Assembly: GCF_014647155.1 (NCBI RefSeq) | Contig: NZ_BMOQ01000003.1 | Location: forward strand, 186,001 to 250,000 | DNA length: 64,000 nt | Reading direction: 5' to 3' | DNA from: Halarchaeum nitratireducens | GTDB lineage: Archaea; Halobacteriota; Halobacteria; Halobacteriales; Halobacteriaceae | Shown here: piece by piece, positions 1-64,000 of the stretch | Numbering within the stretch: the stretch's first letter is position 1 | Layout of the letters: each line of letters opens with the position of its first letter | Translations under genes and position numbers: made by a program | The notes under the pieces: generated by a model | The model's input: the letters and a program-made list of their open reading frames with translations, nothing else | Database searches by the model: none | What the model was told of the DNA's origin: nothing

Positions 1-1
1 C

Positions 2-697
2 GAGAGCGTGCTCGCCGCGCTCGCCCGTCCAGACGTTCGACGAACGCTCTACCTCTCCGTCTACGCCCCGCTGCTCGCCACGCTGCTCGCCTGTGTCCTC
101 GGCGTCCCGCTCGCGCTCCTGTTGCGCCGCGGCTTCCCGGGGCGCCCGCTCGTCGAGTCCCTCGTCGACCTCCCGCTCGTCGTCCCGCACAGCGTCGCGG
201 GTCTCGCCGTCCTCCTCGCGTTCGGCGAGGGCGGGGCGTTCCCGACGCTCCCCGTCCTCGGTGCCGTCCCCGGCCTCGTCCTCGCGCTCGCGTTCGTCAG
301 CGCGCCCTACGCGGTTGACGGCGCACGCGAGGGATTCGAGACGGTCGATCGCGACGCCGAACGCGCCGCGCGCTCGCTCGGCGCCTCGCGCTTCGAGACC
401 TTTCGCCGCGTCACCGCGCCGCTCGCGGTCCGGGGCGTCCTCTCCGGCGCCATCCTCTCGTGGGCGCGCGCCGTCTCCGAGTACGGCGCCGTCGCCGTCG
501 TCGCGTACAACGTCTCTGTCTTCTACCCGCCCGCCGGCGAGCGCGTGCAGGCGATGTTCGGCTCCGTCTTCGTCGTCCGCGAACTCGACGTCAACTTCGA
601 CGCCGCCGTCGCCGTCGCCGTCTGCCTCCTCGCCGTCTGCGTCGTCGTCTTCCTCGCCGTCCGCGCGCTCACCCGCGACGCCGGGAGGTGGGCCTAG
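2..697 (+). CDS. ABC transporter permease (molybdate/tungstate type), 5' end cut by window
   Basis: Membrane permease of an oxyanion ABC importer. The frame is open to the window edge, and the first possible start inside (GTG at 8) lies within what looks like the first cytoplasmic stretch, so the true start is probably upstream. About five hydrophobic segments are visible. The EAA loop that docks on the ATPase reads roughly DAERAARSLGASRFETFRRV (residues ~115-135), with a conserved SEYGAV motif after it, as in ModB/WtpB/CysT permeases. The stop codon overlaps the GTG of the ATPase gene by one base, so the two are co-translated. Substrate (molybdate, tungstate or sulfate) is inferred from family and cannot be fixed without the binding protein, which would lie upstream. 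Confidence 0.85.
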   Translation, partial: ESVLAALARPDVRRTLYLSVYAPLLATLLACVLGVPLALLLRRGFPGRPLVESLVDLPLVVPHSVAGLAVLLAFGEGGAFPTLPVLGAVPGLVLALAFVSAPYAVDGAREGFETVDRDAERAARSLGASRFETFRRVTAPLAVRGVLSGAILSWARAVSEYGAVAVVAYNVSVFYPPAGERVQAMFGSVFVVRELDVNFDAAVAVAVCLLAVCVVVFLAVRALTRDAGRWA

Positions 698-1656
698 TGC
701 TTCGCTTCGACGTCCGCGCCGCGTTCCGCGACGACGCGACGACGTTCGAGGTCGCCGCGGACCTGACCGTCCGCGACGGCGAGACGCTCTGCCTCCTCGG
801 GCCCTCCGGGAGCGGGAAGACGCTCCTCCTCGAACTCCTCGCGGGGTTCCACGACCACGACGGGTCGATCGAACTCGACGGTCGCTCCCTCGACGACGCG
901 CCGCCCGAGGAGCGCGATCTCAGCCTCGTCTTTCAGAACTACGCGCTCTTCTCCCACCTCAGCGTCCGCGAAAACGTCGCCTTCGGGGCGACGTACCACG
1001 AGGACGCCCGCGACCCGGACGCCCTCCTCGCGCGCCTCGGCGTCGCGGACCTCGCGACGCGCTCTCCCGAGACGCTCTCCGGGGGAGAGAAACAGCGCGT
1101 CGCGCTCGCGCGCGCGCTCTGCGTCCGCCCCGACGCCTTCCTCCTCGACGAACCGCTCTCCGCGCTCGACGCCCCGACGCGCGAGCGCCTCCGCGACGAC
1201 CTCGTTGACGTCCTCGCCGACGAGACGGCGGTGTACGTCACCCACGACCGGACGACCGCGCGCGCCGTCGCCGATCGCGTCGCCGTCCTCCGCGGCGGTC
1301 GCGTCGCGCAGGTCGGTCCGACGGAGGCGGTGTTCGAGCGCCCCGCGACCCGCTTCGTCGCCGCCTTCACCGGCGCCACCGTCGTCGAGAGTACCGACCT
1401 CCCCGCGGGCCTCGACGCCCCGACGGGGACGCTCGCCGTCCGCCCCGAACACGTCCGCGTCGGCGTCGACACCGGCGTCCCCGCGCGCGTCACGCGCGCC
1501 GTCCGCGAAGACGCCGCGCACCGCGTCACGCTCGCCGTCGGGGACGCCGAACTCGTCGCGTACGCGCCGACCGATCCCCCGACGGAGACGACCGTCGCCG
1601 TCCCGCCCGGGCGCTGGCACGTCCTCCCCCGTGGGGGACGCGACGCCGACGCGTGA
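697..1656 (+). CDS. ABC transporter ATP-binding protein (oxyanion importer)
   Basis: ATPase subunit, 319 aa. Walker A GPSGSGKT (residues 35-42), Q-loop LVFQNYALF, signature LSGGEKQRVALARAL and Walker B FLLDEPLSALD are all intact. A C-terminal TOBE-like region (about residues 240-315, LAVRPEHVRVG) is the part that often binds molybdate or tungstate in ModC/WtpC. The GTG start at 697 overlaps the permease TAG, and GGAGGTG at 684-690 is a good Shine-Dalgarno. An open frame continues further upstream but is only the shadow of the permease gene. Assignment to molybdate/tungstate rather than sulfate is family-level inference. Confidence 0.88.
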   Translation: MLRFDVRAAFRDDATTFEVAADLTVRDGETLCLLGPSGSGKTLLLELLAGFHDHDGSIELDGRSLDDAPPEERDLSLVFQNYALFSHLSVRENVAFGATYHEDARDPDALLARLGVADLATRSPETLSGGEKQRVALARALCVRPDAFLLDEPLSALDAPTRERLRDDLVDVLADETAVYVTHDRTTARAVADRVAVLRGGRVAQVGPTEAVFERPATRFVAAFTGATVVESTDLPAGLDAPTGTLAVRPEHVRVGVDTGVPARVTRAVREDAAHRVTLAVGDAELVAYAPTDPPTETTVAVPPGRWHVLPRGGRDADA

Positions 1657-1688
1657 CTTTATCCGCGCGCCGACCCTCGCCGTCGCGT

Positions 1689-1790
1689 ATGGAACGTTGG
1701 GACGCCCTCTTCGATCGCGCCGCCGACTACGACGTCGCCCTCGACGACGTGCGCGACGCGCTCGCCGACCGTCGGGGTGCCGATGAGTAG
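1689..1790 (+). CDS. 33-residue leaderless small ORF ahead of the PIN-like gene
   Basis: ATG at 1689 opens a 33-codon frame beginning MERWDALFDRAADYDV and rich in Asp/Ala. A CTTTAT element at 1658-1663 lies about 28 bases before the ATG, the spacing of a leaderless haloarchaeal transcript. The stop at 1788-1790 overlaps the ATG (1783) of the next gene, so the two are probably translationally coupled. The composition is that of a real acidic haloarchaeal protein. No function is recognised. It may be a small partner of the following PIN-like protein or a leader peptide. Confidence 0.6.
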   Translation: MERWDALFDRAADYDVALDDVRDALADRRGADE

Positions 1791-2268
1791 ACGCGACCCC
1801 GATCCGCCGGACGTCTCGCGCGTCGTCGCCGACGCCGACGTCCTCGCCGCGGACCTCCTCGTCGGCGGGGCCGCCCGCGACGCCCTCGACGTCGTGCGCG
1901 CGCACTCGTGGATGACGCTCGTGGCGAGCGACGCGCTGCTCGACGACGCTGAGGCCGTGATCGCCGACCTCGCCGACGGCGCCCTCGCCACCGACTGGCG
2001 CGAGAAAGTCGCGTCGCGGGCGGCGCTCGTCGATCACCCCGACGGCGACCATCCCGCGCTCGCCTCGGCCGCGCACGGCGACGCCGCGCGCGTCCTCACC
2101 TTCGACGAATCGCTGCGGAGCGCACGGACCAACGCGACCGTCAAGAAGTACGTCACCGTGAGCTTCTCGCCACCCGACGGGTTCGCGCGTCTCTTCGACC
2201 CCGAGCGCCTCTACCCCGAGGTCGTCGGCGGTGACTACCCCGGCCCGGACCGCGATCCGCGCGCCTGA
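1783..2268 (+). CDS. PIN-like domain protein, haloarchaeal conserved
   Basis: About 161 aa, PIN-like fold. An N-terminal VVADADVLAADLLVGG resembles the first acidic PIN motif. A central DHPDGDHPALASAAHGDAARV and a following LTFDESL place further acids where PIN nucleases coordinate metal. The start at 1783 (ATG) is preferred; an in-frame GTG lies at 1777. It overlaps the 33-residue ORF upstream and ends 12 bases before the convergent rdgB gene. Nuclease activity and any toxin role are inference; no antitoxin-like DNA-binding partner is adjacent. Confidence 0.7.
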   Translation: MSRRDPDPPDVSRVVADADVLAADLLVGGAARDALDVVRAHSWMTLVASDALLDDAEAVIADLADGALATDWREKVASRAALVDHPDGDHPALASAAHGDAARVLTFDESLRSARTNATVKKYVTVSFSPPDGFARLFDPERLYPEVVGGDYPGPDRDPRA

Positions 2269-2280
2269 CGTCCCCCTCGC

Positions 2281-2823
2281 TTATTCGCGCTCGGCCAGCC
2301 ACTCCGCGAGCGACGCGAGCGCGCGCCCGCGGTGCGAGACGGCGTTCTTCGCCTCGGTCCCCATCTCCGCGAACGTCTCTCCCTCGTGCTCGAAGATCGG
2401 ATCGAAGCCGAACCCGCCGGCCCCGCGCGGTGCGACGATCCGCCCCGACACCTCCCCGGTGAACGTCTCGACCGTCTCCCCGTCCGCGTACGCCACGACG
2501 GAGCGGAACGCCGCCGCGCGGTCGTCGAGGGACCGCACGAGCTCCCAGACGCGCTCGATCCCGAGCGTGTCCTCTACGTACGAGGAGTACGGCCCGGGGA
2601 ACCCTCCGAGGCCGCCGACGAACAGCCCCGAGTCGTCGACGATCACCGGATCGCCGCCGCCCGCGGCCTCGTGGGCTTCGTGCGCACCGCGCGCCGCGAT
2701 CGCAGCGAGGTCGTCGCTCTGGATCTCCGCGTAGTCGTAGTCGAACTGTTCGACGGCCGCGTCGAGGTAGTCGCGCGCTTCGCGCACCTTGCCGGCGTTC
2801 GTCGTCACGAAGAGTAGGCTCAT
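2281..2823 (-). CDS. rdgB: XTP/dITP pyrophosphatase (HAM1/RdgB family)
   Basis: House-cleaning nucleotide hydrolase that converts ITP, dITP and XTP to monophosphates so that deaminated purines do not enter nucleic acids. It has the expected length (180 aa). N-terminal LLFVTTNAGKVREA (residues 3-16) is the family signature T-x-N-x-x-K. VIVDDSGLFV carries the metal-binding acids, and GAGGFGFDPIFE plus the C-terminal SHRGRAL close the substrate pocket. Cytosolic. It is convergent with the PIN-like gene and lies upstream of nothing in an obvious operon. Confidence 0.95.
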   Translation of the reverse strand: MSLLFVTTNAGKVREARDYLDAAVEQFDYDYAEIQSDDLAAIAARGAHEAHEAAGGGDPVIVDDSGLFVGGLGGFPGPYSSYVEDTLGIERVWELVRSLDDRAAAFRSVVAYADGETVETFTGEVSGRIVAPRGAGGFGFDPIFEHEGETFAEMGTEAKNAVSHRGRALASLAEWLAERE

Positions 2824-2876
2824 GGCCTATCGTGCATCGCCGCGGACCAAAGAGCGTTCGAAACCGTCGGCGACGC

Positions 2877-3146
2877 TTACTCGTCGACGACGACTTCGAC
2901 GGCCTCGTCCACCGCCCCCTCCTCGTCCTCGCCCTGCTGTTGCTGCCAGAGGAGGACGCCGGCGATGGCGAGGACGATCCACGAGCGCCAGTTCGCCAGG
3001 TTCAGCGTGTAGCCGACGCCGAACGGCTTCTCGACGAGCATCCCCTCGCCGGGCTGCCAATACGCCTTCAGCATGTTCGAGAGCGACGGACGCTCGAAGT
3101 TGTACGGGACGCCGAACAGTTCGCCGGACGTGGGTTTCTCGGGCAT
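2877..3146 (-). CDS. DUF5808-type small membrane protein
   Basis: 89 aa. It has a conserved N-terminal region with GVPYNFERPSLS and a segment WQPGEGMLVEKPFGVGYTLN, then one hydrophobic helix (about residues 54-70, WRSWIVLAIAGVLLW) and a glutamine/acidic tail QQQQGEDEEGAVDEA. This matches the domain I know as DUF5808 in haloarchaea. One membrane pass with an acidic tail suggests a membrane-anchored accessory protein. Function unknown. It lies downstream of kae1-bud32 on the same strand, separated by 38 bases. Confidence 0.75.
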   Translation of the reverse strand: MPEKPTSGELFGVPYNFERPSLSNMLKAYWQPGEGMLVEKPFGVGYTLNLANWRSWIVLAIAGVLLWQQQQGEDEEGAVDEAVEVVVDE

Positions 3147-3184
3147 ACGCGACGCTACGGTGGGCGGTGGGAAGAAGCTTTTCG

Positions 3185-4828
3185 CTATCGGTAACGCCCG
3201 CGTTCCTCGACCTCCCGCAGGCGCGCGACGACGTCCGGATCGCCCGCCTCGCGGTACGCCGCCTCCGCCGCCGCGACGAGCGGCTCGGGGTCGCTCGCCG
3301 TCCCCCTGATCGACCCCTCGAAGACGCGGAGGTCCATCGCGTAATCCTCGACGTCGTCCGTGTAGTAGCCGAGGCCGAAGTCGATGAGGTGGACGCGCTC
3401 TGCCCTCCCATCGCGCGAGGCGCGCTGCCCGTGTGTCGCTTCCGCTCCCGCTCGCTCGTCCCGCGTCACGCTGCGCGTGACGCGCGCGTTCCGGGTCGTC
3501 GGATCGCCGTGGACGAAGCCCGCGTCGTGGATCGCCGCGAGGTGCTCGGCGACGGCGGCTATGCGCGCCTCATTCAGCGCGTCGCGCAGGTCGGTGTCGC
3601 CGACCCGTTCCATCCGCAGCGTGCTCTCCGGGACGTCGACGTCCGAGAGCACGGGCGTCGGGACGCCGACGCGCCGCGCCTCCGAGAGCAGGCGCGCTTC
3701 CCCCGTCGTCCGCTCCCGGCGGAGGCGCGCGTCGAGCGCGTCGTGACGGTATCCCTTCGGCCGACGAGTCTTCGTCACTCTCGTCTCGTCCGCCTCGACG
3801 ATCGCCTCCGCGCCGCGCAGGTCGCCGCCCGACCCGCCGAGCAACACGTCCTCCGCGTCGTCGCGCCACGTCACCGCCACCTCGTCCGGCCGGTAATCCG
3901 GGTCGATCGCCGACTCCGCGACGTCGAGCGTATCGCCCGCACGATACATCTTCGCACCGAGCACCGCGATCATCCCCGCGTTGTCCCGGAGGAAACGGGG
4001 CTCGGGCGCGTAGAAGCCCGCGCCGCGCTGCTCACACATCGCCGCCAGCATCCCGCGCAACCGGGCGTTCTGGCCGACCCCGCCTCCCAAGACGAGCTCG
4101 TCGCGCCCCGTCAGTGAGAGGGCGCGCTCAGCGACCTCCGTCAGCATCCCGAACACCGTCTCCTCTAAGCCCCGACAGACGTCCTCGACGGGCGTCCCGT
4201 CGTCGTAGGCGTCCTTCGCGGCACTCATGATTCCCGAGAAGGAGAAGTCCATCCCCTTCACGACGTACGGGAACGGGACGTACTCCCCGCGCTTCGCGTG
4301 GTCCTCGACCTTCGGACCGCCCGGGTGCGACCAGCCGACGTGGCGCGTGAACTTATCGAGGGCGTTCCCCACGCCCGTATCCATCGTCTCTCCGAGCACG
4401 CGATAGCGCCCGTTGTGATACCCCAGGACGTGCGCGTTCGCTCCGGACGCGTTCAGACAGACCGGCGACTCGAACCCCGAGCGATGGCGACCGATCTCCA
4501 AGTGTGCCACCATGTGGTTCACGCCAACGAGCGGGACGTCGAGACCCTGCGCGAGCGCGCGCGCCGCCGACCCGACGATCCGCAAGCACGGCCCGATGCC
4601 CGGCCCGCGCGCGAACGCCACCGCGTCGATCGGACCCTCGGCGTCTTCGAGGGCGGTCTCGATCACCGCCGGGATCGCCTCGCGCATGTGCTCTGCGGCC
4701 TCGCGCGGGTGAATACCGCCGCTCTCCGGTTCGTACGCGTCGGACTCGATCCTGACGCGATCGCGCTCCGTATCGAACACCGCGGCGCTCGCACACCACG
4801 CCGTCCCTTCGATCCCGACGACGCGCAT
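3185..4828 (-). CDS. kae1-bud32: Kae1-Bud32 fusion: tRNA N6-threonylcarbamoyladenosine synthase subunit
   Basis: 547 aa natural fusion of the Kae1 transferase and the Bud32 kinase of the KEOPS complex, which makes t6A37 in ANN-decoding tRNAs. Kae1 half (about 1-330): start MRVVGIEGTAWC, HMVAHLEIGR with the two metal histidines, and DNAGMIAVLGA with the metal aspartate. Bud32 half (about 345-547): HGDPTTRN catalytic loop and IDFGLGYYTDD. Between these two kinase motifs sits an unusual ~25-residue Arg/Thr/Ala insert (see findings). It follows rps24e-rps27ae on the same strand with a short gap, a neighbourhood typical of euryarchaea. Confidence 0.96.
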   Translation of the reverse strand: MRVVGIEGTAWCASAAVFDTERDRVRIESDAYEPESGGIHPREAAEHMREAIPAVIETALEDAEGPIDAVAFARGPGIGPCLRIVGSAARALAQGLDVPLVGVNHMVAHLEIGRHRSGFESPVCLNASGANAHVLGYHNGRYRVLGETMDTGVGNALDKFTRHVGWSHPGGPKVEDHAKRGEYVPFPYVVKGMDFSFSGIMSAAKDAYDDGTPVEDVCRGLEETVFGMLTEVAERALSLTGRDELVLGGGVGQNARLRGMLAAMCEQRGAGFYAPEPRFLRDNAGMIAVLGAKMYRAGDTLDVAESAIDPDYRPDEVAVTWRDDAEDVLLGGSGGDLRGAEAIVEADETRVTKTRRPKGYRHDALDARLRRERTTGEARLLSEARRVGVPTPVLSDVDVPESTLRMERVGDTDLRDALNEARIAAVAEHLAAIHDAGFVHGDPTTRNARVTRSVTRDERAGAEATHGQRASRDGRAERVHLIDFGLGYYTDDVEDYAMDLRVFEGSIRGTASDPEPLVAAAEAAYREAGDPDVVARLREVEERGRYR

Positions 4829-4845
4829 GAAAAGACGTTAGCGCG

Positions 4846-4980
4846 TTACTTCCACTCGGTGTAGCCGCACTTCCCGCAGTGCTCGCGGTCCGAGTGATCC
4901 GCGAGGAAGGTGTCGCCACAGCGCGGACACTGGGTCTTCGACGCCGTGCCGTCGTCGTTGTAGTAGTCGGCGCGGGACAT
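4846..4980 (-). CDS. rps27ae: 30S ribosomal protein S27ae
   Basis: 44-residue zinc-ribbon ribosomal protein. The sequence starts [11 protein letters not shown] and carries [23 protein letters not shown], two CxxC pairs that bind one zinc ion. Length matches archaeal S27ae, which lacks the ubiquitin part of the eukaryotic fusion. Its ATG shares one base with the TAA of rps24e (TAATG), so the two are co-translated. Kae1-Bud32 starts 17 bases after its stop. Confidence 0.95.
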
Positions 4981-5291
4981 TACTCCTCAGCCTCCGCTTC
5001 CTCGGCCCCCTCGGCCTCGATCTTGTTGCGTTCGAGCATGTGGCCCTGCTCGACGTCGATGGCGGCGTCCGGCGACTCGTAGACCTTCGCGTAGCCCACG
5101 GTCTTGCGCATCCCGAACTTCGTGTCGAGGCTGCGGACGACGACCTCGTCGCTGTCCTTGTCCAGCGTCGCCGCGAGGGAGTCGCGGACGGAGAGACGGG
5201 ACGGCGTCGCCTCGTCGTGCGTGATCTCGAACTGGACCTCCTGTCTGTGGAGGAGCGGATTGCCCTCCTCGCTCAGGATTTCGATTTCCAT
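4980..5291 (-). CDS. rps24e: 30S ribosomal protein S24e
   Basis: 103 aa small-subunit protein. It has the family start [18 protein letters not shown], the central basic/aromatic run [18 protein letters not shown], and an acidic Glu/Ala tail typical of halophilic versions. First gene of the rps24e-rps27ae-kae1/bud32 group. A TTTTACT element near 5319-5326 (minus strand) lies about 30 bases before the ATG and is the likely promoter. Confidence 0.95.
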
Positions 5292-5340
5292 GATCAGTTG
5301 TCATCCACTAAGGCGCCGAACCGAGTAAAAGCATTACGAA

Positions 5341-5520
5341 CGACCTTTTGCAGCGCTCGGCGCGGCTTCGCCGCGCCGTCGCTTGCAAAAGCTCGGCCAA
5401 AAGCGCTGTACGACCCCGTAGGGGTCGTTTGCGCCTCGCCTGACGGCGAGCGAACCGCGACTCTACCGGGCTCTCCGAGCCACTCGGGTCGCGGACACTG
5501 GCGACGTGGATCGGTCGGTC
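5341..5520 (+). repeat. Structured intergenic element, copy A
   Basis: Member of a four-copy family in this window. It opens with CGACCTTTTGC, then a stem GGCGCGGC/GCCGCGCC (5359-5377), then GCAAAAGCTCGGCCAAAAGCG. Further stems are ACGACCCC/GGGGTCGT (5410-5428) and CTCGCC/GGCGAG (5435-5450). The last module is an outer stem CCGCGAC/GTCGCGG (5455-5461 with 5488-5494) enclosing GGCTC/GAGCC. It ends near GGATCGGTCGG. This copy lies between divergent genes, unlike the other three, which follow stop codons. An open frame on the minus strand here is not credible as a gene. Confidence 0.75.
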
Positions 5521-5559
5521 GGCCGAACGCTTTTCTCGCGCTCCGCCGTCCCCGCTCGT

Positions 5560-5583
5560 ATGCCTTCCACGGTGATCCGATGA
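5560..5583 (+). CDS. Putative 7-codon leaderless upstream ORF
   Basis: ATG at 5560 opens a 7-codon frame (MPSTVIR) whose TGA overlaps the ATG of the next gene as ATGA. A CTTTTCT element at 5530-5536 lies about 27 bases before this ATG, so the transcript would begin on it. Inside the mini-ORF, GGTGATCC (5571-5578) matches the anti-Shine-Dalgarno end of 16S rRNA and sits just before the second ATG. This looks like leaderless entry followed by re-initiation; no peptide function is claimed. Confidence 0.4.
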   Translation: MPSTVIR

Positions 5584-5735
5584 GCACGGCGTTGGCGCAG
5601 CGAGCCGGCCTCGCGGTGCTCCTGCTCGGCTGGTTCCTCCACTCGGCCTCGGCGGGCGACGTCTCGGCCGTCGGCCTCCTGCTCGCGTTTCTCGGGGCTG
5701 TCGGCGTCGTCCTCGCGTGGCTTCGCGACTACTGA
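5580..5735 (+). CDS. 51-residue two-helix membrane protein
   Basis: Small hydrophobic protein with two probable membrane helices (about residues 8-24 and 30-48) and almost no soluble part, ending WLRDY. The start is ATG 5580, overlapping the upstream mini-ORF stop and preceded by a strong GGTGATCC ribosome-binding site. It ends tail to tail with the dephospho-CoA kinase gene, overlapping its stop by a few bases. Similar tiny membrane proteins are common beside core genes in haloarchaea. Function unknown. Confidence 0.6.
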   Translation: MSTALAQRAGLAVLLLGWFLHSASAGDVSAVGLLLAFLGAVGVVLAWLRDY

Positions 5736-6265
5736 CGCTCGACGAGCCGCCAGAACGCCGCGGTCGTCTCCAGCTCTTCGGCGAGGTCGCGCACGCGCTC
5801 GCGGAGGCCGGCGGTGACGTTCGCGCGCACCATCCCCTCGCCGGGCTGGCCGTACACCACCGTCGCGTCGGCGGGCGCGAGGAGGACGGCGGGCACCGTG
5901 GCGAGGTCCTCCTCGCCCGTCACGTCGATCCGCGTCGGACCGTCGGCGTCGATGGCGTCGCGGAGCGCGCGCACTAACTCGGCGGAGAGCGTCCCCGGCT
6001 TCGAGTCGACGCCGACGGTCCGCGGCGCGTTCGGGATGTCGGCGAGCACGTCGTCGGCGATCGACTCGCGCTCCGTCTTCCCGTCGACGACCGCGACGTG
6101 TGGCGCGACGCCCGCCCGCCCGAGGTGCGCGCTCACGACGTCGCCGACGGCGACGATCGGCTCGCCCGCGCCGTCGAGTAGCTCGTGTGCGTCCGCGAAG
6201 ACGGGGCCGAGTGGCTCCTTGAACGACGCGCGCGCGCTCTTCGGCAACGTTGCGACGGTCTCCAT
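5729..6265 (-). CDS. GTP-dependent dephospho-CoA kinase (DUF359 family)
   Basis: Last step of archaeal coenzyme A synthesis: GTP-dependent phosphorylation of dephospho-CoA, by a family unrelated to bacterial CoaE. 178 aa, usual length. Visible family motifs are PIVAVGDVVSAHL (about 36-48), a VVDGKTERE stretch with the catalytic aspartate, and a Gly/Asp-rich DVTGEEDLATVPAVL followed by VYGQPGEGMV. Last gene of the aIF2-gamma operon, 7 bases after spt4, an arrangement conserved in euryarchaea. Confidence 0.9.
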   Translation of the reverse strand: METVATLPKSARASFKEPLGPVFADAHELLDGAGEPIVAVGDVVSAHLGRAGVAPHVAVVDGKTERESIADDVLADIPNAPRTVGVDSKPGTLSAELVRALRDAIDADGPTRIDVTGEEDLATVPAVLLAPADATVVYGQPGEGMVRANVTAGLRERVRDLAEELETTAAFWRLVERQ

Positions 6266-6272
6266 CGACCCG

Positions 6273-6470
6273 TCAGCGGACCTTCAGCGCGTACTCGCCC
6301 GCCTCCGTGACCTCCATCTTCTCCGCGATCTCGGAGGACCCGGGGTGCGTGATGACGACGTAGCCCGCCCAGTCCTCCGTGAGGTCGTTCGACCCGCAGT
6401 AGGGACAGACGTCCTCGTCGGGTTCGACGATCCGGTGACAGTCGTGGCAGGCGAGGCGGTTCGACGCCAT
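6273..6470 (-). CDS. spt4: Transcription elongation factor Spt4 (RpoE'')
   Basis: 65 aa zinc-ribbon partner of Spt5; the pair clamps RNA polymerase for processive elongation. LACHDCHRIV and VCPYCGSNDL supply the four zinc ligands, and the DWAGYVVITHPGSSEIAEKM stretch forms the Spt5 interface. The start is the ATG at 6470, two bases after the stop of rpoE'. The larger open frame that continues upstream in this register is a shadow of rpoE'. Confidence 0.95.
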   Translation of the reverse strand: MASNRLACHDCHRIVEPDEDVCPYCGSNDLTEDWAGYVVITHPGSSEIAEKMEVTEAGEYALKVR

Positions 6471-6471
6471 C

Positions 6472-7032
6472 CTACTCGGCCTCCGGGTTCTCGTCGGCCT
6501 TGCGGAGCCACTCGTGCTTGCCGAGACCGGGCTGTTTGGCGGTGAGGCCGATCTTCGACTCCCGCGGGTTGCGCTCGTCGATGCTCTTCGTGACGATCCG
6601 TGCGCGGACCGCGTCGTCGACGCCGAGCACCTCACTGGACTCGCGGCTGGCGAGCTGTTGGTTCTGTTCGTCGTACGCGAGGTACTCGTCGCTGATCTGG
6701 CTGACGTGGAGCAGGCCGTCGACGGGGCCGATCCCGACGAACGCCCCGAAGTTCACGACCTCGACGACCTCACCGTCGATGACCTCCTGCATCTCGGGGT
6801 CGAACGTGACGGCGTCGAACTCCGCCTCGTAATACACCCCAGGTCGGTTCGGGAGAACCGCGCCGTCGCCGATCTCGTGGACCTCCGTCACCGTGACGAC
6901 GCTACCGAGGTTCTCGTCCATGCGCCCCTCGAGCTTGTCCTGGAGTAAGCGTTTCACCAGGTCCGGCGAGACGTTCGCCAGGTGCTCCGGGGGTACTTCT
7001 ACCGTGTCCTTCAGGCGTGCGCGCTTGTACAT
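6472..7032 (-). CDS. rpoE1: DNA-directed RNA polymerase subunit E' (Rpo7)
   Basis: 186 aa stalk subunit that pairs with Rpo4 and binds nascent RNA. The N-terminal tip domain begins MYKRARLKDTVEVPPEHL. The C-terminal S1/OB fold contains GEVVEVVNFGAFVGIGPVDG followed by HVSQISDEY, the RNA-contacting face. It ends with an acidic tail (KADENPEAE). It sits directly between the PIN gene and spt4 with gaps of 0-1 base, in the conserved aIF2-gamma operon. Confidence 0.95.
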   Translation of the reverse strand: MYKRARLKDTVEVPPEHLANVSPDLVKRLLQDKLEGRMDENLGSVVTVTEVHEIGDGAVLPNRPGVYYEAEFDAVTFDPEMQEVIDGEVVEVVNFGAFVGIGPVDGLLHVSQISDEYLAYDEQNQQLASRESSEVLGVDDAVRARIVTKSIDERNPRESKIGLTAKQPGLGKHEWLRKADENPEAE

Positions 7033-7416
7033 CTATGGGTGCGTGCGTGTGAGTCGATTCCGGCCCCGGAGGTGTATCACCGGGGTACCGGCCGCGAGTA
7101 CGCGCTCGCGGAGGGGGCCGTCGTTCGTGCAGACGACGTCGACCGCGCCCGAGTCGGCGAGCGCGACGATCTCGTCGTCCGCGTACTGTCCGTCCGTCTC
7201 CTGTTCGTCACAGCGGGCCGCGAGGTCCGTCCCGACCGCCGCCGCGGTCGCCGCCTCGCCGTTTCCGTCGGCGAGCGACGCCAGTTCGTCGGCGACGACG
7301 TCGGGGACGACCGGGTCGTAGTCGGCGCAGACCCGATCGAGCTCCTCGAAGACGCGAACGCCGACTTCGACCGGCATCATCAGCGCGTTCGCGTCCAGTG
7401 CGACCCGTTCCGTCAT
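7033..7416 (-). CDS. PIN domain protein (Fcf1/Utp24-like)
   Basis: 127 aa PIN nuclease of the type that always accompanies aIF2-gamma in archaea and is related to the rRNA-processing factors Fcf1/Utp24. The acids expected for two-metal catalysis are present: VALDANALMMPV (residue ~7), DGQYADDEIVALA, and CTNDGPLRERV. The start is the ATG at 7416, one base after the aIF2-gamma stop; longer upstream reading is shadow. Role in rRNA maturation is inference from family and context. Confidence 0.85.
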   Translation of the reverse strand: MTERVALDANALMMPVEVGVRVFEELDRVCADYDPVVPDVVADELASLADGNGEAATAAAVGTDLAARCDEQETDGQYADDEIVALADSGAVDVVCTNDGPLRERVLAAGTPVIHLRGRNRLTRTHP

Positions 7417-7417
7417 G

Positions 7418-8656
7418 TTACCCCTGCAGGCGGCCGATGCCGATGAGACGCCAGCGCGCGCCGACGCGGCGGTTGATGGCGATGACGTCGCCGACCTCGG
7501 CACAGACCGGGCGCTTGAGGTTCACCTCGCACTCGCCCTCGCGCGCGGACGTGACCGCGCCGACCGTGGTGGCGGTGCCGACGGTGAGCATCAGCGGCTC
7601 GCCGGTGTTGATGTCGTCGATGGTCTCGCCCTCCTCCGCGCCGACGAGGCGTTCGAGGAGGTCGACCTCCATCTCGAAGGACTCCCACGTCGGCGGGAGC
7701 GCATCGGGGTGGCCGGCGACCTGTCCGGCGAGCGCGTCGCCCTTCGTCATGCTCGGATCGAGGCCCGTCCCCACGCCCAGCAGGCCGCCGGGCGTGACGG
7801 TGTCGACGTCCTCGCCGCCCGCCTGAAGCGAGCGGACGGTCGTCGTGATGGACTGCCACTCGGACTGGCCGCCCTCCTCGACCTCGCGGCCCGGCCGGAG
7901 TTCGAGGTCGTCGTCGACGTCGAGCTCGCCCGCGACGAGGCTCCCGCCGAGGACGCCGCCAGTGAGCCCCTCCCACGTCGTGCCGGGGCGGTTGATGTCG
8001 AAGGAGCGCGCGACGTACATCCGCGGGTCCGCGTCGGGATCGCGCTCGGGGGTCGGGATCTCCTCCTCGATCGTCTCGATGAGGACGTCGAGGTTGATCT
8101 CCTGCTCGGCCGACACGGGGACGACCGGGGCGTCCTCGGCGACGGTGCCCTCGACGAACTCTTGGATCTGCTCGTAGTTCTCGCGGGCCTGCTCGCCGTC
8201 GACCAGGTCGATCTTGTTCTGCGCGATGACGACGTTCTCGATCCCGATGATGTCGAGCGCCATCAGGTGCTCTTCGGTCTGGGGCTGAGGGACCTCCTCG
8301 TTCGCGCCGACGACCAGCACCGCACCGTCCATCAGGGACGCGCCGGAGAGCATCGTCGCCATCAGCGTCTCGTGCCCGGGCGCGTCGACGAATGACACCG
8401 TCCGCAGGACGTCGGTGTCGACGTCGTGCTCCGAACAGTGCTCCTCGACCGTGTAACACTCGGGGGGCTCGTCCTCCGGGCAACGCCGGAACGTCGCGTC
8501 CGCGTAGCCCAGTCGGATGGAGATGCCGCGTTTCATCTCCTCGGAGTGCTGATCGGTCCATTCGCCGGACAGCGCGCGCACGAGCGTCGTCTTTCCGTGG
8601 TCGACGTGCCCGACGAGACCGATGTTCACCTCCGGTTGGCGGTGAGTTCCTGCCAT
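7418..8656 (-). CDS. eif2g: Translation initiation factor aIF2 subunit gamma
   Basis: 412 aa GTPase that carries Met-tRNAi to the small subunit. G1 is [12 protein letters not shown] (about residues 13-24), G3 is DAPGHE, and NKID is G4. A zinc knuckle built from CPED...[11 protein letters not shown] lies between switch 1 and G3, as in other aIF2-gamma. Two C-terminal beta barrels follow. The ATG at 8656 gives the normal [16 protein letters not shown] start; an in-frame ATG eight codons earlier is less likely. Promoter CTTTATCA sits near 8690-8698 (minus). First gene of a five-gene operon. Confidence 0.96.
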
Positions 8657-8803
8657 GCAGTAATCTTGCGGGTACTTCACCCCGCAGAAATGATAAAGCC
8701 CCCGATTCGACGGCGTCGCGGCGGTTCTCAGCCCGTGCCGACGCCTCGCACGACCACCCCCGACCGCCGCAGGTACTATCCCCCGCCTCCGCCTACGACC
8801 GGC

Positions 8804-8863
8804 ATGCAGACACGTTCACCCACCACCGGGAACCACTCGCGACTCACCGATCGACGCCGATGA
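8804..8863 (+). CDS. Putative 19-codon leaderless upstream ORF before ZIP transporter
   Basis: ATG at 8804 opens 19 codons ([11 protein letters not shown]..., very basic, ending RRR). The TGA at 8861-8863 overlaps the ZIP transporter ATG as ATGA. A TACTATCC element at 8774-8781 lies about 27 bases before 8804, so the mRNA would start on this ORF and not on the transporter gene. The register differs from the transporter. It is a candidate leader peptide or coupling ORF; no experimental support is available here. Confidence 0.4.
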
Positions 8864-9723
8864 GCGCGTTCGCCGACGCGTTCGTCGGTGTCGCCGGCTC
8901 TAACCCGATCGTGCAGGCGTTCGTCGGGGGTCTCGTCATCGCCGCGCTCAACCTCGTCGGCGCGCTCGGCATCATCGTCTGGCGCGATCCCTCGGAGCGC
9001 GCGCTCGACGGCGCGCTGGGGTTCGCCGCAGGCGTGATGCTCGCCGCGAGCTTCACCAGCCTCATCCTCCCGGGGATCGACGCCGGTGGCCTCGTCCCCG
9101 TGCTCGTCGGCCTCGTCCTCGGCGTCCTCCTCCTCGACCGCGCGGACCGCTGGGTGCCCCACGTCCACGTCCTCGTCACCGGGGGCACGCGCGCCGACGC
9201 CGCGAAACGCGACACGGGCGACGCGACGGATCCCGAGGCGTCGAGCGACGACCCCGGCCTCGACGTCGACGGTCGCGTCGCTTCCGTCCTCCTCTTCATC
9301 GTCGCCATCACGCTCCACAACATGCCCGAGGGCCTCGCGGTCGGCGTCGGGTTCGGCACCGGGAACCTCGGCGAGGCGCTCCCCCTGATGCTCGCCATCG
9401 GCATCCAGAACGTTCCCGAGGGGCTCGCCGTCGCCATCGCCGCGCGCAACGCGGGTCTCGGAACGCGCTTTTACGCCATGATCACGGGGCTTCGCGCCGG
9501 CCTCGTCGAGGTTCCGGTCGCCGTCTTCGGCGCGTGGGCCGTCCTCGTCGCCACTCCGGTCCTCCCGTACGCGATGGGGTTCGCCGCCGGCGCGATGCTC
9601 TACGTCATCTCCGACGAGATCATCCCCGAGAGCCACGCGCGGGGCTACGAGCGCACCGCTACCCTCGGCACGATGGCCGGCCTGATGGTAATGCTCACCC
9701 TCGACGTCGCGCTCGCCGCCTGA
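8860..9723 (+). CDS. ZIP family divalent metal transporter
   Basis: 287 aa membrane carrier for zinc or related divalent ions. Eight hydrophobic helices are recognisable. The paired metal-site motifs are HNMPEGLAVG (helix 4) and QNVPEGLAVA (helix 5), the hallmark of ZIP/GufA proteins. The loop between helices 3 and 4 is acidic (about residues 110-135) and has few histidines. The start is the ATG at 8860, which overlaps the stop of a 19-codon upstream ORF. Selectivity for zinc versus manganese or iron cannot be told from sequence. Confidence 0.9.
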   Translation: MSAFADAFVGVAGSNPIVQAFVGGLVIAALNLVGALGIIVWRDPSERALDGALGFAAGVMLAASFTSLILPGIDAGGLVPVLVGLVLGVLLLDRADRWVPHVHVLVTGGTRADAAKRDTGDATDPEASSDDPGLDVDGRVASVLLFIVAITLHNMPEGLAVGVGFGTGNLGEALPLMLAIGIQNVPEGLAVAIAARNAGLGTRFYAMITGLRAGLVEVPVAVFGAWAVLVATPVLPYAMGFAAGAMLYVISDEIIPESHARGYERTATLGTMAGLMVMLTLDVALAA

Positions 9724-9765
9724 TCCGACGCGGCGCTTAACCCCGCGGCGCCCCTCCCGTGGCGT

Positions 9766-10740
9766 ATGCGAGAGTTCGCGTTCGAACTCCGGCTCTGCGC
9801 TCACCTCGAACGGTCGTATCCGGTGGTGGCGCGCCAGCTCGGCACGAGCGTCCGCGCCGCCGGCGGGCGCATCGTCGACGTCGTCTGTCTCACGCGCGGC
9901 CCCGAGTTCGACGCTCGAACGCGGCTCACGCCCCACGCGATTCCCGTCGCCGCGATCGAGGCCGACGTCGGCGTCGGCCGGTGGCGTCGCGTCACCGCGG
10001 CCTTCGACGGGTCGCCGGCCCGCGCCCGCGACCTCGCCGAACGCGGGCACGAGGCGGGCTTCTTCGACCTCGACAGGCGGGACGGCCACGCGGTCGTCCG
10101 CCGGACCGCGCGCTACCCCGACTGGGTCGGCGACCTCGTGGGGATCGAGAACAAACCCGACCTCGGGGAGCCGGGGGACCTCGACGCGCAACTCCGCCAC
10201 GACGTCTCGCTCGGCGTCCTCGACTACGCCGTCCTCGCCACCGAGTCGTACGTGACGCGCGCGCACCTCAACCGCCTTCCGCCCGACGTCGGCGTCTGGC
10301 GCGTCGACGTCGACGCCGCGGAGCCGATCGAGGTGGTGCGCGAACCGACGCGCCTCGACGCCGACGGCTGGGGGCTCGAACCCGGCGACGCCCACCCCGG
10401 TCGGCGCGAGGTCGCCACCGTCCCCCCATCGGAGAAGGCCACCCAACGGCGTCGCGTCGCCGAACGCGCCTACGGGAAGGGGTGGCGGACCTACGACCTC
10501 CCGGCGTGTGCGAACGCCCAGCGCGGGCGCGAGGCGGGTGTCGAGACGCTCCCCGACTGCGCGTACAAGGACCGCCTCGTCGATCCCGCGAGCGAGTGCG
10601 GGCCGGCGTGCCCGGGGTACGCCGCGGGTGACGCGCCCGACGTCGATCCCGAAGCGGAGCGCGCCGCCCGACAGGCGTGGGACCCGGACGCGTCGAGCGC
10701 GCGCACGCAGGCCGGCCTCGGGCGGTGGACGAACGACTAA
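9766..10740 (+). CDS. DUF5787 family protein; PD-(D/E)XK-like nuclease features with C-terminal Cys cluster
   Basis: 324 aa haloarchaeal protein matching the family I know as DUF5787. Residues 119-130 read PDW...GDLVGIENK, an ExK triad resembling PD-(D/E)XK nucleases, followed by Q142 and Y154 in DLDAQLRH...DYAVLATE, where RecB-type enzymes keep a Q and Y. Four cysteines cluster at the C terminus (248, 265, 278, 282), as in Fe-S nucleases of the Cas4/AddB type; Cys11 and Cys41 lie near the N terminus. The nuclease reading is my inference. A CTTAAC promoter element lies near 9735-9741. Confidence 0.75.
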   Translation: MREFAFELRLCAHLERSYPVVARQLGTSVRAAGGRIVDVVCLTRGPEFDARTRLTPHAIPVAAIEADVGVGRWRRVTAAFDGSPARARDLAERGHEAGFFDLDRRDGHAVVRRTARYPDWVGDLVGIENKPDLGEPGDLDAQLRHDVSLGVLDYAVLATESYVTRAHLNRLPPDVGVWRVDVDAAEPIEVVREPTRLDADGWGLEPGDAHPGRREVATVPPSEKATQRRRVAERAYGKGWRTYDLPACANAQRGREAGVETLPDCAYKDRLVDPASECGPACPGYAAGDAPDVDPEAERAARQAWDPDASSARTQAGLGRWTND

Positions 10741-10764
10741 CTGCACTCGGCTCCGCTCTCCGAC

Positions 10765-10869
10765 GTGTCTCGCACTCGCCCGCTCACCCGCTCCGGCGTT
10801 CGCGTCGTCCTCTCCGGCGTCGTCGGCCTCCTCGTCACCGGCGTCGCGTACGCCTCCCCCTCAGAGTGA
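10765..10869 (+). CDS. Possible 34-residue single-helix protein
   Basis: A GTG frame of 34 codons: a short basic head (MSRTRPLTRSG), one hydrophobic stretch (about residues 12-30) and a PSE end. It fills the gap after the DUF5787 gene and overlaps the convergent MBL hydrolase by nine bases at its stop. Size and charge pattern fit the many one-helix membrane proteins of haloarchaea, but nothing else supports it. It could equally be non-coding. Confidence 0.3.
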   Translation: MSRTRPLTRSGVRVVLSGVVGLLVTGVAYASPSE

Positions 10870-11685
10870 GAACGTCTCGCCGTCCACCGCCAGCGGCGCC
10901 GCGAACGCCTCGTTGGGCGGATAGCGGTGGGCGACGTGCACCACGCGCAACTCGGCCGCGTTCAGGTCGTCCGCGAGCGACACGGCGCCCTCCCGCGTCA
11001 TGTGTTTCGTGCCGAACGTCCGCGGGGTCCCCGTCTCGTCCTCGTCGCGGCCGCCGAGCGGGTGGTAATCGCAGAGGCTCGCGGGGACGATGCCGTCGGC
11101 GAGCAGGAGGTCGGCGTCGCGGAGCGCGTCTCGGGAGGCCGCGGGCACCCGGTAGCTCGTGTCCCCCGAGAGCGCGAGCGTCGCGCCCGTCTCGGGCTCC
11201 TCGACGACGACGCCGTAGGTGAGCAGGGGGGGATGGTCGACGGGGACGAGCGTGACGTCGAAGCCGCAGACGCGAAAGGACTCGTGGGGCGTCCGCGACT
11301 GGACGCTCACCGTCTCGAGGTAGTCGTACTTCCGCCGGATCGTCCCGGCGACGCTCTCGTTCGTCTTCGGGTCCGTCTCGTTCGCGGCGTAGACCGGGAG
11401 GTGATCGAGGAGCCGATAGACGTTGCCCAAGCCGTCCAGGTGATCGAAGTGGATGTGCGTGATGACGGCGGCGTCGGGGAGCGCCACGTCCTCGCGGAGG
11501 AACTGCTGTCGGAAGTCCGGGCTCGCGTCGATGAGGAGGACGTCGCCCGTCGACTCGTTGCGGACGTGGACGGACGAGCGGGTGCGCTCGACGCCGCGCT
11601 CACGGGCGGCGAGGCAGGTGTCGCAGTCGCACCCCGGCCGGGGCGTTCCCGCGGTGTCGCCCGTCCCGAGCAGCGTCACGCGCAT
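10861..11685 (-). CDS. MBL fold metallo-hydrolase (PhnP-like)
   Basis: 274 aa. The start MRVTLLGTGDTAGTP and the early CDCDTC motif are typical of PhnP-like cyclic phosphodiesterases. The metal motif is THIHFDHLDG (about residues 75-84), with a later GDTSYR aspartate and a C-terminal HVAHRYPP histidine. PhnP enzymes cleave cyclic ribose phosphates; the true substrate here is unknown. The ATG at 11685 lies two bases after the AAA ATPase stop, so both are probably one transcription unit. Confidence 0.88.
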   Translation of the reverse strand: MRVTLLGTGDTAGTPRPGCDCDTCLAARERGVERTRSSVHVRNESTGDVLLIDASPDFRQQFLREDVALPDAAVITHIHFDHLDGLGNVYRLLDHLPVYAANETDPKTNESVAGTIRRKYDYLETVSVQSRTPHESFRVCGFDVTLVPVDHPPLLTYGVVVEEPETGATLALSGDTSYRVPAASRDALRDADLLLADGIVPASLCDYHPLGGRDEDETGTPRTFGTKHMTREGAVSLADDLNAAELRVVHVAHRYPPNEAFAAPLAVDGETFSL

Positions 11686-11687
11686 CC

Positions 11688-13040
11688 CTAGTCGTCCGCG
11701 TCGGCGGGCGCGTGTTCGTGTTCGTGGTCGCGGTCGTGATCGTGTCCGTGGTCGTGCGCGTCGTCCTCCGTCTCCACCGCCTCTTCGAGGCTGTCGAGGT
11801 TCCGCAGGTGATCGCGCTCCTCGAAGGACTTGACCGCGTCGAGGAGGTCGGCCTGCGAGAGCGTGGTGCGGTCCTCGACGAGCGCGTCCAAGACGGCCTC
11901 GCGGAGGACGAGGCGGAGGTCGCTCCCCGTGAGACCGTCGGTGTTCGCGGCGATCGCCTCGGGGTCGAACCCCTCGACTTCGATGCCGCGCGTGACGATC
12001 CGCAGGATGTCCGCGCGCATCGGCTCGGTGGGTTTGGGGAAGCTCAGGATCTCGTCGAAGCGCCGCCACACCGCCGCGTCGAGCTCGTCCGGGTGGTTCG
12101 TCGCGCCGACGAGCAGGACGTCGTCCTTCACGAGGCTCATCTCGTCGATGGCCTTCAGGAGGGTGTTGACGGCGCGCTTGATCGCGGCGTGCTCGTCGCT
12201 CGTCCGGGTCTTCGCCACGAAGTCGAACTCGTCGATGAAGAGCACGCAGGGCGCCAGGCGTTTCGCCACCTCGAAGACCTTCTCGACGTTCTTCGCGGTC
12301 TCGCCCAGGTACTGGCTCGTGATCATCGAGAGCTTCACCTCGACGAACGGGAGATCGAGGCGGTGGGCGAGCCCCCTCGCGGTGCTGGTCTTCCCGGTGC
12401 CGGGCGGGCCGACGAAGAGGAGCTTCCCGACCTCGACGAGCCCGACCTGCGCGAGGTAGTCGCGGTGCTCGATGGCCTTCGAGACCTTCGCGGTCTCCGC
12501 CTGCTGCTCGTCGGTGAGCACGAGGTCGTCGAGCGTCGTCTCAATCTCCGCGGGGGCCTGCACCTCCACGAGGTCGAGCATCTCCTCGTCGTCCTCGTCG
12601 AACATGTCCTCCAGCAGGCCGTCGATCCACTGCGGATCGGCCTGCACGGGACGGTTGGCCTCGCGGGCGGCCGCGTAATCGACGTCGTCGAAGTCGTCCT
12701 CGTAGGCCGCGGCGAGCGCGGGGTTCGCCTGGATCCGCGGGGCGTTCGCGTGGTTCGCGTACCACTCCTTCGCCATCTCGTCGTCCACGAGGCGGATGCG
12801 CCCCGAGAACGAGTCCTGTTCGGTGAACATCAGGCTCGCTACCTCGTCCCACGGATCCGCGATGTCGGTCGCCTCCGCGACGGCCTCGCCGGTCGCCTGC
12901 GGGGGTCGGGGGACGCCGTCGCCGTCCCAGAGCGCGCTCCGGACGGCTGGCGGGAGGTCGTTCTCATCGAGGTCGGTGTTGCGCTCGTAGACGCGTGCGG
13001 TCAGGAGGAACTCCACGACGTCGAGCGCCCGATCGGTCAT
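11688..13040 (-). CDS. AAA family ATPase with histidine-rich C-terminal tail
   Basis: 450 aa. The N-terminal ~190 residues are acidic and not recognised (DUF-like, with WDEVASLMFTEQDSFSG). The AAA core follows: Walker A GPPGTGKTS (about residue 212), Walker B LFIDEFDF, sensor-1 GATN, and an arginine-rich VWRRFDEI. The last ~25 residues are a His/Asp run (DAHDHGHDHDRDHEHEHA) likely to bind metal ions. The pore motif region MITSQYLGET resembles that of membrane-protein or spastin-like AAA proteins. Co-operonic with the MBL hydrolase downstream. Function unknown; a metal-linked remodelling role is speculation. Confidence 0.88.
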   Translation of the reverse strand: MTDRALDVVEFLLTARVYERNTDLDENDLPPAVRSALWDGDGVPRPPQATGEAVAEATDIADPWDEVASLMFTEQDSFSGRIRLVDDEMAKEWYANHANAPRIQANPALAAAYEDDFDDVDYAAAREANRPVQADPQWIDGLLEDMFDEDDEEMLDLVEVQAPAEIETTLDDLVLTDEQQAETAKVSKAIEHRDYLAQVGLVEVGKLLFVGPPGTGKTSTARGLAHRLDLPFVEVKLSMITSQYLGETAKNVEKVFEVAKRLAPCVLFIDEFDFVAKTRTSDEHAAIKRAVNTLLKAIDEMSLVKDDVLLVGATNHPDELDAAVWRRFDEILSFPKPTEPMRADILRIVTRGIEVEGFDPEAIAANTDGLTGSDLRLVLREAVLDALVEDRTTLSQADLLDAVKSFEERDHLRNLDSLEEAVETEDDAHDHGHDHDRDHEHEHAPADADD

Positions 13041-13095
13041 TACCCCCGGAATTGACGCTCCCGCCGCATAAGACCGTCGGACGACCGACGGCGCG

Positions 13096-14844
13096 TCACG
13101 CCGCCACGACGCTCCCGTTCGGTGCCGGCATCGCGCCCGCCGCGTCGGTCGTCGCTCCCTCGGTCGCGTCGTCGCGGACGAAGAAGACCAGCGGCCGCCC
13201 GGACTGGTACCCCTGATGGGTGCGTTCGGTGTAGGCGTCCGCGTCGAGCGCGCTCCGGACCGCTCCCGCCTCGCTCTCCAGCGCGATCACGACCGGCGGC
13301 TGGCGGTCGGCGAGGACGCTCCGGTCGGTCGTGCTCCCGACCCGCGCGCCGTACCGATCGAAGTACCACGGGAGCGGGAGGCGGGCGAACCAGCCCGGAT
13401 ACCCCCCGCTCTCGATCTCCAGCGACGGCGGCCGTTCGAGGTCGCTCGGGTTGTAGAACTCCTCGCCGTAGAACACGACGTCGATCCCGTCGTGCGCCGC
13501 GGCCACCGTCTCGATCTCGGCCAGCGTCGGCTTCATCTCGCCCGCCGGCTGGGCGTACTGGACGAGCGGGTTCGTCTCGCCGTCCTGCGGGGCGGCGTAG
13601 CTCGTGTACGCCGCGGTGCCGCCGACGACCGCCGCGCTCACGAGCAACACCGCGGCGGCGAGGCGGAACGCGATCGGCTCCCCGGCGACGTAGCCGCGCT
13701 TGCCGACGCGGTGCACCCACGCGAGGCCGACCGCGGCGGGGAGCGCGAGCGGCGCGACGACGTGCGTCGCGAGCCACCCGGCGAGGATGTCCGTCACGAC
13801 CGCGTAGCCGAAGATGCTCGCCGTCCCCCAGTAGAAGCAGAACTCGACGACGTTCCGCGTCCCGCCGCGCCCGTAGCGCTCTCGGACGAAGCCGACGAGC
13901 GCGAACGCGCAGGTGACGGTCGCGGTCAGCCCGACGATCTTCAGGAGGCGGCCGACGAACTCGACGGTGGAGTGGCTGCTCATCCCCGCGTGCGCCCACG
14001 TGTCGACGAACGCGTGCCACGTGTCGACCGTCGCCGTCTCGACGACGCCCGCGAACGCGCCGGGCCCCCCGAAGAGCCCGTACACCTCCGGGATCGGCGC
14101 GTAGAACGCGACGACGACGGCGGCGAAGACGAGGAGCGCGGCGGGAAGCGCGAGGAGGAACGCGGCGGCGGTCCGCGTCTCGGCGCTCCGTCTCCACTCG
14201 CCGACGGCGTCGGTCACCGACGCGACGAGGCCGCGCTCGCTCAGCGCCGCGGCGAGCAGGTGTCTGTCGAGGACGAGGACGCCCGCGCCGATCCACGCCA
14301 CCGGGTAGAGCAGGGCGTTCTCCTTCATCGTGAACGCGAGGGCGAACGGGAGGGTCCCCGCGAGGACGTAGCGGATCCGGCGGGTCGCGGCCGCCCGCGA
14401 CCAACAGCCGAGCGCGGCCATCATGCAGGCGGCCACGAGCAGGTCGTTGCGCATGAACCGCGAGTAGTAGAGGAGCGCGGGGCTCGCGGCCAGCAGGAGA
14501 CCGAAGATCACGACTTCGTCGTCGCGCAGTCGGTCGCGGTAGAGGTAGGCACAGAGCGGGAGGAGGCCGCCGCCGACGGCGACCACGAGGCGCATCGTGG
14601 CGTCGGTCGCCCCGAGCCACGAGAAGACGACGCCGTTGACGTGCGGGAGGAAGGGGCCGTGGATGATCGGGCGATACTGCCACTGTCCGACCGTCATGTA
14701 GTGGAGGATCCAGTCGGCCACGCGCCCCTCGTCCTGGTGGGCGACGCGCGCGCCGAGCGCGACGAGGCGGGCGAGGAGCGCGAGCGCGGTGACGACGAGG
14801 AGGACGGGGAGCGGGCGGCTGAACCGGCGGAGACGCTGGCCCAT
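13096..14844 (-). CDS. Agl23-type membrane protein (TIGR03663 family, GT-C-like)
   Basis: 582 aa polytopic membrane protein, more than ten hydrophobic helices, with a C-terminal soluble domain. An early loop reads VAHQDEGRVADWIL followed by YRPIIHGPFLPHVNG, which matches the haloarchaeal family annotated as flippase-activity-associated protein Agl23 and resembles the acceptor loop (acidic residue after helix 1) of GT-C glycosyltransferases such as ArnT/PMT. A role in lipid-linked sugar handling for N-glycosylation is known only by annotation of that family. Its promoter overlaps a palindrome at 14865-14882. Confidence 0.85.
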   Translation of the reverse strand: MGQRLRRFSRPLPVLLVVTALALLARLVALGARVAHQDEGRVADWILHYMTVGQWQYRPIIHGPFLPHVNGVVFSWLGATDATMRLVVAVGGGLLPLCAYLYRDRLRDDEVVIFGLLLAASPALLYYSRFMRNDLLVAACMMAALGCWSRAAATRRIRYVLAGTLPFALAFTMKENALLYPVAWIGAGVLVLDRHLLAAALSERGLVASVTDAVGEWRRSAETRTAAAFLLALPAALLVFAAVVVAFYAPIPEVYGLFGGPGAFAGVVETATVDTWHAFVDTWAHAGMSSHSTVEFVGRLLKIVGLTATVTCAFALVGFVRERYGRGGTRNVVEFCFYWGTASIFGYAVVTDILAGWLATHVVAPLALPAAVGLAWVHRVGKRGYVAGEPIAFRLAAAVLLVSAAVVGGTAAYTSYAAPQDGETNPLVQYAQPAGEMKPTLAEIETVAAAHDGIDVVFYGEEFYNPSDLERPPSLEIESGGYPGWFARLPLPWYFDRYGARVGSTTDRSVLADRQPPVVIALESEAGAVRSALDADAYTERTHQGYQSGRPLVFFVRDDATEGATTDAAGAMPAPNGSVVAA

Positions 14845-14864
14845 AGCGCTACGTGGGTGGTGGC

Positions 14865-14882
14865 TCCTAAAACGCTTTAGGA
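14865..14882 (-). promoter_or_regulatory. Palindrome over the Agl23-family gene promoter
   Basis: TCCTAAA (14865-14871) and TTTAGGA (14876-14882) form a perfect inverted repeat with a 4-base spacer. On the minus strand the TTTTAGG of this palindrome lies about 25-28 bases before the ATG at 14844, where a TATA element belongs. A dimeric regulator or just a symmetric TATA region are both possible. Confidence 0.5.
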
Positions 14883-14985
14883 GACGGCGCGCGGTCCGGC
14901 CAATGCGCCGCCCGCCGCGATCGCGTCCGCCGCCGTCGTCGGCGTGCCCGGTCTCGTGTCTCTCCCCCGCTCTGTGGGCGACTGG

Positions 14986-15582
14986 TCACTCCGCGGGCGC
15001 GTCGAGCGACCCGAGGACATCGTTCCACGCCTCGCGTCCGCGGAGCGCAGTGAGCGGTCGGGGCGGGTCCGGGTCCGCCGGGCGCTCGCCGAGGGCGTAC
15101 GACCACCACCCCACGTCGTGCCACGCGCCGTGCTTGTACCCCATCCCGGAGAACGTCCCCTCGTGCTCGAAGCCGAGGGACTCGTGGAGCGCGACGCTCG
15201 CCTCGTTCGGGAGCGTCACGACGGCGTAGACGACGACGTACCCCTGTCGATCGAGCAGCGCGAGTAACGCCTCGTAGAGCGCTCTCCCGATCCCGCGGCG
15301 CTGTGCCGACTCGGTGACGTAGACGGTGCTCTCGACGGCCCACTCGAAGGCGCCGTACGCGCGGATCGGCCCGGCGCTCGCGTAGCCGACGACGTCGCCG
15401 TCGCGCTCGCAGACCAGCCACGGATAGTCGGGGAGCGTCTCCGCGATCCGCTCGCGGCACGCCGCGACGCTCGGCGGCGCCGTCTCGAAGGTGATCGCCG
15501 TCTCCGCGACGTACGGCGCGTAAATACGTCTGATCGCCGCCGCGTCGTCGGGCGTTGCGAGGCGGAGCGCCGGATCGCTCAC
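14986..15582 (-). CDS. GNAT family N-acetyltransferase (PAT/RimI-like)
   Basis: 198 aa. ALRLATPDDAAAIRRIYAPYVAET is the standard start of the phosphinothricin/methionine-sulfone acetyltransferase branch. The acetyl-CoA loop is QRRGIGRALYEALL (about residues 85-98), followed by NEASVALHESLGFEHEGTF and the family tail YKHGAWHDVGWWSYAL. The GTG at 15582 is chosen because it gives the normal N terminus; the frame is open upstream without similarity. The substrate is probably a small amine or amino-acid analogue, not provable here. Confidence 0.88.
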   Translation of the reverse strand: MSDPALRLATPDDAAAIRRIYAPYVAETAITFETAPPSVAACRERIAETLPDYPWLVCERDGDVVGYASAGPIRAYGAFEWAVESTVYVTESAQRRGIGRALYEALLALLDRQGYVVVYAVVTLPNEASVALHESLGFEHEGTFSGMGYKHGAWHDVGWWSYALGERPADPDPPRPLTALRGREAWNDVLGSLDAPAE

Positions 15583-15613
15583 GCCGGTTCGCTGGGCGGT
15601 GCTCGGCCGCCGA

Positions 15614-17488
15614 TCACGCCTTCTCCGCCGCCGACGAGGGGTTACACCGCTCGACGGCCTCGCGGACCGCCTCCTTCCGCCCGAGGAAGGTGAGGTGGTC
15701 GCCCGCCTGTAGGGTGAAGTCCTCGCTGGGGACGGCGTTCTCGCCGTCGCGGCCGACGAGCGCGATGATGCAGCCGTTCGGGAGGTGTTCGTCGAGCTCG
15801 CCGATCGTGCGCCCGACGAGGTCGTCCGCGGTGACCTCGATCTCCTGAACATCGCCGCTGCGTCCGATCTCCGTCATCCAGTTGGAGAGCGCCGGGCGCT
15901 CGATGAGGTTGTCGATGCTCCACGCCGTGGCGAGCGAGGAGGAGACGGCGCGAACGCCGAGCTCGCTGAACGCGTCGACGTTGTCTGGGTTGTTGACCCG
16001 CGCGATGATGGTCTCGGGGTCGAACTTCGAGTCGACGAGCTGGCTGACGAGCAGGTTCGCGTCGTCGTCGCCGGTCGCGGTGACGACGATCTTCGCGTTC
16101 TCGATGCCCGCGGCGCGTAACACGTCCATGTCCGTGCCGTCGCCGGCGTGGACCGTGAAGCCGCGCTCGCGCGTGAGTTCGATGGTCGATTCGTCCATTT
16201 CGACGATGACGACGTTCTCACCGCGGTCTTCGAGGCGCTCTGCGAGCGCGCGACCGACGGTGCCGCCGCCGACGATGATGACACGCATGGGTATGACGTC
16301 GAGGAATTCCGCGATGTGCCTCGCGAGGCCGCCCTCGAATACGACCGTGAGGAGGATGGTGAGGAAGACGACGCTGACGAGCGCGTTCGCTGCGTTCTCC
16401 ATCCCGGCAGAGCGCAACTGGACCGCGAAGAGCGTCGCCACGGACGCGGGGATGATCCCGCGGGGGCCGACGAAACTGATGAACGTCCGCTCGGCCATCG
16501 TGAAGCGATCACCGAACGTGGAGACGAAGACGGCGAGGGGGCGGACGACGAGGGCCGCCCCGGCCGCGACCGCTACGCCCGCGATCCCGAAGCGTAGCAG
16601 GTCGCCGAGCGAGAGCAGCGACGCGAGCGCGATGAAGACGAAGGAGAGGACGATGAGCGTGATATCGCCTTTGAACGTCTCGATCTCCTCCTCGTAGGGG
16701 AGGTCGGCGTTCCCGAGGATGATGCCCGCGGTCGCCACGGCGGGGAGCCCGGCCTCCCCGAGCCCCGAGAGCTCCGCGAGGCCGTACGCGGCGAGCGCGC
16801 TTGCGAGCGTGACGAGCCGCGCGTTCTGCACGGCGTTCCCCGGCGAGAGGTCGATCCGGCGGAGGAGCGCCCACGCGGCCCCCGCGACGACGAGGCCGGC
16901 GACGACGCCGACGCCGATGCGCGCGGAGAACGCGGTGATGACCTCGCTCGTCGTCGCGGCCTCCGCGGTGACGACCTCGAAGGCGACCACGGCGATGACC
17001 GCCGCCGTGACGTCGTTCACGACGCCCTCGGTTTCGAGCGACGCGCCGACCCGATCGCGCACCGGGACGACCTCGAGGATCGGCGTGATGACCGTCGGCC
17101 CCGTGGCGACGAGGAGCGCGCCGATGAGGAACGCGACGTCCCACGGCTGCCCGAGGAGGACCCTGACGAGGAGCGCCGTCCCGAGCAAGGCCACCGCCGC
17201 TCCGAGCGTCACGAGACGTAAGCTCTCCCGGGGCGCTTCGCGAAGCTTCTCTAGTTTCAGGTGGAACGCCCCCTCGAAGACGATGATGGCGACGCTCACC
17301 CCGACGATCCCGGAGAGCGCGCCTCCGAACGTATCGCGGCCGATGAGACCGAACACCGGCCCGACGAAGACGCCCGCGAGGATGAGGAACAACACGCTCG
17401 GCACACGGAGTCGCGCGGCGACGAGCTGGGCGAGGACGCCCAGCACGAGGATGAGCGCGACGAGTGAGATGAGTGACGATCCGGACAC
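15614..17488 (-). CDS. Cation:proton antiporter with TrkA-N and TrkA-C domains (CPA1-type)
   Basis: About 624 aa. The first ~400 residues hold some 12 membrane helices of a Na+(K+)/H+ exchanger (LGVLAQLVAARLRVPSVLFL; GVVNDVTAA with the ion-binding Asn-Asp pair). Then comes a Rossmann TrkA-N domain (VIIVGGGTVGRALAERL) with an acid that would select NAD(H), and a TrkA-C domain (DLVGRTIGEL...GDHLTFLG). The start at GTG 17488 is preferred over TTG 17521, because a CATTTATTGC promoter element sits at 17519-17528, too close for the earlier codon. Involved in ion and pH homeostasis. Confidence 0.9.
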   Translation of the reverse strand: MSGSSLISLVALILVLGVLAQLVAARLRVPSVLFLILAGVFVGPVFGLIGRDTFGGALSGIVGVSVAIIVFEGAFHLKLEKLREAPRESLRLVTLGAAVALLGTALLVRVLLGQPWDVAFLIGALLVATGPTVITPILEVVPVRDRVGASLETEGVVNDVTAAVIAVVAFEVVTAEAATTSEVITAFSARIGVGVVAGLVVAGAAWALLRRIDLSPGNAVQNARLVTLASALAAYGLAELSGLGEAGLPAVATAGIILGNADLPYEEEIETFKGDITLIVLSFVFIALASLLSLGDLLRFGIAGVAVAAGAALVVRPLAVFVSTFGDRFTMAERTFISFVGPRGIIPASVATLFAVQLRSAGMENAANALVSVVFLTILLTVVFEGGLARHIAEFLDVIPMRVIIVGGGTVGRALAERLEDRGENVVIVEMDESTIELTRERGFTVHAGDGTDMDVLRAAGIENAKIVVTATGDDDANLLVSQLVDSKFDPETIIARVNNPDNVDAFSELGVRAVSSSLATAWSIDNLIERPALSNWMTEIGRSGDVQEIEVTADDLVGRTIGELDEHLPNGCIIALVGRDGENAVPSEDFTLQAGDHLTFLGRKEAVREAVERCNPSSAAEKA

Positions 17489-17569
17489 GGGTACCAGTAG
17501 GTTGTTTTGGGGGATATGCAATAAATGGGGGTGGTCGCGGCGCGAAATTCCACGACTGTTCGGTGGTGT

Positions 17570-18496
17570 TTATGCTACTCTCCTATCGAGCGCCACTAGA
17601 ACCCCGCGCACGTTCATCGCCACCTCCTCCTCGGCCTTGTGTGCCGGCCAGACTTCGTCCAGCGACGTCCGCTCCGCGAAGTACCGCTCGACCGCCTCGT
17701 CGTCGTCGAGCTCTGCGCGCTTCTCCCGGACGCGCGCGACCCACTCCCGCAGGGTGGTCGCGTACTCGTCGAGCACGCCGTCGACGTCGTCGGCGACCGG
17801 CCCGAAGTGCGGGTAGAGCAGGACGTCGGGGGCGCGCTCGCGGATCGTCGCCACGTCGTCGAGGCAGGTCTCCAGCTCGAAGTTCGGCGGCGGACTCGTC
17901 TCGTGGACCTCACTGAGCGCGGGCACCCAGATGCCCGCGGCGTCCGCCGTGTGCACGAAGCCGTCCCGGTCGTCTTCGAGGACGACCTGGTGGGGCGCGT
18001 GGCCCGGCGCGTGGTGGGCCGTGAGCGTCCGATCGCCGAGGTCGATCCGGTCGCCGTCCGCGAGCTCGACGATCCGCGACTCGGGGACGGGCTCGGGGTC
18101 GACGTAGTAGCGCCACTGGTCGCCGACGGCGCGCTTCGTCCCCGCGACGAGGTCCGCGGGGTCGACGAGGTGGGGGGCGCCGATCTCGTGAACGTAGACG
18201 TCGGCGTTCGGACAGGCGTCGGCGAGGAAGCCCGCGCCGCCCGCGTGATCGAGGTGGACGTGCGAGACGACGATCGCGCCGAGGTCGTCGCGCGCGATCC
18301 CGACTTCGTCCAGCGCGTCGAGGACGCGCTCGTGGTGCGTGCCGATGCCCGTATCGAGCACCGCGGGCCGTTCGGCGTCGACGACGTACACCGCGCCGTA
18401 GCCCGGCGTGTCGTACATCCCCGTGTCGACGTAGTGGACGTCCGTGCAGGCGTCGACGCGCGCGACGTCCCCCGGTGACGTGCCGCTCTGTGGCAT
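17570..18496 (-). CDS. MBL fold metallo-hydrolase
   Basis: 308 aa. The metal-binding motif is [10 protein letters not shown] (about residues 78-87); further ligands are in [17 protein letters not shown] and YPHFGPV. The C-terminal ~90 residues form a helical extension ([26 protein letters not shown]) seen in haloarchaeal glyoxalase-II-like proteins. Substrate unknown; thioester hydrolysis is a family guess. Divergent from serS, whose ATG lies 94 bases away. Confidence 0.88.
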
Positions 18497-18590
18497 GACT
18501 CGACGTGGGACCGGAAGCGCGAAAAAAGCGCCGCCCGGCGAGGGAGACGAATCCCGTCACCGTTTTGCCCGCCGACGGGAACACGTACGT

Positions 18591-19976
18591 ATGCTCAGCC
18601 GGCAGTTCGTTCGGGAGAACCCGGACGTCGTGCGCGACGCCTTGGAGAAGAAGGGGGTCGACGCGGACCTGGATCGGATCCTGGAGATCGACGAGGAGTG
18701 GCGCGACCTCAAACGGAGGGGCGACGACCTCAGACACGAGCGTAACGAGGTCTCCTCGGAGATCGGGCAGCTGAAACAGGAGGGGAAGGAGGAGGCGGCC
18801 CAGGAGGCCATCGAGCGCTCCCAGTCGCTCAAGGACGAGCTCGCGGACGTCGAGGCGCGCGCGGACGACCTGGAGGGCGAACTCGAACGCCTCCTGTTGA
18901 CGCTCCCGCAGGTCCCGCAGGACGAGGTGCCCGTCGGCGCGGACGAGTCCGAGAACGTCGAGCGCCGCCGCGAGGGCTTCGACGACCTTCGCGAGCTCCC
19001 CGACGAGGTGGTCCCGCACTACGATCTCGGCGAGGACCTGGACGTCCTCGACTTCGAGCGCGGCGCGAAGGTGTCGGGCGGCGGGTTCTACTTCGCCAAG
19101 GGTGCGGGCGCGCGCCTCGAACACGCGCTGATCCAGTTCATGCTCGACGTCCACCGCGAGCAAGGGTACGTCGACGTCTTCCCGCCGATCCCCGTCAACT
19201 CGGCGTCGATGGAGGGGACGGGGCAGTTCCCGAAGTTCGTCGAGGACGCCTACCGCGTCGGCGGCGTCAACGAGGCCGACTACGACGACGACGACCTCTG
19301 GCTCCTCCCGACCGCCGAGGTGCCCGTGACGAACATGTACCGCGACGAGATCCTGCTCGGCGAGGACCTCCCGCTGAAACATCAGGCGTACAGTCCCAAC
19401 TTCCGCCGCGAGGCCGGCGAGCACGGGACGGAGACGCGCGGGATCGTTCGCGTTCATCAGTTCAACAAGGTCGAGATGGTGAACTTCGTCCGCCCCGAGG
19501 AGTCCGCGGAGCGCTTCGAGGGTCTCGTCGACGAGGCCGAGGAGGTCCTCCGCCGCCTCGAACTCCCGTACCGCATCCTCGAGATGTGCACGGGCGACCT
19601 CGGCTTCACGCAGGCGAAGAAGTACGACCTCGAGGTGTGGGCGCCCGGCGACGACATGGACGAGGGCCCCGCGGAGGGCGGGCGGTGGCTCGAAGTCTCC
19701 TCCGTCTCGAACTTCGAGGACTTCCAGGCGCGGCGCGCCGGCATCCGCTATCGGCCCGAGCCCCACGAGTCCGCGGAGTACCTCCACACGCTGAACGGCA
19801 GCGGTCTCGCCGTCCCCCGCGTCGTCGTCGCCATCCTCGAGTATTACCAGAACGAGGACGGCACCGTCGACGTCCCGGCGGCCCTCCAGCCCTACATGGG
19901 CGGCCAGACGGTCATCGAGGGCCGCGAGAAGGTCGGTGAGAGCGCGCTCGGCGCCGGCGAGGGCGACGACGCGTAG
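18591..19976 (+). CDS. serS: Seryl-tRNA synthetase (class II)
   Basis: 461 aa. The N-terminal ~110 residues form the long antiparallel coiled-coil arm that holds the tRNA-Ser variable arm ([20 protein letters not shown]...). The catalytic domain shows motif 2 [21 protein letters not shown] (around residue 265-290) and motif 3 [16 protein letters not shown]. This is the common bacterial/haloarchaeal SerRS, not the rare methanogen type. ATG 18591 is chosen because it starts the canonical [13 protein letters not shown] tRNA-Ser gene is present at 37109-37190. Confidence 0.96.
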
Positions 19977-20479
19977 TGGACCTCCACGTCCGCTACGAGG
20001 GCGACGACGACCCCGAGAAGTGCACGGCCCGCAAGCTCGCGCGCTTCGACATGGCCGAGCTCCACCGGACGAACCGCGCGACGCCGTACGGGCTCGTCCT
20101 CAACCCCCACGCGGACACCGCGCTCTCGCCCGCCGACGCCGATCACTCGACGCTCGTCGCGCTCGACTGCTCGTGGGAGACCGCCGAACGCGCGATGTTC
20201 GAGATGGCTGGCGATCACCGCGCGCTCCCCTTCCTCGTCGCCGCCAACCCCGTGAACTACGGGAAGCCCTTCCGGCTCAACACCGCGGAGGCCTTCGCGG
20301 GCGCGCTCTGTATCCTCGGCGAACGCGAGCACGCCGAGGACGTACTGGGCAAGTTCCGGTGGGGGCACACCTTCCTCGAACTGAACGAGGAGCCGCTGCG
20401 CCGATACGCGGCGTGCGCGGACTCGACGGAGGTCGTCGCGGTCCAACAGGAGTACCTCGACGCGGGCGAGGAAGCGTAG
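19976..20479 (+). CDS. tsr3: Tsr3 family rRNA aminocarboxypropyltransferase (DUF367)
   Basis: 167 aa SPOUT-like enzyme that transfers the aminocarboxypropyl group of SAM to a small-subunit rRNA position (m1acp3Psi in eukaryotes, acp3U in archaea). Conserved pieces are [14 protein letters not shown] (about 12-25), [10 protein letters not shown], and [18 protein letters not shown] with EAFAGAL. The GTG start at 19976 shares one base with the serS stop TAG, so the two are co-translated. Confidence 0.92.
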
Positions 20480-20488
20480 CGGAACCAC

Positions 20489-20666
20489 CGGAGTGACGGC
20501 TCACTCGCGCGCTAGCGCGAGGCCGACGAGCCACTGACGGTGGCGAGGAAGGCTTTTGTCCGCGGAACGCGCCGCGTTCCGCGGGATCAGCGAACGATCT
20601 CCGATCGCTCGCGGAGGTCGAGCTCTTGCTGTGCGCGGCCTTCGGCCGCGCTTGCAAAAGGTCGCG
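20489..20666 (-). repeat. Structured intergenic element, copy C
   Basis: On the minus strand, directly after the L40e stop, the sequence runs GCGACCTTTTGC, a stem GCGCGGCC/GGCCGCGC around AA/TTCGG loops (near 20634-20652), then GCAAGAGCTCGACC. These correspond box for box to the start of copies A and B. A second strong stem, CCGCGGAACGC/GCGTTCCGCGG, lies at 20560-20584. The 3' double-stem module of the other copies is not clearly present, so this copy is partial or diverged. Confidence 0.6.
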
Positions 20667-20669
20667 GTT

Positions 20670-20816
20670 CTACGTCGCGCGACGCTCGCGGGCCTTCGGG
20701 CGGAGCTTGCCGTAACCGCACTTGCGGCACTGCGTCGCTTCCTTCGCGTTGCGCGCGTTACAGCGCATGCAGATCTGCTTTCCGAGGAGGCGGTCCTCGA
20801 TGGATTGCTCGGCCAT
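20670..20816 (-). CDS. rpl40e: 50S ribosomal protein L40e
   Basis: 48 aa zinc-ribbon large-subunit protein: [23 protein letters not shown] then [17 protein letters not shown]. The four cysteines of two CxxC pairs bind zinc, and the basic tail contacts rRNA. Size and motif spacing are normal for archaeal L40e (no ubiquitin). The start is the ATG at 20816. Its stop is followed at once by structured element C. Confidence 0.95.
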
Positions 20817-20884
20817 ACTGTCGGAATCGGCGCGGAAGCGGTTAAGGTTTTAGAATCGCGGTCCTCGGCGGTCGGCGACTCGGG

Positions 20885-22126
20885 TTACCCGAACAGCGTC
20901 GTGTAGAGCAGCCACCCGTTGAGCGCGATGATCACCGCGACGACGAGGCTGAGGACGCTCGTGGTGCTCGTTCGATTGACGAACGACCCCATGAGCCCCT
21001 CCTCGCGGGTGAAGTAGAGGAGGGGGATGAGGACGAACGGCAACTCGAAGGAGAGCGCGACCTGGCTGGCGACGAGGACGCTCGTCGGGTCGAAACCGGC
21101 GATGACGACGGCGAGACTCGGGACGAGCGTGACGGAGCGGCGGGTCCAGACGGAGACGTTCCAGTCGAGGAAGCCGTCCATGACGGTCTGGCCGGCCATG
21201 GTGGCGACAAGCGAGGAGGAGAGACCGGCGGCGATGAGCGCGATCCCGAACGCGAGGCTGGCGTTGGCGCCGAAGACGCCGGCGAGCGTGACGTAGGCCT
21301 CTTCGAGGGTCTCGATGCCGGTACCGGTGAGCGCGGCGGCGGCGACGACGAGCATCGCGGCGTTGACGAACATCGCGCCGAACAGCGCGACGATCGTGTC
21401 GATGCTCTCGTAGCGGAAGTGGCGCCGGTGGACGGCCTCGGTGTCTCCGGATTCGGCGACGAGACGGCTGCGCCGGTCCTGGACGATGTAGGGGTGGAGG
21501 TAGACGGAGTGGGGCATCACGGTCGCGCCGAGGATACCGATGGCGACGTAGAGCGCGCCGGCGTTCGGGATGGAGGGTGCGAGACCGAGCGCGACGTTCG
21601 CCGGGTCCGGTTTGGCGAGGGCGACCTCGAAGACGAACGCGAGCGCGATGACGCCGACGAGCGCCATGATGGCGAACTCGATGGCGCGAAAGCCCCGCCG
21701 GTACGCCGAGCGCACGCCGAGGAGGGCGAAACTGGAGATGCCCGCGAGGACCGCGCCCGCCCACAGCGGGAGGCCGAAGACGAGGCTGAACCCGATGGCG
21801 GCGCCGATGATCTCCGCCATGTCGGTGGCGATCATGGCGAGCTCGGCGGCGGCCCAGAGCACGTAGACGACGGGCCGCGGGAGACGCTCCCGGCAGAGGG
21901 CGGCGATCCCTTTCCCGGTGGCGATGCCGAGCTTCGCGGCGACGATCTGGATGCCCATCGCCACGATCGAGGCGAGGACGATCACCCAGAGGAGCGCGGT
22001 GCCGTACTTCGCGCCGCCCGAGATGTTCGTCGCCCAGTTCCCGGGGTCCATGTACGCGACGGAGATGAGAAAGCCCGGCCCGATGTACCGCGCCAGCTCG
22101 CGTATCGAGAACGCGTTATTCGACAT
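20885..22126 (-). CDS. mntH: Nramp family Mn2+/divalent metal transporter
   Basis: 413 aa, about 11 membrane helices. The metal-site helix 1 motif is YIGPGFLISVAYMDPGNWATN (the DPGN box, residues ~24-31), and helix 6 carries ATVMPHSVYLHP, the second conserved Nramp motif. The cargo is most likely Mn2+ or Fe2+. The start region has an 18-base palindrome overlapping the TATA element (22139-22160) that resembles DtxR-family operators, which fits metal-dependent repression. Gene symbol is by family. Confidence 0.9.
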   Translation of the reverse strand: MSNNAFSIRELARYIGPGFLISVAYMDPGNWATNISGGAKYGTALLWVIVLASIVAMGIQIVAAKLGIATGKGIAALCRERLPRPVVYVLWAAAELAMIATDMAEIIGAAIGFSLVFGLPLWAGAVLAGISSFALLGVRSAYRRGFRAIEFAIMALVGVIALAFVFEVALAKPDPANVALGLAPSIPNAGALYVAIGILGATVMPHSVYLHPYIVQDRRSRLVAESGDTEAVHRRHFRYESIDTIVALFGAMFVNAAMLVVAAAALTGTGIETLEEAYVTLAGVFGANASLAFGIALIAAGLSSSLVATMAGQTVMDGFLDWNVSVWTRRSVTLVPSLAVVIAGFDPTSVLVASQVALSFELPFVLIPLLYFTREEGLMGSFVNRTSTTSVLSLVVAVIIALNGWLLYTTLFG

Positions 22127-22138
22127 TAGTTATCCTCG

Positions 22139-22160
22139 AATTAGCCTCGTCTAATTATAT
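22139..22160 (-). promoter_or_regulatory. Promoter and operator-like palindrome of the Nramp gene
   Basis: AATTAG (22139-22144), six spacer bases, CTAATT (22151-22156): a perfect inverted repeat. On the minus strand the TATA-like ATATAATTA overlaps its distal arm, about 31 bases before the ATG at 22126. A protein bound here would block TBP/TFB and start of transcription. The TTAG...CTAA arms resemble sites of DtxR-type metalloregulators (SirR/Idr in haloarchaea), which is inference. Confidence 0.6.
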
Positions 22161-22246
22161 GTCTTTGCGTTCACTCTTCTCACGGTGCCGTCGCTGGTGG
22201 AGCGTCCGATGGGCCGGAGGCGATGAGAACGGCGCCGCTCGTCGAC

Positions 22247-22858
22247 TTACTCCTCGGGGTACTTCGGCTCGCGCTTCTCGGCGCGCGTGAGGGCGGTCTC
22301 GACGACGTCGCGGACGTCGCCGTGGTACGTGGCGCCGTGACCGGCGTACATGTGCTCGACGTCGGCCGGCATCCGGTCGAGCAGGCGCTCGATGCTCTCG
22401 ACGAGCGCCTCTCGGCTCTGTCCGGCCATGTCCGTCCGGCCGAAGCTCCCGTAGTCGAACGCGCCGTCGTCGTGGACGACCACGTCGCCGGAGAAGAGCG
22501 TCGTCGCGGAGACGAAGGCCAGGTGATCGTCGGCGTGGCCGGGCGTGTACACGGCCTCGAAGGTCTCGTCGCCGATGAGCAGCGTATCGCCGCCGTCGAG
22601 CGCGTCCGTTCGGTGGGGGTGCTCGGCGTAGGCGTACACCGCGGGGTCGAAGGCCGCGACGACCTCGTCGAGCGCCTCCACGTGATCGCCGTGCTGGTGC
22701 GTGAGCACGACCGCGTCGAGGCCGTCGGTGTGCTCCGCGACGACGTCCGCGACGCCGTCCATCGCGCCCGCGTCGACGAGGACGGTCCGGTCGCCGAGCG
22801 CGAGGTAGGCGTTGCAGGTGAACGATTCCGCCGCGGCGGTGACGTGTTCGACGCGCAC
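22247..22858 (-). CDS. MBL fold metallo-hydrolase (small glyoxalase II-like)
   Basis: 203 aa. The motif THQHGDHVEAL (about residues 53-63) gives the zinc histidines and aspartate; YTPGHADDHLAF and FSGDVV supply further ligands; HMYAGHGATYHGDV carries the last histidine. Start GTG 22858 (MRVEHVTAAAES) is chosen because the ATATTTAAA element at 22881-22889 is 26-28 bases upstream, giving a leaderless mRNA. The larger frame running far upstream is shadow of DUF99 and UDG genes. Substrate unknown. Confidence 0.85.
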   Translation of the reverse strand: MRVEHVTAAAESFTCNAYLALGDRTVLVDAGAMDGVADVVAEHTDGLDAVVLTHQHGDHVEALDEVVAAFDPAVYAYAEHPHRTDALDGGDTLLIGDETFEAVYTPGHADDHLAFVSATTLFSGDVVVHDDGAFDYGSFGRTDMAGQSREALVESIERLLDRMPADVEHMYAGHGATYHGDVRDVVETALTRAEKREPKYPEE

Positions 22859-22880
22859 GTCCGCGCCTATACACCCTAGT

Positions 22881-22906
22881 TTTAAATATCCGGTTCCTTT
22901 TAGTAG
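22881..22906. promoter_or_regulatory. Back-to-back promoters for MBL hydrolase and DUF5786 gene
   Basis: Minus-strand GATATTTAAA (22881-22890) serves the GTG at 22858; plus-strand CCTTTTAG (22896-22903) serves the ATG at 22928. Each element centre is about 27 bases from its start codon, so both genes look leaderless. Only a few bases separate the two elements, so the promoters could interfere with one another. Confidence 0.6.
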
Positions 22907-22927
22907 TTGAGCCCGGATCGTTCTCGT

Positions 22928-23104
22928 ATGGGATTCGGAAGCTACGATGAGTCCGAGCAGGAGCGACAGCAACTCGATTCGGACGACGCCGACGGCGAGG
23001 GCGTCGAGACCGAGCAGAACGCCCACGAGGGCCAAGTGGAGTACGAGATCGACGCTAGCAACGACGAGCTGCTGGACAAACTGCAGGACATCAAGGGCGA
23101 GTAA
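22928..23104 (+). CDS. DUF5786 family small acidic protein
   Basis: 58 aa, extremely acidic, with start MGFGSYDESEQERQQ and ending NDELLDKLQDIKGE. This is a widespread haloarchaeal small protein family (DUF5786 as I recall it), with no known role. The ATG at 22928 is preferred over an in-frame start 21 bases upstream because of promoter spacing. Its TAA is followed without gap by the GTG of the DUF99 gene, so the pair is co-transcribed. Confidence 0.8.
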   Translation: MGFGSYDESEQERQQLDSDDADGEGVETEQNAHEGQVEYEIDASNDELLDKLQDIKGE

Positions 23105-23668
23105 GTGAAGACCGGCGCTCGCGCGCTCGGCCTCGCCGAGTCCTACGTCGGCGAGGGTGGCCGGAGCACGCTCGCGGGCGCCGTCGTCCGCGCCGACCGC
23201 GTCGTCGACGACTTCCGTTTCTCCTCTTGCGCCGTCGGTGGGAGCGACGCCACTACCGCCGCCATCGACGTCTGGAACGGCCTCGATCGGCCCGACGTCC
23301 GATACGTCCTCGTCGCCGGCGTCGCGCTCGCGTGGTACAACGTCCTCGACGTCGATCGCCTCCACGACGCGACTGGACGCCCGGTTCTCGCGGTCTCCTT
23401 CGAGTCGAGCGACGGCCTCGAAGACGCCATCCGACGCGAGTTCGACGACGCCGCGGCCGCCGAGCGCCTCGCCCGCTACCGCGCGCTCCCCGAGCGCCAC
23501 GCCGTTCCCGTGAACGACGACACCGTCTACGTCCGGAGCGTCGGCTGTGACGAGCCCGCGCGGATCGTCCAGGCGTTCACCCCCGAGGGCGGACGACCCG
23601 ACCCCCTTCGCGTCGCCCGCGAGGCCGCGCGCGCCGCCGACCGCTACCGTCGGAACCCGGAGGCTTAA
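23105..23668 (+). CDS. DUF99 family protein (endonuclease V-like fold)
   Basis: 187 aa member of the DUF99/UPF0215 family, related by fold to endonuclease V. Motifs: GLAESYVGEGGRSTLAGAVVRADRVVDDF (residues ~9-37) and PDVRYVLVAGVALAWYNVLDVDRLH. Family members lack proof of nuclease activity. The GTG start immediately follows the DUF5786 stop. It ends 24 bases before the UDG gene; a CTTAAC element at 23664-23669 within that gap is the UDG promoter. Confidence 0.88.
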   Translation: MKTGARALGLAESYVGEGGRSTLAGAVVRADRVVDDFRFSSCAVGGSDATTAAIDVWNGLDRPDVRYVLVAGVALAWYNVLDVDRLHDATGRPVLAVSFESSDGLEDAIRREFDDAAAAERLARYRALPERHAVPVNDDTVYVRSVGCDEPARIVQAFTPEGGRPDPLRVAREAARAADRYRRNPEA

Positions 23669-23692
23669 CGCCCTCGGCGCCGACCCGCGAGT

Positions 23693-24289
23693 ATGAGCGA
23701 CCCCGACGGGATGGACGGCCTCTGCGTTACAGCCTGCCGGAAGTGTCCCGCTCTCGTCGACTCCCGTAGCCGCATCGTCAACGGCGTCGGCCCCGACGAC
23801 GCCGACGTCGTCTTCGTCGGCGAGGGACCGGGCGCGAACGAGGACGAGCAGGGCGAGCCCTTCGTCGGCCGCAGCGGCGACGTCCTCGACGACGCCCTCG
23901 ACACGCACGGCCTCCGCAGGCGGGACGTCCGCATCACGAACTGCGTGCGCTGTCGCCCCCCGGAGAACCGCGATCCGAGCGCCGAGGAACTCGCCAACTG
24001 CCGGGCGTATCTCGACGCCGAGCTCGAAGCCATCGATCCTGATGTCGTCGTCGCGCTCGGCAAGGTCCCCGCCCAACACCTCCTCGGACGCGACGTCGCC
24101 GTCACGAACGAAGCCGGGACGATCGAAACCGTCTCGATCGGTGAGACGCGCCTCGACGTCCTCGTCTGCGTCCACCCCGCCGCGACGCTCTACGACCGCT
24201 CGCAGAAGGACACCTTCGAGGGCACTATCGAGAAAGTCGCCACCATCGTCGGCGCCGAGGGCGGCCAGTCGAGCCTCGGGGACTTCTAA
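23693..24289 (+). CDS. Uracil-DNA glycosylase, family 4 (Fe-S type)
   Basis: 198 aa DNA repair enzyme that removes uracil arising from cytosine deamination. Motif A is GEGPGANEDEQGEPFVGRSG (about residues 43-62). Motif B is VHPAATLY (His near residue 162). The [4Fe-4S] ligands are CRKCP near the N terminus and CVRCRPPENRDP in the middle. Cytosolic/nucleoid. The stop codon is followed within two bases by structured element B. Confidence 0.93.
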   Translation: MSDPDGMDGLCVTACRKCPALVDSRSRIVNGVGPDDADVVFVGEGPGANEDEQGEPFVGRSGDVLDDALDTHGLRRRDVRITNCVRCRPPENRDPSAEELANCRAYLDAELEAIDPDVVVALGKVPAQHLLGRDVAVTNEAGTIETVSIGETRLDVLVCVHPAATLYDRSQKDTFEGTIEKVATIVGAEGGQSSLGDF

Positions 24290-24290
24290 A

Positions 24291-24468
24291 CGACCTTTTG
24301 CTCTGCCCGCCGGCTTTCGCCGGCGCTCGGCAAAAGCTCGGCCAAAAGCGCGTCGCGCTCCCTACGGTCGCGCTCGCACCTCGCCCTCCGGCGAGGGAAC
24401 CGGCGACCTACCGGGTCCTTCGGACCACTTGGTCGCCGGACGCTATCCACCTGGATCGTTCGGTCTGT
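24291..24468 (+). repeat. Structured intergenic element, copy B
   Basis: Begins one base after the UDG stop codon with CGACCTTTTGC. Stems: GCCGGC/GCCGGC (24309-24324), then GCAAAAGCTCGGCCAAAAGCG, CCTCGCC/GGCGAGG (24379-24396), and the 3' double stem with outer arms CCGGCGACC/GGTCGCCGG (24400-24408 with 24431-24439) and inner arms GGTCC/GGACC (24414-24426). It ends with GGATCGTTCGG. Compared with copy A, arm sequences differ but pairing is kept. Confidence 0.75.
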
Positions 24469-24500
24469 GTGCGAACTGAACACAGAACACAACCCTAGAG

Positions 24501-24506
24501 TATATA
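24501..24506 (+). promoter_or_regulatory. TATA element of the AT-richer orphan gene
   Basis: TATATA, about 27 bases before the ATG at 24531, in a locally A/T-rich stretch following structured element B. Spacing implies a leaderless transcript. Confidence 0.6.
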
Positions 24507-24530
24507 CGCGAATTCAATCAAATATCTGTA

Positions 24531-24932
24531 ATGAGTTCATCTTCATCACGATGGTGGTACGGTGTGGCCTCATTACCGATTCTGGCTGGGATTCTCTACG
24601 CGTTCCAACTAATTGCACTCACTGCTCAGTCACCTGGCTCCAATAACCAGCATATGATAGCATTTATTATCGGTGTAGTCGGCTTATTTTTTGCATCACT
24701 CATTGTTTATTTGTCCTCTATTGCGTTCTCAGCGTCTCTTCTCTTGGATATTCGCGCACTTCGGAAGAAGTCCGATGAGTGGTCACCAAGTTGGTGGTAT
24801 GGACTCATTGCGCTCGTCCAACTCGGAAATTTCGTGGTTCCAATCCTCTGGATGGTCATTACAGTGCCCGGAGCCCTCATCTATCTCTACCAACGCCGAA
24901 AATACACCGGGGTACCCCATTTATACGGTTAG
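24531..24932 (+). CDS. Orphan four-helix membrane protein, AT-richer than its surroundings
   Basis: 133 aa. Four hydrophobic segments are seen (about residues 10-30, 43-62, 63-76, 87-120), with a short basic/charged loop DIRALRKKSDEWS. An RWWYG motif near the N terminus recurs as PSWWYG before helix 4, suggesting an internal two-helix duplication. By hand count about 174 of 360 bases in 24541-24900 are G or C, far below the neighbours. It is isolated between two intergenic elements. No function recognised; foreign origin is likely. Confidence 0.7.
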   Translation: MSSSSSRWWYGVASLPILAGILYAFQLIALTAQSPGSNNQHMIAFIIGVVGLFFASLIVYLSSIAFSASLLLDIRALRKKSDEWSPSWWYGLIALVQLGNFVVPILWMVITVPGALIYLYQRRKYTGVPHLYG

Positions 24933-25008
24933 GCACGCGCTCTCTATCTAATGTTCAATCGCTGCTCTATATCTAACGTTGGTTGAGGGTCGCGGCGCGG
25001 TCAAGCGT

Positions 25009-25126
25009 ACTCGCGCGAAGCGCGAGTTTCACCGGTCGCCTCCGGCGACCGGCCTTTTTCACCCATGTTTTTGCGGTACGGGGGTCGCCGCAGGCGACCC
25101 CCTGCCGGAAAAAGATGGAGGGGAAA
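25009..25126. repeat. Second intergenic element family, copy 1 (upstream of hisH)
   Basis: A chain of strong stems: ACTCGCG/CGCGAGT (25009-25027), CCGGTCGCC/GGCGACCGG (25032-25052), then CTTTTTCACCCATGTTTTTGCGG, and GGGGGTCGCC/GGCGACCCCC (25080-25102), followed by GGAAAAAGATGG. It fills most of the gap between the orphan gene and hisH. It shares the order GTTTTTG - GGGGGTCG stem - GGAAA - GA - ATGG with the copy after hisH. Confidence 0.6.
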
Positions 25127-25158
25127 CCGACTTGGTTCGCCGTCCCCCACTCTCCCGT

Positions 25159-25818
25159 ATGAGTACGCAGTCTCCCCGCGAGACGACGGCGGACGTCGTC
25201 GTCGTCGACTACGGTCTCGGGAACCTCCGGAGCGTGACGCGCGGTCTCGAACGCGCGGGCGCGGCCGTGGAGATATCCGACGATCCCGAGGCGCTCACCG
25301 ACGCCGACGGCGTCGTCCTCCCGGGGGTCGGCGCGTTCGGCGACGGCATGGAGAACGCCGGTCCCTTCAGGGAGGCCCTGCGCGACGTCGCGGCCTCGGA
25401 CACGCCGCTGTTCGGCATCTGCCTCGGGATGCAGATGCTCCTCGACACGAGCGAGGAAGCCGATCGCGAGGGACAGGGCGACGTCGAGGGCCTCGGATTG
25501 ATCCCCGGGACGAACGTCCGCTTCGACGATCCCGACCTGAAGGTCCCGCACATGGGGTGGAACGAGCTCCACGTCGAGCACGAGCACCCGCTCGTCGCGG
25601 GCGTCGAGGGCGAGTACGCCTACTTCGTCCACTCCTACTACGCCGAGCCCGACGATCCGACGCACGTCGTCACGACGACCGACTACGGGACGGACTTCGC
25701 CTCCGTGGTCACGAACGACGACGGCACCGTCTTCGGCACGCAATTCCACCCCGAGAAGTCGGGCGAGACCGGTCTGCGGATCCTCCGGAACTACGTCGAC
25801 CTCTGCGCGGAGTCGTAG
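25159..25818 (+). CDS. hisH: Imidazole glycerol phosphate synthase glutaminase subunit
   Basis: Glutamine amidotransferase that feeds ammonia to HisF in histidine biosynthesis. 219 aa. VVVDYGLGNLRSVTRGLERAG starts the fold. The catalytic triad is Cys in FGICLGMQML (about residue 93) plus His and Glu in FGTQFHPEKSGE. ATG 25159 gives a short Ser/Thr head before the conserved strand. The gene stands alone, without other his genes, and is flanked on both sides by related stem-rich elements. Confidence 0.95.
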   Translation: MSTQSPRETTADVVVVDYGLGNLRSVTRGLERAGAAVEISDDPEALTDADGVVLPGVGAFGDGMENAGPFREALRDVAASDTPLFGICLGMQMLLDTSEEADREGQGDVEGLGLIPGTNVRFDDPDLKVPHMGWNELHVEHEHPLVAGVEGEYAYFVHSYYAEPDDPTHVVTTTDYGTDFASVVTNDDGTVFGTQFHPEKSGETGLRILRNYVDLCAES

Positions 25819-25819
25819 G

Positions 25820-25955
25820 ACGAGCGCGAAGCGCTCGGAATTTTCACCCCCGCGAGACGCGTCCCGTCTCGTTGCTCTCGCACTCACTTCGTTCGCGTGG
25901 ACCACGTTTTTGGACCGAGGGGGTCGTCGGACGGCCCCGAGGTGGAAAGACATGG
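25820..25955. repeat. Second intergenic element family, copy 2 (downstream of hisH)
   Basis: Starts one base after the hisH stop. GAGCGC/GCGCTC-type stem (25822-25836), AATTTTCACCCC, GAGACG/CGTCTC stem, then CCACGTTTTTGGACC, a GGGGGTCG.../CGGCCCC stem (25918-25938), and GGTGGAAAGACATGG. The last part matches copy 1 box for box, though the sequence of the stems differs. Confidence 0.55.
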
Positions 25956-26046
25956 TCCGCTTCGATCTCTGCGCGGCGTCGTCATCTGTGCGGCGTCGTC
26001 AGCGACCGCACGAACGCCGCGCGTGACGTGCTCTCCGTCGGCTCGG

Positions 26047-27249
26047 TCACGCCGATCCGCGACCGTCGGCGGCGCGGAGCGTCGGCCCGTGTCGTTTCAG
26101 GTCGGCGGCGAGCGCGGCGAGGTCGTCGGTGTCGGCGAACGCGTACAGGCCATCGAGGTAGGGGAGGACGGCGCGCATGCCGGGCGCGCTCGGCGTCCAG
26201 CGCTCGTCGGCAGCGAGCGGATTCAGCCAGAGGACCCGCCCGGCGCGCCGCGAGAGCCACGCGGCCTGCTCGCGCAGGCCGTCGGTGTCGCCGCGTTCGA
26301 TCCCGTCGCTGACGACGACGACGGTATCGTGTCGGCCGACGCGTTCCGGTCGCTCGCGGTGGAGGCCGGCCAGCGCGTCGCCGATCCGGGTGCCGCCGCC
26401 CCACTCGACCCGCGTCGATTCGAGGACGTCCGCGGCCGCCGCCGGCGACGAGACGTCGAACGCCCCGCTGACGTCGCGGAGCGCGGTGTCGAAGAAGTAG
26501 ATCGGCGTTCGGCGCCACCGCCGCCGGATCGCGTGGCAGAACCCGATCAGGACGTCCCGATCGAGGTGATCGAGGACGGAGCCGCTGACGTCGACGAAGA
26601 CGAGGCCGCGCGCCGCGCTGCGCTCGCGCTCGCGCTCCGGAAGCGGGAGCGGGACGCCGCCCGTCGCGGCCCCGCGGCGGAGCGCGCGCCGGACGTCGGG
26701 TGCCCCCGTCCCCCGTCCCCAGCGGCGGCCGGGGAGCGATGCGACGGCGTCCGTGAACGTCGCGACGGCGTCGTCGACGGACCCCTCGTCGCCGCGCACG
26801 CCGTCGAGCGACACCCGCTCGCTCGCGCCGTCGGCGCTGTACTGGCTGCCGGCGCGTTCGCTCTGACTCGGGCCGACGCCGCCGCTGCGTTCGCCGCCCG
26901 CTCCGCCCGGCATCGCGGCGTTCTCGTCGACGACCATCTGACCGGGGGCGTCTGCCACCCCCTCGGCGCTCGTGTCGAGCGTGGCGACGCCGTCGTCGTC
27001 GCCGTACGCCGTATCGCCGCCCCGGACGCGCGTCCAGAACGTCTCGAAGCGCGACGCGAAGACGTCCTCGTCCGCGGGGCGGGTGCAGAGCGTCGCGCGC
27101 AGCGCCGCCCGGACGGCCTCGCGGCCCCGGTCGTCGAGCGCGGCGAGCGCGTCGGCGGCCGCGAGCGCGCCGTCCCCCGGGACCGCGACGCCGCCCGCCC
27201 GGAGCGCGGTGGCGAAGCGGACGAGCTCCGCCCGGAGGTGGTCGTCCAT
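26047..27249 (-). CDS. VWA domain protein (CoxE-like), partner of MoxR ATPase
   Basis: 400 aa. The C-terminal von Willebrand A domain has a MIDAS: FVDVSGSV (D-x-S-x-S), a GGGTRIGDAL threonine, and VVVSDG. The N-terminal ~200 residues are helical and acidic with a Gly/Ser-rich linker (GGERSGGVGPSQSERAG). The ATG at 27249 overlaps the MoxR gene stop (TGATG), so they are co-translated. MoxR/vWA pairs act as chaperones that insert cofactors or assemble complexes; the client here is not known. Confidence 0.88.
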   Translation of the reverse strand: MDDHLRAELVRFATALRAGGVAVPGDGALAAADALAALDDRGREAVRAALRATLCTRPADEDVFASRFETFWTRVRGGDTAYGDDDGVATLDTSAEGVADAPGQMVVDENAAMPGGAGGERSGGVGPSQSERAGSQYSADGASERVSLDGVRGDEGSVDDAVATFTDAVASLPGRRWGRGTGAPDVRRALRRGAATGGVPLPLPERERERSAARGLVFVDVSGSVLDHLDRDVLIGFCHAIRRRWRRTPIYFFDTALRDVSGAFDVSSPAAAADVLESTRVEWGGGTRIGDALAGLHRERPERVGRHDTVVVVSDGIERGDTDGLREQAAWLSRRAGRVLWLNPLAADERWTPSAPGMRAVLPYLDGLYAFADTDDLAALAADLKRHGPTLRAADGRGSA

Positions 27250-28151
27250 CACGCCGCCCGCGTCCCGGCGCGCGCCTCGTCGAGCGCGGCCTCGATGGCC
27301 TCGGCGTCGATCTCGGCGACGTCCGTCGCGTCCTTCAACAGGCAGCCGATCGTCCGCTCGACGGTCGCCGCGTCGAGCTCTTCGACCCCGAGCGCGGCGA
27401 GCGCGTCCGCCCAGTCGAGCGTCTCCGCGACGCCGGGCTGTTTGCGCAGCGCGCGCTCGCGAAGCGCCTGTACGACGCCGCAGACCGCCGCGGCGACGTC
27501 GGTGTCGAGGGCGGACTTGCGCTCGACGATCTCCAGCTCTCGCTCGAACGACGGCGGTTCGACGTGGAGGTAGAGACAGCGGCGCTTGAGCGCGTCGGAG
27601 AGCCCCCGCGTCCGATTCGACGTGAGCACGACGATCGGGGGCCGATCGGCCGAGATCGTGCCGAGCTCGGGCACGGAGACTTGGAAGTCGGAGAGCACCT
27701 CGAGGAGGAGGGCCTCGAAGGCCTCGTCGGCCCGATCGACCTCGTCGACGAGCAACACGGGCGGGTTCTCGCCGTCGTCCGCGTCGGCGAGCGCGCGCAG
27801 CAGCGGGCGCTCCAACAGGTACTCCTCGTCGAAGACGGAGTGCTCGCCGTCGACGCTCGCCTCCTCGCCCTCGACGGCGAGGAGCTGTTTCGTGTAGTTC
27901 CACTCGTAGAGGGCGTTCTCGGCCGCCAACCCCTCGTAGCACTGGAGGCGGACGAGATCGGTGTCGAAGCCGCGCGCGAGCGTCTTGGCGAGCTCGGTCT
28001 TTCCCGCGCCCGGCGCGCCCTCGACGAGCAGGGGGTTGCCGAGCCGGAGCGCCAAGAGCGCCGTCGTCACGACGTCGTCGCCGGCGACGTAGTCCTGCCG
28101 GTCGAAGGCCGCGCGCACGTCGGCCTCCGTCGCGTCCGCGAAAGCGGTCAT
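27249..28151 (-). CDS. MoxR family AAA ATPase
   Basis: 300 aa. Walker A is LLVEGAPGAGKTELAKTLA (about residues 40-58), Walker B is VLLVDEVDRADEAFEALL, sensor 1 is VLTSNRTRGL, and KRRCLYLHV follows with the arginine finger region. QCYEGLAAENALYEWNYTKQLL is the MoxR-specific insert. It precedes and overlaps the vWA gene. Energy source for a chaperone-like system. Confidence 0.92.
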   Translation of the reverse strand: MTAFADATEADVRAAFDRQDYVAGDDVVTTALLALRLGNPLLVEGAPGAGKTELAKTLARGFDTDLVRLQCYEGLAAENALYEWNYTKQLLAVEGEEASVDGEHSVFDEEYLLERPLLRALADADDGENPPVLLVDEVDRADEAFEALLLEVLSDFQVSVPELGTISADRPPIVVLTSNRTRGLSDALKRRCLYLHVEPPSFERELEIVERKSALDTDVAAAVCGVVQALRERALRKQPGVAETLDWADALAALGVEELDAATVERTIGCLLKDATDVAEIDAEAIEAALDEARAGTRAA

Positions 28152-28201
28152 CGACCACCGATACGTGCCCGACGGCAAAAAGCACCCGCGAAGCCGGCGG
28201 C

Positions 28202-28567
28202 CTAGAGGAACTCGCGGACCTCGGAGTAGTACATGTCGTGGTGGTCGACGGCGCCGACGCGCTCGGCGATCTCGGCGGCGAGGACGTGCCAGCAGCGCTG
28301 GTCGGGGTCGTCGGGATCGAGGTTGTACTGGCTGTCCCGGCAGGTACAGCCGCCGTCCTCGACGATGTACTCGTCCTCGTGGCCGACGACGACCGTGAAG
28401 TCCACGTACTGCTTCACGCGGCCCTCTCCGACGGCGTCGATGGCGCGTCGCCCCCGGTCGCCGTGCGCGTCGAGGACCCGCTCGACGATCCCGGGCGTGA
28501 GTTCGCCCGCGGCTTCGAGGGCGTCGCGCCAGTCGTCGTCCCCACCGCCGCGGGCGTCGGCCGTCAC
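28202..28567 (-). CDS. SWIM zinc finger protein
   Basis: 121 aa. The SWIM motif CxCx(n)CxH is visible: GGCTCRDSQYN... then RCWHVLAAEIAERV (about residues 74-102). The N-terminal helix part is LTPGIVERVLDAHGDRGRRAIDAV. SWIM fingers mediate DNA or protein contacts. The GTG start at 28567 gives the conserved acidic head. It lies 50 bases upstream of the MoxR-vWA pair on the same strand and may be co-transcribed; link in function not shown. Confidence 0.8.
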   Translation of the reverse strand: MTADARGGGDDDWRDALEAAGELTPGIVERVLDAHGDRGRRAIDAVGEGRVKQYVDFTVVVGHEDEYIVEDGGCTCRDSQYNLDPDDPDQRCWHVLAAEIAERVGAVDHHDMYYSEVREFL

Positions 28568-28702
28568 GACCGTCGTTACTCCCGGGCCGACTAAAGGGCG
28601 TGCGGTTCGCGGGTGTCACGCCCGCGTCGGCGTCACGCCGCCTCGGTACCGCGGCCGCCCCGTGTCGTGTCCTTTAGGACCGCACCGCCCGCACGGGAGA
28701 CC

Positions 28703-29812
28703 ATGGAGGTCACGGAGGGCGCGGTGACGGTCGAGGTTCCCGAGCAGTCAGGCGAGGGGGTCGAAGGCGCGGTGTTCTTCAACACGGAGCAGGAACTGAA
28801 CCGCGATCTGACGGTGGCGGCGCTGCGCGCCTACCGCGGGCGCGAACCGCGCGCGGAGACGTATCTGGACGCGACGTGCGCCTCGGGCGTCCGGGGCGTT
28901 CGCGCGGCCGCCGACGGGTGGGACGCGACGCTCGTCGATCGGGACCCGGCCGCCGTCGACCTCGCCCGCGAGAACCTCGCGCGAAACGGCGTCGCGGGCG
29001 ACGTCTTACACGACGACGCGAACGCGGTGCTCTGGGACCCCGAGGACGCCTACGACGTCGTGGACCTCGACCCGTTCGGCACGCCCGCGCCGTTCCTCGA
29101 CGCGACGTTCGCCAACGCCCGCGATCTGGTCTGCGTCACCGCGACGGACACCGCGCCGCTCTGCGGCGCGCACTTCGACTCCGGGGTCCGAAAGTACGGG
29201 ATCGTCCCGCGAAACACGGAGTACCACGCCGAGATGGGCGTTCGCGTCCTCCTCGCCGCGATGGCGCGCTCGGCCGCGCGCTTCGACGTCGGCGTCACGC
29301 CGCTGTTGACGCACGCGACGCGCCACTACGTCCGCACGTACGTCGACCTCACCCACTCCGCGAGCGCCGCGAACGACGCCATCGACGCCCTCGGACACGT
29401 CTATCACTGCCCCGAATGTCTCTGGCGCGAGCACGAGGCCGGCCTCCACGCCGCCCGTCCGGACGCCTGCCCGAACTGCGGCGGCCGGAACCTCCTCACC
29501 GCGGGGCCGATATGGCTCGGCGCGACGCACGCCGACACGTTCCTCGACGCGACCCGCGACGCCCTCGACGACGACATGGGGACCGCGGAGACCGCCGCGT
29601 CACTCCTCGACACGATCGAGAACGAACTCGATCGACCTACCCACTACGACCAGCACAAACTCTACGGGCGGTGGAGCGAACCCGCCGTCGCCATGGACGA
29701 CTTCCTCGCGGCGCTCCGCGACGCCGGATTCGAGGCCTCGCGCACCCACTACGGCGGCACGACGTTCGAGACGGACGCCTCCGTGGCCGAGATCCGCGAC
29801 GCCGCGCCCTGA
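28703..29812 (+). CDS. trm1: tRNA (guanine(26)-N2)-dimethyltransferase
   Basis: 369 aa SAM-dependent enzyme that makes m2,2G26 in t[24 protein letters not shown] (about residues 25-45) is the N-terminal Trm1 signature, [17 protein letters not shown] is the SAM motif, [14 protein letters not shown] is motif IV, and HYVRTYVDL follows. A zinc ribbon CPECLW...CPNCGG sits in the C-terminal domain. The ATG at 28703 gives a normal start. Confidence 0.95.
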
Positions 29813-30029
29813 AGGGTCCCACCCGGGTGTTTTCGCCGGCGCGTTCCGCACGCCCGCGAGCCAGCGCGTCGTCACCGAGACCGTTCGATCGGCCACCAAC
29901 GGATTCCGTCTCTCCGTCCTCGGCGTCGAACGATCCGAGCGCCACGGCGTCCTCGTCGCGGCCGTCCCCCTCGTCACGCGGCCGTACGTCTCCGGGACTG
30001 TTATTATGGCCGGGGCGATACTCTCTCCC

Positions 30030-30479
30030 GTGCTCGCGGGACGAACGGACGACACCGAGACGGCACCGGACGACCGGCGCGTCGAGACGGACGGCGGCCG
30101 CCCGGAGACCGACGGCGGTCGGAACGAGCCGACGCCGGACGTCACCGAGCTCCAGCGCCGCGTCGACGAACTCGAACACGCTCTCGACGAGAAGACCGTC
30201 GACCGCGACGCCTTCGAGGACGATCTGAAGGGGTACGTCCGCTCGCGCGTCCGACGCAACCACGCCCGCGGCTGGGGCCCCTATCTCGTTCTCCTATACG
30301 GGACCGTCATGACGCTCGGGGCGTTCCACTGGCTCGATGGTGGGTGGTCCGTCCTCGCCATGCTCGTCGTCGGCTTCTCCACTCTCGGCCTCTACGTGTT
30401 CATGCTCGTCGTCGGACTCTCGCTCAACGCGCTTGGCGCCCCCGGACGCGTCGCCGGCTGGCTCCGATCGAAGCGCTAA
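30030..30479 (+). CDS. Haloarchaeal membrane protein with N-terminal coiled coil
   Basis: About 149 aa. Layout: acidic disordered head, coiled-coil stretch TELQRRVDELEHALDEKTVDRDAFEDDLKGY (split here only for description, about residues 40-70), basic patch RSRVRRNHARGW, then two hydrophobic helices. The GTG start at 30030 is preferred to the ATG at 30006, because a TTATTA element at 30001-30006 lies 27 bases before 30030 and overlaps the earlier ATG. Function unknown. Followed after three bases by the PAP2 gene. Confidence 0.7.
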   Translation: MLAGRTDDTETAPDDRRVETDGGRPETDGGRNEPTPDVTELQRRVDELEHALDEKTVDRDAFEDDLKGYVRSRVRRNHARGWGPYLVLLYGTVMTLGAFHWLDGGWSVLAMLVVGFSTLGLYVFMLVVGLSLNALGAPGRVAGWLRSKR

Positions 30480-30482
30480 CAC

Positions 30483-31313
30483 ATGCGCGGCGTCGGTCTC
30501 ACGCGCGCGCTCACCGAACTCGTCCCGGACGTCCTCGTCCCCCTCCTCGCCGCGCTCACCCAGCTCGGTGACGCGTGGTTCGTCGTCGCCGCGGTCGCCA
30601 CCGTCCACTGGCTCGGTCCCCGCTACGACCTCGTCAGCGACCGCGACGCCGCGCGCTACGTCGCGCTCGGGTTCGCTGTCTTCGGCACCGTCGTCGGTGC
30701 GAAAGCGCTTCTCGCCGCCGGCCGCCCGCCCGAGAGCCTCACGCTCGTCGCCGCCGACGGCTACGGCTTCCCGAGCGGCCACGCGGTCTCGGCGACCGCC
30801 CTCTACGGCGGTGCGGCCGCCCTCCTCCGACGACCGCGCCCGCGCTACCGGTGGGGGGTCGCCGCCGCGGCCGTCGCGCTCGTCTGCGCGACGCGGCTCC
30901 TCCTCGGCGTCCACTATCTCGTCGACGTCATCGCCGGCGTCCTCGTCGGGAGCGCCCTCGTGGCGGTCGTCCTCGCGCTCACGCGTTCCCGGCTCGGCCC
31001 CGGCTACGCGTTCACCGCCGCCCTCGGCGTCCTCGCGGTCCCCCTCGCGGGCCCGACCGTCGAGGCGCTCGCCGCCGCCGGGCTCGGCGTCGGCGCGCTC
31101 CTCGGCTCGATCGGCGTGGTGCGACACCCGCGCGGCGCGCTCGGGACGGGGCCGACGCTGCTCGGGTACGCCGTCTGCGGTGGTCTGGGACTCGCGGCGC
31201 TGGTCGCGCCGCTCCCGTGGTACGGTGTCGTACTAACGAGTGGTATCGCGGGTGCGGGGGTCGTCGCGCTCCCCGTCACCCGGGCGATTCGCCGACGGGT
31301 CGGGAGTCGCTGA
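30483..31313 (+). CDS. PAP2 family membrane phosphatase
   Basis: 276 aa, about eight membrane helices. The three acid-phosphatase motifs are K...RP in KALLAAGRPPES, PSGH in YGFPSGHAVS, and RLLLGVHYLVDV with the catalytic histidine and aspartate. Likely dephosphorylates a polyprenyl or lipid phosphate on the outer face of the membrane. It starts three bases after the coiled-coil membrane protein and is probably co-transcribed. Confidence 0.9.
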   Translation: MRGVGLTRALTELVPDVLVPLLAALTQLGDAWFVVAAVATVHWLGPRYDLVSDRDAARYVALGFAVFGTVVGAKALLAAGRPPESLTLVAADGYGFPSGHAVSATALYGGAAALLRRPRPRYRWGVAAAAVALVCATRLLLGVHYLVDVIAGVLVGSALVAVVLALTRSRLGPGYAFTAALGVLAVPLAGPTVEALAAAGLGVGALLGSIGVVRHPRGALGTGPTLLGYAVCGGLGLAALVAPLPWYGVVLTSGIAGAGVVALPVTRAIRRRVGSR

Positions 31314-31322
31314 GCGGAGCCG

Positions 31323-32693
31323 TTAGAACTTCTCGAGGTAGCGCTCCTTCTCCCAGTCGGAGACCTGGATGCGATAGCCCGTGTGCTCCTCGCGCTTGGC
31401 CTCGATGAACTTCTCCGCGATGTGGTCGCCGAGCGTGTCGAGGACGGTGTCGTCGGCTTCGAGGGCGTCGACGGCCTCACCGAGGTTGGACGGCAGCGTC
31501 TCGATGCCGTACTCCTCGCGCTTCTCGGCGTCGAACTCGTAGATGTTCTCGCGGACCGGGTCGGGCGCGTCGAGACCCTTCTCGATCCCGTCGAGGCCCG
31601 CCGAGATGAGCGCGGCGAACGCGAGGTACGGGTTACAGGACGGGTCGGGGAAGCGCGCCTCGATGCGGGAGGCGGCGGGGACGCGCGCCGCGGGCTTGCG
31701 GATGAGCGCGGAGCGGTTCCGGTCGGACCACGCGACGTAGACTGGGGCCTCGTAGCCGGGGACGAGGCGCTTGTAGGAGTTCACGGTCGGGTTCGAGACG
31801 GCCGTGATCGCGGGTGCGTGTTCGAGGATGCCCGCGAGGAACTGGTGGGCGGTCTCGGAGAGGTCGAACTCATCGTCCTCGTCGTGGAACGCGTTCTCGC
31901 CGTCCTCGAAGAGCGAGAAGTGCGTGTGCATGCCGGAGCCGTTGATTTCCGCGATGGGCTTGGGCATGAACGTCGCGTGCATGTCGTGTTCCGCGGCGAT
32001 GGCGCGGACGACGGTGCGGAACGTCGCGACGTTGTCCGCGGTCGTGAGCGCGTCGTCGTACTCGAAGTTGATCTCGTGTTGGGACTCCGCGACCTCGTGG
32101 TGGGAGGCCTCGATCTCGAAGCCCATGTCCTCGAGCCCGTTGATGATGTCGCGGCGCACGTCCGAGGCCGGGTCCTTCGGGGCGAGGTCGAAGTAGCCGC
32201 CGAAGTCCGAGAGCTCCGTCGTCGCGCGACCGCGCTCGTCCTCCTCGAAGAGGAAGAACTCGGGTTCGGGCGCGGCGTTGACGGTGTAGCCCATGTCCTC
32301 GGCGCGTTCGAGGACGTTCTGCAGCACGCGGCGCGGGTCGCCCTCGAAGGGCTCGTCCGTGGACGTGTCGATGACGTCACAGATGAGACGCGCCGAGGCC
32401 GTCTCCTCGCGCTGGCGCCACGGGAGGATGGCGAACGTCTCCGGATCCGGCTTGAGCCGCATGTCGGACTCCTGGATGCGGACGAACCCCTCAATGGAGG
32501 AGCCGTCGAAGTAGATCCCGTCCGTGAAGGCCTTCTCGGCCTGCTCCGCCGGGACGGAGACGTTCTTCACGGTGCCGAGGATGTCCGTGAACTGGAGTCG
32601 GAGGAAATCGACGTTCTTCTCCTCGATCTCGTCCAGCACTTCCTGTTCAGTCTCGCTGAGACCGCCATCAGTAACCGGTTTCCCGTTCGTCAT
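31323..32693 (-). CDS. glnA: Glutamine synthetase, type I
   Basis: 456 aa enzyme that assimilates ammonia into glutamine. Motifs: [12 protein letters not shown] (residue ~64), [14 protein letters not shown] with metal glutamates, [12 protein letters not shown], and the ATP-site loop [19 protein letters not shown] followed by [20 protein letters not shown]. The ATG at 32693 gives the usual start; a possible ATG nine codons earlier is less likely. It is divergent from an Lrp-type regulator gene; in Halobacterium salinarum such an Lrp controls glnA expression. Confidence 0.96.
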
Positions 32694-32723
32694 TGGTTTC
32701 GTCGTTCGATGCAAACGCACGGA

Positions 32724-32788
32724 CTACTAAAGCGGTTGCGGTCCTCGCAAATCTTTTCGGTCTCAGGGGAAGTGGACGTTCGTTAAAT
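32724..32788. promoter_or_regulatory. Divergent glnA / lrp promoter region
   Basis: The minus-strand TATA-like CTTTAGTAG (32724-32732) serves glnA (start 32693); plus-strand TTAAAT (32783-32788) serves the lrp GTG at 32818. About 50 bases between the two elements are free for regulator binding, and include an A/T-rich GCAAATCTTTTCGG patch. An Lrp site here is expected from context, not demonstrated. Confidence 0.55.
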
Positions 32789-32817
32789 TCTAATGCCCCC
32801 GGCGCGTCCGTACGGAC

Positions 32818-33279
32818 GTGACCTACGAGAACCTCGACGCGAAACTGATCAACGCCCTCCTCGGCGACGGCCGCGCGAGCCTCCGCAGCCTCGCCGAAGA
32901 GCTCGACGTCTCCGTGACGACCATCTCGAACCACCTCAAGGACCTCGAAGACGAGGGCGTCATCCAGGGGTACACGCCGATCGTCGACTACGACAAGCTC
33001 GGTTACGACGTCACCGCCGTCCTCCAACTCAAAGTCGAGGGGACCGCGCTCCCCGACCTCGCCGACCACCTCCGTGCGCACAAGCAGATGGTGTCCGTCT
33101 ACGAGGTCACCGGCGACCACGACATCATCGCCATCGGGAAGTTCATCGACACGGACGACATGAACTACCTCATCAAGGAACTCCTCGGCGATAAGGACAT
33201 CAAGGAGTCCTCGACGAGCGTCGTGCTCAACGCCGCCGCCGAGAACGAGCAGTTCGAACTCGACATCCACGAGGAGTAA
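32818..33279 (+). CDS. lrp: Lrp/AsnC family transcriptional regulator
   Basis: 153 aa. The N-terminal winged helix-turn-helix is [40 protein letters not shown] (about residues 10-50, quoted in outline), then the RAM/AsnC ligand domain with [16 protein letters not shown]. Its GTG start lies about 32 bases after TTAAAT, so the mRNA is nearly leaderless. Its divergent placement to glnA suggests control of nitrogen assimilation in response to amino acids; the effector is not evident. Confidence 0.92.
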
Positions 33280-33345
33280 GCCGCCTCCCGCACGGCGAGA
33301 GACGACCCGCCTAGATTATTATATCTCCGACACGTAGTGACGACC

Positions 33346-33642
33346 ATGACCGCCCCGACCCCGGACGCTTCGGCGTCCGACGACGTTCAGCGCGCGGCCG
33401 AACGCGCCGCGCGCGGCGAAGTACGCCGGCTCTTCTGGAAGGTCGTCTACTTCCTCCTCGGCGTCTCGCTCGTCGCGCATAGCATGGCGACCCCGCAGGC
33501 CGTCGCGTCCGCCGGGTCGCCCCTCGCAACGGCGGCCGTCGGCGCCGTCGGCGTCCTCTTCTTCGTCGGCGGCGCCTATCTCCTCGCGTACGTCTTCGAC
33601 ATTGATCGGGTCGCCGTCCGCTGGCTCCGACGGCACGCGTAG
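33346..33642 (+). CDS. Small two-helix membrane protein, haloarchaeal
   Basis: 98 aa. Ala/Asp-rich head, amphipathic segment DDVQRAAERAARGEVRRLFWK, then two hydrophobic helices (about residues 30-50 and 61-83) and a basic tail VRWLRRHA. The ATG at 33346 is preferred to the GTG at 33337 because ATTATTATATC (33315-33325) is 26 bases before it. Function unknown. Confidence 0.7.
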   Translation: MTAPTPDASASDDVQRAAERAARGEVRRLFWKVVYFLLGVSLVAHSMATPQAVASAGSPLATAAVGAVGVLFFVGGAYLLAYVFDIDRVAVRWLRRHA

Positions 33643-33664
33643 CCGTCGCTGTCCACGGACTCAG

Positions 33665-33936
33665 AGAAAAACCGCAGCGGGCCGAACGATCAGCGAGCGG
33701 TGCCGCGGATGTTCGCGCGACGAGCGGCTCGGTAGAGCCCGGTAGTCGCGCGATTCCGGAGCGACGAAATCGCTCCGGTCACGCTCATTCGCGCTGCTCA
33801 CTCGCGAAGCCACCGAGCGCGAAGCGATCGCGCTCGGCGCGGACCAACGCGGCGCGCAGCGCCGCGGCGGGAGCACCGATGCTTTCGTCGTAGCTTTTGC
33901 CGAGCGCCGGCAGAGCCGGCGCGCAGAACAAACGGT
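33665..33936 (-). repeat. Structured intergenic element, copy D
   Basis: On the minus strand, four bases after the thermosome stop: CGTTTGTTCTGC, stem GCGCCGGC/GCCGGCGC (33903-33924), CGGCAAAAGCT, a long central block of GC-rich stems (33755-33895), then the 3' double stem: outer arms CGCGCGAC/GTCGCGCG (33714-33721 with 33745-33752), inner arms GGCTC/GAGCC (33726-33739). It ends with GATCGTTCGGCC. It contains the same modules as A and B with a larger middle. It fills the 300-base gap between the small membrane protein and the thermosome gene. Confidence 0.7.
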
Positions 33937-33940
33937 ACTC

Positions 33941-35608
<1,668 letters not shown>

Positions 35609-35634
35609 CGTCACTACATCGATTGTTTGTCCTT

Positions 35635-35644
35635 CTATATAAAA
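35635..35644 (-). promoter_or_regulatory. Thermosome promoter TATA element
   Basis: Minus-strand TTTTATATAG, about 31 bases before the ATG at 35608. It is the longest A/T run in the area and matches the strong promoters of haloarchaeal chaperonin genes. Confidence 0.65.
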
Positions 35645-35864
35645 TTTGTGTGTATGTCGGTGTCGAGGGGCGCGAGAGCGCCCGACGCGACCGAAACGTA
35701 TGGTGGGGATTATCACACCCATTCGGCGGACCACGTCGCCGCGCCCGCCCACACCGCCGGTCCGCGCTCGACGCCCTCACGCGCGGAGTACCGCCTGACC
35801 CGGCCGTGCCCGCACGGTCCCCACAGCCACCAGTCCTTTGTCGTCCCGCCGACACCCGTCCCGT

Positions 35865-36104
35865 ATGGCCACGCTCACCAGCGAGGACGAAGGGAAGATC
35901 CTGGTCGACGTCGAGGGCGAGGAGTTCGGCGTCGTCACCGAAGTCGAGTCGAACACCGCGTGGGTCGACCCCGATCCCGGGCTCGGCGACGCCGTCCTCG
36001 CCGCCCTCGGGTGGAGCGAACGGGACGGGGACGACTACACCGTTGAAGGCGACCTCGTCGACACCGTCACCGAGGGCGAGATCCGCGTGAACGTCGACCT
36101 GTAG
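35865..36104 (+). CDS. PRC-barrel-like small protein
   Basis: 79 aa, acidic. The pattern GKILVDVEGEEFGVVTEVESNTAWVDPDPGLGDAVLAALGW resembles the haloarchaeal PRC-barrel-like family (a beta-barrel first seen in RimM and photosynthetic reaction centre H subunit); the second half has EGDLVDTVTEGEIRVN. The ATG at 35865 is chosen as the first residue of that pattern. Function unknown. It stands alone, 56 bases before the next gene. Confidence 0.7.
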   Translation: MATLTSEDEGKILVDVEGEEFGVVTEVESNTAWVDPDPGLGDAVLAALGWSERDGDDYTVEGDLVDTVTEGEIRVNVDL

Positions 36105-36159
36105 GGCGACGGCGCGAGCCGAACGTTTAACCGCCTCTTCTCTCGATGCCGGAACAGGC

Positions 36160-37026
36160 ATGTCCGCCCTCCCTATCGCCGTCGGCGTCGCCCTCCTCCT
36201 CGTCGCCGCGTTCGCCGGCGTCTACGGTCGCCGCCAGCACCGCCGGAGCGCGCTCGTCCGGAACACCGAGACGACCGACGTCTGGGACGTCCGCGAGGAG
36301 GGTCGCGTCGAACTGAAAGGCACCGTCCGCGCCGACGAACCGTTCGACTCTCCGATCCGCGGCGACCCCGCCGTCCTCTCCGCGTGGGAAGTCGAGGAGT
36401 GGGACGAGCGCGGCGACTCCGAGATGTGGGAGACGCGCGCCGAAGGCGTCTACGCGACGCCGTTCGCCCTCGACGACGGCACCGGCCGCGTCACGGTCGA
36501 CGTCGGTGACCACGTGGACGACGTCTCCTCCGGCACCGGCGTCCACGAGATACAGGTCGGCCCCATCGACGTCGACCGCCTCGCCGGCGTCGGCGTCTCC
36601 GCCGACGACGTCCTCGCGGTCCTCGACGACTTCGCCGTCGGCGTCAGCGTCCCCCCGGACGCCGACCCGCCCGAGCGCGTCGCCGACTTCGTCCGCGGCG
36701 AAGCCGGCCTCGCGGAGCAGCGCGACTCCATCACGAACGTCCTCGACTTCGGGACGGCGCACGGCGAGCGCCGGTACTACGAGGGGGTCCTCGCGCCCGA
36801 CGACGACGTCTACGTACTCGGGCACGCGCGCGCCACCGAGGGCGCCACGCACCCGCTCAAGCCGGAGGACGTCGTCGTCACCCCACGCGAGTCGTTCATC
36901 GTCTCCGATATGCCCGAGTCCGAACTCGCTGACGCGTTCGGGACGTACCGCTACGCGTACGTCGGGGCCGCTCTCGCCGCCGTCGTCGGACTCGGCGCGC
37001 TCGCGGTCGGCCTCGGCGTCGTCTAG
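36160..37026 (+). CDS. Membrane protein with GIDE-like domain
   Basis: 288 aa. One hydrophobic helix at each end (about residues 4-22 and 266-286) and a soluble beta-rich middle beginning VELKGTVRADEPFDSPIRGDPAVLSAWEVEEW. The arrangement, including a DGTGRVTVDV strand and a later YYEGVLAPDDDVYVLGHA, resembles the GIDE/BAM domain found in MULAN-like proteins and prokaryotic homologues. No RING domain is present. Family assignment is moderate; function unknown. A GTTTAAC element lies about 34 bases upstream. Confidence 0.65.
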   Translation: MSALPIAVGVALLLVAAFAGVYGRRQHRRSALVRNTETTDVWDVREEGRVELKGTVRADEPFDSPIRGDPAVLSAWEVEEWDERGDSEMWETRAEGVYATPFALDDGTGRVTVDVGDHVDDVSSGTGVHEIQVGPIDVDRLAGVGVSADDVLAVLDDFAVGVSVPPDADPPERVADFVRGEAGLAEQRDSITNVLDFGTAHGERRYYEGVLAPDDDVYVLGHARATEGATHPLKPEDVVVTPRESFIVSDMPESELADAFGTYRYAYVGAALAAVVGLGALAVGLGVV

Positions 37027-37108
37027 CCCGAGCGCGTTCGCACCGAGCGTCGTCGATCACCGAAGATCGATACGCGGTGCTCCTCGACGGTGGATCGCGG
37101 AGAGAAGA

Positions 37109-37190
37109 CGCCGGGACTGGGATTTGAACCCAGAACCCCATACGGGGACACGCTTTCCAGGCGTGCGCTTTGCCATTCGGCCATCCCGGC
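37109..37190 (-). tRNA. tRNA-Ser(GGA)
   Basis: Minus-strand cloverleaf: acceptor GCCGGGA pairs with TCCCGGC. Anticodon stem CACGC/GCGTG encloses the loop CTGGAAA, giving anticodon GGA (reads UCC/UCU). A long class II variable arm (TCCCCGTATGGGG) marks it as serine. T arm TGGGTTCAAATCCCA; discriminator G. CCA is not encoded. No intron. Confidence 0.95.
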
Positions 37191-37215
37191 CTGCACCCCC
37201 TGATAGCCCGGTCGA

Positions 37216-37225
37216 CGATTTAAAG
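37216..37225 (-). promoter_or_regulatory. Promoter of tRNA-Ser
   Basis: CTTTAAATCG on the minus strand, centred about 31 bases before the mature 5' end of tRNA-Ser; the only A/T-rich block in the interval. Confidence 0.55.
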
Positions 37226-37250
37226 CCTTCTTTTCGCCCCGGGTGATTCG

Positions 37251-37421
37251 TCACCCGACGGCGCGCGCTCCGGCGGCGCCCGCGACGCCGACCACCACCG
37301 CGACCGCGAGGAGCGCGGCGATCGCGGGACCGCCGCCCGCGAGTGCGCGATACGCGACGGCGACGATCAGGAAGACGAGGGAGGCGACCGCGCCCCACGC
37401 GGCCGTGTCCGCGACGCCCAT
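37251..37421 (-). CDS. 56-residue two-helix membrane protein
   Basis: ATG at 37421 gives 56 codons starting MGVADTAAWGAVASL. Two hydrophobic helices (about residues 8-26 and 31-50) end in a short GARAVG tail. It follows ridA after a 6-base gap on the same strand, so it is probably in the same transcript. No function recognised; the size is typical of haloarchaeal mini-membrane proteins. Confidence 0.55.
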   Translation of the reverse strand: MGVADTAAWGAVASLVFLIVAVAYRALAGGGPAIAALLAVAVVVGVAGAAGARAVG

Positions 37422-37427
37422 TCGATT

Positions 37428-37811
37428 TCAGTCGCGCTGGGCGGCGACGGCCTCGATCTCGACCGCCGCCTGCTTCGGGAGGGCCTCGACGCCGAACGCG
37501 CTCCGCGCCGGCGGATTGTCCGCGAAGTATTCGCCGTAGGCGTCGTTCATCTCCTCGAAGTCGTCGATGTCGTCGAGGAGCACCGTCGTCTTGAGGACGT
37601 CCTGCATCGTGAGTCCCTCGTCTTCGAGGATGGCCTTCACGTTCTCCAGACACTGGCGGGTCTGGGTGGCGACGTCCTCGTCCGCGAGGCTCTCTCCCTC
37701 CGCAGTGAGCGGGATCTGCCCGGCGGTGAAGACGACGCTTCCGTCGGTCGTCGCTTGGCTGTACGCCCCGACGGCCTCGGGCGCGTCCGGCGTCTCGATG
37801 ATCCGTTTCAT
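37428..37811 (-). CDS. ridA: RidA/YjgF family enamine/imine deaminase
   Basis: 127 aa. Hydrolyses reactive 2-aminoacrylate-type enamines released by PLP enzymes, such as the threonine ammonia-lyase encoded at 40342-41553. Motifs: APEAVGAYSQAT (about 10-21), VFTAGQIPLTAEGE, QTRQCLENVKAILEDEG, and NPPARSAFGVEALPKQAAVEIEAVA with the substrate-binding arginine and glutamate. A CAATTAAG element lies 25-30 bases upstream. Confidence 0.93.
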   Translation of the reverse strand: MKRIIETPDAPEAVGAYSQATTDGSVVFTAGQIPLTAEGESLADEDVATQTRQCLENVKAILEDEGLTMQDVLKTTVLLDDIDDFEEMNDAYGEYFADNPPARSAFGVEALPKQAAVEIEAVAAQRD

Positions 37812-37901
37812 ACGTCCACCCTCGCTCGGGCGGGACTTAATTGTGGTCGCGGTTTCGTCCTCCACCGCCGTCGTTTACTCGGTGGCGTGCGAAGGGCGGG
37901 C

Positions 37902-38861
37902 GTGCGCCGACGCCTCCGCCTCCTCGCCGCCGCTTCGCTCGCTCTCTGTTGGTACCTCTCCTTACGCGCGCGACGCCGCGCGGCCGACGTCCCACTCAGT
38001 CCCGTCACGGCGCGCGGATACGTCGGCCCCGACTTCCCCGAGCGCACCGACCTGACGACGGGCGAGGTCCCGGCCGGCGAGATGGACGACATGGCCCACT
38101 ACGGCCGTCCGGACTTCGACCCGGATCGGGTCCACCCCGCGGTCCGTGACTTCTACGAGGCGACGAGCGCGTACCGGATGACCGCGACGGTGACGTGGCA
38201 CCGCGGCTTTCGCCTCGGCGCGGCGCTCGCCGCGCGCGCCACGAGCGCCGTCGAACAGCTGAACCTCCCCGGCCCCCGCGAGGACTCGACCGTTCCCCTC
38301 GAAAGCCGGTTCGCGACGGTCCGGGAGGGGATCGATCCGCGGGACGGCGTCCGGGCGTGGGTGCGGACGAACCCGGAGACGGGCGAGGCCGTCTTCGTCG
38401 CGCTCTACGGGAGCCACGACGACGGCGGGGTCGACCGGATCGGAGACGGAGACGGAGACGCGGGAGAGCGACACGCGATCGATGCGGAAGCTGGCGGTCC
38501 CGCTGGCTCACGCAGCGAGGAGCGGTACGTGAACGACGCAGGGCGGTACGTGAACGTCGCCGTCCCGATCCCGTGGGGGAACGTCTCGACCGCGCTCCAC
38601 ATCGTCCACGCCGGCGGCGACCCGGACGCGACGGGCGTCGACCTGACGACGCGCACGGGCGAGCGTTCCGGCCTCTACCTCGTGACGCCGCTCGGCGACG
38701 TCGCGCTCCCCGTCGAGCAGCGTTTCGCCGTCCGTCCGGCGACGGGCCACCACCCGGACGCGGACGCGGCCATCACCGCGACGCAGACGATGTGGCTCTG
38801 CGGCGTGCCCTTCCTCACGATCGAGTACGACGCGGTGCGCGGCGATCCCGGCTCAGCATAA
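37902..38861 (+). CDS. Haloarchaeal hypothetical membrane-anchored protein
   Basis: About 319 aa. One N-terminal hydrophobic helix (LLAAASLALCWYLSL) then a soluble domain with GYVGPDFPERTDLTTGEVPAGEMDDM and YVNVAVPIPWGNVSTALHI. In the middle (38430-38560) lies a low-complexity stretch with repeated GGAGAC units and a 7-codon tandem duplication. The start is uncertain: GTG 37902 fits a TTTAC element 27 bases upstream; GTG 37887 is also in frame. Not recognised. The TnpB element begins just after its stop. Confidence 0.65.
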   Translation: MRRRLRLLAAASLALCWYLSLRARRRAADVPLSPVTARGYVGPDFPERTDLTTGEVPAGEMDDMAHYGRPDFDPDRVHPAVRDFYEATSAYRMTATVTWHRGFRLGAALAARATSAVEQLNLPGPREDSTVPLESRFATVREGIDPRDGVRAWVRTNPETGEAVFVALYGSHDDGGVDRIGDGDGDAGERHAIDAEAGGPAGSRSEERYVNDAGRYVNVAVPIPWGNVSTALHIVHAGGDPDATGVDLTTRTGERSGLYLVTPLGDVALPVEQRFAVRPATGHHPDADAAITATQTMWLCGVPFLTIEYDAVRGDPGSA

Positions 38862-39013
38862 CACATGGTGGAGCCTCCGGCCTCAAGGAGCGACCGAAGC
38901 GTAGCGAAGGGAGCGAGTAGGTCGGAGAGGAAACCGACGTGGTACGATACAACCGACGTATAGCGACCGGCCGACTCCCGAACGTATAAGTACCGCCTTA
39001 TCTTCTCTGAAAT

Positions 39014-40264
39014 ATGGGTGTGCGTCGAACCGCTGTCGTGAAACTCGCTGTTTCCGACGAACAACGCGACGCACTCCATCGAACCGCCGAGCAATACCTG
39101 TACTGCGCGAATCGAACCGCCGAATACTGCTGGTCCGACACATCGTACACCGAGTGCAAGACCAACAAACGACAGGTACGGGACACCCTCTACTCTGAAC
39201 TTCGAGAGAAGACGGCGTTGCAGGCACAACTCGTCCAAGCCGCGATACGTCGCGCCGTCGAAGCCACTAAGGGCGTCATCGAACGGTGGAAGAAAGGACA
39301 GCGCGTCTCCCGTCCGACGTTCACCGCCGAGACGATGGACTACGACACGCGGAGCGCGACCTTCTACCGGAACAAGGTATCGCTGGCGACCGTTGAGGGC
39401 CGGGTCGAGCCGTCATTCGTTCTCCCGGCAGATAGCCCGACACCCTACGAGCGGTACGTACTCTCCGAGAACTACGAGTTCCGCGAGAGCACGCTTCGGT
39501 ACGATGCGGCGACCGACGAGTTCTACCTCAACATCTCGACTCGGCGGATCGACAGCGCTGACGAGGAGATTTCGGCAGATACTGGGCACCCCGACCAAAC
39601 GGTCCTCGGTATCGATCTCGGCGTCAACAGTCTCGCCGTCGCTTCGACCGGCACGTTTTGGCAGGGAGACGATTACGACCACTGGTGCCGCGAGTTCGAG
39701 AAGCGACGCGGCGAGATGCAACGGCGCGGCACGCAAGCCGCCCACAACGCCTTGCTTCGACTCGACAAGCGTGAAGAAGCATGGCGGAAACAGTACATCC
39801 ACACGGTCGCCAACGAACTCGTCTCGGAAGCTATCGAATACGACTGCGACGTAATCGTATTCGAGGACTTGACTGATATCCGCGAGCGGCTTCCGCAGGC
39901 GAAGTGGCACCACGTCTGGGCGTTCCGACGCCTGTTCGAGTACGTCTCCTACAAGGCCCCCGAGATGGGCGTCTCCGTCGAGCAGGTCGAACCGAACCAC
40001 ACGTCTCAACGCTGTTCGCGGACGGACTGTGGGTTCACGCACGAGGACAACCGCCATGGGGAACACTTCGAGTGCCAGAAGTGCGGCTACGAGGTGAACG
40101 CGGACTACAACGGTGCGAAGAACATCGGGCTGCGATACGCTCGCAAGCAGACACACAGACTCCGTTCCTCGCCCACGTCGGGGAGCGGAGACGCAGAAGT
40201 AGACCTGCGTGTGAATGGTGGGACGTTGAACGGCGAGAGTCACCGGCCTATTGCTGGCGACTGA
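39014..40264 (+). CDS. tnpB: RNA-guided endonuclease TnpB
   Basis: 416 aa. The RuvC residues are all present: D201 in GIDLG, E284 in VFEDLTDI, D364 in NADYNGAKN. The zinc finger is C334/C339 and C354/C357 (CSRTDC...CQKC). The N-terminal ~190 residues are the RNA/TAM-recognition part. TnpB cuts DNA using a guide taken from the transposon right end and favours retention of the element. The catalytic set being intact suggests an active nuclease. A TATA element at 38984-38989 lies 27 bases before the ATG. Confidence 0.93.
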   Translation: MGVRRTAVVKLAVSDEQRDALHRTAEQYLYCANRTAEYCWSDTSYTECKTNKRQVRDTLYSELREKTALQAQLVQAAIRRAVEATKGVIERWKKGQRVSRPTFTAETMDYDTRSATFYRNKVSLATVEGRVEPSFVLPADSPTPYERYVLSENYEFRESTLRYDAATDEFYLNISTRRIDSADEEISADTGHPDQTVLGIDLGVNSLAVASTGTFWQGDDYDHWCREFEKRRGEMQRRGTQAAHNALLRLDKREEAWRKQYIHTVANELVSEAIEYDCDVIVFEDLTDIRERLPQAKWHHVWAFRRLFEYVSYKAPEMGVSVEQVEPNHTSQRCSRTDCGFTHEDNRHGEHFECQKCGYEVNADYNGAKNIGLRYARKQTHRLRSSPTSGSGDAEVDLRVNGGTLNGESHRPIAGD

Positions 40265-40341
40265 TTGCCGGGAGTCCACATCAAAGCCCTACCCTCAACG
40301 AGCGAACCCCGTATGGGGTAAGCGAAGTAGGATAGGGTAGC
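40205..40341 (+). ncRNA. Candidate omega RNA (reRNA) at the tnpB right end
   Basis: By analogy with known TnpB systems, the guide RNA scaffold comes from the tnpB 3' end plus the right-end hairpin. Here the 3' end of tnpB is followed by a stem CTACCCT/AGGGTAG (40289-40295 with 40334-40340) that encloses ACCCC/GGGGT. The guide would be the bases just after ~40341, which lie in the ilvA 3' end. No direct evidence for transcription. Confidence 0.4.
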
Positions 40342-41553
40342 TTACACGAGTAGGTCGACCTCGTAGCCGGCCTCGCGGAGTCGTGCGAGCAACGCCTCGA
40401 CGTGCTCCTCGCCCCGCGTCTCCAGGTCGAGTTCGACCTCGGCGGCGTTCAGCGCGACGTCGCGGTTCGTCCTGTCGTGCTGGATCGCGTATATGTTCGC
40501 GCGCTCGTCGGTGAGGATATCGAGGAGGTCGTCGAGCGCACCGGGACGGTCCTTCAACACCGTTCGGAGTTTGACATAGCGGCCCTGATCGACGAGGCCG
40601 CGGAGGATCACGGTCGTGAGGAGATTGAGGTCGACGTTGCCGCCGGAGAGGATCGGAACGACCGTCTCGTCCGCGTCGACGTCGAACGCGTCGGTGAGGA
40701 GCGCGGCCAGCGACGCCGCGCCCGCGCCCTCGACGAGGGTCTTCCCCCGCTCCAAGAGGAGGACGAGCGCGTTCGCGATCTCCGCGTCGGTGACCGTGAC
40801 GACCTCGTCGACGCGCTCGCGGATCACGGGGAACGTGCGTTCGCCCACGCCCCGAACGGCGATGCCGTCGGCGATGGTGTCGACCTGCTCGGCCTCCGTC
40901 AGACGGCCCTTCCGGAGGCTGTCCGCGACGCTCGATGCGCCCGTGGCTTGCACCCCGACGACCCGGACGTCCGGTGCGATTCCCTTCACCGCCGTTGCGA
41001 CGCCGCTGATCAGCCCGCCGCCGCCCACCGGAACGACGACGGTGTCGATCGTGGGGAGGGCCTCCATGAGCTCGATGCCGATCGTGCCCTGTCCGGCCAT
41101 GACGGCCTCGTCGTCGAAGGCGTGGACGTACGTCTGCCCCGACTCGGCCTCGATCTCGTGGGCGCGCGCTTGGGCCTCGTCGTAGTCGACGCCGTGTAGC
41201 TCGACGGTCGCGCCGTAGTTCCGCGTCGCCTTCACCTTCGAGATGGGCGCGGTCTCGGGCATCACGACCGTCGCCTCGACGCCGGCGCGCGTCGCGGCGA
41301 GCGCCACCCCCTGCGCGTGATTGCCCGCGGAGGCGGTGACGACGCCCGCCTCCCGCTCGGCGTCGGTGAGCCGCCGAATGCGGTTCGCGGCGCCCCGGAT
41401 CTTGAACGAGCCGGTCCGCTGGGCGTTCTCGAACTTCAGGTGCACGTCGGCCCGGGTCATCGCGGAGAACGTGTACGAGCGCTCAAGCGGCGTCCGCCGC
41501 GCGACCTCGGAGACGGGGGCGACGGCCTCGCGGACGTCGTCGAGTTCGAGCAT
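40342..41553 (-). CDS. ilvA: Threonine ammonia-lyase (biosynthetic type)
   Basis: 403 aa PLP enzyme that converts threonine to 2-oxobutanoate for isoleucine synthesis. The PLP lysine is in ENAQRTGSFKIRGAANR (about residue 52). The phosphate loop is VVPVGGGGLISGV, and SAGNHAQGVA is the second family motif. The last ~75 residues form one ACT-like regulatory domain (VLKDRPGALDDLLDIL), as in short catabolic/biosynthetic forms. Its stop abuts the end of the TnpB element. RidA nearby removes the enamine by-product of this reaction. Confidence 0.93.
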   Translation of the reverse strand: MLELDDVREAVAPVSEVARRTPLERSYTFSAMTRADVHLKFENAQRTGSFKIRGAANRIRRLTDAEREAGVVTASAGNHAQGVALAATRAGVEATVVMPETAPISKVKATRNYGATVELHGVDYDEAQARAHEIEAESGQTYVHAFDDEAVMAGQGTIGIELMEALPTIDTVVVPVGGGGLISGVATAVKGIAPDVRVVGVQATGASSVADSLRKGRLTEAEQVDTIADGIAVRGVGERTFPVIRERVDEVVTVTDAEIANALVLLLERGKTLVEGAGAASLAALLTDAFDVDADETVVPILSGGNVDLNLLTTVILRGLVDQGRYVKLRTVLKDRPGALDDLLDILTDERANIYAIQHDRTNRDVALNAAEVELDLETRGEEHVEALLARLREAGYEVDLLV

Positions 41554-41732
41554 ACGACCGCTACGCCGAGGCGTCGCCTAAGCGATTCGATGCATCGCAG
41601 AACGGAAGCGTGTGACGACTGGACCGACGTGCCGGGACGTAATAAGTGCCGGGAAAGCGGAGTGAAAGTGAAACTGACGGGGCCGTGCGCCGGAACCGCA
41701 CGCCTTAGGGTGGACCGCCGTCCAGTACGGCC

Positions 41733-43109
41733 GTGGATAGCCGCCTGGCCGCCACGTGGCGACGCGTCTTCGGACTCGCGTGGCCCGTGATGGCCTCTCA
41801 GACCCTCCGCACGCTCATGCGGACGGTCGACGTCCTCGTCACCGCGACGTTCTCGCCCGCCGCCGTCGTCGCCGTCGGGCTCGCCGACCTCTACGGGCGC
41901 GTCCCGCTCCGCATCGGTATCGGGTTCGGAAGCGCCGCCATCGCGCTCGCCAGCCAGGACACCGGCGCGGACGCCGACGCCAACCGCGCCGAAGCGGTTT
42001 CGAGCGCCGTCCTGATGGGGCTCCTCGCGGGCGTCCCCATCGCCCTCTGCGGGATCTTCCTCGGCCCGTCGCTGATTCGGCTCTTCGGCGCGACCGGCGA
42101 CACCGTGACGCTCGGCGCGACGTACCTCGGCGTCGTCCTCGCCACCGCGCCCGCGCGCCACGTCTCCCTCGTCGCCAGCCGCGCCCTCCAGGGCACGGGC
42201 GACACCCGCACGCCGATGTACGTCACCGGCCTCGCCAACGTCACCAACATCGCCGGATCGCTCGTCCTCGGCCTCGGGCTCTTCGGCGTCGCCTCCTACG
42301 GCGTCCTCGGCGTCGGCGCCGCCACCGCCGTCTCGAACGTCCTCTCCGCGGCGCTCCTCGTCGCCGCCATCGGCGCGTTCGCCGACGACCTCGAACTCGT
42401 CCGTCCCCGCGACCTCCTCATCGCCCGCCAGCTCCTTGCCGTCGCCGTCCCGAAGATCGCCGAGGGGGCCGCCACCACGCTCGCCGAGTTCCCGTTCAAC
42501 GCCCTCCTGCTCGGCTTCGGAACGCCCGTCAACGCCGGCTTCCAGATCGGCCGCCGCGTCTACCAGCAGGTCACGGGGCCGCTCTCGCGCGGGTATCGCA
42601 CCGCCGTCGGCGTCCTCGTCGGACAGGCGCTCGGCGACGGCGACCCCGCCGAGGCCCGCTACCGGGGGTGGGCGACCGCCGGCCTCGCCGCCCTCACCGT
42701 CGGCGGCGTCGGCCTCGCGCTCGTCGCCCTCGCCCCTGACGCCGTCCGCCTCCTCGCCGCCGGCTCGCCCGACGCGCTCCCCTACGCCACCGGGTTCGCG
42801 CGCGTCTACGGTCTCACGGCCGTCTTCGTCGCCGTCTTCACCGCCCTCTCGGGTGCGCTCGGCGGCGCGAGCGAGACCCGCATCCCCCTCTTCGCGCGCG
42901 CCACCGGCGTCTTCGGTGGCCTCGTCGGCCTCACCTACGCCCTGGGCGTCGCCCTCGGGTGGGGTCCGCTCGGCGCGTACGTCGCCGTCGCCGTCCAGTA
43001 CGTCTGGATGGCCGCCGTCGCCGCCCTCGGGTTCCGCTACTCCGACTGGGCGACTCGCGCCGCCGGCATGATGGCCGAACGGGGAAGCGTCAGCGACGCC
43101 GAGGACTGA
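41733..43109 (+). CDS. MATE family efflux transporter (DinF-like)
   Basis: 458 aa, 12 membrane helices. The start FGLAWPVMASQTLRTLMRTVDVLVTA and the midpoint PKIAEGAATTLAEFPFNALLLGFG are the paired MATE half-domain signatures, and ALQGTGDTRTPMY is the conserved loop. Exports drugs or metabolites using Na+ or H+. The GTG at 41733 is taken as start. The 180 bases before it hold a TAATAA at 41639-41644 but no clear close promoter. Confidence 0.9.
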   Translation: MDSRLAATWRRVFGLAWPVMASQTLRTLMRTVDVLVTATFSPAAVVAVGLADLYGRVPLRIGIGFGSAAIALASQDTGADADANRAEAVSSAVLMGLLAGVPIALCGIFLGPSLIRLFGATGDTVTLGATYLGVVLATAPARHVSLVASRALQGTGDTRTPMYVTGLANVTNIAGSLVLGLGLFGVASYGVLGVGAATAVSNVLSAALLVAAIGAFADDLELVRPRDLLIARQLLAVAVPKIAEGAATTLAEFPFNALLLGFGTPVNAGFQIGRRVYQQVTGPLSRGYRTAVGVLVGQALGDGDPAEARYRGWATAGLAALTVGGVGLALVALAPDAVRLLAAGSPDALPYATGFARVYGLTAVFVAVFTALSGALGGASETRIPLFARATGVFGGLVGLTYALGVALGWGPLGAYVAVAVQYVWMAAVAALGFRYSDWATRAAGMMAERGSVSDAED

Positions 43110-43141
43110 CGCCGGAGAAACCCCGATCGAATCGCCCGCTT

Positions 43142-43201
43142 ACGCTCGCCGAGGGGGACGAACGGCCGGTCCGCGGGGTCGGCGTGGCGGGCGCGCGGAC
43201 G
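43142..43201 (-). pseudogene. Decayed partial copy of the citrate synthase 3' end
   Basis: Read on the minus strand, this 60-base stretch translates as RPRARHADPADRPFVPLGER, against RPRARYVGPEDRTFTPIDER at the very end of citrate synthase (43309-43371). By hand alignment 46 of 60 bases match, and no gap is needed. It lacks the stop codon and anything recognisable further upstream. The two copies are about 110 bases apart in the same orientation. Confidence 0.6.
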
Positions 43202-43308
43202 GACGCGGCCCGGTTGCTTTGCTCGTCGGGTACGCTCTGCTCACCGCTCCTCGCACAAACACGGGAGGAGAACCTCCGGCCTCGCTGGGCTCGACCGGTC
43301 GGAATCGC

Positions 43309-44451
43309 TTACCGTTCGTCGATCGGCGTGAACGTCCGGTCCTCGGGACCGACGTAGCGGGCGCGCGGACGGATGAGGCGGTTGTCGTCGTACTGTTCGA
43401 GGACGTGGGCGATCCAGCCGCCGACGCGGGACATCGCGAAGATGGGCGTGTAGATGTCGACCGGGATCCCCATCTGGTAGTACGTCGAGGCCGAGTAGAA
43501 GTCGACGTTCGGGGCGAGGCCCTTCTCCTCGCGCATGTACTCCTCGATGGCGACGCTCATCTCATACCACTTCGTGTCGCCCGCGGCCTCGCCGAGATCC
43601 TCGGACTGCTCGCTGAGGATCTTCGCCCGCGGGTCCTTGACGTTGTAGACGCGGTGGCCGAAGCCGGCGACGCGCCGACCGTCGTCGAGGGCCGTCTCGA
43701 CCCACTCGACGGGGTCTTTCCCGGAGGCATCGACCTCCTCCAGCATCTCCATGACGTTCTGGTTCGCGCCGCCGTGGAGGCTCCCGGAGAGCGTCCCGAT
43801 GGCGGACGTGATCGCGGAGTGGAGGTCGGCGAGCGTCGAGGCCGTCACCATCGCCGAGAACGTCGAGGCGTTCAGGCCGTGGTCGGCGTGGAGCACGAGC
43901 GCCTGATCGAAGACCTCCTCCATCACGTCGTCGGGCTCCTCGCCGTTCAGCATGTAGAGGAAGTTCGCGGCGTGACTCAGGTCCTCGCGCGGCTCGACGG
44001 GCTCGTCGCCGTCCCGCAGGCGTGTGAACGCGGCGACGAGCGTCGGGAGTTTCGCGGTGAGACGCTTGCCCTTCGCGAGGTTCGCCTTCCGGTCCGTCGG
44101 ATCGGCGTCCTCGGTCGCGTCCGGATCGAACGCGGAGAGCTCCGAGACGGCGGTCCGGACGGCGGCCATCGGCACCTCGTCGGCCTCGGCGAGGTCCCGA
44201 ACGGTCCCGAGGACGTCGTCGTCGACGGCGCGCTCGGCGGCCATGTCGCTCGCGAACGCGTCGAGCTCCGACTCGGTCGGGAGTTCGCCGTTCCAGAGGA
44301 GATAGAGGACTTCCTCGTACGACGCCCCACGCGCGAGGTCCTCGATGGTGTGACCGCGATAGACGAGGCGGCCCTCGTCGCCGTCGATGTAGCTGAGCCC
44401 GGACTCAGCCACGAGCACACCTTCGAGGCCCTTCTTGAGTTCGTCGGACAT
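43309..44451 (-). CDS. gltA: Citrate synthase
   Basis: 380 aa, entry enzyme of the TCA cycle. Catalytic residues: His in SLHGGANQNVMEML (about residue 223), His in VAGFGHRVYNVKDPRA (about 262), Asp in NVDFYSASTYYQMGIP (about 313). The N-terminal LEGVLVAESGLSYIDGDEGRLVYRGH is typical. The ATG at 44451 is preferred to an in-frame ATG nine codons upstream. A partial copy of its last 20 codons lies downstream. Confidence 0.95.
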   Translation of the reverse strand: MSDELKKGLEGVLVAESGLSYIDGDEGRLVYRGHTIEDLARGASYEEVLYLLWNGELPTESELDAFASDMAAERAVDDDVLGTVRDLAEADEVPMAAVRTAVSELSAFDPDATEDADPTDRKANLAKGKRLTAKLPTLVAAFTRLRDGDEPVEPREDLSHAANFLYMLNGEEPDDVMEEVFDQALVLHADHGLNASTFSAMVTASTLADLHSAITSAIGTLSGSLHGGANQNVMEMLEEVDASGKDPVEWVETALDDGRRVAGFGHRVYNVKDPRAKILSEQSEDLGEAAGDTKWYEMSVAIEEYMREEKGLAPNVDFYSASTYYQMGIPVDIYTPIFAMSRVGGWIAHVLEQYDDNRLIRPRARYVGPEDRTFTPIDER

Positions 44452-44640
44452 ACACCACGGTTCTTCATCGGGTTCCAAAAGGATTGCCTATCGTCAATCG
44501 TTTCTCCGTGTCGTGCCGCAACCACCGTGCGGACCGCCCCCGTATCCGCGTATTTTTCGACGGTCGTCTATCGCCCGTTCGTCGCGTGACGGTTCGCACG
44601 CGGGCGTGACTTTTTACGCGGTCGCGGTGTTTCACCACCT

Positions 44641-45876
44641 ATGCCCGGTCGCGTCGAATACGAACCCGCGAGCGTCAAGGACCTCCTCGCGGAGATGAAG
44701 GACACCGCCGAGCTCCTCATCGACCTCTCCTACTCCGCCGTCCTCCACGGGAGCCCGGACATCGCCCGCGAGGTCCTCGAACTCGAAGAGCGCATGGACG
44801 TCCTCCAGCTGCGCGCCCGGATGAGCCTCCTGATGGCGGCGCGCAACCCCGAGGACGCGGAGACGCTCGCGCCCGTCCTCGGCATCATCGGCGCGGCCGA
44901 GAAGGTCTCGGACGCCAGCGGCGACATCGCCAAGGTCGTCATCGAGGAGGTCGGCGTCCCGGACGCGATCCGCGGCGCGCTCCCCGACGCCGTCGAGCGG
45001 CTGGTGCGCGCCGAGCTCTCGCCCGACTCCAGGTATGCGGACCGGACGCTCGCCGACGTCAACCTCGAAACCGACACCGGCGTGCGCGTCATCGCCGTTC
45101 GCCGCGGCGGCGACTGGATCCCCAACCCCGGCGCGGAGACGACGCTCGAAGCCGACGACGTCCTCCTCCTCCGCGGCCCCGAGGAGTCGATCGGTGACGT
45201 CTACGAGGCCGCGAGCGGCGACGCGTACGCCCCGGCCGAACCCGCCGACCCCGACATCGCGGACCTGGAGCGCGCCGTCGACTCGCTTGTCCTGATGAAG
45301 AACATGAGCGAGCTCGCCGTCGATCTCGCCTACGGCAGCGTCCTCTTCGACAGCGCCGACATCGCCGCTGAAGTCGTCGAACTCGAAGCCGAAGTCGACG
45401 CGCTGAAAGCCCGATTCGAGGCGTGGACCCTCCGCGCCGCCGCGGACGTCGCCGACCCGGTCTCCCTCCGCGGACTCGTTCAGATCGCCAACGCGACCGA
45501 GGTGATAAGCGACGCCGCGGTCGAGATCTCCGAGGGCGTCCTCCGCGGCCTCGACACGCACGTCGTCGTCCGCGAGGCCGTCGAAGAGTCCGACGAGGTC
45601 ATCGTCCGCGTGCAGGTCACCGACCGCGGTTCCCTCGCCGGAACGACGCTCGGCGAGGCCGAAGTGAAGACCGAGACGGGGATGCGCGTCATCGCCGTCC
45701 GCCGCCCCGACGGGGAGGCCGGCGCCGCGTCCGACGGTCTCGACGCCGGGGGCGACGACGCGTGGGTCATCCAACCCGGTCCCGACACCGCCCTCCGTAC
45801 CGGCGACGTCCTGCTGGCGAAGGGCACGCGCGCGGGCGCCGACCGACTCCGCGCGCTCGCCGGCGACGACGAGTGA
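44641..45876 (+). CDS. Tandem PhoU-TrkA_C regulatory protein (potassium transport family)
   Basis: 411 aa built from two copies of the same two-domain unit. Copy 1 (about 10-195): PhoU-like helices then TrkA-C (TDTGVRVIAVRRGGDWIPNP). Copy 2 (about 205-405): VLMKNMSELAVDLAYGSVL, then TETGMRVIAVRRPDG. TrkA-C domains bind nucleotides such as cyclic di-AMP and gate K+ channels and transporters. No membrane helix is present. A CTTTTTACG element lies about 30 bases before the ATG. It likely regulates an ion transporter encoded elsewhere. Confidence 0.85.
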   Translation: MPGRVEYEPASVKDLLAEMKDTAELLIDLSYSAVLHGSPDIAREVLELEERMDVLQLRARMSLLMAARNPEDAETLAPVLGIIGAAEKVSDASGDIAKVVIEEVGVPDAIRGALPDAVERLVRAELSPDSRYADRTLADVNLETDTGVRVIAVRRGGDWIPNPGAETTLEADDVLLLRGPEESIGDVYEAASGDAYAPAEPADPDIADLERAVDSLVLMKNMSELAVDLAYGSVLFDSADIAAEVVELEAEVDALKARFEAWTLRAAADVADPVSLRGLVQIANATEVISDAAVEISEGVLRGLDTHVVVREAVEESDEVIVRVQVTDRGSLAGTTLGEAEVKTETGMRVIAVRRPDGEAGAASDGLDAGGDDAWVIQPGPDTALRTGDVLLAKGTRAGADRLRALAGDDE

Positions 45877-45933
45877 CGACGCTCCCGGCCGGCGCGGGTG
45901 CACTTATTCGCTCGCGTACCCTACGCACTTCGT

Positions 45934-46212
45934 ATGACGGAAGAGGTCCTATTCGAGTCGGAGCGCGTCCACACGAGAGCCGAGATCGCCGCGTACCTCC
46001 GCAGCGTCGCGGACGCCCTCGAACGCGGTGACGATCTCACGCTCAGCGCGGGCGCGGAGTCCGTGACGCTGACGCCGCCGTCGAACCCGACGTTCGAGGT
46101 GAAAGCCGAGCGCGAGGGACCGACCGACGGGACCGGCGAGCTCAGCGTCGAGTTCGAACTCGAATGGGACGAGGGCGACGACACCGCGGACGAGCGACTG
46201 GAGATCGAGTAG
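45934..46212 (+). CDS. Amphi-Trp domain protein
   Basis: 92 aa. Starts MTEEVLFESERVHTRAEIAAYLRSVADALERGDDLTLSAGAESVTL (shortened), the pattern of the amphi-Trp family of halophilic archaea and some bacteria. The C-terminal half has an acidic alternating strand ELSVEFELEWDEGDD. Leaderless: CACTTATTCG lies 27 bases before the ATG. Role unknown. Confidence 0.85.
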   Translation: MTEEVLFESERVHTRAEIAAYLRSVADALERGDDLTLSAGAESVTLTPPSNPTFEVKAEREGPTDGTGELSVEFELEWDEGDDTADERLEIE

Positions 46213-46357
46213 TCGGAGACGACGCGTCGGCGTCGCCTCGGCCGTGCGATAGCGCGACGACCGCCTCGGTCGACGCGTCCGCCGGGCCGGCCGCGTCCTC
46301 CCGCGGCCGACGGCCGTTCCGGGACACTCAATACGCGCCACCGACCCCCATTAGACA

Positions 46358-47314
46358 ATGACGAGTCTCGGCACGGCGAGCGCGGCCCCCGGCGAGATCG
46401 ACACGGGGCGGCTCACGGTCGGTGAGACGCGCGACGGCACGACTGTCGGCCTCCCGGTCGCCGTGATCAACGGCGAGACGGACGGCGACACGCTCTACGT
46501 GCAGGCGGCGAGCGACGGCGACGAACTGAACGGCGTCGGCGTCGTCTCGCGCTTCGTCCCGCAACTCGATCCGGCGGCGCTCTCGGGGACGGTCCTCGTG
46601 ACAGGGATCGCCAACTTCCACGCTTACCAGGTCGCGGAGCACCGCAACCCGATCGACGACACGAAGCTGAACCGCGCGTATCCGGGCGACGCGCACGGGT
46701 CGTCCTCGGAGCGGATCGCACACGCGACCTTCGAGGCCGCGACGCGCGCCGACATGGTGATCGACCTACATCAGGGCTCGACGAGTCGGATGATCAACGA
46801 GGTCCGGGTGCGCTGCGGTCGCCACCACCGGCTCCACCGCGAGTGCCTCGAACTGGCGAAGGTCTTCGACTGCGGGCACATCCTCGACCAGAAGGGTCCG
46901 GAGGGCCAGCTCGCGCGCGCCGCGCCCGACGAGGGCATCCCGACGATCGACCCCGAACTCGGCGGGTGCGTCGGCTGGGACGAGGAGTCGATCGAATACG
47001 GCGTCACGGGCCTCTTCAACGTCCTGCGTCACTACGGCTATCTCGACGGCGACCACCAGCCCGGCCCGCAGACCCGCGCGCACGCCTTCGATCGGTACGG
47101 GGCGCCCGCGGGCGGTCTCGTCGACTACCGGGTCGACCTCGGCGACGAGGTGTCACGCGGCGACGAGCTCTTCCGCGTCGTCGACTCCTTCGGACAGGTG
47201 AAAGCGGAGGTCACGGCGGACAACGACGGCGTCTTCTGGCGCTCGCGTCGCCTCCCGCAGGTCGCGACGGGCGAGTACGTCTGCTCGGTCGGGACGACGA
47301 TCGACACGTACTGA
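46358..47314 (+). CDS. Succinylglutamate desuccinylase/aspartoacylase family protein
   Basis: 318 aa zinc carboxypeptidase-fold enzyme. DGDTLYVQAASDGDELNGVG (about 43-62) holds the first metal His/Glu position in altered form (DGDELNG where HGDE is usual), RNPIDDTKLNRAYPG is the arginine/Asn substrate motif, and MVIDLHQGS supplies the later histidine. The C-terminal lipoyl-like barrel (LGDEVSRGDELFRV) is typical of the AstE/AspA branch. Removes an acyl group from an amino acid; actual substrate unknown. Confidence 0.85.
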   Translation: MTSLGTASAAPGEIDTGRLTVGETRDGTTVGLPVAVINGETDGDTLYVQAASDGDELNGVGVVSRFVPQLDPAALSGTVLVTGIANFHAYQVAEHRNPIDDTKLNRAYPGDAHGSSSERIAHATFEAATRADMVIDLHQGSTSRMINEVRVRCGRHHRLHRECLELAKVFDCGHILDQKGPEGQLARAAPDEGIPTIDPELGGCVGWDEESIEYGVTGLFNVLRHYGYLDGDHQPGPQTRAHAFDRYGAPAGGLVDYRVDLGDEVSRGDELFRVVDSFGQVKAEVTADNDGVFWRSRRLPQVATGEYVCSVGTTIDTY

Positions 47315-47398
47315 TCGCGGACGGCGCTCGCTGGCGGGGCGACCGCCGGGCGGCGAACGGGTGAGAGACCGAAGACGAGGACGCGCGCGACGGACCGA

Positions 47399-47674
47399 TC
47401 AGCGGACGGTCTCGACGTCGACGAACGCGTCGTCCGCGGCGGTGAGCCACGTGGTGACGAGCGTGTCGTCGTCGGCGTCCGCGGGGTAGACCGTACACTC
47501 GGCGTCGCCGTCGTGCTCCTCGACGCGGCACGCGAGATCGAACTCCGGCCACGTCTCGGTCTCTCGCACGAGTCGCAGGTCGGTGGTCGACGCGGCGTCC
47601 GCAACGCAACCGCGGGTCATTCGTCCACCTCCCGATTCGCCGCTGGCGCGGCAGTCTCGGATCGCATCGGTCAC
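47399..47674 (-). CDS. Small haloarchaeal protein (DUF7511-like)
   Basis: 91 aa, acidic. Core: LRLVRETETWPEFDLACRVEEHDGDAECTVYPADADDDTLVTTWL (shortened), a small all-beta pattern common in haloarchaea. The GTG at 47674 is preferred to ATG 47620 because TATATA at 47697-47702 lies 26 bases upstream, giving a leaderless mRNA with a cysteine-containing head (AIRDCRASGESGGG). DUF number is from memory. Function unknown. Confidence 0.65.
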   Translation of the reverse strand: MTDAIRDCRASGESGGGRMTRGCVADAASTTDLRLVRETETWPEFDLACRVEEHDGDAECTVYPADADDDTLVTTWLTAADDAFVDVETVR

Positions 47675-47696
47675 TCGAATCCAGTCGCGCCCGACA

Positions 47697-47702
47697 TATA
47701 TA
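47697..47702 (-). promoter_or_regulatory. TATA element of the DUF7511-like gene
   Basis: TATATA centred about 26 bases before the GTG at 47674, in an A/T-rich interval (47690-47740) that also holds GAAATTAAAACC. Confidence 0.5.
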
Positions 47703-47845
47703 GGCGTCCATCTGATTCGAAATTAAAACCGAAACGATTCACACCCGGGCGCATACGCGGCCAACAGCCCTCCTATGCGCCCGTCGCAGTCGGCGGCCGT
47801 GCGACGCCGTCCGTCGCCGCCCGTCGCCGTTCTTCCACCGCCCCT

Positions 47846-49117
47846 TCACCGTTCCGGACGCGTCGGCGCGTCCCACGACCCTCGGACGAGCGGGCGCGCG
47901 ATGTGGCGGCGCGCCCGGGGCGGCACCTCGTACCACCCGGGGTCGAGGTCGCGCTCGATCGGAACCGCGACCTTCCCCGGTGCGCTCGTCCCGCAGTCCC
48001 GACACCGATAGCCCTGCGTCGCGCCCGCCGACTCCATCGTGCGCCCGCAGTCGGGACAGGTCGGCGTCGTCCGCGCCGTCGTCACGCGCTCCCGGAGGGC
48101 GAACTTCTCCAGTTTCAGCGTGCCGTCGCTCACCTCACCGCAGAGCGTCACCTCGTCGCCGACGCGGAGATCGCGCACGCGATCGCGGAAGCGCTTCGTC
48201 GGCTCGAACGCCGCACAGCGTGCTCGGCCCGTCTCGTCCTCGACGGCGAAGAAGACGTGGCCGCCGCGCTCCGTCTCCGGGGCGCGCGTCACCGTCCCGT
48301 CCACCCGGTACGCCCGACCGTCGCGGAGCGCGTCGAGCGCGTCCGCGTCGCGGAGATGCGCGTCCGTCCCCTGGTTCGTCACGAACGTCCGCGCGGCCGC
48401 GATCGATTCGCCCTCGATCCGGGCCGCGACATCCCGGCAGGCCGCGGGGTCGTCGCCGCGGATCCCGTAGAGGATCGGTCCCGGCGTGTGCGGGACGCAG
48501 ACCGTCTCGCCGGCCGCTCGATCCACCGTGTCCCAGACCGTCGGATAGGCGGCGTCCGCGGCCGCGAACACCGAGTCGTGTTCGACGTCGCGCTCGCGCC
48601 CCCAGCGCGACGGCTCGCGGTACGCGATGCGCTCGTAGGTCCATCCGTCGAACGCGCGCCACGCGCCCACCGCCGCGAGCGCGCCGATCCGCCCCCGACC
48701 GTTCTTCCACCCCTCGCTGCGGTAGCCGACCTCCTCGCAGCGCGCCAGTGCGTCGTCGATGCCGTGGTGGTCGCGCACCGCCTCCCGCGCGAAGTCGGCG
48801 ACCGCGTCCGGAACGGCGGCCGGATCGCCGGGTGCGACGACGAGTCCGGGGTTCGTCCGGTCGTCGCCCACTTCTGCGGCGTCCGCGATCGCGTCGCGCG
48901 CGACGGCGAACGCGTCGTCGACGGGAGCGTCCGTGTGGAGCGCGAGCGCCGCGTTCCCCCGCGTCTTGTGCTCGACGGCGGGGTTCAGCCGGACGAGGAG
49001 GACGCGCGCGACGTCGTGGCCCCGGACTTCGAGACTCGTCGCTATTCGGTGGGCGACGTACGTCGTGCACATCCCCCGCGTCCGCGAGTCCGTATCGTCG
49101 ATGCCGACCGTCGTCAC
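47846..49117 (-). CDS. tiaS: tRNA(Ile2) 2-agmatinylcytidine synthetase TiaS
   Basis: 423 aa ATP-dependent enzyme that attaches agmatine to C34 of tRNA-Ile2 so that it reads AUA. N terminus TTVGIDDTDSRTRGMCTTYVAH is the family signature. The middle has SEGWKNGRGRIGALAAVG; an OB-fold part (GTVTRAPETERGGHVFFAVEDE) follows, and a C-terminal zinc ribbon CPDCG...CRDCG completes the four domains. The GTG at 49117 gives the correct start; upstream frame is shadow. Essential in most archaea. Confidence 0.94.
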   Translation of the reverse strand: MTTVGIDDTDSRTRGMCTTYVAHRIATSLEVRGHDVARVLLVRLNPAVEHKTRGNAALALHTDAPVDDAFAVARDAIADAAEVGDDRTNPGLVVAPGDPAAVPDAVADFAREAVRDHHGIDDALARCEEVGYRSEGWKNGRGRIGALAAVGAWRAFDGWTYERIAYREPSRWGRERDVEHDSVFAAADAAYPTVWDTVDRAAGETVCVPHTPGPILYGIRGDDPAACRDVAARIEGESIAAARTFVTNQGTDAHLRDADALDALRDGRAYRVDGTVTRAPETERGGHVFFAVEDETGRARCAAFEPTKRFRDRVRDLRVGDEVTLCGEVSDGTLKLEKFALRERVTTARTTPTCPDCGRTMESAGATQGYRCRDCGTSAPGKVAVPIERDLDPGWYEVPPRARRHIARPLVRGSWDAPTRPER

Positions 49118-49171
49118 GCACGTCCCTAGCCGTCGAATCCACGTACGGCTTTCGGGGTTCGTCTCCCGCTG

Positions 49172-49190
49172 GCACAATACATATATGTGC
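49172..49190. promoter_or_regulatory. Palindromic promoter of the HTH regulator gene
   Basis: GCACA (49172-49176) and TGTGC (49186-49190) flank ATACATATA. The central CATATATG (49180-49187) is itself a perfect palindrome and lies 26-28 bases before the ATG at 49211, so it doubles as TATA element. Such symmetry over a promoter of a regulator gene suggests autoregulation. Confidence 0.5.
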
Positions 49191-49210
49191 ATACCGGCTT
49201 AGAAACCCGT

Positions 49211-50179
49211 ATGTCCCGGTCGGCACTCATCGAGAACGTTACCGCGATGCTGGAGGACGCGGGGTTCGCGGTGAGCGACCGGTGCGTCATCCGCCCGAAG
49301 AGCTTCGACGTCGCCGCCCGCCGCGGCGACGACCTGCTCTTCCTCAAGATCCTCGGGAACGTCGACGCGCTCGACGGCCCGACGGGCGCGGAGATGCGCC
49401 GGCTCGGCCACTACCTCCACGGCACCCCGATGGTCGTCGGGCTCCGCACCCGCGACGAGGAGCTCGAACGCGGTGTCGTCTACTTCCGCCACGGCGTCCC
49501 CGTCATCAGCCCCGACACCGCCCTCGACTTCTTCGTCGAGGGCGTCCCTCCGCTCGTCTACGCCGCCCCTGGGGGGCTGTACGTCAACATCGACGGCGAC
49601 GTCCTCGCCGACGAACGCGAGGAACGGGGATGGAGCCTCGGCCGCCTCGCCACCGAACTCGGCGTCTCCCGACGCACCGTCTCGAAGTACGAGGACGGGA
49701 TGAACGCCAGTATCGACGTCGCGGTCAAACTCGAAGACGTCTTCGGCGACGACCTCACCAGCCCCGTCGACGTGCTGAACGGCGCCGACGAGGTCCGCGA
49801 CGCCGACCCGACCCCCGAGGACCCCGACGCCGACCCCGAGGACGAACCGATCGTCGCCGTCCTCACCCGCGCCGGCTTCGACGTCCACCCCACGGTCCGC
49901 GCGCCGTTCAACGCCGTCGGCGAAGACACGAACCGCCCAGAGGGACTCCTCACCGGTCACTCCTCGCTCACTGACGCCGCGGTCAAGCGCGCGCGCATCA
50001 TGGCCAGCGTCGGCCGCATCACCCGCACGCGGGCGGTGTACTTTGTCGACGAGGCCACCCAGACGTCCATCGGCGGTACCGCCATCATCGAGCGCGCGGA
50101 ACTCGAACGGATGGACGACCCGGACGCCTTCCGCGACCTCCTCAAGGAGCGCGGCGAGGACGCCGAAACGGAAGCCTGA
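49211..50179 (+). CDS. Putative HTH-type transcriptional regulator (archaeal, Xre-like HTH)
   Basis: 322 aa, matching the conserved archaeal 'putative HTH-type transcriptional regulatory protein' family. The N-terminal ~125 residues form a nuclease-like alpha/beta domain ([27 protein letters not shown]). The HTH is [32 protein letters not shown] (about residues 137-168, shortened). The C-terminal domain is [17 protein letters not shown]... Promoter symmetric (49172-49190). Targets unknown. Confidence 0.88.
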
Positions 50180-50232
50180 CCCGAACCGCCGCCTCCACAT
50201 CCCTCTTCCCCCTCGAACGCGTACGCGACGAC

Positions 50233-50478
50233 GTGAGCGACCTCGAACTGTACATCCTCCCCGGCTGTCCGTACTGCGCGAAAGTCATCTCGAAGCTCGA
50301 CGAGCTCGGCCTCGACTACGTGGAACACGAGGTCCCGCGCTCGCACGGTCAGCGCGACGAGGTGAAAGCGATCAGCGATCAGACCGGCGTCCCGGTCCTC
50401 GTCGATCCCGCGACCGACGTGACGGGGATGCCCGAGAGCGACGACATCGTCGAGTACCTCGACGAGCAGTACGCCTAA
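50233..50478 (+). CDS. Glutaredoxin-like / GST N-terminal domain protein
   Basis: 81 aa thioredoxin-fold protein. The redox motif is LPGCPYCAKVI (CPYC, residues ~12-15), followed by the cis-proline TGVPVLVD and the glutathione-type motif ESDDIVEYL. Haloarchaea use gamma-glutamylcysteine or thioredoxin as reductant. GTG 50233 is the first start that gives the complete first strand. Likely a cytosolic disulfide reductase. Confidence 0.88.
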   Translation: MSDLELYILPGCPYCAKVISKLDELGLDYVEHEVPRSHGQRDEVKAISDQTGVPVLVDPATDVTGMPESDDIVEYLDEQYA

Positions 50479-50590
50479 CGACCGCACTCCTCGGCGTCGG
50501 TGGTACCTCCCCGGTCGATTCGGTCGACGCGACACCGGCGTAGACCGCCCGCGGGAGACGACGACAGCGCCCGCCGTCCGTCCTCGTTCG

Positions 50591-52006
50591 CTACTCGCTG
50601 AGCCCGTCCGCCAGCCAGTCCGCGACGTCGAGCGCCCGGTCCGCGAGCGCGCGCGGGACGTCGCCCGCCTCGACGTCCGACTCCAGTTCGTCCTCGTCGA
50701 CGACGTCGACCGTCCCGTCCGGGTACTTCACGACGTCCACCTGCAGGTCGACGTACCGGATCGCGTCCGGGAACAGCTCCACGGGGGTCGAGACGTTCAC
50801 GTAGGTGCCCTTGTTCGTGCCGTCCGTACCCTCGTAGCGCGTCATGTACCACTCGCGCCCCTCTTGGATCCGCGTCGTGGCGACGTCGCCGGCCTCGCGC
50901 TCGGTCCCGAGGGCGTCGTAGGTGCCGCCCGGATGCATCTCGCGTTCGAGCGTCACCTTCCCCGTCGACGGTTCGCAGTTCGTGATCGTCCCGCTCCCGA
51001 GCGTGATGAGGCGGCCGCTCGGCTTCCCGTGTTCGATGGCGAGCGCGTCGCCCTCGCGCGGCCCGAACGCGGCCGAGACCGCGTCGAAGGGGAACTCCTC
51101 CGCGTCGACGCCGACCGCCTCCGCGAAGTCGACGGCGCGACTCGCCGCCGGCGTCGCGGCCTTCGTCCGGTGGTGGCCGGGCATCGTCGCCGTCGCGGCG
51201 CTCCGGCGGTCGTCGAGCGCGAAGCGCGCGTCGCGCCCGAACCAGACCCACGCCGTCCGCAGCGGGCGATAGACTGCCCGCGGCGCGTCGACGTCCCCCG
51301 CCTCGTCGATCGCGCGCTCCATGTCGTCGGTGCGCTCGACCGCGGCTTCGAGCGCCTCGCGGAGCGCCGCGAACGACGCTCCGTCCGCGGCGCGGCCCCA
51401 CCGGACCGCCCACGCGTCGGGGACGTCGACGTTCAGCATCTCCGTCGTCTGGACGAGCTCGTGCTCGGCCGTGCCGTCCGGCGTCGCCGCGACGAGCGCG
51501 TCCCCCTCCTCCAATGCGGCGAGCGCGCCCACACCGGGAGTCCGGAGTGCCGTCGTGGCCGTCGCGCGGCCGTCGAGCCACGGCGGCGCTGGTTCCCGGA
51601 TCTGCACCCGGAGCGTATCGCCTGTCTCGACGTAGCCGTCCGCGGCGTCGAACGGGAGGTAGGCCTCCCGCTCCCCGCCGAGGTCGAGCACCGCGCCCCC
51701 GCCGGTCGTCCCGGAGACGCGCGCGTCGAACACCGCGCCGGCCGGCACGGACTCGTCCCAGTCGAGCGCGTCCTCCCCGACGCCGACGCAGCGCTCGCGC
51801 AGCGACGCGACGGCGTCGGGGCTCCCCGAGAGCCCGACGCCCTGTCGGTCCGCGGTGGTCTCCACGGTGACGTCGGCGGGGTCGTCCGGGAACGCCGCGT
51901 CGAAGCGCTCGCGGATCGGCTCCGACGCTTGGACGACGGTGTGCCCGGCGTCGAGACACACCGCGGTGAGCGCCGTCGCGTAGATCCCGCGGATGCGAAC
52001 GCGCAT
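50591..52006 (-). CDS. fau-1: Probable ribonuclease FAU-1 (AU-binding protein, DUF402 C-terminal)
   Basis: 471 aa. Starts MRVRIRGIYATALTAVCLDAGHTVVQAS, the FAU-1/RNase E-G-like N terminus; an S1-like region (AGAVFDARVSGTTGGGAVLDLGGEREAYLPF) follows. The C-terminal DUF402 domain has SGRLITLGSGTITN and REWYMTRYEGTDGTNKGTYVNVSTPVELFPDAIRYVDL (shortened). Known members bind AU-rich RNA and process rRNA precursors. Its ATG shares one base with the preceding gene's stop (TGATG). Confidence 0.9.
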   Translation of the reverse strand: MRVRIRGIYATALTAVCLDAGHTVVQASEPIRERFDAAFPDDPADVTVETTADRQGVGLSGSPDAVASLRERCVGVGEDALDWDESVPAGAVFDARVSGTTGGGAVLDLGGEREAYLPFDAADGYVETGDTLRVQIREPAPPWLDGRATATTALRTPGVGALAALEEGDALVAATPDGTAEHELVQTTEMLNVDVPDAWAVRWGRAADGASFAALREALEAAVERTDDMERAIDEAGDVDAPRAVYRPLRTAWVWFGRDARFALDDRRSAATATMPGHHRTKAATPAASRAVDFAEAVGVDAEEFPFDAVSAAFGPREGDALAIEHGKPSGRLITLGSGTITNCEPSTGKVTLEREMHPGGTYDALGTEREAGDVATTRIQEGREWYMTRYEGTDGTNKGTYVNVSTPVELFPDAIRYVDLQVDVVKYPDGTVDVVDEDELESDVEAGDVPRALADRALDVADWLADGLSE

Positions 52007-52383
52007 CACTCGAGCGCGTCCCGCGTCGGTGCGAACCGGACCCGGTCGTGGACCGTCGGCCCGAGTTCGAGTTCGACCGTCCCGTCGTCGAGCGCTCGCG
52101 CCCCCTCGACGTAGACGCCCCACGTGTCGAACCGGAGGAACCCGCGGACGTCCTGGCTGTGCGTGAAGAGGTCGCAGTAGTCGATGTCGTGTTCGGGATA
52201 CGGGTCGTTCGAATGCGTCTGCTCCATGTCGGAGTAGACCGTCTCGTGGTCCGCGAAGAACGCCGAGATCTCGGCGGCCGTCTCGCGCGCCTCGCGCGCG
52301 ACCGTCTCCTCGACGTCGCGGAGGGTGTCGGCCGAGACGCCGGCCTCGCGGAGCGCGCGCCGGGTCGGCTGATCGAAGAGCAT
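52006..52383 (-). CDS. Haloarchaeal conserved small protein upstream of fau-1
   Basis: 125 aa, acidic. Helical N-terminal half (LREAGVSADTLRDVEETVAREARETAAEISAFF, shortened), then HDIDYCDLFTHSQDVRGFLRFDTWGVYVEG and a strand GTVELELGPTVHDRVRF. I know the arrangement as a haloarchaeal pair with fau-1 but not its function. ATG 52383 fits the conserved start. Overlaps fau-1 by one base, so the two are co-translated; an RNA-related role is only a context guess. Confidence 0.75.
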   Translation of the reverse strand: MLFDQPTRRALREAGVSADTLRDVEETVAREARETAAEISAFFADHETVYSDMEQTHSNDPYPEHDIDYCDLFTHSQDVRGFLRFDTWGVYVEGARALDDGTVELELGPTVHDRVRFAPTRDALE

Positions 52384-52463
52384 GCCGGCGACTACGCGTG
52401 ACTGGCTGAAAAAACGTCGCTCTCGCCCGAAGAACTTAGAGCGAGCCACCTGTACCGCGGGGC

Positions 52464-53474
52464 ATGCCGCAGAAACGCGATCCGATCCAGCGCGCCGCGG
52501 ACGGACGCGACCTCTACGACGTGGCGTCGTGGGAGGAACGCACCGCGATCGATCACCTCGCCGCCCGCCTCCACGGACTGCTCACCGTCGGCGGTCGGTG
52601 GTCGGTCATCGCGCTCGCCGTGGTCATCCTCGCCGCGCAGTTCCTGATCGTCGGCGTCGCGGCGTTCCAGAACCCGCTCCTCGGCGTCTACGTCCTGCTC
52701 TCGATCGTTCCGGCGGCGATCCTCGTCTTCTCCGTCTGGCGCATGGACGTCACGATGCGCGAGCCGCTGTCGATGCTCGTCGGGACGTTCGTCCTCGGCT
52801 TCCTCTTCGCCGGCTTCGCTTCCGTCCTCAACACCGTTCTCAAGGACTTCATCGCCCCGATCGCCATGGTCCTCTTCTTCTTCGTCGTCGTCGGTCCCGT
52901 CGAGGAGACGGTGAAGTGGCTCGCCGTCAGACTCTACGCGTACCGATCCGAGCGATTCGACGCCGTGATCGACGGTGCGGTGTACGGCGCGGCCGCCGGT
53001 CTCGGCTTCGCCACGATCGAAAACACGATCTACATCACGAATCAGTTCCTCACCGCCGCGAACAGCGCGACGCTCCAGACCGCGCTCGGGCAGGCGCTCC
53101 AGACCGCGACGCTCCGCACGTTCGCCGGCCCGGGCCACGTCATCTACTCAGCGTTCGCCGGCTACTACCTCGGTCTCGCCAAGTTCAACTCGGAGAACCG
53201 CGGCCCGATCGTCGTCAAGGGCCTGCTCATCGCCGCGACGATCCACGCGGCGTACAACACCGTGGTGACCTACGCCCCCCAGTTCTTCCCGAACTGGAAC
53301 CTCCTCGCGTTCATCGGGTTCGTTCTCGTCTACGACGGCGTCTTCCTCCTCGTCCTCTACCGAAAGCTCTCGCGCTACCGCGACGTCTACACCGACCTCG
53401 ACGCCGGGAAGGCGTCCGAGGACCCCTTCGAGGACCTGACACCCGCGGTCGAGTACGTCGGCGACGAGACGTAG
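52464..53474 (+). CDS. PrsW family intramembrane metalloprotease
   Basis: 336 aa with about eight membrane helices. The metal/catalytic motifs are VVGPVEETVKWLAVR (EExxK, about residue 151), GLGFATIENTIY, GPGHVIYSAFAGYYLG (histidine), and IHAAYNTVV. The N-terminal ~40 residues are soluble. In Bacillus PrsW cuts an anti-sigma factor; archaea lack that system, so the substrate is unknown. Confidence 0.92.
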   Translation: MPQKRDPIQRAADGRDLYDVASWEERTAIDHLAARLHGLLTVGGRWSVIALAVVILAAQFLIVGVAAFQNPLLGVYVLLSIVPAAILVFSVWRMDVTMREPLSMLVGTFVLGFLFAGFASVLNTVLKDFIAPIAMVLFFFVVVGPVEETVKWLAVRLYAYRSERFDAVIDGAVYGAAAGLGFATIENTIYITNQFLTAANSATLQTALGQALQTATLRTFAGPGHVIYSAFAGYYLGLAKFNSENRGPIVVKGLLIAATIHAAYNTVVTYAPQFFPNWNLLAFIGFVLVYDGVFLLVLYRKLSRYRDVYTDLDAGKASEDPFEDLTPAVEYVGDET

Positions 53475-53545
53475 CGCGTCGCCGCGAGGAGGCGGAGACG
53501 TCGATGAGCGCGCGCCCCGTCGTCGTCCGATCGTCGCCGGCGCTT

Positions 53546-54148
53546 CTAGTACGTCTCCAGTCGCTCGACGTACTTGGCGACGACGTCGAGCTCGACGTTG
53601 AGCGCGTCGCCGGGCTCGCGCTCGTCGAGCGTGGTCTCCGCGCGCGTCGTCGGGATGACCGCGACGTCGAACGTCCCCGCATCGTCGTCCACGCTCGCCA
53701 CCGTGAGGCTCACGCCGTCGAGCGCGATCGATCCCTTCTCCGCGACGTAGCGCTCGTACCCCGCGGGGAGGGCGAACGTGTAGCGGTAGTCCTCCCCCAC
53801 CCGCTCGATCGCCCGTACCGTCGTGGTGGTGTCGACGTGGCCCTGCACGACGTGACCGTCGAAGCGCCCGTCGGCCGGGAGCGCGCGTTCGAGGTCGACG
53901 CCGTCACCGACGGCGCGCTCGTCGAGGCTCGTCCGCGCGACGGTCTCGGCGGCGAGGAACGCCTCGAACCACGCGCCGGCGTCCGTCTCGCCGTGGTCTT
54001 CGACGGTGAGACAGACGCCGTCGACGGCGACGCTCTGCCCGTGGCTGAACCCGTCGATCCCGTCCGTCTCGATCCGGAGGCGGCGTCCCCCCTCGTCTCG
54101 CGTGACGTCGACGACACGGCCGGTCGTCTCGACGATCCCCGTGAACAT
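53546..54148 (-). CDS. ribE: Riboflavin synthase (two lumazine-binding repeats)
   Basis: 200 aa of the bacterial type, last step of riboflavin synthesis. Repeat 1 starts MFTGIVETTGRVVDV and has SVAVDGVCLTVEDH; repeat 2 starts DGHVVQGHVDTTTTVRAI and has SIALDGVSLTVASV. This doubled MFTGIV/GHVxxGHVD pattern is diagnostic. ATG 54148 starts exactly at MFTGIVE. The ArfB-like gene at 57904 serves the same pathway earlier. Confidence 0.95.
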   Translation of the reverse strand: MFTGIVETTGRVVDVTRDEGGRRLRIETDGIDGFSHGQSVAVDGVCLTVEDHGETDAGAWFEAFLAAETVARTSLDERAVGDGVDLERALPADGRFDGHVVQGHVDTTTTVRAIERVGEDYRYTFALPAGYERYVAEKGSIALDGVSLTVASVDDDAGTFDVAVIPTTRAETTLDEREPGDALNVELDVVAKYVERLETY

Positions 54149-54228
54149 GCGAACAGTTCCGAGACGTATCACGAAAGTGTTGTCGCTCCCGGCGCAACGC
54201 CTACGGGCCGCGACCCCCTCACGCGCCC

Positions 54229-54465
54229 ATGGGGATCCTCTCGCAGCTCTCCGTCGTCGTCACCCTCGCCTTCTGCGCGCCGCTCATCACGCTCGGCGCG
54301 CGGTACGCGCTCGCGGGGAAGCCGCTCGCCCTCCTCTTCCTCGGCCTCGCGGCGCTCGTCCTCGGCGTCGAGCGCTACGTGCTGACACCGGACGACGTCG
54401 CCGTGGCGGCGGTCGAGCGCGCCGTCGGTGCCGTCGCGCGCGACCCCGACGAGGACGCGAATTGA
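54229..54465 (+). CDS. 78-residue haloarchaeal membrane protein
   Basis: Two hydrophobic helices (about residues 6-29 and 32-49) with an acidic amphipathic tail LTPDDVAVAAVERAVGAVARDPDEDAN. Member of a small haloarchaeal family; no function recognised. Ends tail to tail with the M24-like gene, stop codons adjacent. Confidence 0.65.
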   Translation: MGILSQLSVVVTLAFCAPLITLGARYALAGKPLALLFLGLAALVLGVERYVLTPDDVAVAAVERAVGAVARDPDEDAN

Positions 54466-55650
54466 TCAGTCGACCGTCGGCGACAGCGACGTCCGGTACT
54501 CCCCGAGTAGCTCGTACCCTTTCTCGGTGATGACCGCGAGGTCGGCGATCCGCACCCCACCGCCCTCACCCGCGTCGAACACCGTCGGCGCGAGGGCGAC
54601 GACGTGCCCGGGCTCGAGCTCGCTCGTCCCCGTCAGCCACGGCGCTTCCCGACGGGCGAGGCCGGCGCCGTGGCCGAGCGCCCGTGTGCCACCCGTTCGC
54701 CCGTCGCCGACGGCGTCGAAGCCGTACGCGACGATCTCCGCCGCCGTCTCCTCGTGCACGCGACTCGCCGGCGTCCCGGCTTCGAGCTCGGCGAGGCCGG
54801 CCTCGCGCGCCCGCGTCACCGCGAGGTGCGCGCGGCGGTCCCAGCCGCCGTCGGTGTCGACGACGAACGTCCGGGCGAGCCGACCGTGATAGCCGGCGGC
54901 GTCGCGCGGCGCGAGATCGACGAGGACGGGGTCGTCCGCCCGGATCGGATCGTCGCCGCCGCGCGCGGGGTCGCGCCACGCCGCCCCCGCGGCGACGAGG
55001 GTGTTCCCCGCGGGATCGACGCCCGCGCGCGCCAGCGCCGCGTTCACCTCGCGGCGGAGGCTCGCCGTCGTCAGCGCGTCGCCCCCGTGGATGAGCGCCG
55101 CGGCGTCAGCGTCGGCGTCGCCTCCGATTCCTTCTCGCCGCTCCGCGTTCGCGAGCACGGCCTCGGCGCGTTCGACGCCCGCCGCCGCGGCCGTCTGGAC
55201 GGCTCGGATGCGCTCGATCTCCGCTTCGGTCTTCGTCGCGCGCGCGGCGTCGAGCGCGTCCGTCGAGGCCACCTCGTAGCCGGCGCGTTCGAGGTAGAGC
55301 GCGGCCGCGTGCGGGATCGTCGCCGTCGCCAACACCGTTCCCGTCGCCTCGCGCTCTGCGAGCACGGCCGCCGCGCGCTCCCCCGCGGCGTGCCCGTCGA
55401 TCGAGCCCGCGCCCACCACCGTCCCGTCGAAGGCCTCCCTCGCCGCGCTCGCTGCACCCGGCGGCGGACAGAGCAGCCGCTCGCCGGCCGCGCTCAGGAG
55501 GAACGCGCTCGGCCGATCCGGGAGGGCGGGGCCGGCGAGATAGCGCATCGTCGCGTCGCTCCGATCGCCGACGTGGACGAACGCGGCCGCATCGCGCGCC
55601 TCGATCGCGTCGGCGAGCGCCGTCGCGGCCCGCCCGTCCGTCGCCGTCAC
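54466..55650 (-). CDS. M24 (Xaa-Pro peptidase fold) protein with degenerate metal site
   Basis: 394 aa: creatinase-like N-terminal domain (1-135) plus pita-bread M24 domain (140-394). Of the five M24 metal ligands only D245 (VDLAP) and H327 (LGHGAG) remain. The second Asp is replaced by R257 (YHGRLART, where NSDxTRT is usual), and both glutamates by alanine: A353 (VALAPT, where IEPG is usual) and A369 (VRIADL, where VRIED is usual). It is therefore probably not a peptidase. GTG start at 55650; it follows the helicase gene by two bases, same strand. Confidence 0.85.
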   Translation of the reverse strand: MTATDGRAATALADAIEARDAAAFVHVGDRSDATMRYLAGPALPDRPSAFLLSAAGERLLCPPPGAASAAREAFDGTVVGAGSIDGHAAGERAAAVLAEREATGTVLATATIPHAAALYLERAGYEVASTDALDAARATKTEAEIERIRAVQTAAAAGVERAEAVLANAERREGIGGDADADAAALIHGGDALTTASLRREVNAALARAGVDPAGNTLVAAGAAWRDPARGGDDPIRADDPVLVDLAPRDAAGYHGRLARTFVVDTDGGWDRRAHLAVTRAREAGLAELEAGTPASRVHEETAAEIVAYGFDAVGDGRTGGTRALGHGAGLARREAPWLTGTSELEPGHVVALAPTVFDAGEGGGVRIADLAVITEKGYELLGEYRTSLSPTVD

Positions 55651-55652
55651 GC

Positions 55653-57506
55653 CTAGTTCATCGAGATGGGCGCCGCCGCGTTCGACAGCGCCTCTTCGAG
55701 GGTCTCGCCCGTCGGCTTCCCGTAGAGCAGGACGTCGAGCGGGAGCGTCGGCGCGCCCGTCACGAGGTTCTGCATGAGGACGAGCCGCTCGCGGGCCCGC
55801 GACATCCCGACGTAGAAGACGCGGCGCTCGTTGTCCGTCAGGACGGGGACGGGGTCGCTCTGCCGGGTGAACTCCTCAACGCCCTCGGGGAGGTCGTCGG
55901 GGTCGGCCGTGGCGGCCATCTGCTCGACGACCTTCTCCGTGAGGTCGGTGGCGAGGAAGACGTGGTCGGCCTCGCGGCCCTTCGCTGAGTGGATGGTGCC
56001 GACGCGGACGCGATCCGAGTTCATCCCGCGGTAGTCGCCCTGGAAGTAGGCGTCGATGGAGCGGCGCTGGTAGCGCGTCACCTTCCGGAGCATGTCGGCG
56101 GCCGCGGCGGGCGCGGGGACGAACGGCACCCAGTTCCGGATGAACTCGGGGCTGAACTCGAGCTCGTCGAGCGGGGCGTCGGCCTCGTCGCCCTCGCTGG
56201 CCTCCTCGCGGCGCGCGTCGATCTCGTCGCGGAAGTCGCTGCGGTCGTTCGTCCCGAACGCCGAGTCTTGGAGCATGTCCATCAGCCGGCGGGCCTGCAG
56301 GCCGGTGACGGGCTCGCCCGCGTCGATCGCCTCGACGGCCTCGACGTACTGCTGGAGCCGGTCCGTCCAGAGGCGCTGGTCGGTCAGCGCCTTGAACGGG
56401 ATGCCCTCGGTGATGAACTCGTCCACGAAGTCGAAGAGCTGGTAGCGCGCGCGGAAGAGGATCATCACCGTCTCGTCCGTCGTCTCGATCGTCCGCCGGA
56501 CGTTCCGTACGAGATCGAGCATCGACGGCGAGTCGACGGCCTCGACCCGCCCGCCCTCCTTGCGCGGATTCAGGTCCTTCTCCTGGCGGTTCGTGATGTG
56601 ACCGACCTCCTGCTGGACGATCTTCAGCACCTCGGAGGGGAGCCGATAGGAGTTCGGGAGGACGACGTTCTCCGTCACCTCGGTGTCGAGCAGGAGGTCC
56701 GGATCCGCGCCCTGCCACGCGTAGACGACCTGGTCGTCGTCACCCGCGATGAGGACGGTGTCCATGTGGGGCTTCCACTCCTGGTAGACCTTGTACTGGA
56801 GGCTCGTGATGTCCTGGAACTCGTCGATGACGAGGTGATCGACGTTCGGGACGAGCGAGCGCTGCTCGACGCGTTCGAGCATGTCCGCGAAGCCGACGAG
56901 CTCGTGTTCGCCCTTGTAGGTGCGCCACGCCCGGATGCACTCGGGGATGTCGTAGCGCTCGTCGCTGGACGGCCACGTCGGCGTGTACTTGTTGCCGACC
57001 TGCGCGTTGTCGTCGATCTCCGGGGGGAGTCGGACCTCCTCGTCGTCCCAGTTGAACGGCACGTCGTACCACTCGGCGACGTCGCGCCCGGTCCGCTGGA
57101 GCCACTGGCTCGTCGCGATGACCTTGTTCCCGAGCGTCGTCGAGCGCGCCGTGCGCCGCGATCCCGACGCGTACTCGTCCTCGTACGGGATCCCGTAGTC
57201 CTCGCAGAAGGCCTCCTTGTCGTCCTCGCCGACGACGTCGCCCCGCGAGAGGTTCAGGAGCTCGTAGGCCTTCGCGTGCATCGTGGAGACGTTCCCGCGC
57301 AGCGAGCGCGGGTTCACGTCGAGGCGCTCGGCCAACCGCTCGCGTACCTCGGCCGCGGCGGCGCGCGTGTAGGAGACGACCAGCACGTCCCGTATCTCGA
57401 CGTCGTCGTCTTCGAGGATCTCCTCGACGCGGTCGAGGAGCGCGGTCGTCTTCCCACTGCCGGGACCGCCGAACAGGCGCGTGACCTGTGGCTCCGACTG
57501 ACTCAT
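55653..57506 (-). CDS. UvrD/Rep-family superfamily 1 helicase
   Basis: 617 aa ATP-dependent 3'-5' DNA helicase. Motif I GGPGSGKTTAL (about residues 13-23), motif Ia VVSYTRAAAAEVRERL, motif II LVIDEFQDITSLQY, motif III IAGDDDQVVYAWQGAD, motif IV LPNSYRLP, motif V VRVGTIHSAKGREADHVFL, motif VI FYVGMSRARERL. All motifs are intact. No nuclease domain. Role in repair or restart of replication is inferred. It precedes the M24-like gene with two bases between. Confidence 0.92.
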   Translation of the reverse strand: MSQSEPQVTRLFGGPGSGKTTALLDRVEEILEDDDVEIRDVLVVSYTRAAAAEVRERLAERLDVNPRSLRGNVSTMHAKAYELLNLSRGDVVGEDDKEAFCEDYGIPYEDEYASGSRRTARSTTLGNKVIATSQWLQRTGRDVAEWYDVPFNWDDEEVRLPPEIDDNAQVGNKYTPTWPSSDERYDIPECIRAWRTYKGEHELVGFADMLERVEQRSLVPNVDHLVIDEFQDITSLQYKVYQEWKPHMDTVLIAGDDDQVVYAWQGADPDLLLDTEVTENVVLPNSYRLPSEVLKIVQQEVGHITNRQEKDLNPRKEGGRVEAVDSPSMLDLVRNVRRTIETTDETVMILFRARYQLFDFVDEFITEGIPFKALTDQRLWTDRLQQYVEAVEAIDAGEPVTGLQARRLMDMLQDSAFGTNDRSDFRDEIDARREEASEGDEADAPLDELEFSPEFIRNWVPFVPAPAAAADMLRKVTRYQRRSIDAYFQGDYRGMNSDRVRVGTIHSAKGREADHVFLATDLTEKVVEQMAATADPDDLPEGVEEFTRQSDPVPVLTDNERRVFYVGMSRARERLVLMQNLVTGAPTLPLDVLLYGKPTGETLEEALSNAAAPISMN

Positions 57507-57578
57507 TACACATCTACAGGACCTACGAGGGTATAAGCGGCGTGACTTTCCGCGACGGAAACGGACGAAACCGACGGC

Positions 57579-57737
57579 TCAGGTGCGACGAGTGGAGCGC
57601 GCTTCGCGGACCTCTGCACCGTCTCGGATCTTGTCTTCGCAGTTCGGACAGACGCGGGGGGCGGTGTGGCCGTCCGGTGTGAACACCCGCGCGTACGCGT
57701 CGGTCACGAAGGACCCACAGTTCTGACAATCCGGCAT
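57579..57737 (-). CDS. Zinc-ribbon small protein (DUF7563-like)
   Basis: 52 aa. MPDCQNCGSFVTDAYARVF and PRVCPNCEDKIRDG give two CxxC pairs for one zinc. The C-terminal end is basic (REARSTRRT). Such mini zinc ribbons are very common in haloarchaea. ATG 57737; a TATAACTA element near 57768-57775 lies about 33 bases upstream. Function unknown. Confidence 0.75.
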   Translation of the reverse strand: MPDCQNCGSFVTDAYARVFTPDGHTAPRVCPNCEDKIRDGAEVREARSTRRT

Positions 57738-57903
57738 ACTCACTACTCGGGTAGGACGCAACCCGCCTTAGTTATACTGGCCACCTAACCTATCTGAATA
57801 CCGATACCACTGGCGGCGGGGATCGCCGGCCCGCGACGCTCCCCGCGTCGCTGGCGTTCAGCGATCCACGGGCTACAAGTCCTCGACGAGCGCACGTCGA
57901 CGT

Positions 57904-58641
57904 ATGCGCCTCGCTGACGCCACGTGGACCGACGCCGACGCGGCCGCCGTCGACGTCGTCTTCCTCCCGGTCGGCAGCACCGAACAACACGGCCCGCACG
58001 CGCCCCTCGGGACCGACTCGTTCACGGCCGAGACCGTCGCCGAACGGACGGCCGACGCCTACGCCGGTACCGCGGTCGTCGCGCCCACCGTCTCCGTCGG
58101 CGTCTCCGAGGAGCACCGGCAGTTCACCGGGACGCTCTGGGTCTCGCCGGACACGTTCCGCGCGTACGTCCGCGACACCGTCGCGTCGCTCGCCCACCAC
58201 GGCTGGACCGACGTCGTCGTCGTCAACGGCCACGGCGGCAACGTCCCCGCCCTCGGCGAGGTGTGCGCGGCGATCAGTCGCCACGACGACGCCTACGCCG
58301 TTCCCTTCACGTGGTTCGACGCCGTCGGCGAGCACGCCACCGACATGGGCCACGCCGGCCCCCTCGAAACCGCATTCCTCAGACACGCGCGCCCCGAGTC
58401 CGTCCGCGAGGACCGGATCGACGCCGCGCGCGAGGGCGCGAGCGACCGCTGGGGCGAGTGGGTCTCGGCCACCAACCTCGCGCACGACTCCGCCGCGTTC
58501 AGCGAGAACGGCGTCGTCGGCGATCCCGGCGTCGACACCGAGGCGCGCGGCGCCGAACTCCTCTCGCGCGCGGTCGACGCGCTCTGCGACCTCGCGGACG
58601 CGGTCACGGCGCGCGACGCCGATCCGGTCCCGCACCGCTGA
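57904..58641 (+). CDS. arfB: Creatininase family protein, probable ArfB formamide hydrolase
   Basis: 245 aa. Metal motifs: FLPVGSTEQHGPHAPLGTDSF (Glu, His, Asp, about residues 20-38, shortened), VVVNGHGGNVPAL (His) and GHAGPLETAF (Glu). In archaea the creatininase homologue ArfB removes the formyl group from 2-amino-5-formylamino-6-ribosylaminopyrimidinone phosphate, the second step of flavin and F420 synthesis. Since the family is mixed, ArfB is the most likely but not certain role; riboflavin synthase lies 3.8 kb away. Confidence 0.82.
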   Translation: MRLADATWTDADAAAVDVVFLPVGSTEQHGPHAPLGTDSFTAETVAERTADAYAGTAVVAPTVSVGVSEEHRQFTGTLWVSPDTFRAYVRDTVASLAHHGWTDVVVVNGHGGNVPALGEVCAAISRHDDAYAVPFTWFDAVGEHATDMGHAGPLETAFLRHARPESVREDRIDAAREGASDRWGEWVSATNLAHDSAAFSENGVVGDPGVDTEARGAELLSRAVDALCDLADAVTARDADPVPHR

Positions 58642-58714
58642 CACGCCCCGACCTCGGTCGCCGAGCGTCGCCACTCGACCGCGCGGCTCGCGCGGTCCGA
58701 CCGTCGTGGTCGGT

Positions 58715-59146
58715 CTACTCGCCGTCCGCGGTTCCGTCGGCCGACTCGTCGGCCGCCGCGTGTAGCTCCTCCAGCTCGCCGCGGAGCTCGGGGATCGCGG
58801 AGGCGAGATCGGCGACCGCGTCGCTCACCTCCTCCAGGTCGTCGAGGACGTCCTCGATGCGCTCGATCTCGTCCGCGAGGTCGTCGGCGTCCTCGAAGGC
58901 GTCGGCGCGCTCGCCGATGGTGTACCACTTCTTCGCGTCCCGGAGGTGGGCCTCCACCTCCTCGACCGCGAGCGCGGTCCGCAGACCGTTCAGCACGCCG
59001 AGCGTGTTGTCCGCCTCGACGTCCCACACCGCCGACGCGCTCGGGAGCGCCTCGCGCGCCCCCGCGAGGTGATCCTCGACGTCCGCGCGGATCTCGGTCG
59101 CCGCCTCGCCGAACAGTTCCTCGTCGTCCAACCCCGATTGGCTCAT
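58715..59146 (-). CDS. DUF5790 family acidic helical protein
   Basis: 143 aa, very acidic, almost all helix. Core: DDEELFGEAATEIRADVEDHLAGAREALP (shortened), VWDVEADNTLGVLNGLRTAL, DAKKWYTIGERADAFED, then a coiled coil DEIERIEDVLDDLEEV. Haloarchaeal family recalled as DUF5790, with no known function. ATG 59146; AGTTTTAAACT at 59168-59178 is the promoter. Confidence 0.8.
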   Translation of the reverse strand: MSQSGLDDEELFGEAATEIRADVEDHLAGAREALPSASAVWDVEADNTLGVLNGLRTALAVEEVEAHLRDAKKWYTIGERADAFEDADDLADEIERIEDVLDDLEEVSDAVADLASAIPELRGELEELHAAADESADGTADGE

Positions 59147-59337
59147 GAAACGTGCTACGCACCCCCGTAGTTTAAAACTCCACCCCGATTCCGCCGACGA
59201 CGCGCCCGTGACCCCGCTCACACCCCCCGCGTGCTTCCGCGCTCCGTCGGCCCGGACCGACGCTCTCGCCGCGCTCACTGTTCACGTCCATTCGCCGTTC
59301 GCTCGCCTGGCCGGCCCGCACACCCGCCCGGGCCCGC

Positions 59338-59682
59338 CTACGTCTCCACTTCGACGAGCTCCATCAGCGGGTAGCCGTCGTCCATCTCCATCCGCGCGAC
59401 CGCCCGCGTCCCCTCGTAGTCGACGACGACGTCGACCTCCATGAAGCGGCCCGTCAGCTCCGTGTACGCCGCCGGCCCGCCCGCCAACTCGGCTTCCAGC
59501 GCCGCCGTCAGCACGTCGACCGTCACGTCGGTGCAGTACGGCTGGTTCTCGATCGCCTCCTCCATCGCCGTCTCCAGACTGGGCGCGCTCGCGGGGCTGA
59601 TCGGCGTCCCCGCGAACTGGTGGTAGAGCGTTCCGAACTTGATACCGACCTCGAACGCCGCCTCCTCGGCACTGCTGACCAT
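59338..59682 (-). CDS. mptD: Archaeal dihydroneopterin aldolase (MptD family)
   Basis: 114 aa, normal for MptD, which makes 6-hydroxymethyl-7,8-dihydropterin from dihydroneopterin for methanopterin/folate-type cofactors. Conserved stretch: FEVGIKFGTLYHQFAGTPIS (about residues 10-29), LETAMEEAIENQPYCTDV, and the C-terminal YPLMELVEVE. The ATG at 59682 gives the standard short head. Stands alone between the DUF5790 gene and a divergent membrane protein. Confidence 0.88.
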   Translation of the reverse strand: MVSSAEEAAFEVGIKFGTLYHQFAGTPISPASAPSLETAMEEAIENQPYCTDVTVDVLTAALEAELAGGPAAYTELTGRFMEVDVVVDYEGTRAVARMEMDDGYPLMELVEVET

Positions 59683-59814
59683 ATCGTCACGCCCGACGCG
59701 CGCCGGTATGGGCCTTCCCGTTCGTCCCGCCCAGACGCCCCTCCGCGCCGTCCCTCTCTCTCTCTCCCACACCGACCGAAACTCTAACACGCCCGGGACC
59801 GAACCGAGCGAACG

Positions 59815-60594
59815 ATGTCCCTGAACATCGGTGACGCGCTCGAAACCGCCGTCAGCCGCACCACGACCCGTGCCGGGCTGACGCTCGCGTGCGCGTTCTT
59901 CGTCCTCCAGTTGCTCGTCACGCTGTTCACCACGAACATGAACGCGGCCATCCAGTCGGTCGCCCCGCCCGGCGAGATCGCGCCGATCGTCCTCCCCGTT
60001 GGCGCGCTCGCGAGCGGCGTCCTCAGCCTCGTCGCCTACGTCCTCTTCGCCTACATCGGCATCGTCGCCATCCGCTCGATGGTGAGCGACGTCACAGACC
60101 ACGTCCCCGGGGAGTTCTTCACTCGGAACGTCGGTCCCGCCCTCGTCTGGTGGTTCGTCGCCTCCATCGTGGTCGGGATCCTCGTGACCATCGGGTTCGT
60201 CCTGCTCGTGGTTCCGGGGATCTACCTCGCGCTCGGTCTCGCCTTCACGCTCGTCTACGTCGCCGTCGAGGACGAGACGGCCTTCACCGCGATGCAGTCC
60301 TCGTGGGACCTCGCGTCCGGCAACCGGTGGCGCCTCCTCGCGACCTTCCTCGTTCCGGGCGTCGTCTACATTCTCGTCGCCGGCATTCTCGGCGTCATCC
60401 TCCCGTCGACGACCGTCGCGGGATGGGTGCTCACGGGCCTCGTCGGCGCCGTCTGGGCGGTCTTCATCCAGGCGCTCCTCGGCGCGTGTTACCGACAGCT
60501 CCGCGACGCGGCCGACGACGCCGGTACCGAGAGCGACGTCGGGCCCGCCGACGGCGGCGACGACGCCCCGCACGCCACCGTCGCGGACGCCTGA
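59815..60594 (+). CDS. Six-helix membrane protein (DUF7847/YciC-like)
   Basis: 259 aa. Head SLNIGDALETAVSRTTTRAG, then about six hydrophobic segments with a conserved loop FTLVYVAVEDETAFTAMQSSWDLASGNRWRLL (shortened), and an acidic tail. The 'W/x-LASGN' loop pattern is seen in GdpP-membrane-domain/YciC-like families. Function unknown. Ends 45 bases before azf; the CTTACTTTAT element in that gap gives azf its own promoter. Confidence 0.7.
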   Translation: MSLNIGDALETAVSRTTTRAGLTLACAFFVLQLLVTLFTTNMNAAIQSVAPPGEIAPIVLPVGALASGVLSLVAYVLFAYIGIVAIRSMVSDVTDHVPGEFFTRNVGPALVWWFVASIVVGILVTIGFVLLVVPGIYLALGLAFTLVYVAVEDETAFTAMQSSWDLASGNRWRLLATFLVPGVVYILVAGILGVILPSTTVAGWVLTGLVGAVWAVFIQALLGACYRQLRDAADDAGTESDVGPADGGDDAPHATVADA

Positions 60595-60639
60595 GCGAAC
60601 CGCGCCTTACTTTATCGTCGCCGTCCCACTTCGAGTCGA

Positions 60640-61407
60640 ATGGACGAACTGGTCCTCCTCACGGGCGCGCGGGGACGCGTCGGGCGAGCGGTACTGGAGG
60701 GTATCGGCGACGCGTACGAGTGGCGGTTGTTCGACCGTGACCCGCCCGCCGAGGAGTCCGACCACGAGTTCGTCGTCGCCGACGTGACGGACGACGAGGC
60801 CGTCCGCGACGCGATGGCCGACGTCGACACCGTCCTCCACCTCGCCGGCGACCCGCGCCCCGAAGCGCCGTGGAAATCCATCCTCACGAACAACATCGAC
60901 GGCACGCAGACGGTCTACGAGGCCGCCGTCGACACGGGCGTCGAGCGCGTCGTCTTCGCCTCCTCGAACCACGCCGTCGGCCACTACGAGACCGAGCGCA
61001 AGCCCGACATCTACCGCAGGGACGACGACTACCTCCTCGACGGGAGCGAACTCCCCCGGCCCTCGAACCTCTACGGCGTCTCCAAGGCCGCCGGCGAGAC
61101 GCTCGGGCGGTATTACCACGACGAGCACGACCTCTCGGTCGCCTGCGTCCGCATCGGCAACCTCACGAAGGGCCATCCCCCGATCGACTACGAGCGCGGG
61201 CAGGCGATGTGGCTCTCCTATCGGGACTGCGCGCACCTCTTCGAGCGCTGCATCGAGGCCGATTACGGCTACGAGATCGTCTACGGGATCAGCGACAACG
61301 ACCGCAAGTACTACTCCTTGGAGCGCGCGAAGGAGGTCCTCGGCTACGCTCCGCGGGACAACTCCGCCGAGTACACGATGGGCGGCGAGCCGAAGGAGAA
61401 CGTCTGA
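60640..61407 (+). CDS. azf: NAD-dependent glucose-6-phosphate dehydrogenase (Azf type)
   Basis: 255 aa short-chain/extended SDR enzyme. NAD loop LLTGARGRVGRAVL (about 6-19); catalytic Tyr-Lys in SNLYGVSKAAGETLGRYY (about 147-164); upstream SSNHAVGHYET. RGQAMWLSYRDCAHLFERCIEADY and YGISDNDRKYY closely match the H. volcanii enzyme, the first step of the haloarchaeal oxidative pentose phosphate route. ATG 60640 lies 28-30 bases after TACTTTATC. Confidence 0.92.
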   Translation: MDELVLLTGARGRVGRAVLEGIGDAYEWRLFDRDPPAEESDHEFVVADVTDDEAVRDAMADVDTVLHLAGDPRPEAPWKSILTNNIDGTQTVYEAAVDTGVERVVFASSNHAVGHYETERKPDIYRRDDDYLLDGSELPRPSNLYGVSKAAGETLGRYYHDEHDLSVACVRIGNLTKGHPPIDYERGQAMWLSYRDCAHLFERCIEADYGYEIVYGISDNDRKYYSLERAKEVLGYAPRDNSAEYTMGGEPKENV

Positions 61408-61458
61408 GACCGGCGCGCGACCACCCAACTTATCCGGTATAAACCCGTAGCGGTGCCC

Positions 61459-62355
61459 ATGAGACACCCCGGACTCAAGCTCCGGATGGCGGTCGTGGGC
61501 GCGATCCTCTTCGCGTTCTACGCCGTCGTCGCCGCGGTCGCGTACGCCATGGGCGTCCCGCTCGTCCTCGTGCTCCTCGGGAGCGTCGCGCTCGTCGGCG
61601 TCCAGTACAAGATCGGCAAGTGGTCGGCGTTGCGATCGGTCGGTGCCGAGGAGATGCCCGAAGACGGCAGGTGGGGCGACGTCCACCGCCGCGTCGAGGC
61701 CCTCGCCGACGACATGGGCATCGAGAAGCCGCGCCTGATGGTCGCGGACATGGGCGTCCCGAACGCCTTCGCGGTCGGCCGCAAGGGCGCGGCGACCGTC
61801 GTCGTCTCGAACGAACTCGCACGAACCCTGAACGACGACGAACTCGAAGGCGTGCTTGCGCACGAGCTCGCGCACGTGAAGAACCGCGACGTCGTCACGA
61901 TGGTGATCGGACAGGGGATCGCTTCGATCGTCGGGATCGCCGCGCAGTGGCTCGTCCTCCTCAGCGGCGACAACGACATCGCGGACTTCTTCCTCTCGAT
62001 GCTCGTCGGGACCGCCGTCCAGTTCGTCGTGATGCTCTTCGTCCTCGCCATCAGCCGCTACCGCGAGTACGTCGCGGACGCCGACGCCAAACGGTACATC
62101 GGCAGCGGCGAACCCCTCGCCCGCGCGCTGGAAAAGATTCAGCGCGGTAACGAGGCCCCGAGCGCGAGCGGGTCCGCTACCCGCCAGCGCGGTCGGCGCG
62201 GCCGCGGTCAGCGCTCTCGCGGCGGCCAGTCCAGCGGCGTGAACGAGCAGGTCGGCGCGCTCTGCATCTTCGACGACGACGATCGCTCGCTGGTGACGAA
62301 GCTCGTCGCCACCCACCCGCCGGTCGAGAAGCGTATCGCGCGCCTCCGCGAGTGA
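61459..62355 (+). CDS. htpX: HtpX-like membrane zinc protease
   Basis: 298 aa M48 protease for quality control of membrane proteins. Two N-terminal helices, then VADMGVPNAFAVGRKGAATVVVS and zinc motif LAHELAHVKNRD (HExxH, about residue 136). Two more helices and SRYREYVADADA (third ligand, Glu) follow. A lineage-specific Arg/Gly/Ser linker GRRGRGQRSRGGQSSG sits near residue 245. The ATG at 61459 is preferred to GTG 61453. Its stop overlaps the next ATG. Confidence 0.93.
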   Translation: MRHPGLKLRMAVVGAILFAFYAVVAAVAYAMGVPLVLVLLGSVALVGVQYKIGKWSALRSVGAEEMPEDGRWGDVHRRVEALADDMGIEKPRLMVADMGVPNAFAVGRKGAATVVVSNELARTLNDDELEGVLAHELAHVKNRDVVTMVIGQGIASIVGIAAQWLVLLSGDNDIADFFLSMLVGTAVQFVVMLFVLAISRYREYVADADAKRYIGSGEPLARALEKIQRGNEAPSASGSATRQRGRRGRGQRSRGGQSSGVNEQVGALCIFDDDDRSLVTKLVATHPPVEKRIARLRE

Positions 62356-62579
62356 TGGAGCCGCGCACCGCGCTCGCCGTCGGCCTCGGTGCGGGTCTCG
62401 GCGCGCTCTGCCTCGCTCGGCCGGACGTCGTCCGTCGACTCAGCGCGTTCGGCGCGACGACGCCCGACCGGACGGGCCAGTACGGCGACGACGGCCCGGC
62501 GTCGACCCGCGCGACGTGGGTCGTCCGCGCGCTCGGCGCGCTCTGTCTCGCCGTCGCCGCGTACGTCGCGGTCGCGTAG
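62355..62579 (+). CDS. 74-residue two-helix membrane protein
   Basis: Two hydrophobic helices (about residues 6-21 and 53-73) around a polar middle FGATTPDRTGQYGDDGPAST. ATG 62355 overlaps the htpX stop (TGATG), so it is co-translated with the protease and could be a partner or substrate-delivery protein. No function recognised. Confidence 0.65.
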   Translation: MEPRTALAVGLGAGLGALCLARPDVVRRLSAFGATTPDRTGQYGDDGPASTRATWVVRALGALCLAVAAYVAVA

Positions 62580-62594
62580 CCCGATCCCGAATCG

Positions 62595-63173
62595 CTACCC
62601 GAACAGCCCTTCGACGTCCGCCTCGCGCGCTTCGCGTCGCTCCACGCGCTCGACGAGCCGCTGGTACGCGACCGGGCGGGCCTCGGGGTCGGTCACGACG
62701 TCGTAACAGAGCGCTACGAACGCGTTCGCCTCCCCGTCGAGGTCGGATCGCGCGTATTCGACCGCCTGCTCGACGCGCGCCCGGTCACCCCCGGCCGCGG
62801 CCGCGACCGCCGGCGCGAGCGTCAACACGCCGCCGACATCGAGGTCGTCGAGCGCGACCGGCTCCCCGTCGAGCGCGATCGCGGGCGGACGACGCCGCGC
62901 TATCACCTCGGGATCGGCCGCGACCGTATCGAGGTAGTCTCGGAGCGCCGCGACGCCCACCCCCCGTTTCACGTCGAACTCCGACAGCGTCTCGCTCGCC
63001 GCTCGGGCGTCCGCCGCGACCCGGTCGAACGATCCGGCGCGACCGCGGACGATCATGGACGCAGCGTCGGCCAACCGCTCGCCCGGCTCGTTCGCGTCGC
63101 GCCAAACGTCGCGTGCCGCGGCGTACTCCCCGGCGTCGAACGCCGCGATGCCGGCGCGCACTCCCTCGTGCAT
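62595..63173 (-). CDS. DUF309-like helical protein
   Basis: 192 aa. The first helix pair MHEGVRAGIAAFDAGEYAAARDVWRDA recalls the DUF309 signature (EGxxxFNxGeYxeAHdxWE), with a changed histidine. The remainder is helical, Ala/Asp-rich (RVEQAVEYARSDLDGEANAFVALCYDVV). The ATG at 63173 is at the conserved start. Function unknown; assignment to DUF309 is moderate. Confidence 0.7.
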   Translation of the reverse strand: MHEGVRAGIAAFDAGEYAAARDVWRDANEPGERLADAASMIVRGRAGSFDRVAADARAASETLSEFDVKRGVGVAALRDYLDTVAADPEVIARRRPPAIALDGEPVALDDLDVGGVLTLAPAVAAAAGGDRARVEQAVEYARSDLDGEANAFVALCYDVVTDPEARPVAYQRLVERVERREAREADVEGLFG

Positions 63174-63391
63174 ACTCGACGTTTCGCGTCGCGCGGAGAA
63201 AGACGTGGCGCACGCGGGGGCGTGAGGGTGGGGGGCGGGGGTGACCGCGTGCCGCCGTGACGGACGACGAAGCGGCGTGTCACGACGACCGGATCCCTCG
63301 CTGTCGCCCGTCGTCTACGGTTCGACGACCGTCCGGACGTGACTGGCCGGAACGGTGAGGCGGAGCCTCGTCGCGAAGTACCGTGAAGGAA

Positions 63392-63464
63392 CGTCCGGAC
63401 GGAGATTTGAACTCCGGTCCCTGGCTCCGCAAGCCAAGAGGATAGTCCACTACCCTACCCGGAC
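63392..63464 (-). tRNA. tRNA-Arg(GCG)
   Basis: Minus-strand cloverleaf: acceptor GTCCGGG with TCCGGAC, T arm CGGAG-TTCAAAT-CTCCG, anticodon stem TTGGC/GCCAG around loop TTGCGGA, anticodon GCG (reads CGC/CGU). Discriminator G, no encoded CCA, no intron. A CTTTACGTA element (63488-63496) lies about 28 bases before the 5' end. Confidence 0.95.
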
Positions 63465-63487
63465 TCACTCTCTCGTAGCCGCAGGGT

Positions 63488-63496
63488 ACGTAAAGC
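63488..63496 (-). promoter_or_regulatory. Promoter of tRNA-Arg
   Basis: CTTTACGTA on the minus strand, about 28 bases upstream of the mature 5' end of tRNA-Arg. Confidence 0.55.
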
Positions 63497-63673
63497 GGTT
63501 ACGATTCGACCCCGTCGTGGGTGTGGATCGCGTCCCGCACGCGCCGCCGCGCGACCGCGAGTTCAAGGCGAATGGAGAACTGACGTACGACCGATGAGCG
63601 ACCGACAGCGGGCCGGAAACGGGCAAGGACAACGCTTATGCGCGGGCCCACCTTGGGCTGAACTACGATTATC

Positions 63674-64000
63674 ATGGGTGCGATAGAGGATACGTACGCC
63701 GACCTGGAGACCGACGAGGTCTCCCTCGACGAGTTCCGCGAGGCCGTCGCGGAGAAGGTCGAGCAGATGGGTGGGCTGGCGGACGACGAGACGGCCGCCA
63801 TGCTCCTCGCGCACGAGCTACAGGACGGGGAGGTGAACGGGATCGCCGACGTCACCCCGGAGATGGACGAGGCGAAGTTCGTCGGCAAGGTCGTCTCCGT
63901 CGGCGAACTCCGGACGTTCGAGCGCGACGACGAGGACGCGGAGGACGGGCGCGTGCTGAACGTCGACGTCGCGGACGAGAGCGGGACGGTCCGCGTCTCG
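63674..64000 (+). CDS. rpa2: Replication protein A-type single-stranded DNA-binding protein (3' end beyond window)
   Basis: At least 109 codons. Begins MGAIEDTYADLETDEVSLDEFREAV, KVEQMGGLADDETAAMLLAHEL, then the first OB fold KFVGKVVSVGELRTFERDDEDAEDGRVLNVDVADESGTVRV (shortened), the pattern of haloarchaeal RPA. Binds ssDNA in replication and repair. The zinc finger and further OB folds would lie beyond the edge. A CTTATGC element is about 35 bases upstream. The symbol follows the H. volcanii single-gene type and is tentative. Confidence 0.88.
   Translation, partial: MGAIEDTYADLETDEVSLDEFREAVAEKVEQMGGLADDETAAMLLAHELQDGEVNGIADVTPEMDEAKFVGKVVSVGELRTFERDDEDAEDGRVLNVDVADESGTVRVS

Follow-up and report, generated by a model that had tools for sequence, protein, structure and literature searches.

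Archaeal transcription termination is usually described as the work of a short T-tract together with a cleavage factor, and it does not require a hairpin. The enterobacterial REP and BIME sequences are dispersed extragenic palindromes, often located directly past stop codons, with imperfect and variable stems. Haloarchaeal MITEs, including the palindrome-associated elements (PATEs) of Haloquadratum, are non-coding, dispersed and hairpin-containing. In Haloferax volcanii, T5C ended 95% of transcripts and one hairpin alone 59%, with hairpins observed upstream of 503 termination sites (PMC7237163). The HF1/HF2-like haloviruses carry named intergenic repeats that are AT-rich and contain promoters (PMC7230728).

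We have analysed a window of 64,000 nt (the whole stretch of DNA under study) from Halarchaeum nitratireducens, which carries a dispersed extragenic element belonging to two families with the same layout. Like REP/BIME, the element consists of dispersed palindromic repeats clustered at gene 3′ ends, often directly after stop codons; unlike REP/BIME, it is archaeal, has four or five modules in fixed order, abuts its neighbour exactly and also occurs at the edges of tRNA genes, RNase P RNA and promoters, and its boxes differ by eye from the enterobacterial ones. With the PATEs it shares a non-coding, dispersed, hairpin-containing character, but it has no terminal inverted repeats (in alignment P1 and the tail are not inverted copies), no general target-site duplication (flanking repeats of at least 7 nt in 12 copies vs 6.3 in permuted controls, some flanking direct repeats being local gene-end duplications) and no counterpart among the phages, plasmids and viral contigs searched. 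These three results speak against the miniature mobile element with symmetric ends that the first-pass annotation, made from the window alone, had offered as one option. The terminators of H. volcanii are alike in having a T-tract at gene ends, with hairpins within 10 nt upstream of many sites, but they are short signals (PMC7237163), whereas here the T-stretch at the gene end (CTTTTGC in family 1; CATCTTTTTCC in family 2) lies inside a homologous multi-hairpin element whose orientation is fixed and which is also located upstream of promoters. The HF1/HF2-like repeats (PMC7230728) likewise are intergenic repeats of the haloarchaeal world, but a search of the phage collection for the element gave nothing. 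Searches against Rfam 15 returned only tRNAs above the gathering threshold in the 64-kb window and only tRNAs and RNase P RNA above threshold at 16 element loci; copy B produced chance-level matches at permissive E-values. The earlier remark that this is not a named family agrees with the Rfam result, and the open-licence papers searched contained no matching description, although one in a subscription paper is possible. Our best explanation, for which we consider the chances about even on the sequence evidence, is that each copy would be a modular, oriented transcription-boundary element, i.e. a bidirectional terminator/insulator.

A full copy of family 1 starts at a gene edge with ACGACCTTTTGC, a variable GC stem and GCAAAAGCTC, which form helix P1; in P1, CTTTTGC pairs with GCAAAAG and there is a C·C mismatch near the helix base. 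The linker GRCCAAAAGC leads to P2 (outer GC pairs and a variable tip) and then to P3, which is CTCGC..GCGAG or a substitute. P3 is separated by GAA from P4, with outer arms such as CCGGCGACC/GGTCGCCGG, inner arms such as GGTCC/GGACC and an internal loop placing TACCG opposite RCTC. On the 3′ side of P4 are ACGCTAGCC and a tail around GTGGTTCGTTCGG. Elements are 110–260 nt long, with module order and orientation fixed; in some copies extra hairpins stand between modules or within loops. The ordered boxes and arms described earlier for copies A to D were all found in place in the sequence and are real parts of the element; what had been missed is the CTTTTGC/GCAAAAG pairing as P1, and P2 and P3. 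The sense CTTTTGC lies within about 10 nt of the gene end, and its T4 is intact in 68 of 76 copies; the sense T4 was lost with the paired A4 kept in six cases, and the reverse was seen in three (p 0.5). Two kinds of small double-hairpin insertions are nested in elements (L011, L018, L195, L084, L153, L166, L179 and L190; L010, L017, L150, L170, L172, L188 and L307), one kind ending GTGGTTCGA..TCGAACCAC; they recur across genera and resemble mini mobile palindromes.

The first-pass annotation had counted four copies. The homologous family is real, but those four are only part of about 30: in the H. nitratireducens genome copy B as a query matched 25 places (best E-value outside its own locus 2e-28); with copies A and D the numbers were 20 and 8. 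R1, a covariance model of the 3′ part built from 18 copies, detected 30 places at E<=0.05 and 27 at E<=1e-4, and R2, a model of the 5′ hairpin, also detected 30. With some 3,000 genes in the genome and an element at only about 30 of them, this sparseness weighs against the terminator reading, as do some of the empty orthologous sites described below. The 27 strong R1 matches all fall on contigs C1, C3, C4 and C5, for which a uniform spread would give a chance of about 2e-8, and none is on C2 or C6–C27, which suggests that the elements are confined to a core chromosome. The covariance-model search, which had been recommended at the outset, found the family beyond the window and across Halobacteriaceae: R1 has matches in 24 of 26 genomes of this family, in all seven sampled genera, and hardly any outside it. 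The 5′ module (R2) has a patchy distribution that extends to several further families of Halobacteriales; no sampled member of the phylum outside this order had a match. The same genes carry the element across genera, with 23 genus-pair overlaps vs 1.9–4.8 expected in a comparison set partly biased by exact-pattern search; recurrent hosts include the thermosome, aRF1, S-adenosylmethionine synthetase and CDP-archaeol synthase, all four with Pfam support, and DnaJ.

Within the window, copy A is a full element on the + strand at 5340–5520 (R2 71.9 bits, R1 86.9 bits), with P1 at 5340–5404, then P2, then P3, P4 and tail at 5433–5520. No stop codon precedes it; instead it adjoins the promoter side of a − strand ORF of 103 aa (4980–5291), with its P1 edge 49 nt upstream of the start at 5291. 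This ORF is tentatively read, by eye, as ribosomal protein S24e. The site is orthologous in three more Halarchaeum genomes, and the copy is retained in every species examined. Copy B, also full and on the + strand (24290–24468; P1 24290–24349, P3-P4-tail 24378–24465), begins 0 nt past the stop codon (24287–24289) of a uracil-DNA glycosylase (UDG) gene at 23693–24289 on the + strand (Pfam PF03167, E=7e-32); at the orthologous site the Halarchaeum genome G003 has a decayed element and G002 has none. Copy C (20489–20665, − strand) is partial, with P1 at 20613–20665, an extra double hairpin, P2 and P3 and without the P4 double stem; it begins 5 nt past the L40e stop codon. Copy D (33680–33939, − strand; P1 33881–33939, P3-P4-tail 33680–33776) has an extra hairpin module and begins 2 nt past the stop codon of a thermosome subunit. 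The orthologous sites of both C and D are empty in G002 and G003, and thermosome genes of other genera do have the element. The L40e site in species without the element has a short T-rich stretch past the stop codon; no obvious substitute sequence was seen at the empty UDG site of G002 or the empty thermosome site of G003. The earlier statement that three copies begin near stop codons (UDG, L40e, thermosome) stands for B, C and D after a Pfam check.

The window also contains one copy of the second, Halarchaeum-specific family, missed earlier, at 25005–25118 on the − strand (CCATCTTTTTCC-hairpin-GCAAAAACATGGGTGAAAAAG-hairpins). A + strand gene at 25159, by eye presumably HisH-like, has its start codon 40 nt downstream of the edge of this copy. 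The boxes of this family differ from those of family 1, while the layout is the same, T-tract/hairpin/double-A-tract, and several copies have the P4 module in common with family 1. H. nitratireducens has 10 copies with at most one probe mismatch (seven exact), each other Halarchaeum has 3–7, and none was found in 55 other genomes searched. A stem position pairs as CCAT/ATGG or CCGT/ACGG (A:T 13, G:C 7, four exceptions). The family obeys the same placement rule, after stop codons, after tRNA ends and at promoter edges.

Most of 161 copies have their P1 edge directly against a functional boundary, and the opposite (right) edge is not flush. Among 93 Halobacteriaceae copies, P1 lies −2 to +5 nt from the stop codon in 54 of 68 with a same-strand left gene, and 13 of 25 with a divergent left gene sit 38–49 nt upstream of its start codon, counts that rest on a simple gene finder (it overlooked the UDG gene beside copy B). 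In an independent set, drawn from Halorussus marinus, two Halobacterium genomes and two genomes of another family, P1 lay −2 to +5 nt from the stop codon in 43 of 53 copies, and the count for the spacing from a divergent start codon, mostly 38–49 nt, was 7 of 15. An automatic rule applied to the 161 copies placed 104 at protein 3′ ends and 22 (about 14%) at promoter edges; a TATA-like tract was present within 20 nt in 13 of these 22 vs 10 of the 104. Other copies stand flush after RNase P RNA and after tRNAs.

Several arrangements were observed around these sites. A duplicate of a tRNA 3′ end occurs 100–140 bp below the tRNA gene, with the element starting at or a few bases from the duplicate (tRNA-Val at L024, L111 and L136; tRNA-Leu at L273, L282 and L308; tRNA-Arg at L296 and L305); the arrangement resembles an attR-like integration scar or what is left of a second tRNA after decay. 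Elsewhere elements lie between a gene 3′ end and a ∼30–45 bp duplicate of that end (L100, L156, L090), sometimes as tandem arrays with a period near 100–130 bp (L144, L192, L250). In several genera a motif close to TTAGTGTTCCGGGCGTACAYT immediately precedes the element (three times in L084, and in L085, L184 and L226); this motif, which matches nothing in Rfam, may be where a haloarchaeal RNA not yet described has its 3′ end. At L009, positions 833–1660, the convergent HisG and TBP elements are separated by ∼850 bp of DNA that is low in GC, looks foreign and contains a lipoprotein-like ORF.

It had been claimed that pairing holds while bases change, and the covariation check called for at that time was run on P4. 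In 110 distinct P4 sequences 95.4% of cells are paired, and changes on both sides occur in 12 of the 14 pairs; shuffles score 0.167 for covariation against 0.471 for the real alignment, a value that 0 of 500 shuffles reached, though the alignment was fitted to the structure and so both the pairing and the covariation figures lean towards structure. When the P4 partner was slid by one to three columns the score was <=0.096. The claim is thus borne out, with the signal above shuffle background. Part of the 'covariation' has another source. At the copy A site in three species P2 and P3 are alignable and the P1 stems are unrelated, and in 29 orthologous pairs P1 likeness is no higher than in unrelated pairs, with weak ortholog signal in P2 (p 0.0015) and P3-P4 (p 0.024). 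The P1 stems have been swapped whole at fixed sites, so that stem replacement contributes along with compensating point changes; from this pattern, recombination between copies is probably involved in their spread or renewal.

The structure is constrained equally on both strands. Counted on fixed alignment pairs, G·U mismatches are as rare as A·C mismatches (P4, 24 vs 26; P1, 6 vs 7), the outcome expected if the structure is needed in both RNAs, and a role in the sense RNA only is therefore not supported; the folding z-scores against dinucleotide shuffles are alike, −4.6 and −4.5. A hairpin with T>=4 directly behind it was found in 108 of 155 copies when the antisense strand was read; for the sense strand the count was 14 of 155, which is the level of the shuffles (2–18). 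Two apparent asymmetries were discarded: a sense-strand bias in a first mismatch pass over long hairpins (12 vs 1) was a small-number effect, given the counts on fixed pairs, and a lower antisense folding energy (p 6e-22) reflected composition, the dinucleotide-shuffled z-scores being equal.

If the copies are two-way boundaries, they could work as follows. The P1 edge would be fixed at the limit of a gene, i.e. a stop codon, the 3′ end of a tRNA or RNase P RNA, or the upstream edge of a promoter. A polymerase leaving the gene would meet the T-tract at once, and a polymerase from outside would meet the GC-rich P4, P3 and P2, two T-tracts ∼11 bp apart (CTTTTGG..GCTTTTGC in family 1; CTTTTTCACCCATGTTTTTG in family 2) and then P1. 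The element would end the gene's own transcript and halt antisense or read-through transcription; P1 points towards the protected gene, and in both placements the outside polymerase would encounter hairpins and then T-tracts. T5C is present on both strands in family 2, whose CTTTTTC matches the T-stretch plus C signal of H. volcanii; family 1 has T4G, a caveat for the terminator reading, as the Haloferax tests used the longer T5 and the signal there ends in C where family 1 has G. Of the options raised at first, 'processing or termination signal' fares best, with termination the part that fits, in the form of a two-way boundary. In its favour are the placement of the P1 edge, the antisense hairpin plus T signature, a second family that reaches the same design and placement with other boxes, and the T-rich stretch at L40e sites that lack the element. 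The sequences show the anatomy, copy number, placement, pairing with changing bases, strand-symmetric constraint and antisense signature directly; that the copies terminate transcription, and that they are retained for this reason, we infer.

The main rival is a selfish, non-autonomous palindrome (REP/BIME- or MITE-like) kept just outside genes and promoters by its insertion machinery or by selection against harm, with a structure serving mobility and an incidental terminator effect; we consider it unlikely, though with a probability that has to be taken seriously. The copies are dispersed and differ in presence at orthologous sites within Halarchaeum (C and D empty in two species, B in one), P1 stems at orthologous sites are no more alike than at random sites, near-identical P1 stems recur within Halorussus and Halolamina genomes, and tandem copies and nested double-hairpin insertions occur. 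Yet neither a linked transposase nor a longer element with these ends was seen, the lack of terminal inverted repeats, of general target-site duplication and of copies on phages, plasmids or viral contigs is awkward for a mobile element, and the same genes host the element across genera. Within-genome homogenisation was looked for in Halarchaeum and not found: copies within a genome are no more alike than copies of different genomes. A correct terminator reading would still allow that the copies arose by selfish REP-like spread.

The strand-symmetric constraint also fits selfish palindromes or a role at the DNA level, and it weighs against a sense-strand 3′ UTR element, in which hairpins stabilise the mRNA, guide 3′-end processing, bind a protein or release an sRNA. 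Such a role, of which the first-pass annotation had a 3′ UTR/sRNA version, accounts for the strong folding (mean z −4.6), the covariation and the fact that about two thirds of the copies begin at a stop codon in sense orientation, and REP elements do protect bacterial mRNAs by such hairpins. We regard it as quite improbable: 22 of 161 copies are upstream of promoters without a sense gene to serve (one such site is kept in four Halarchaeum species, with stems intact in those read), copies also follow tRNA and RNase P RNA, G-U is not in excess over A-C in the stems and the z-scores are equal on both strands. A boundary site at the DNA level, which would absorb supercoiling at the edges of busy transcription units, either by cruciform extrusion or by binding a chromatin protein or a topoisomerase such as gyrase, agrees with strand-symmetric palindromes, with placement at both 3′ ends and promoter edges and with the many housekeeping hosts (thermosome, TBP, aRF1, S-adenosylmethionine synthetase); E. 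coli BIMEs bind gyrase. As it leaves the conserved unpaired A-tracts (antisense T-tracts), the strict orientation and the antisense hairpin plus T signature unexplained, we find it very improbable.

With the bidirectional terminator/insulator as our preferred reading, we put forward the wider proposal, tentatively and at somewhat below an even chance, that oriented palindromic insulators at gene boundaries form a class of their own in haloarchaea, with two separate sequence families of bidirectional terminators, exchange of stems between loci by recombination and retention at the same housekeeping genes across families. If this is true, archaea would have a defined insulator part, positioned to within a few bases of stop codons, tRNA ends, RNase P RNA and promoters. 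The element would make testable how dense genomes separate convergent and divergent transcription, and whole-stem replacement at fixed sites would be a natural record of exchange between repeats.
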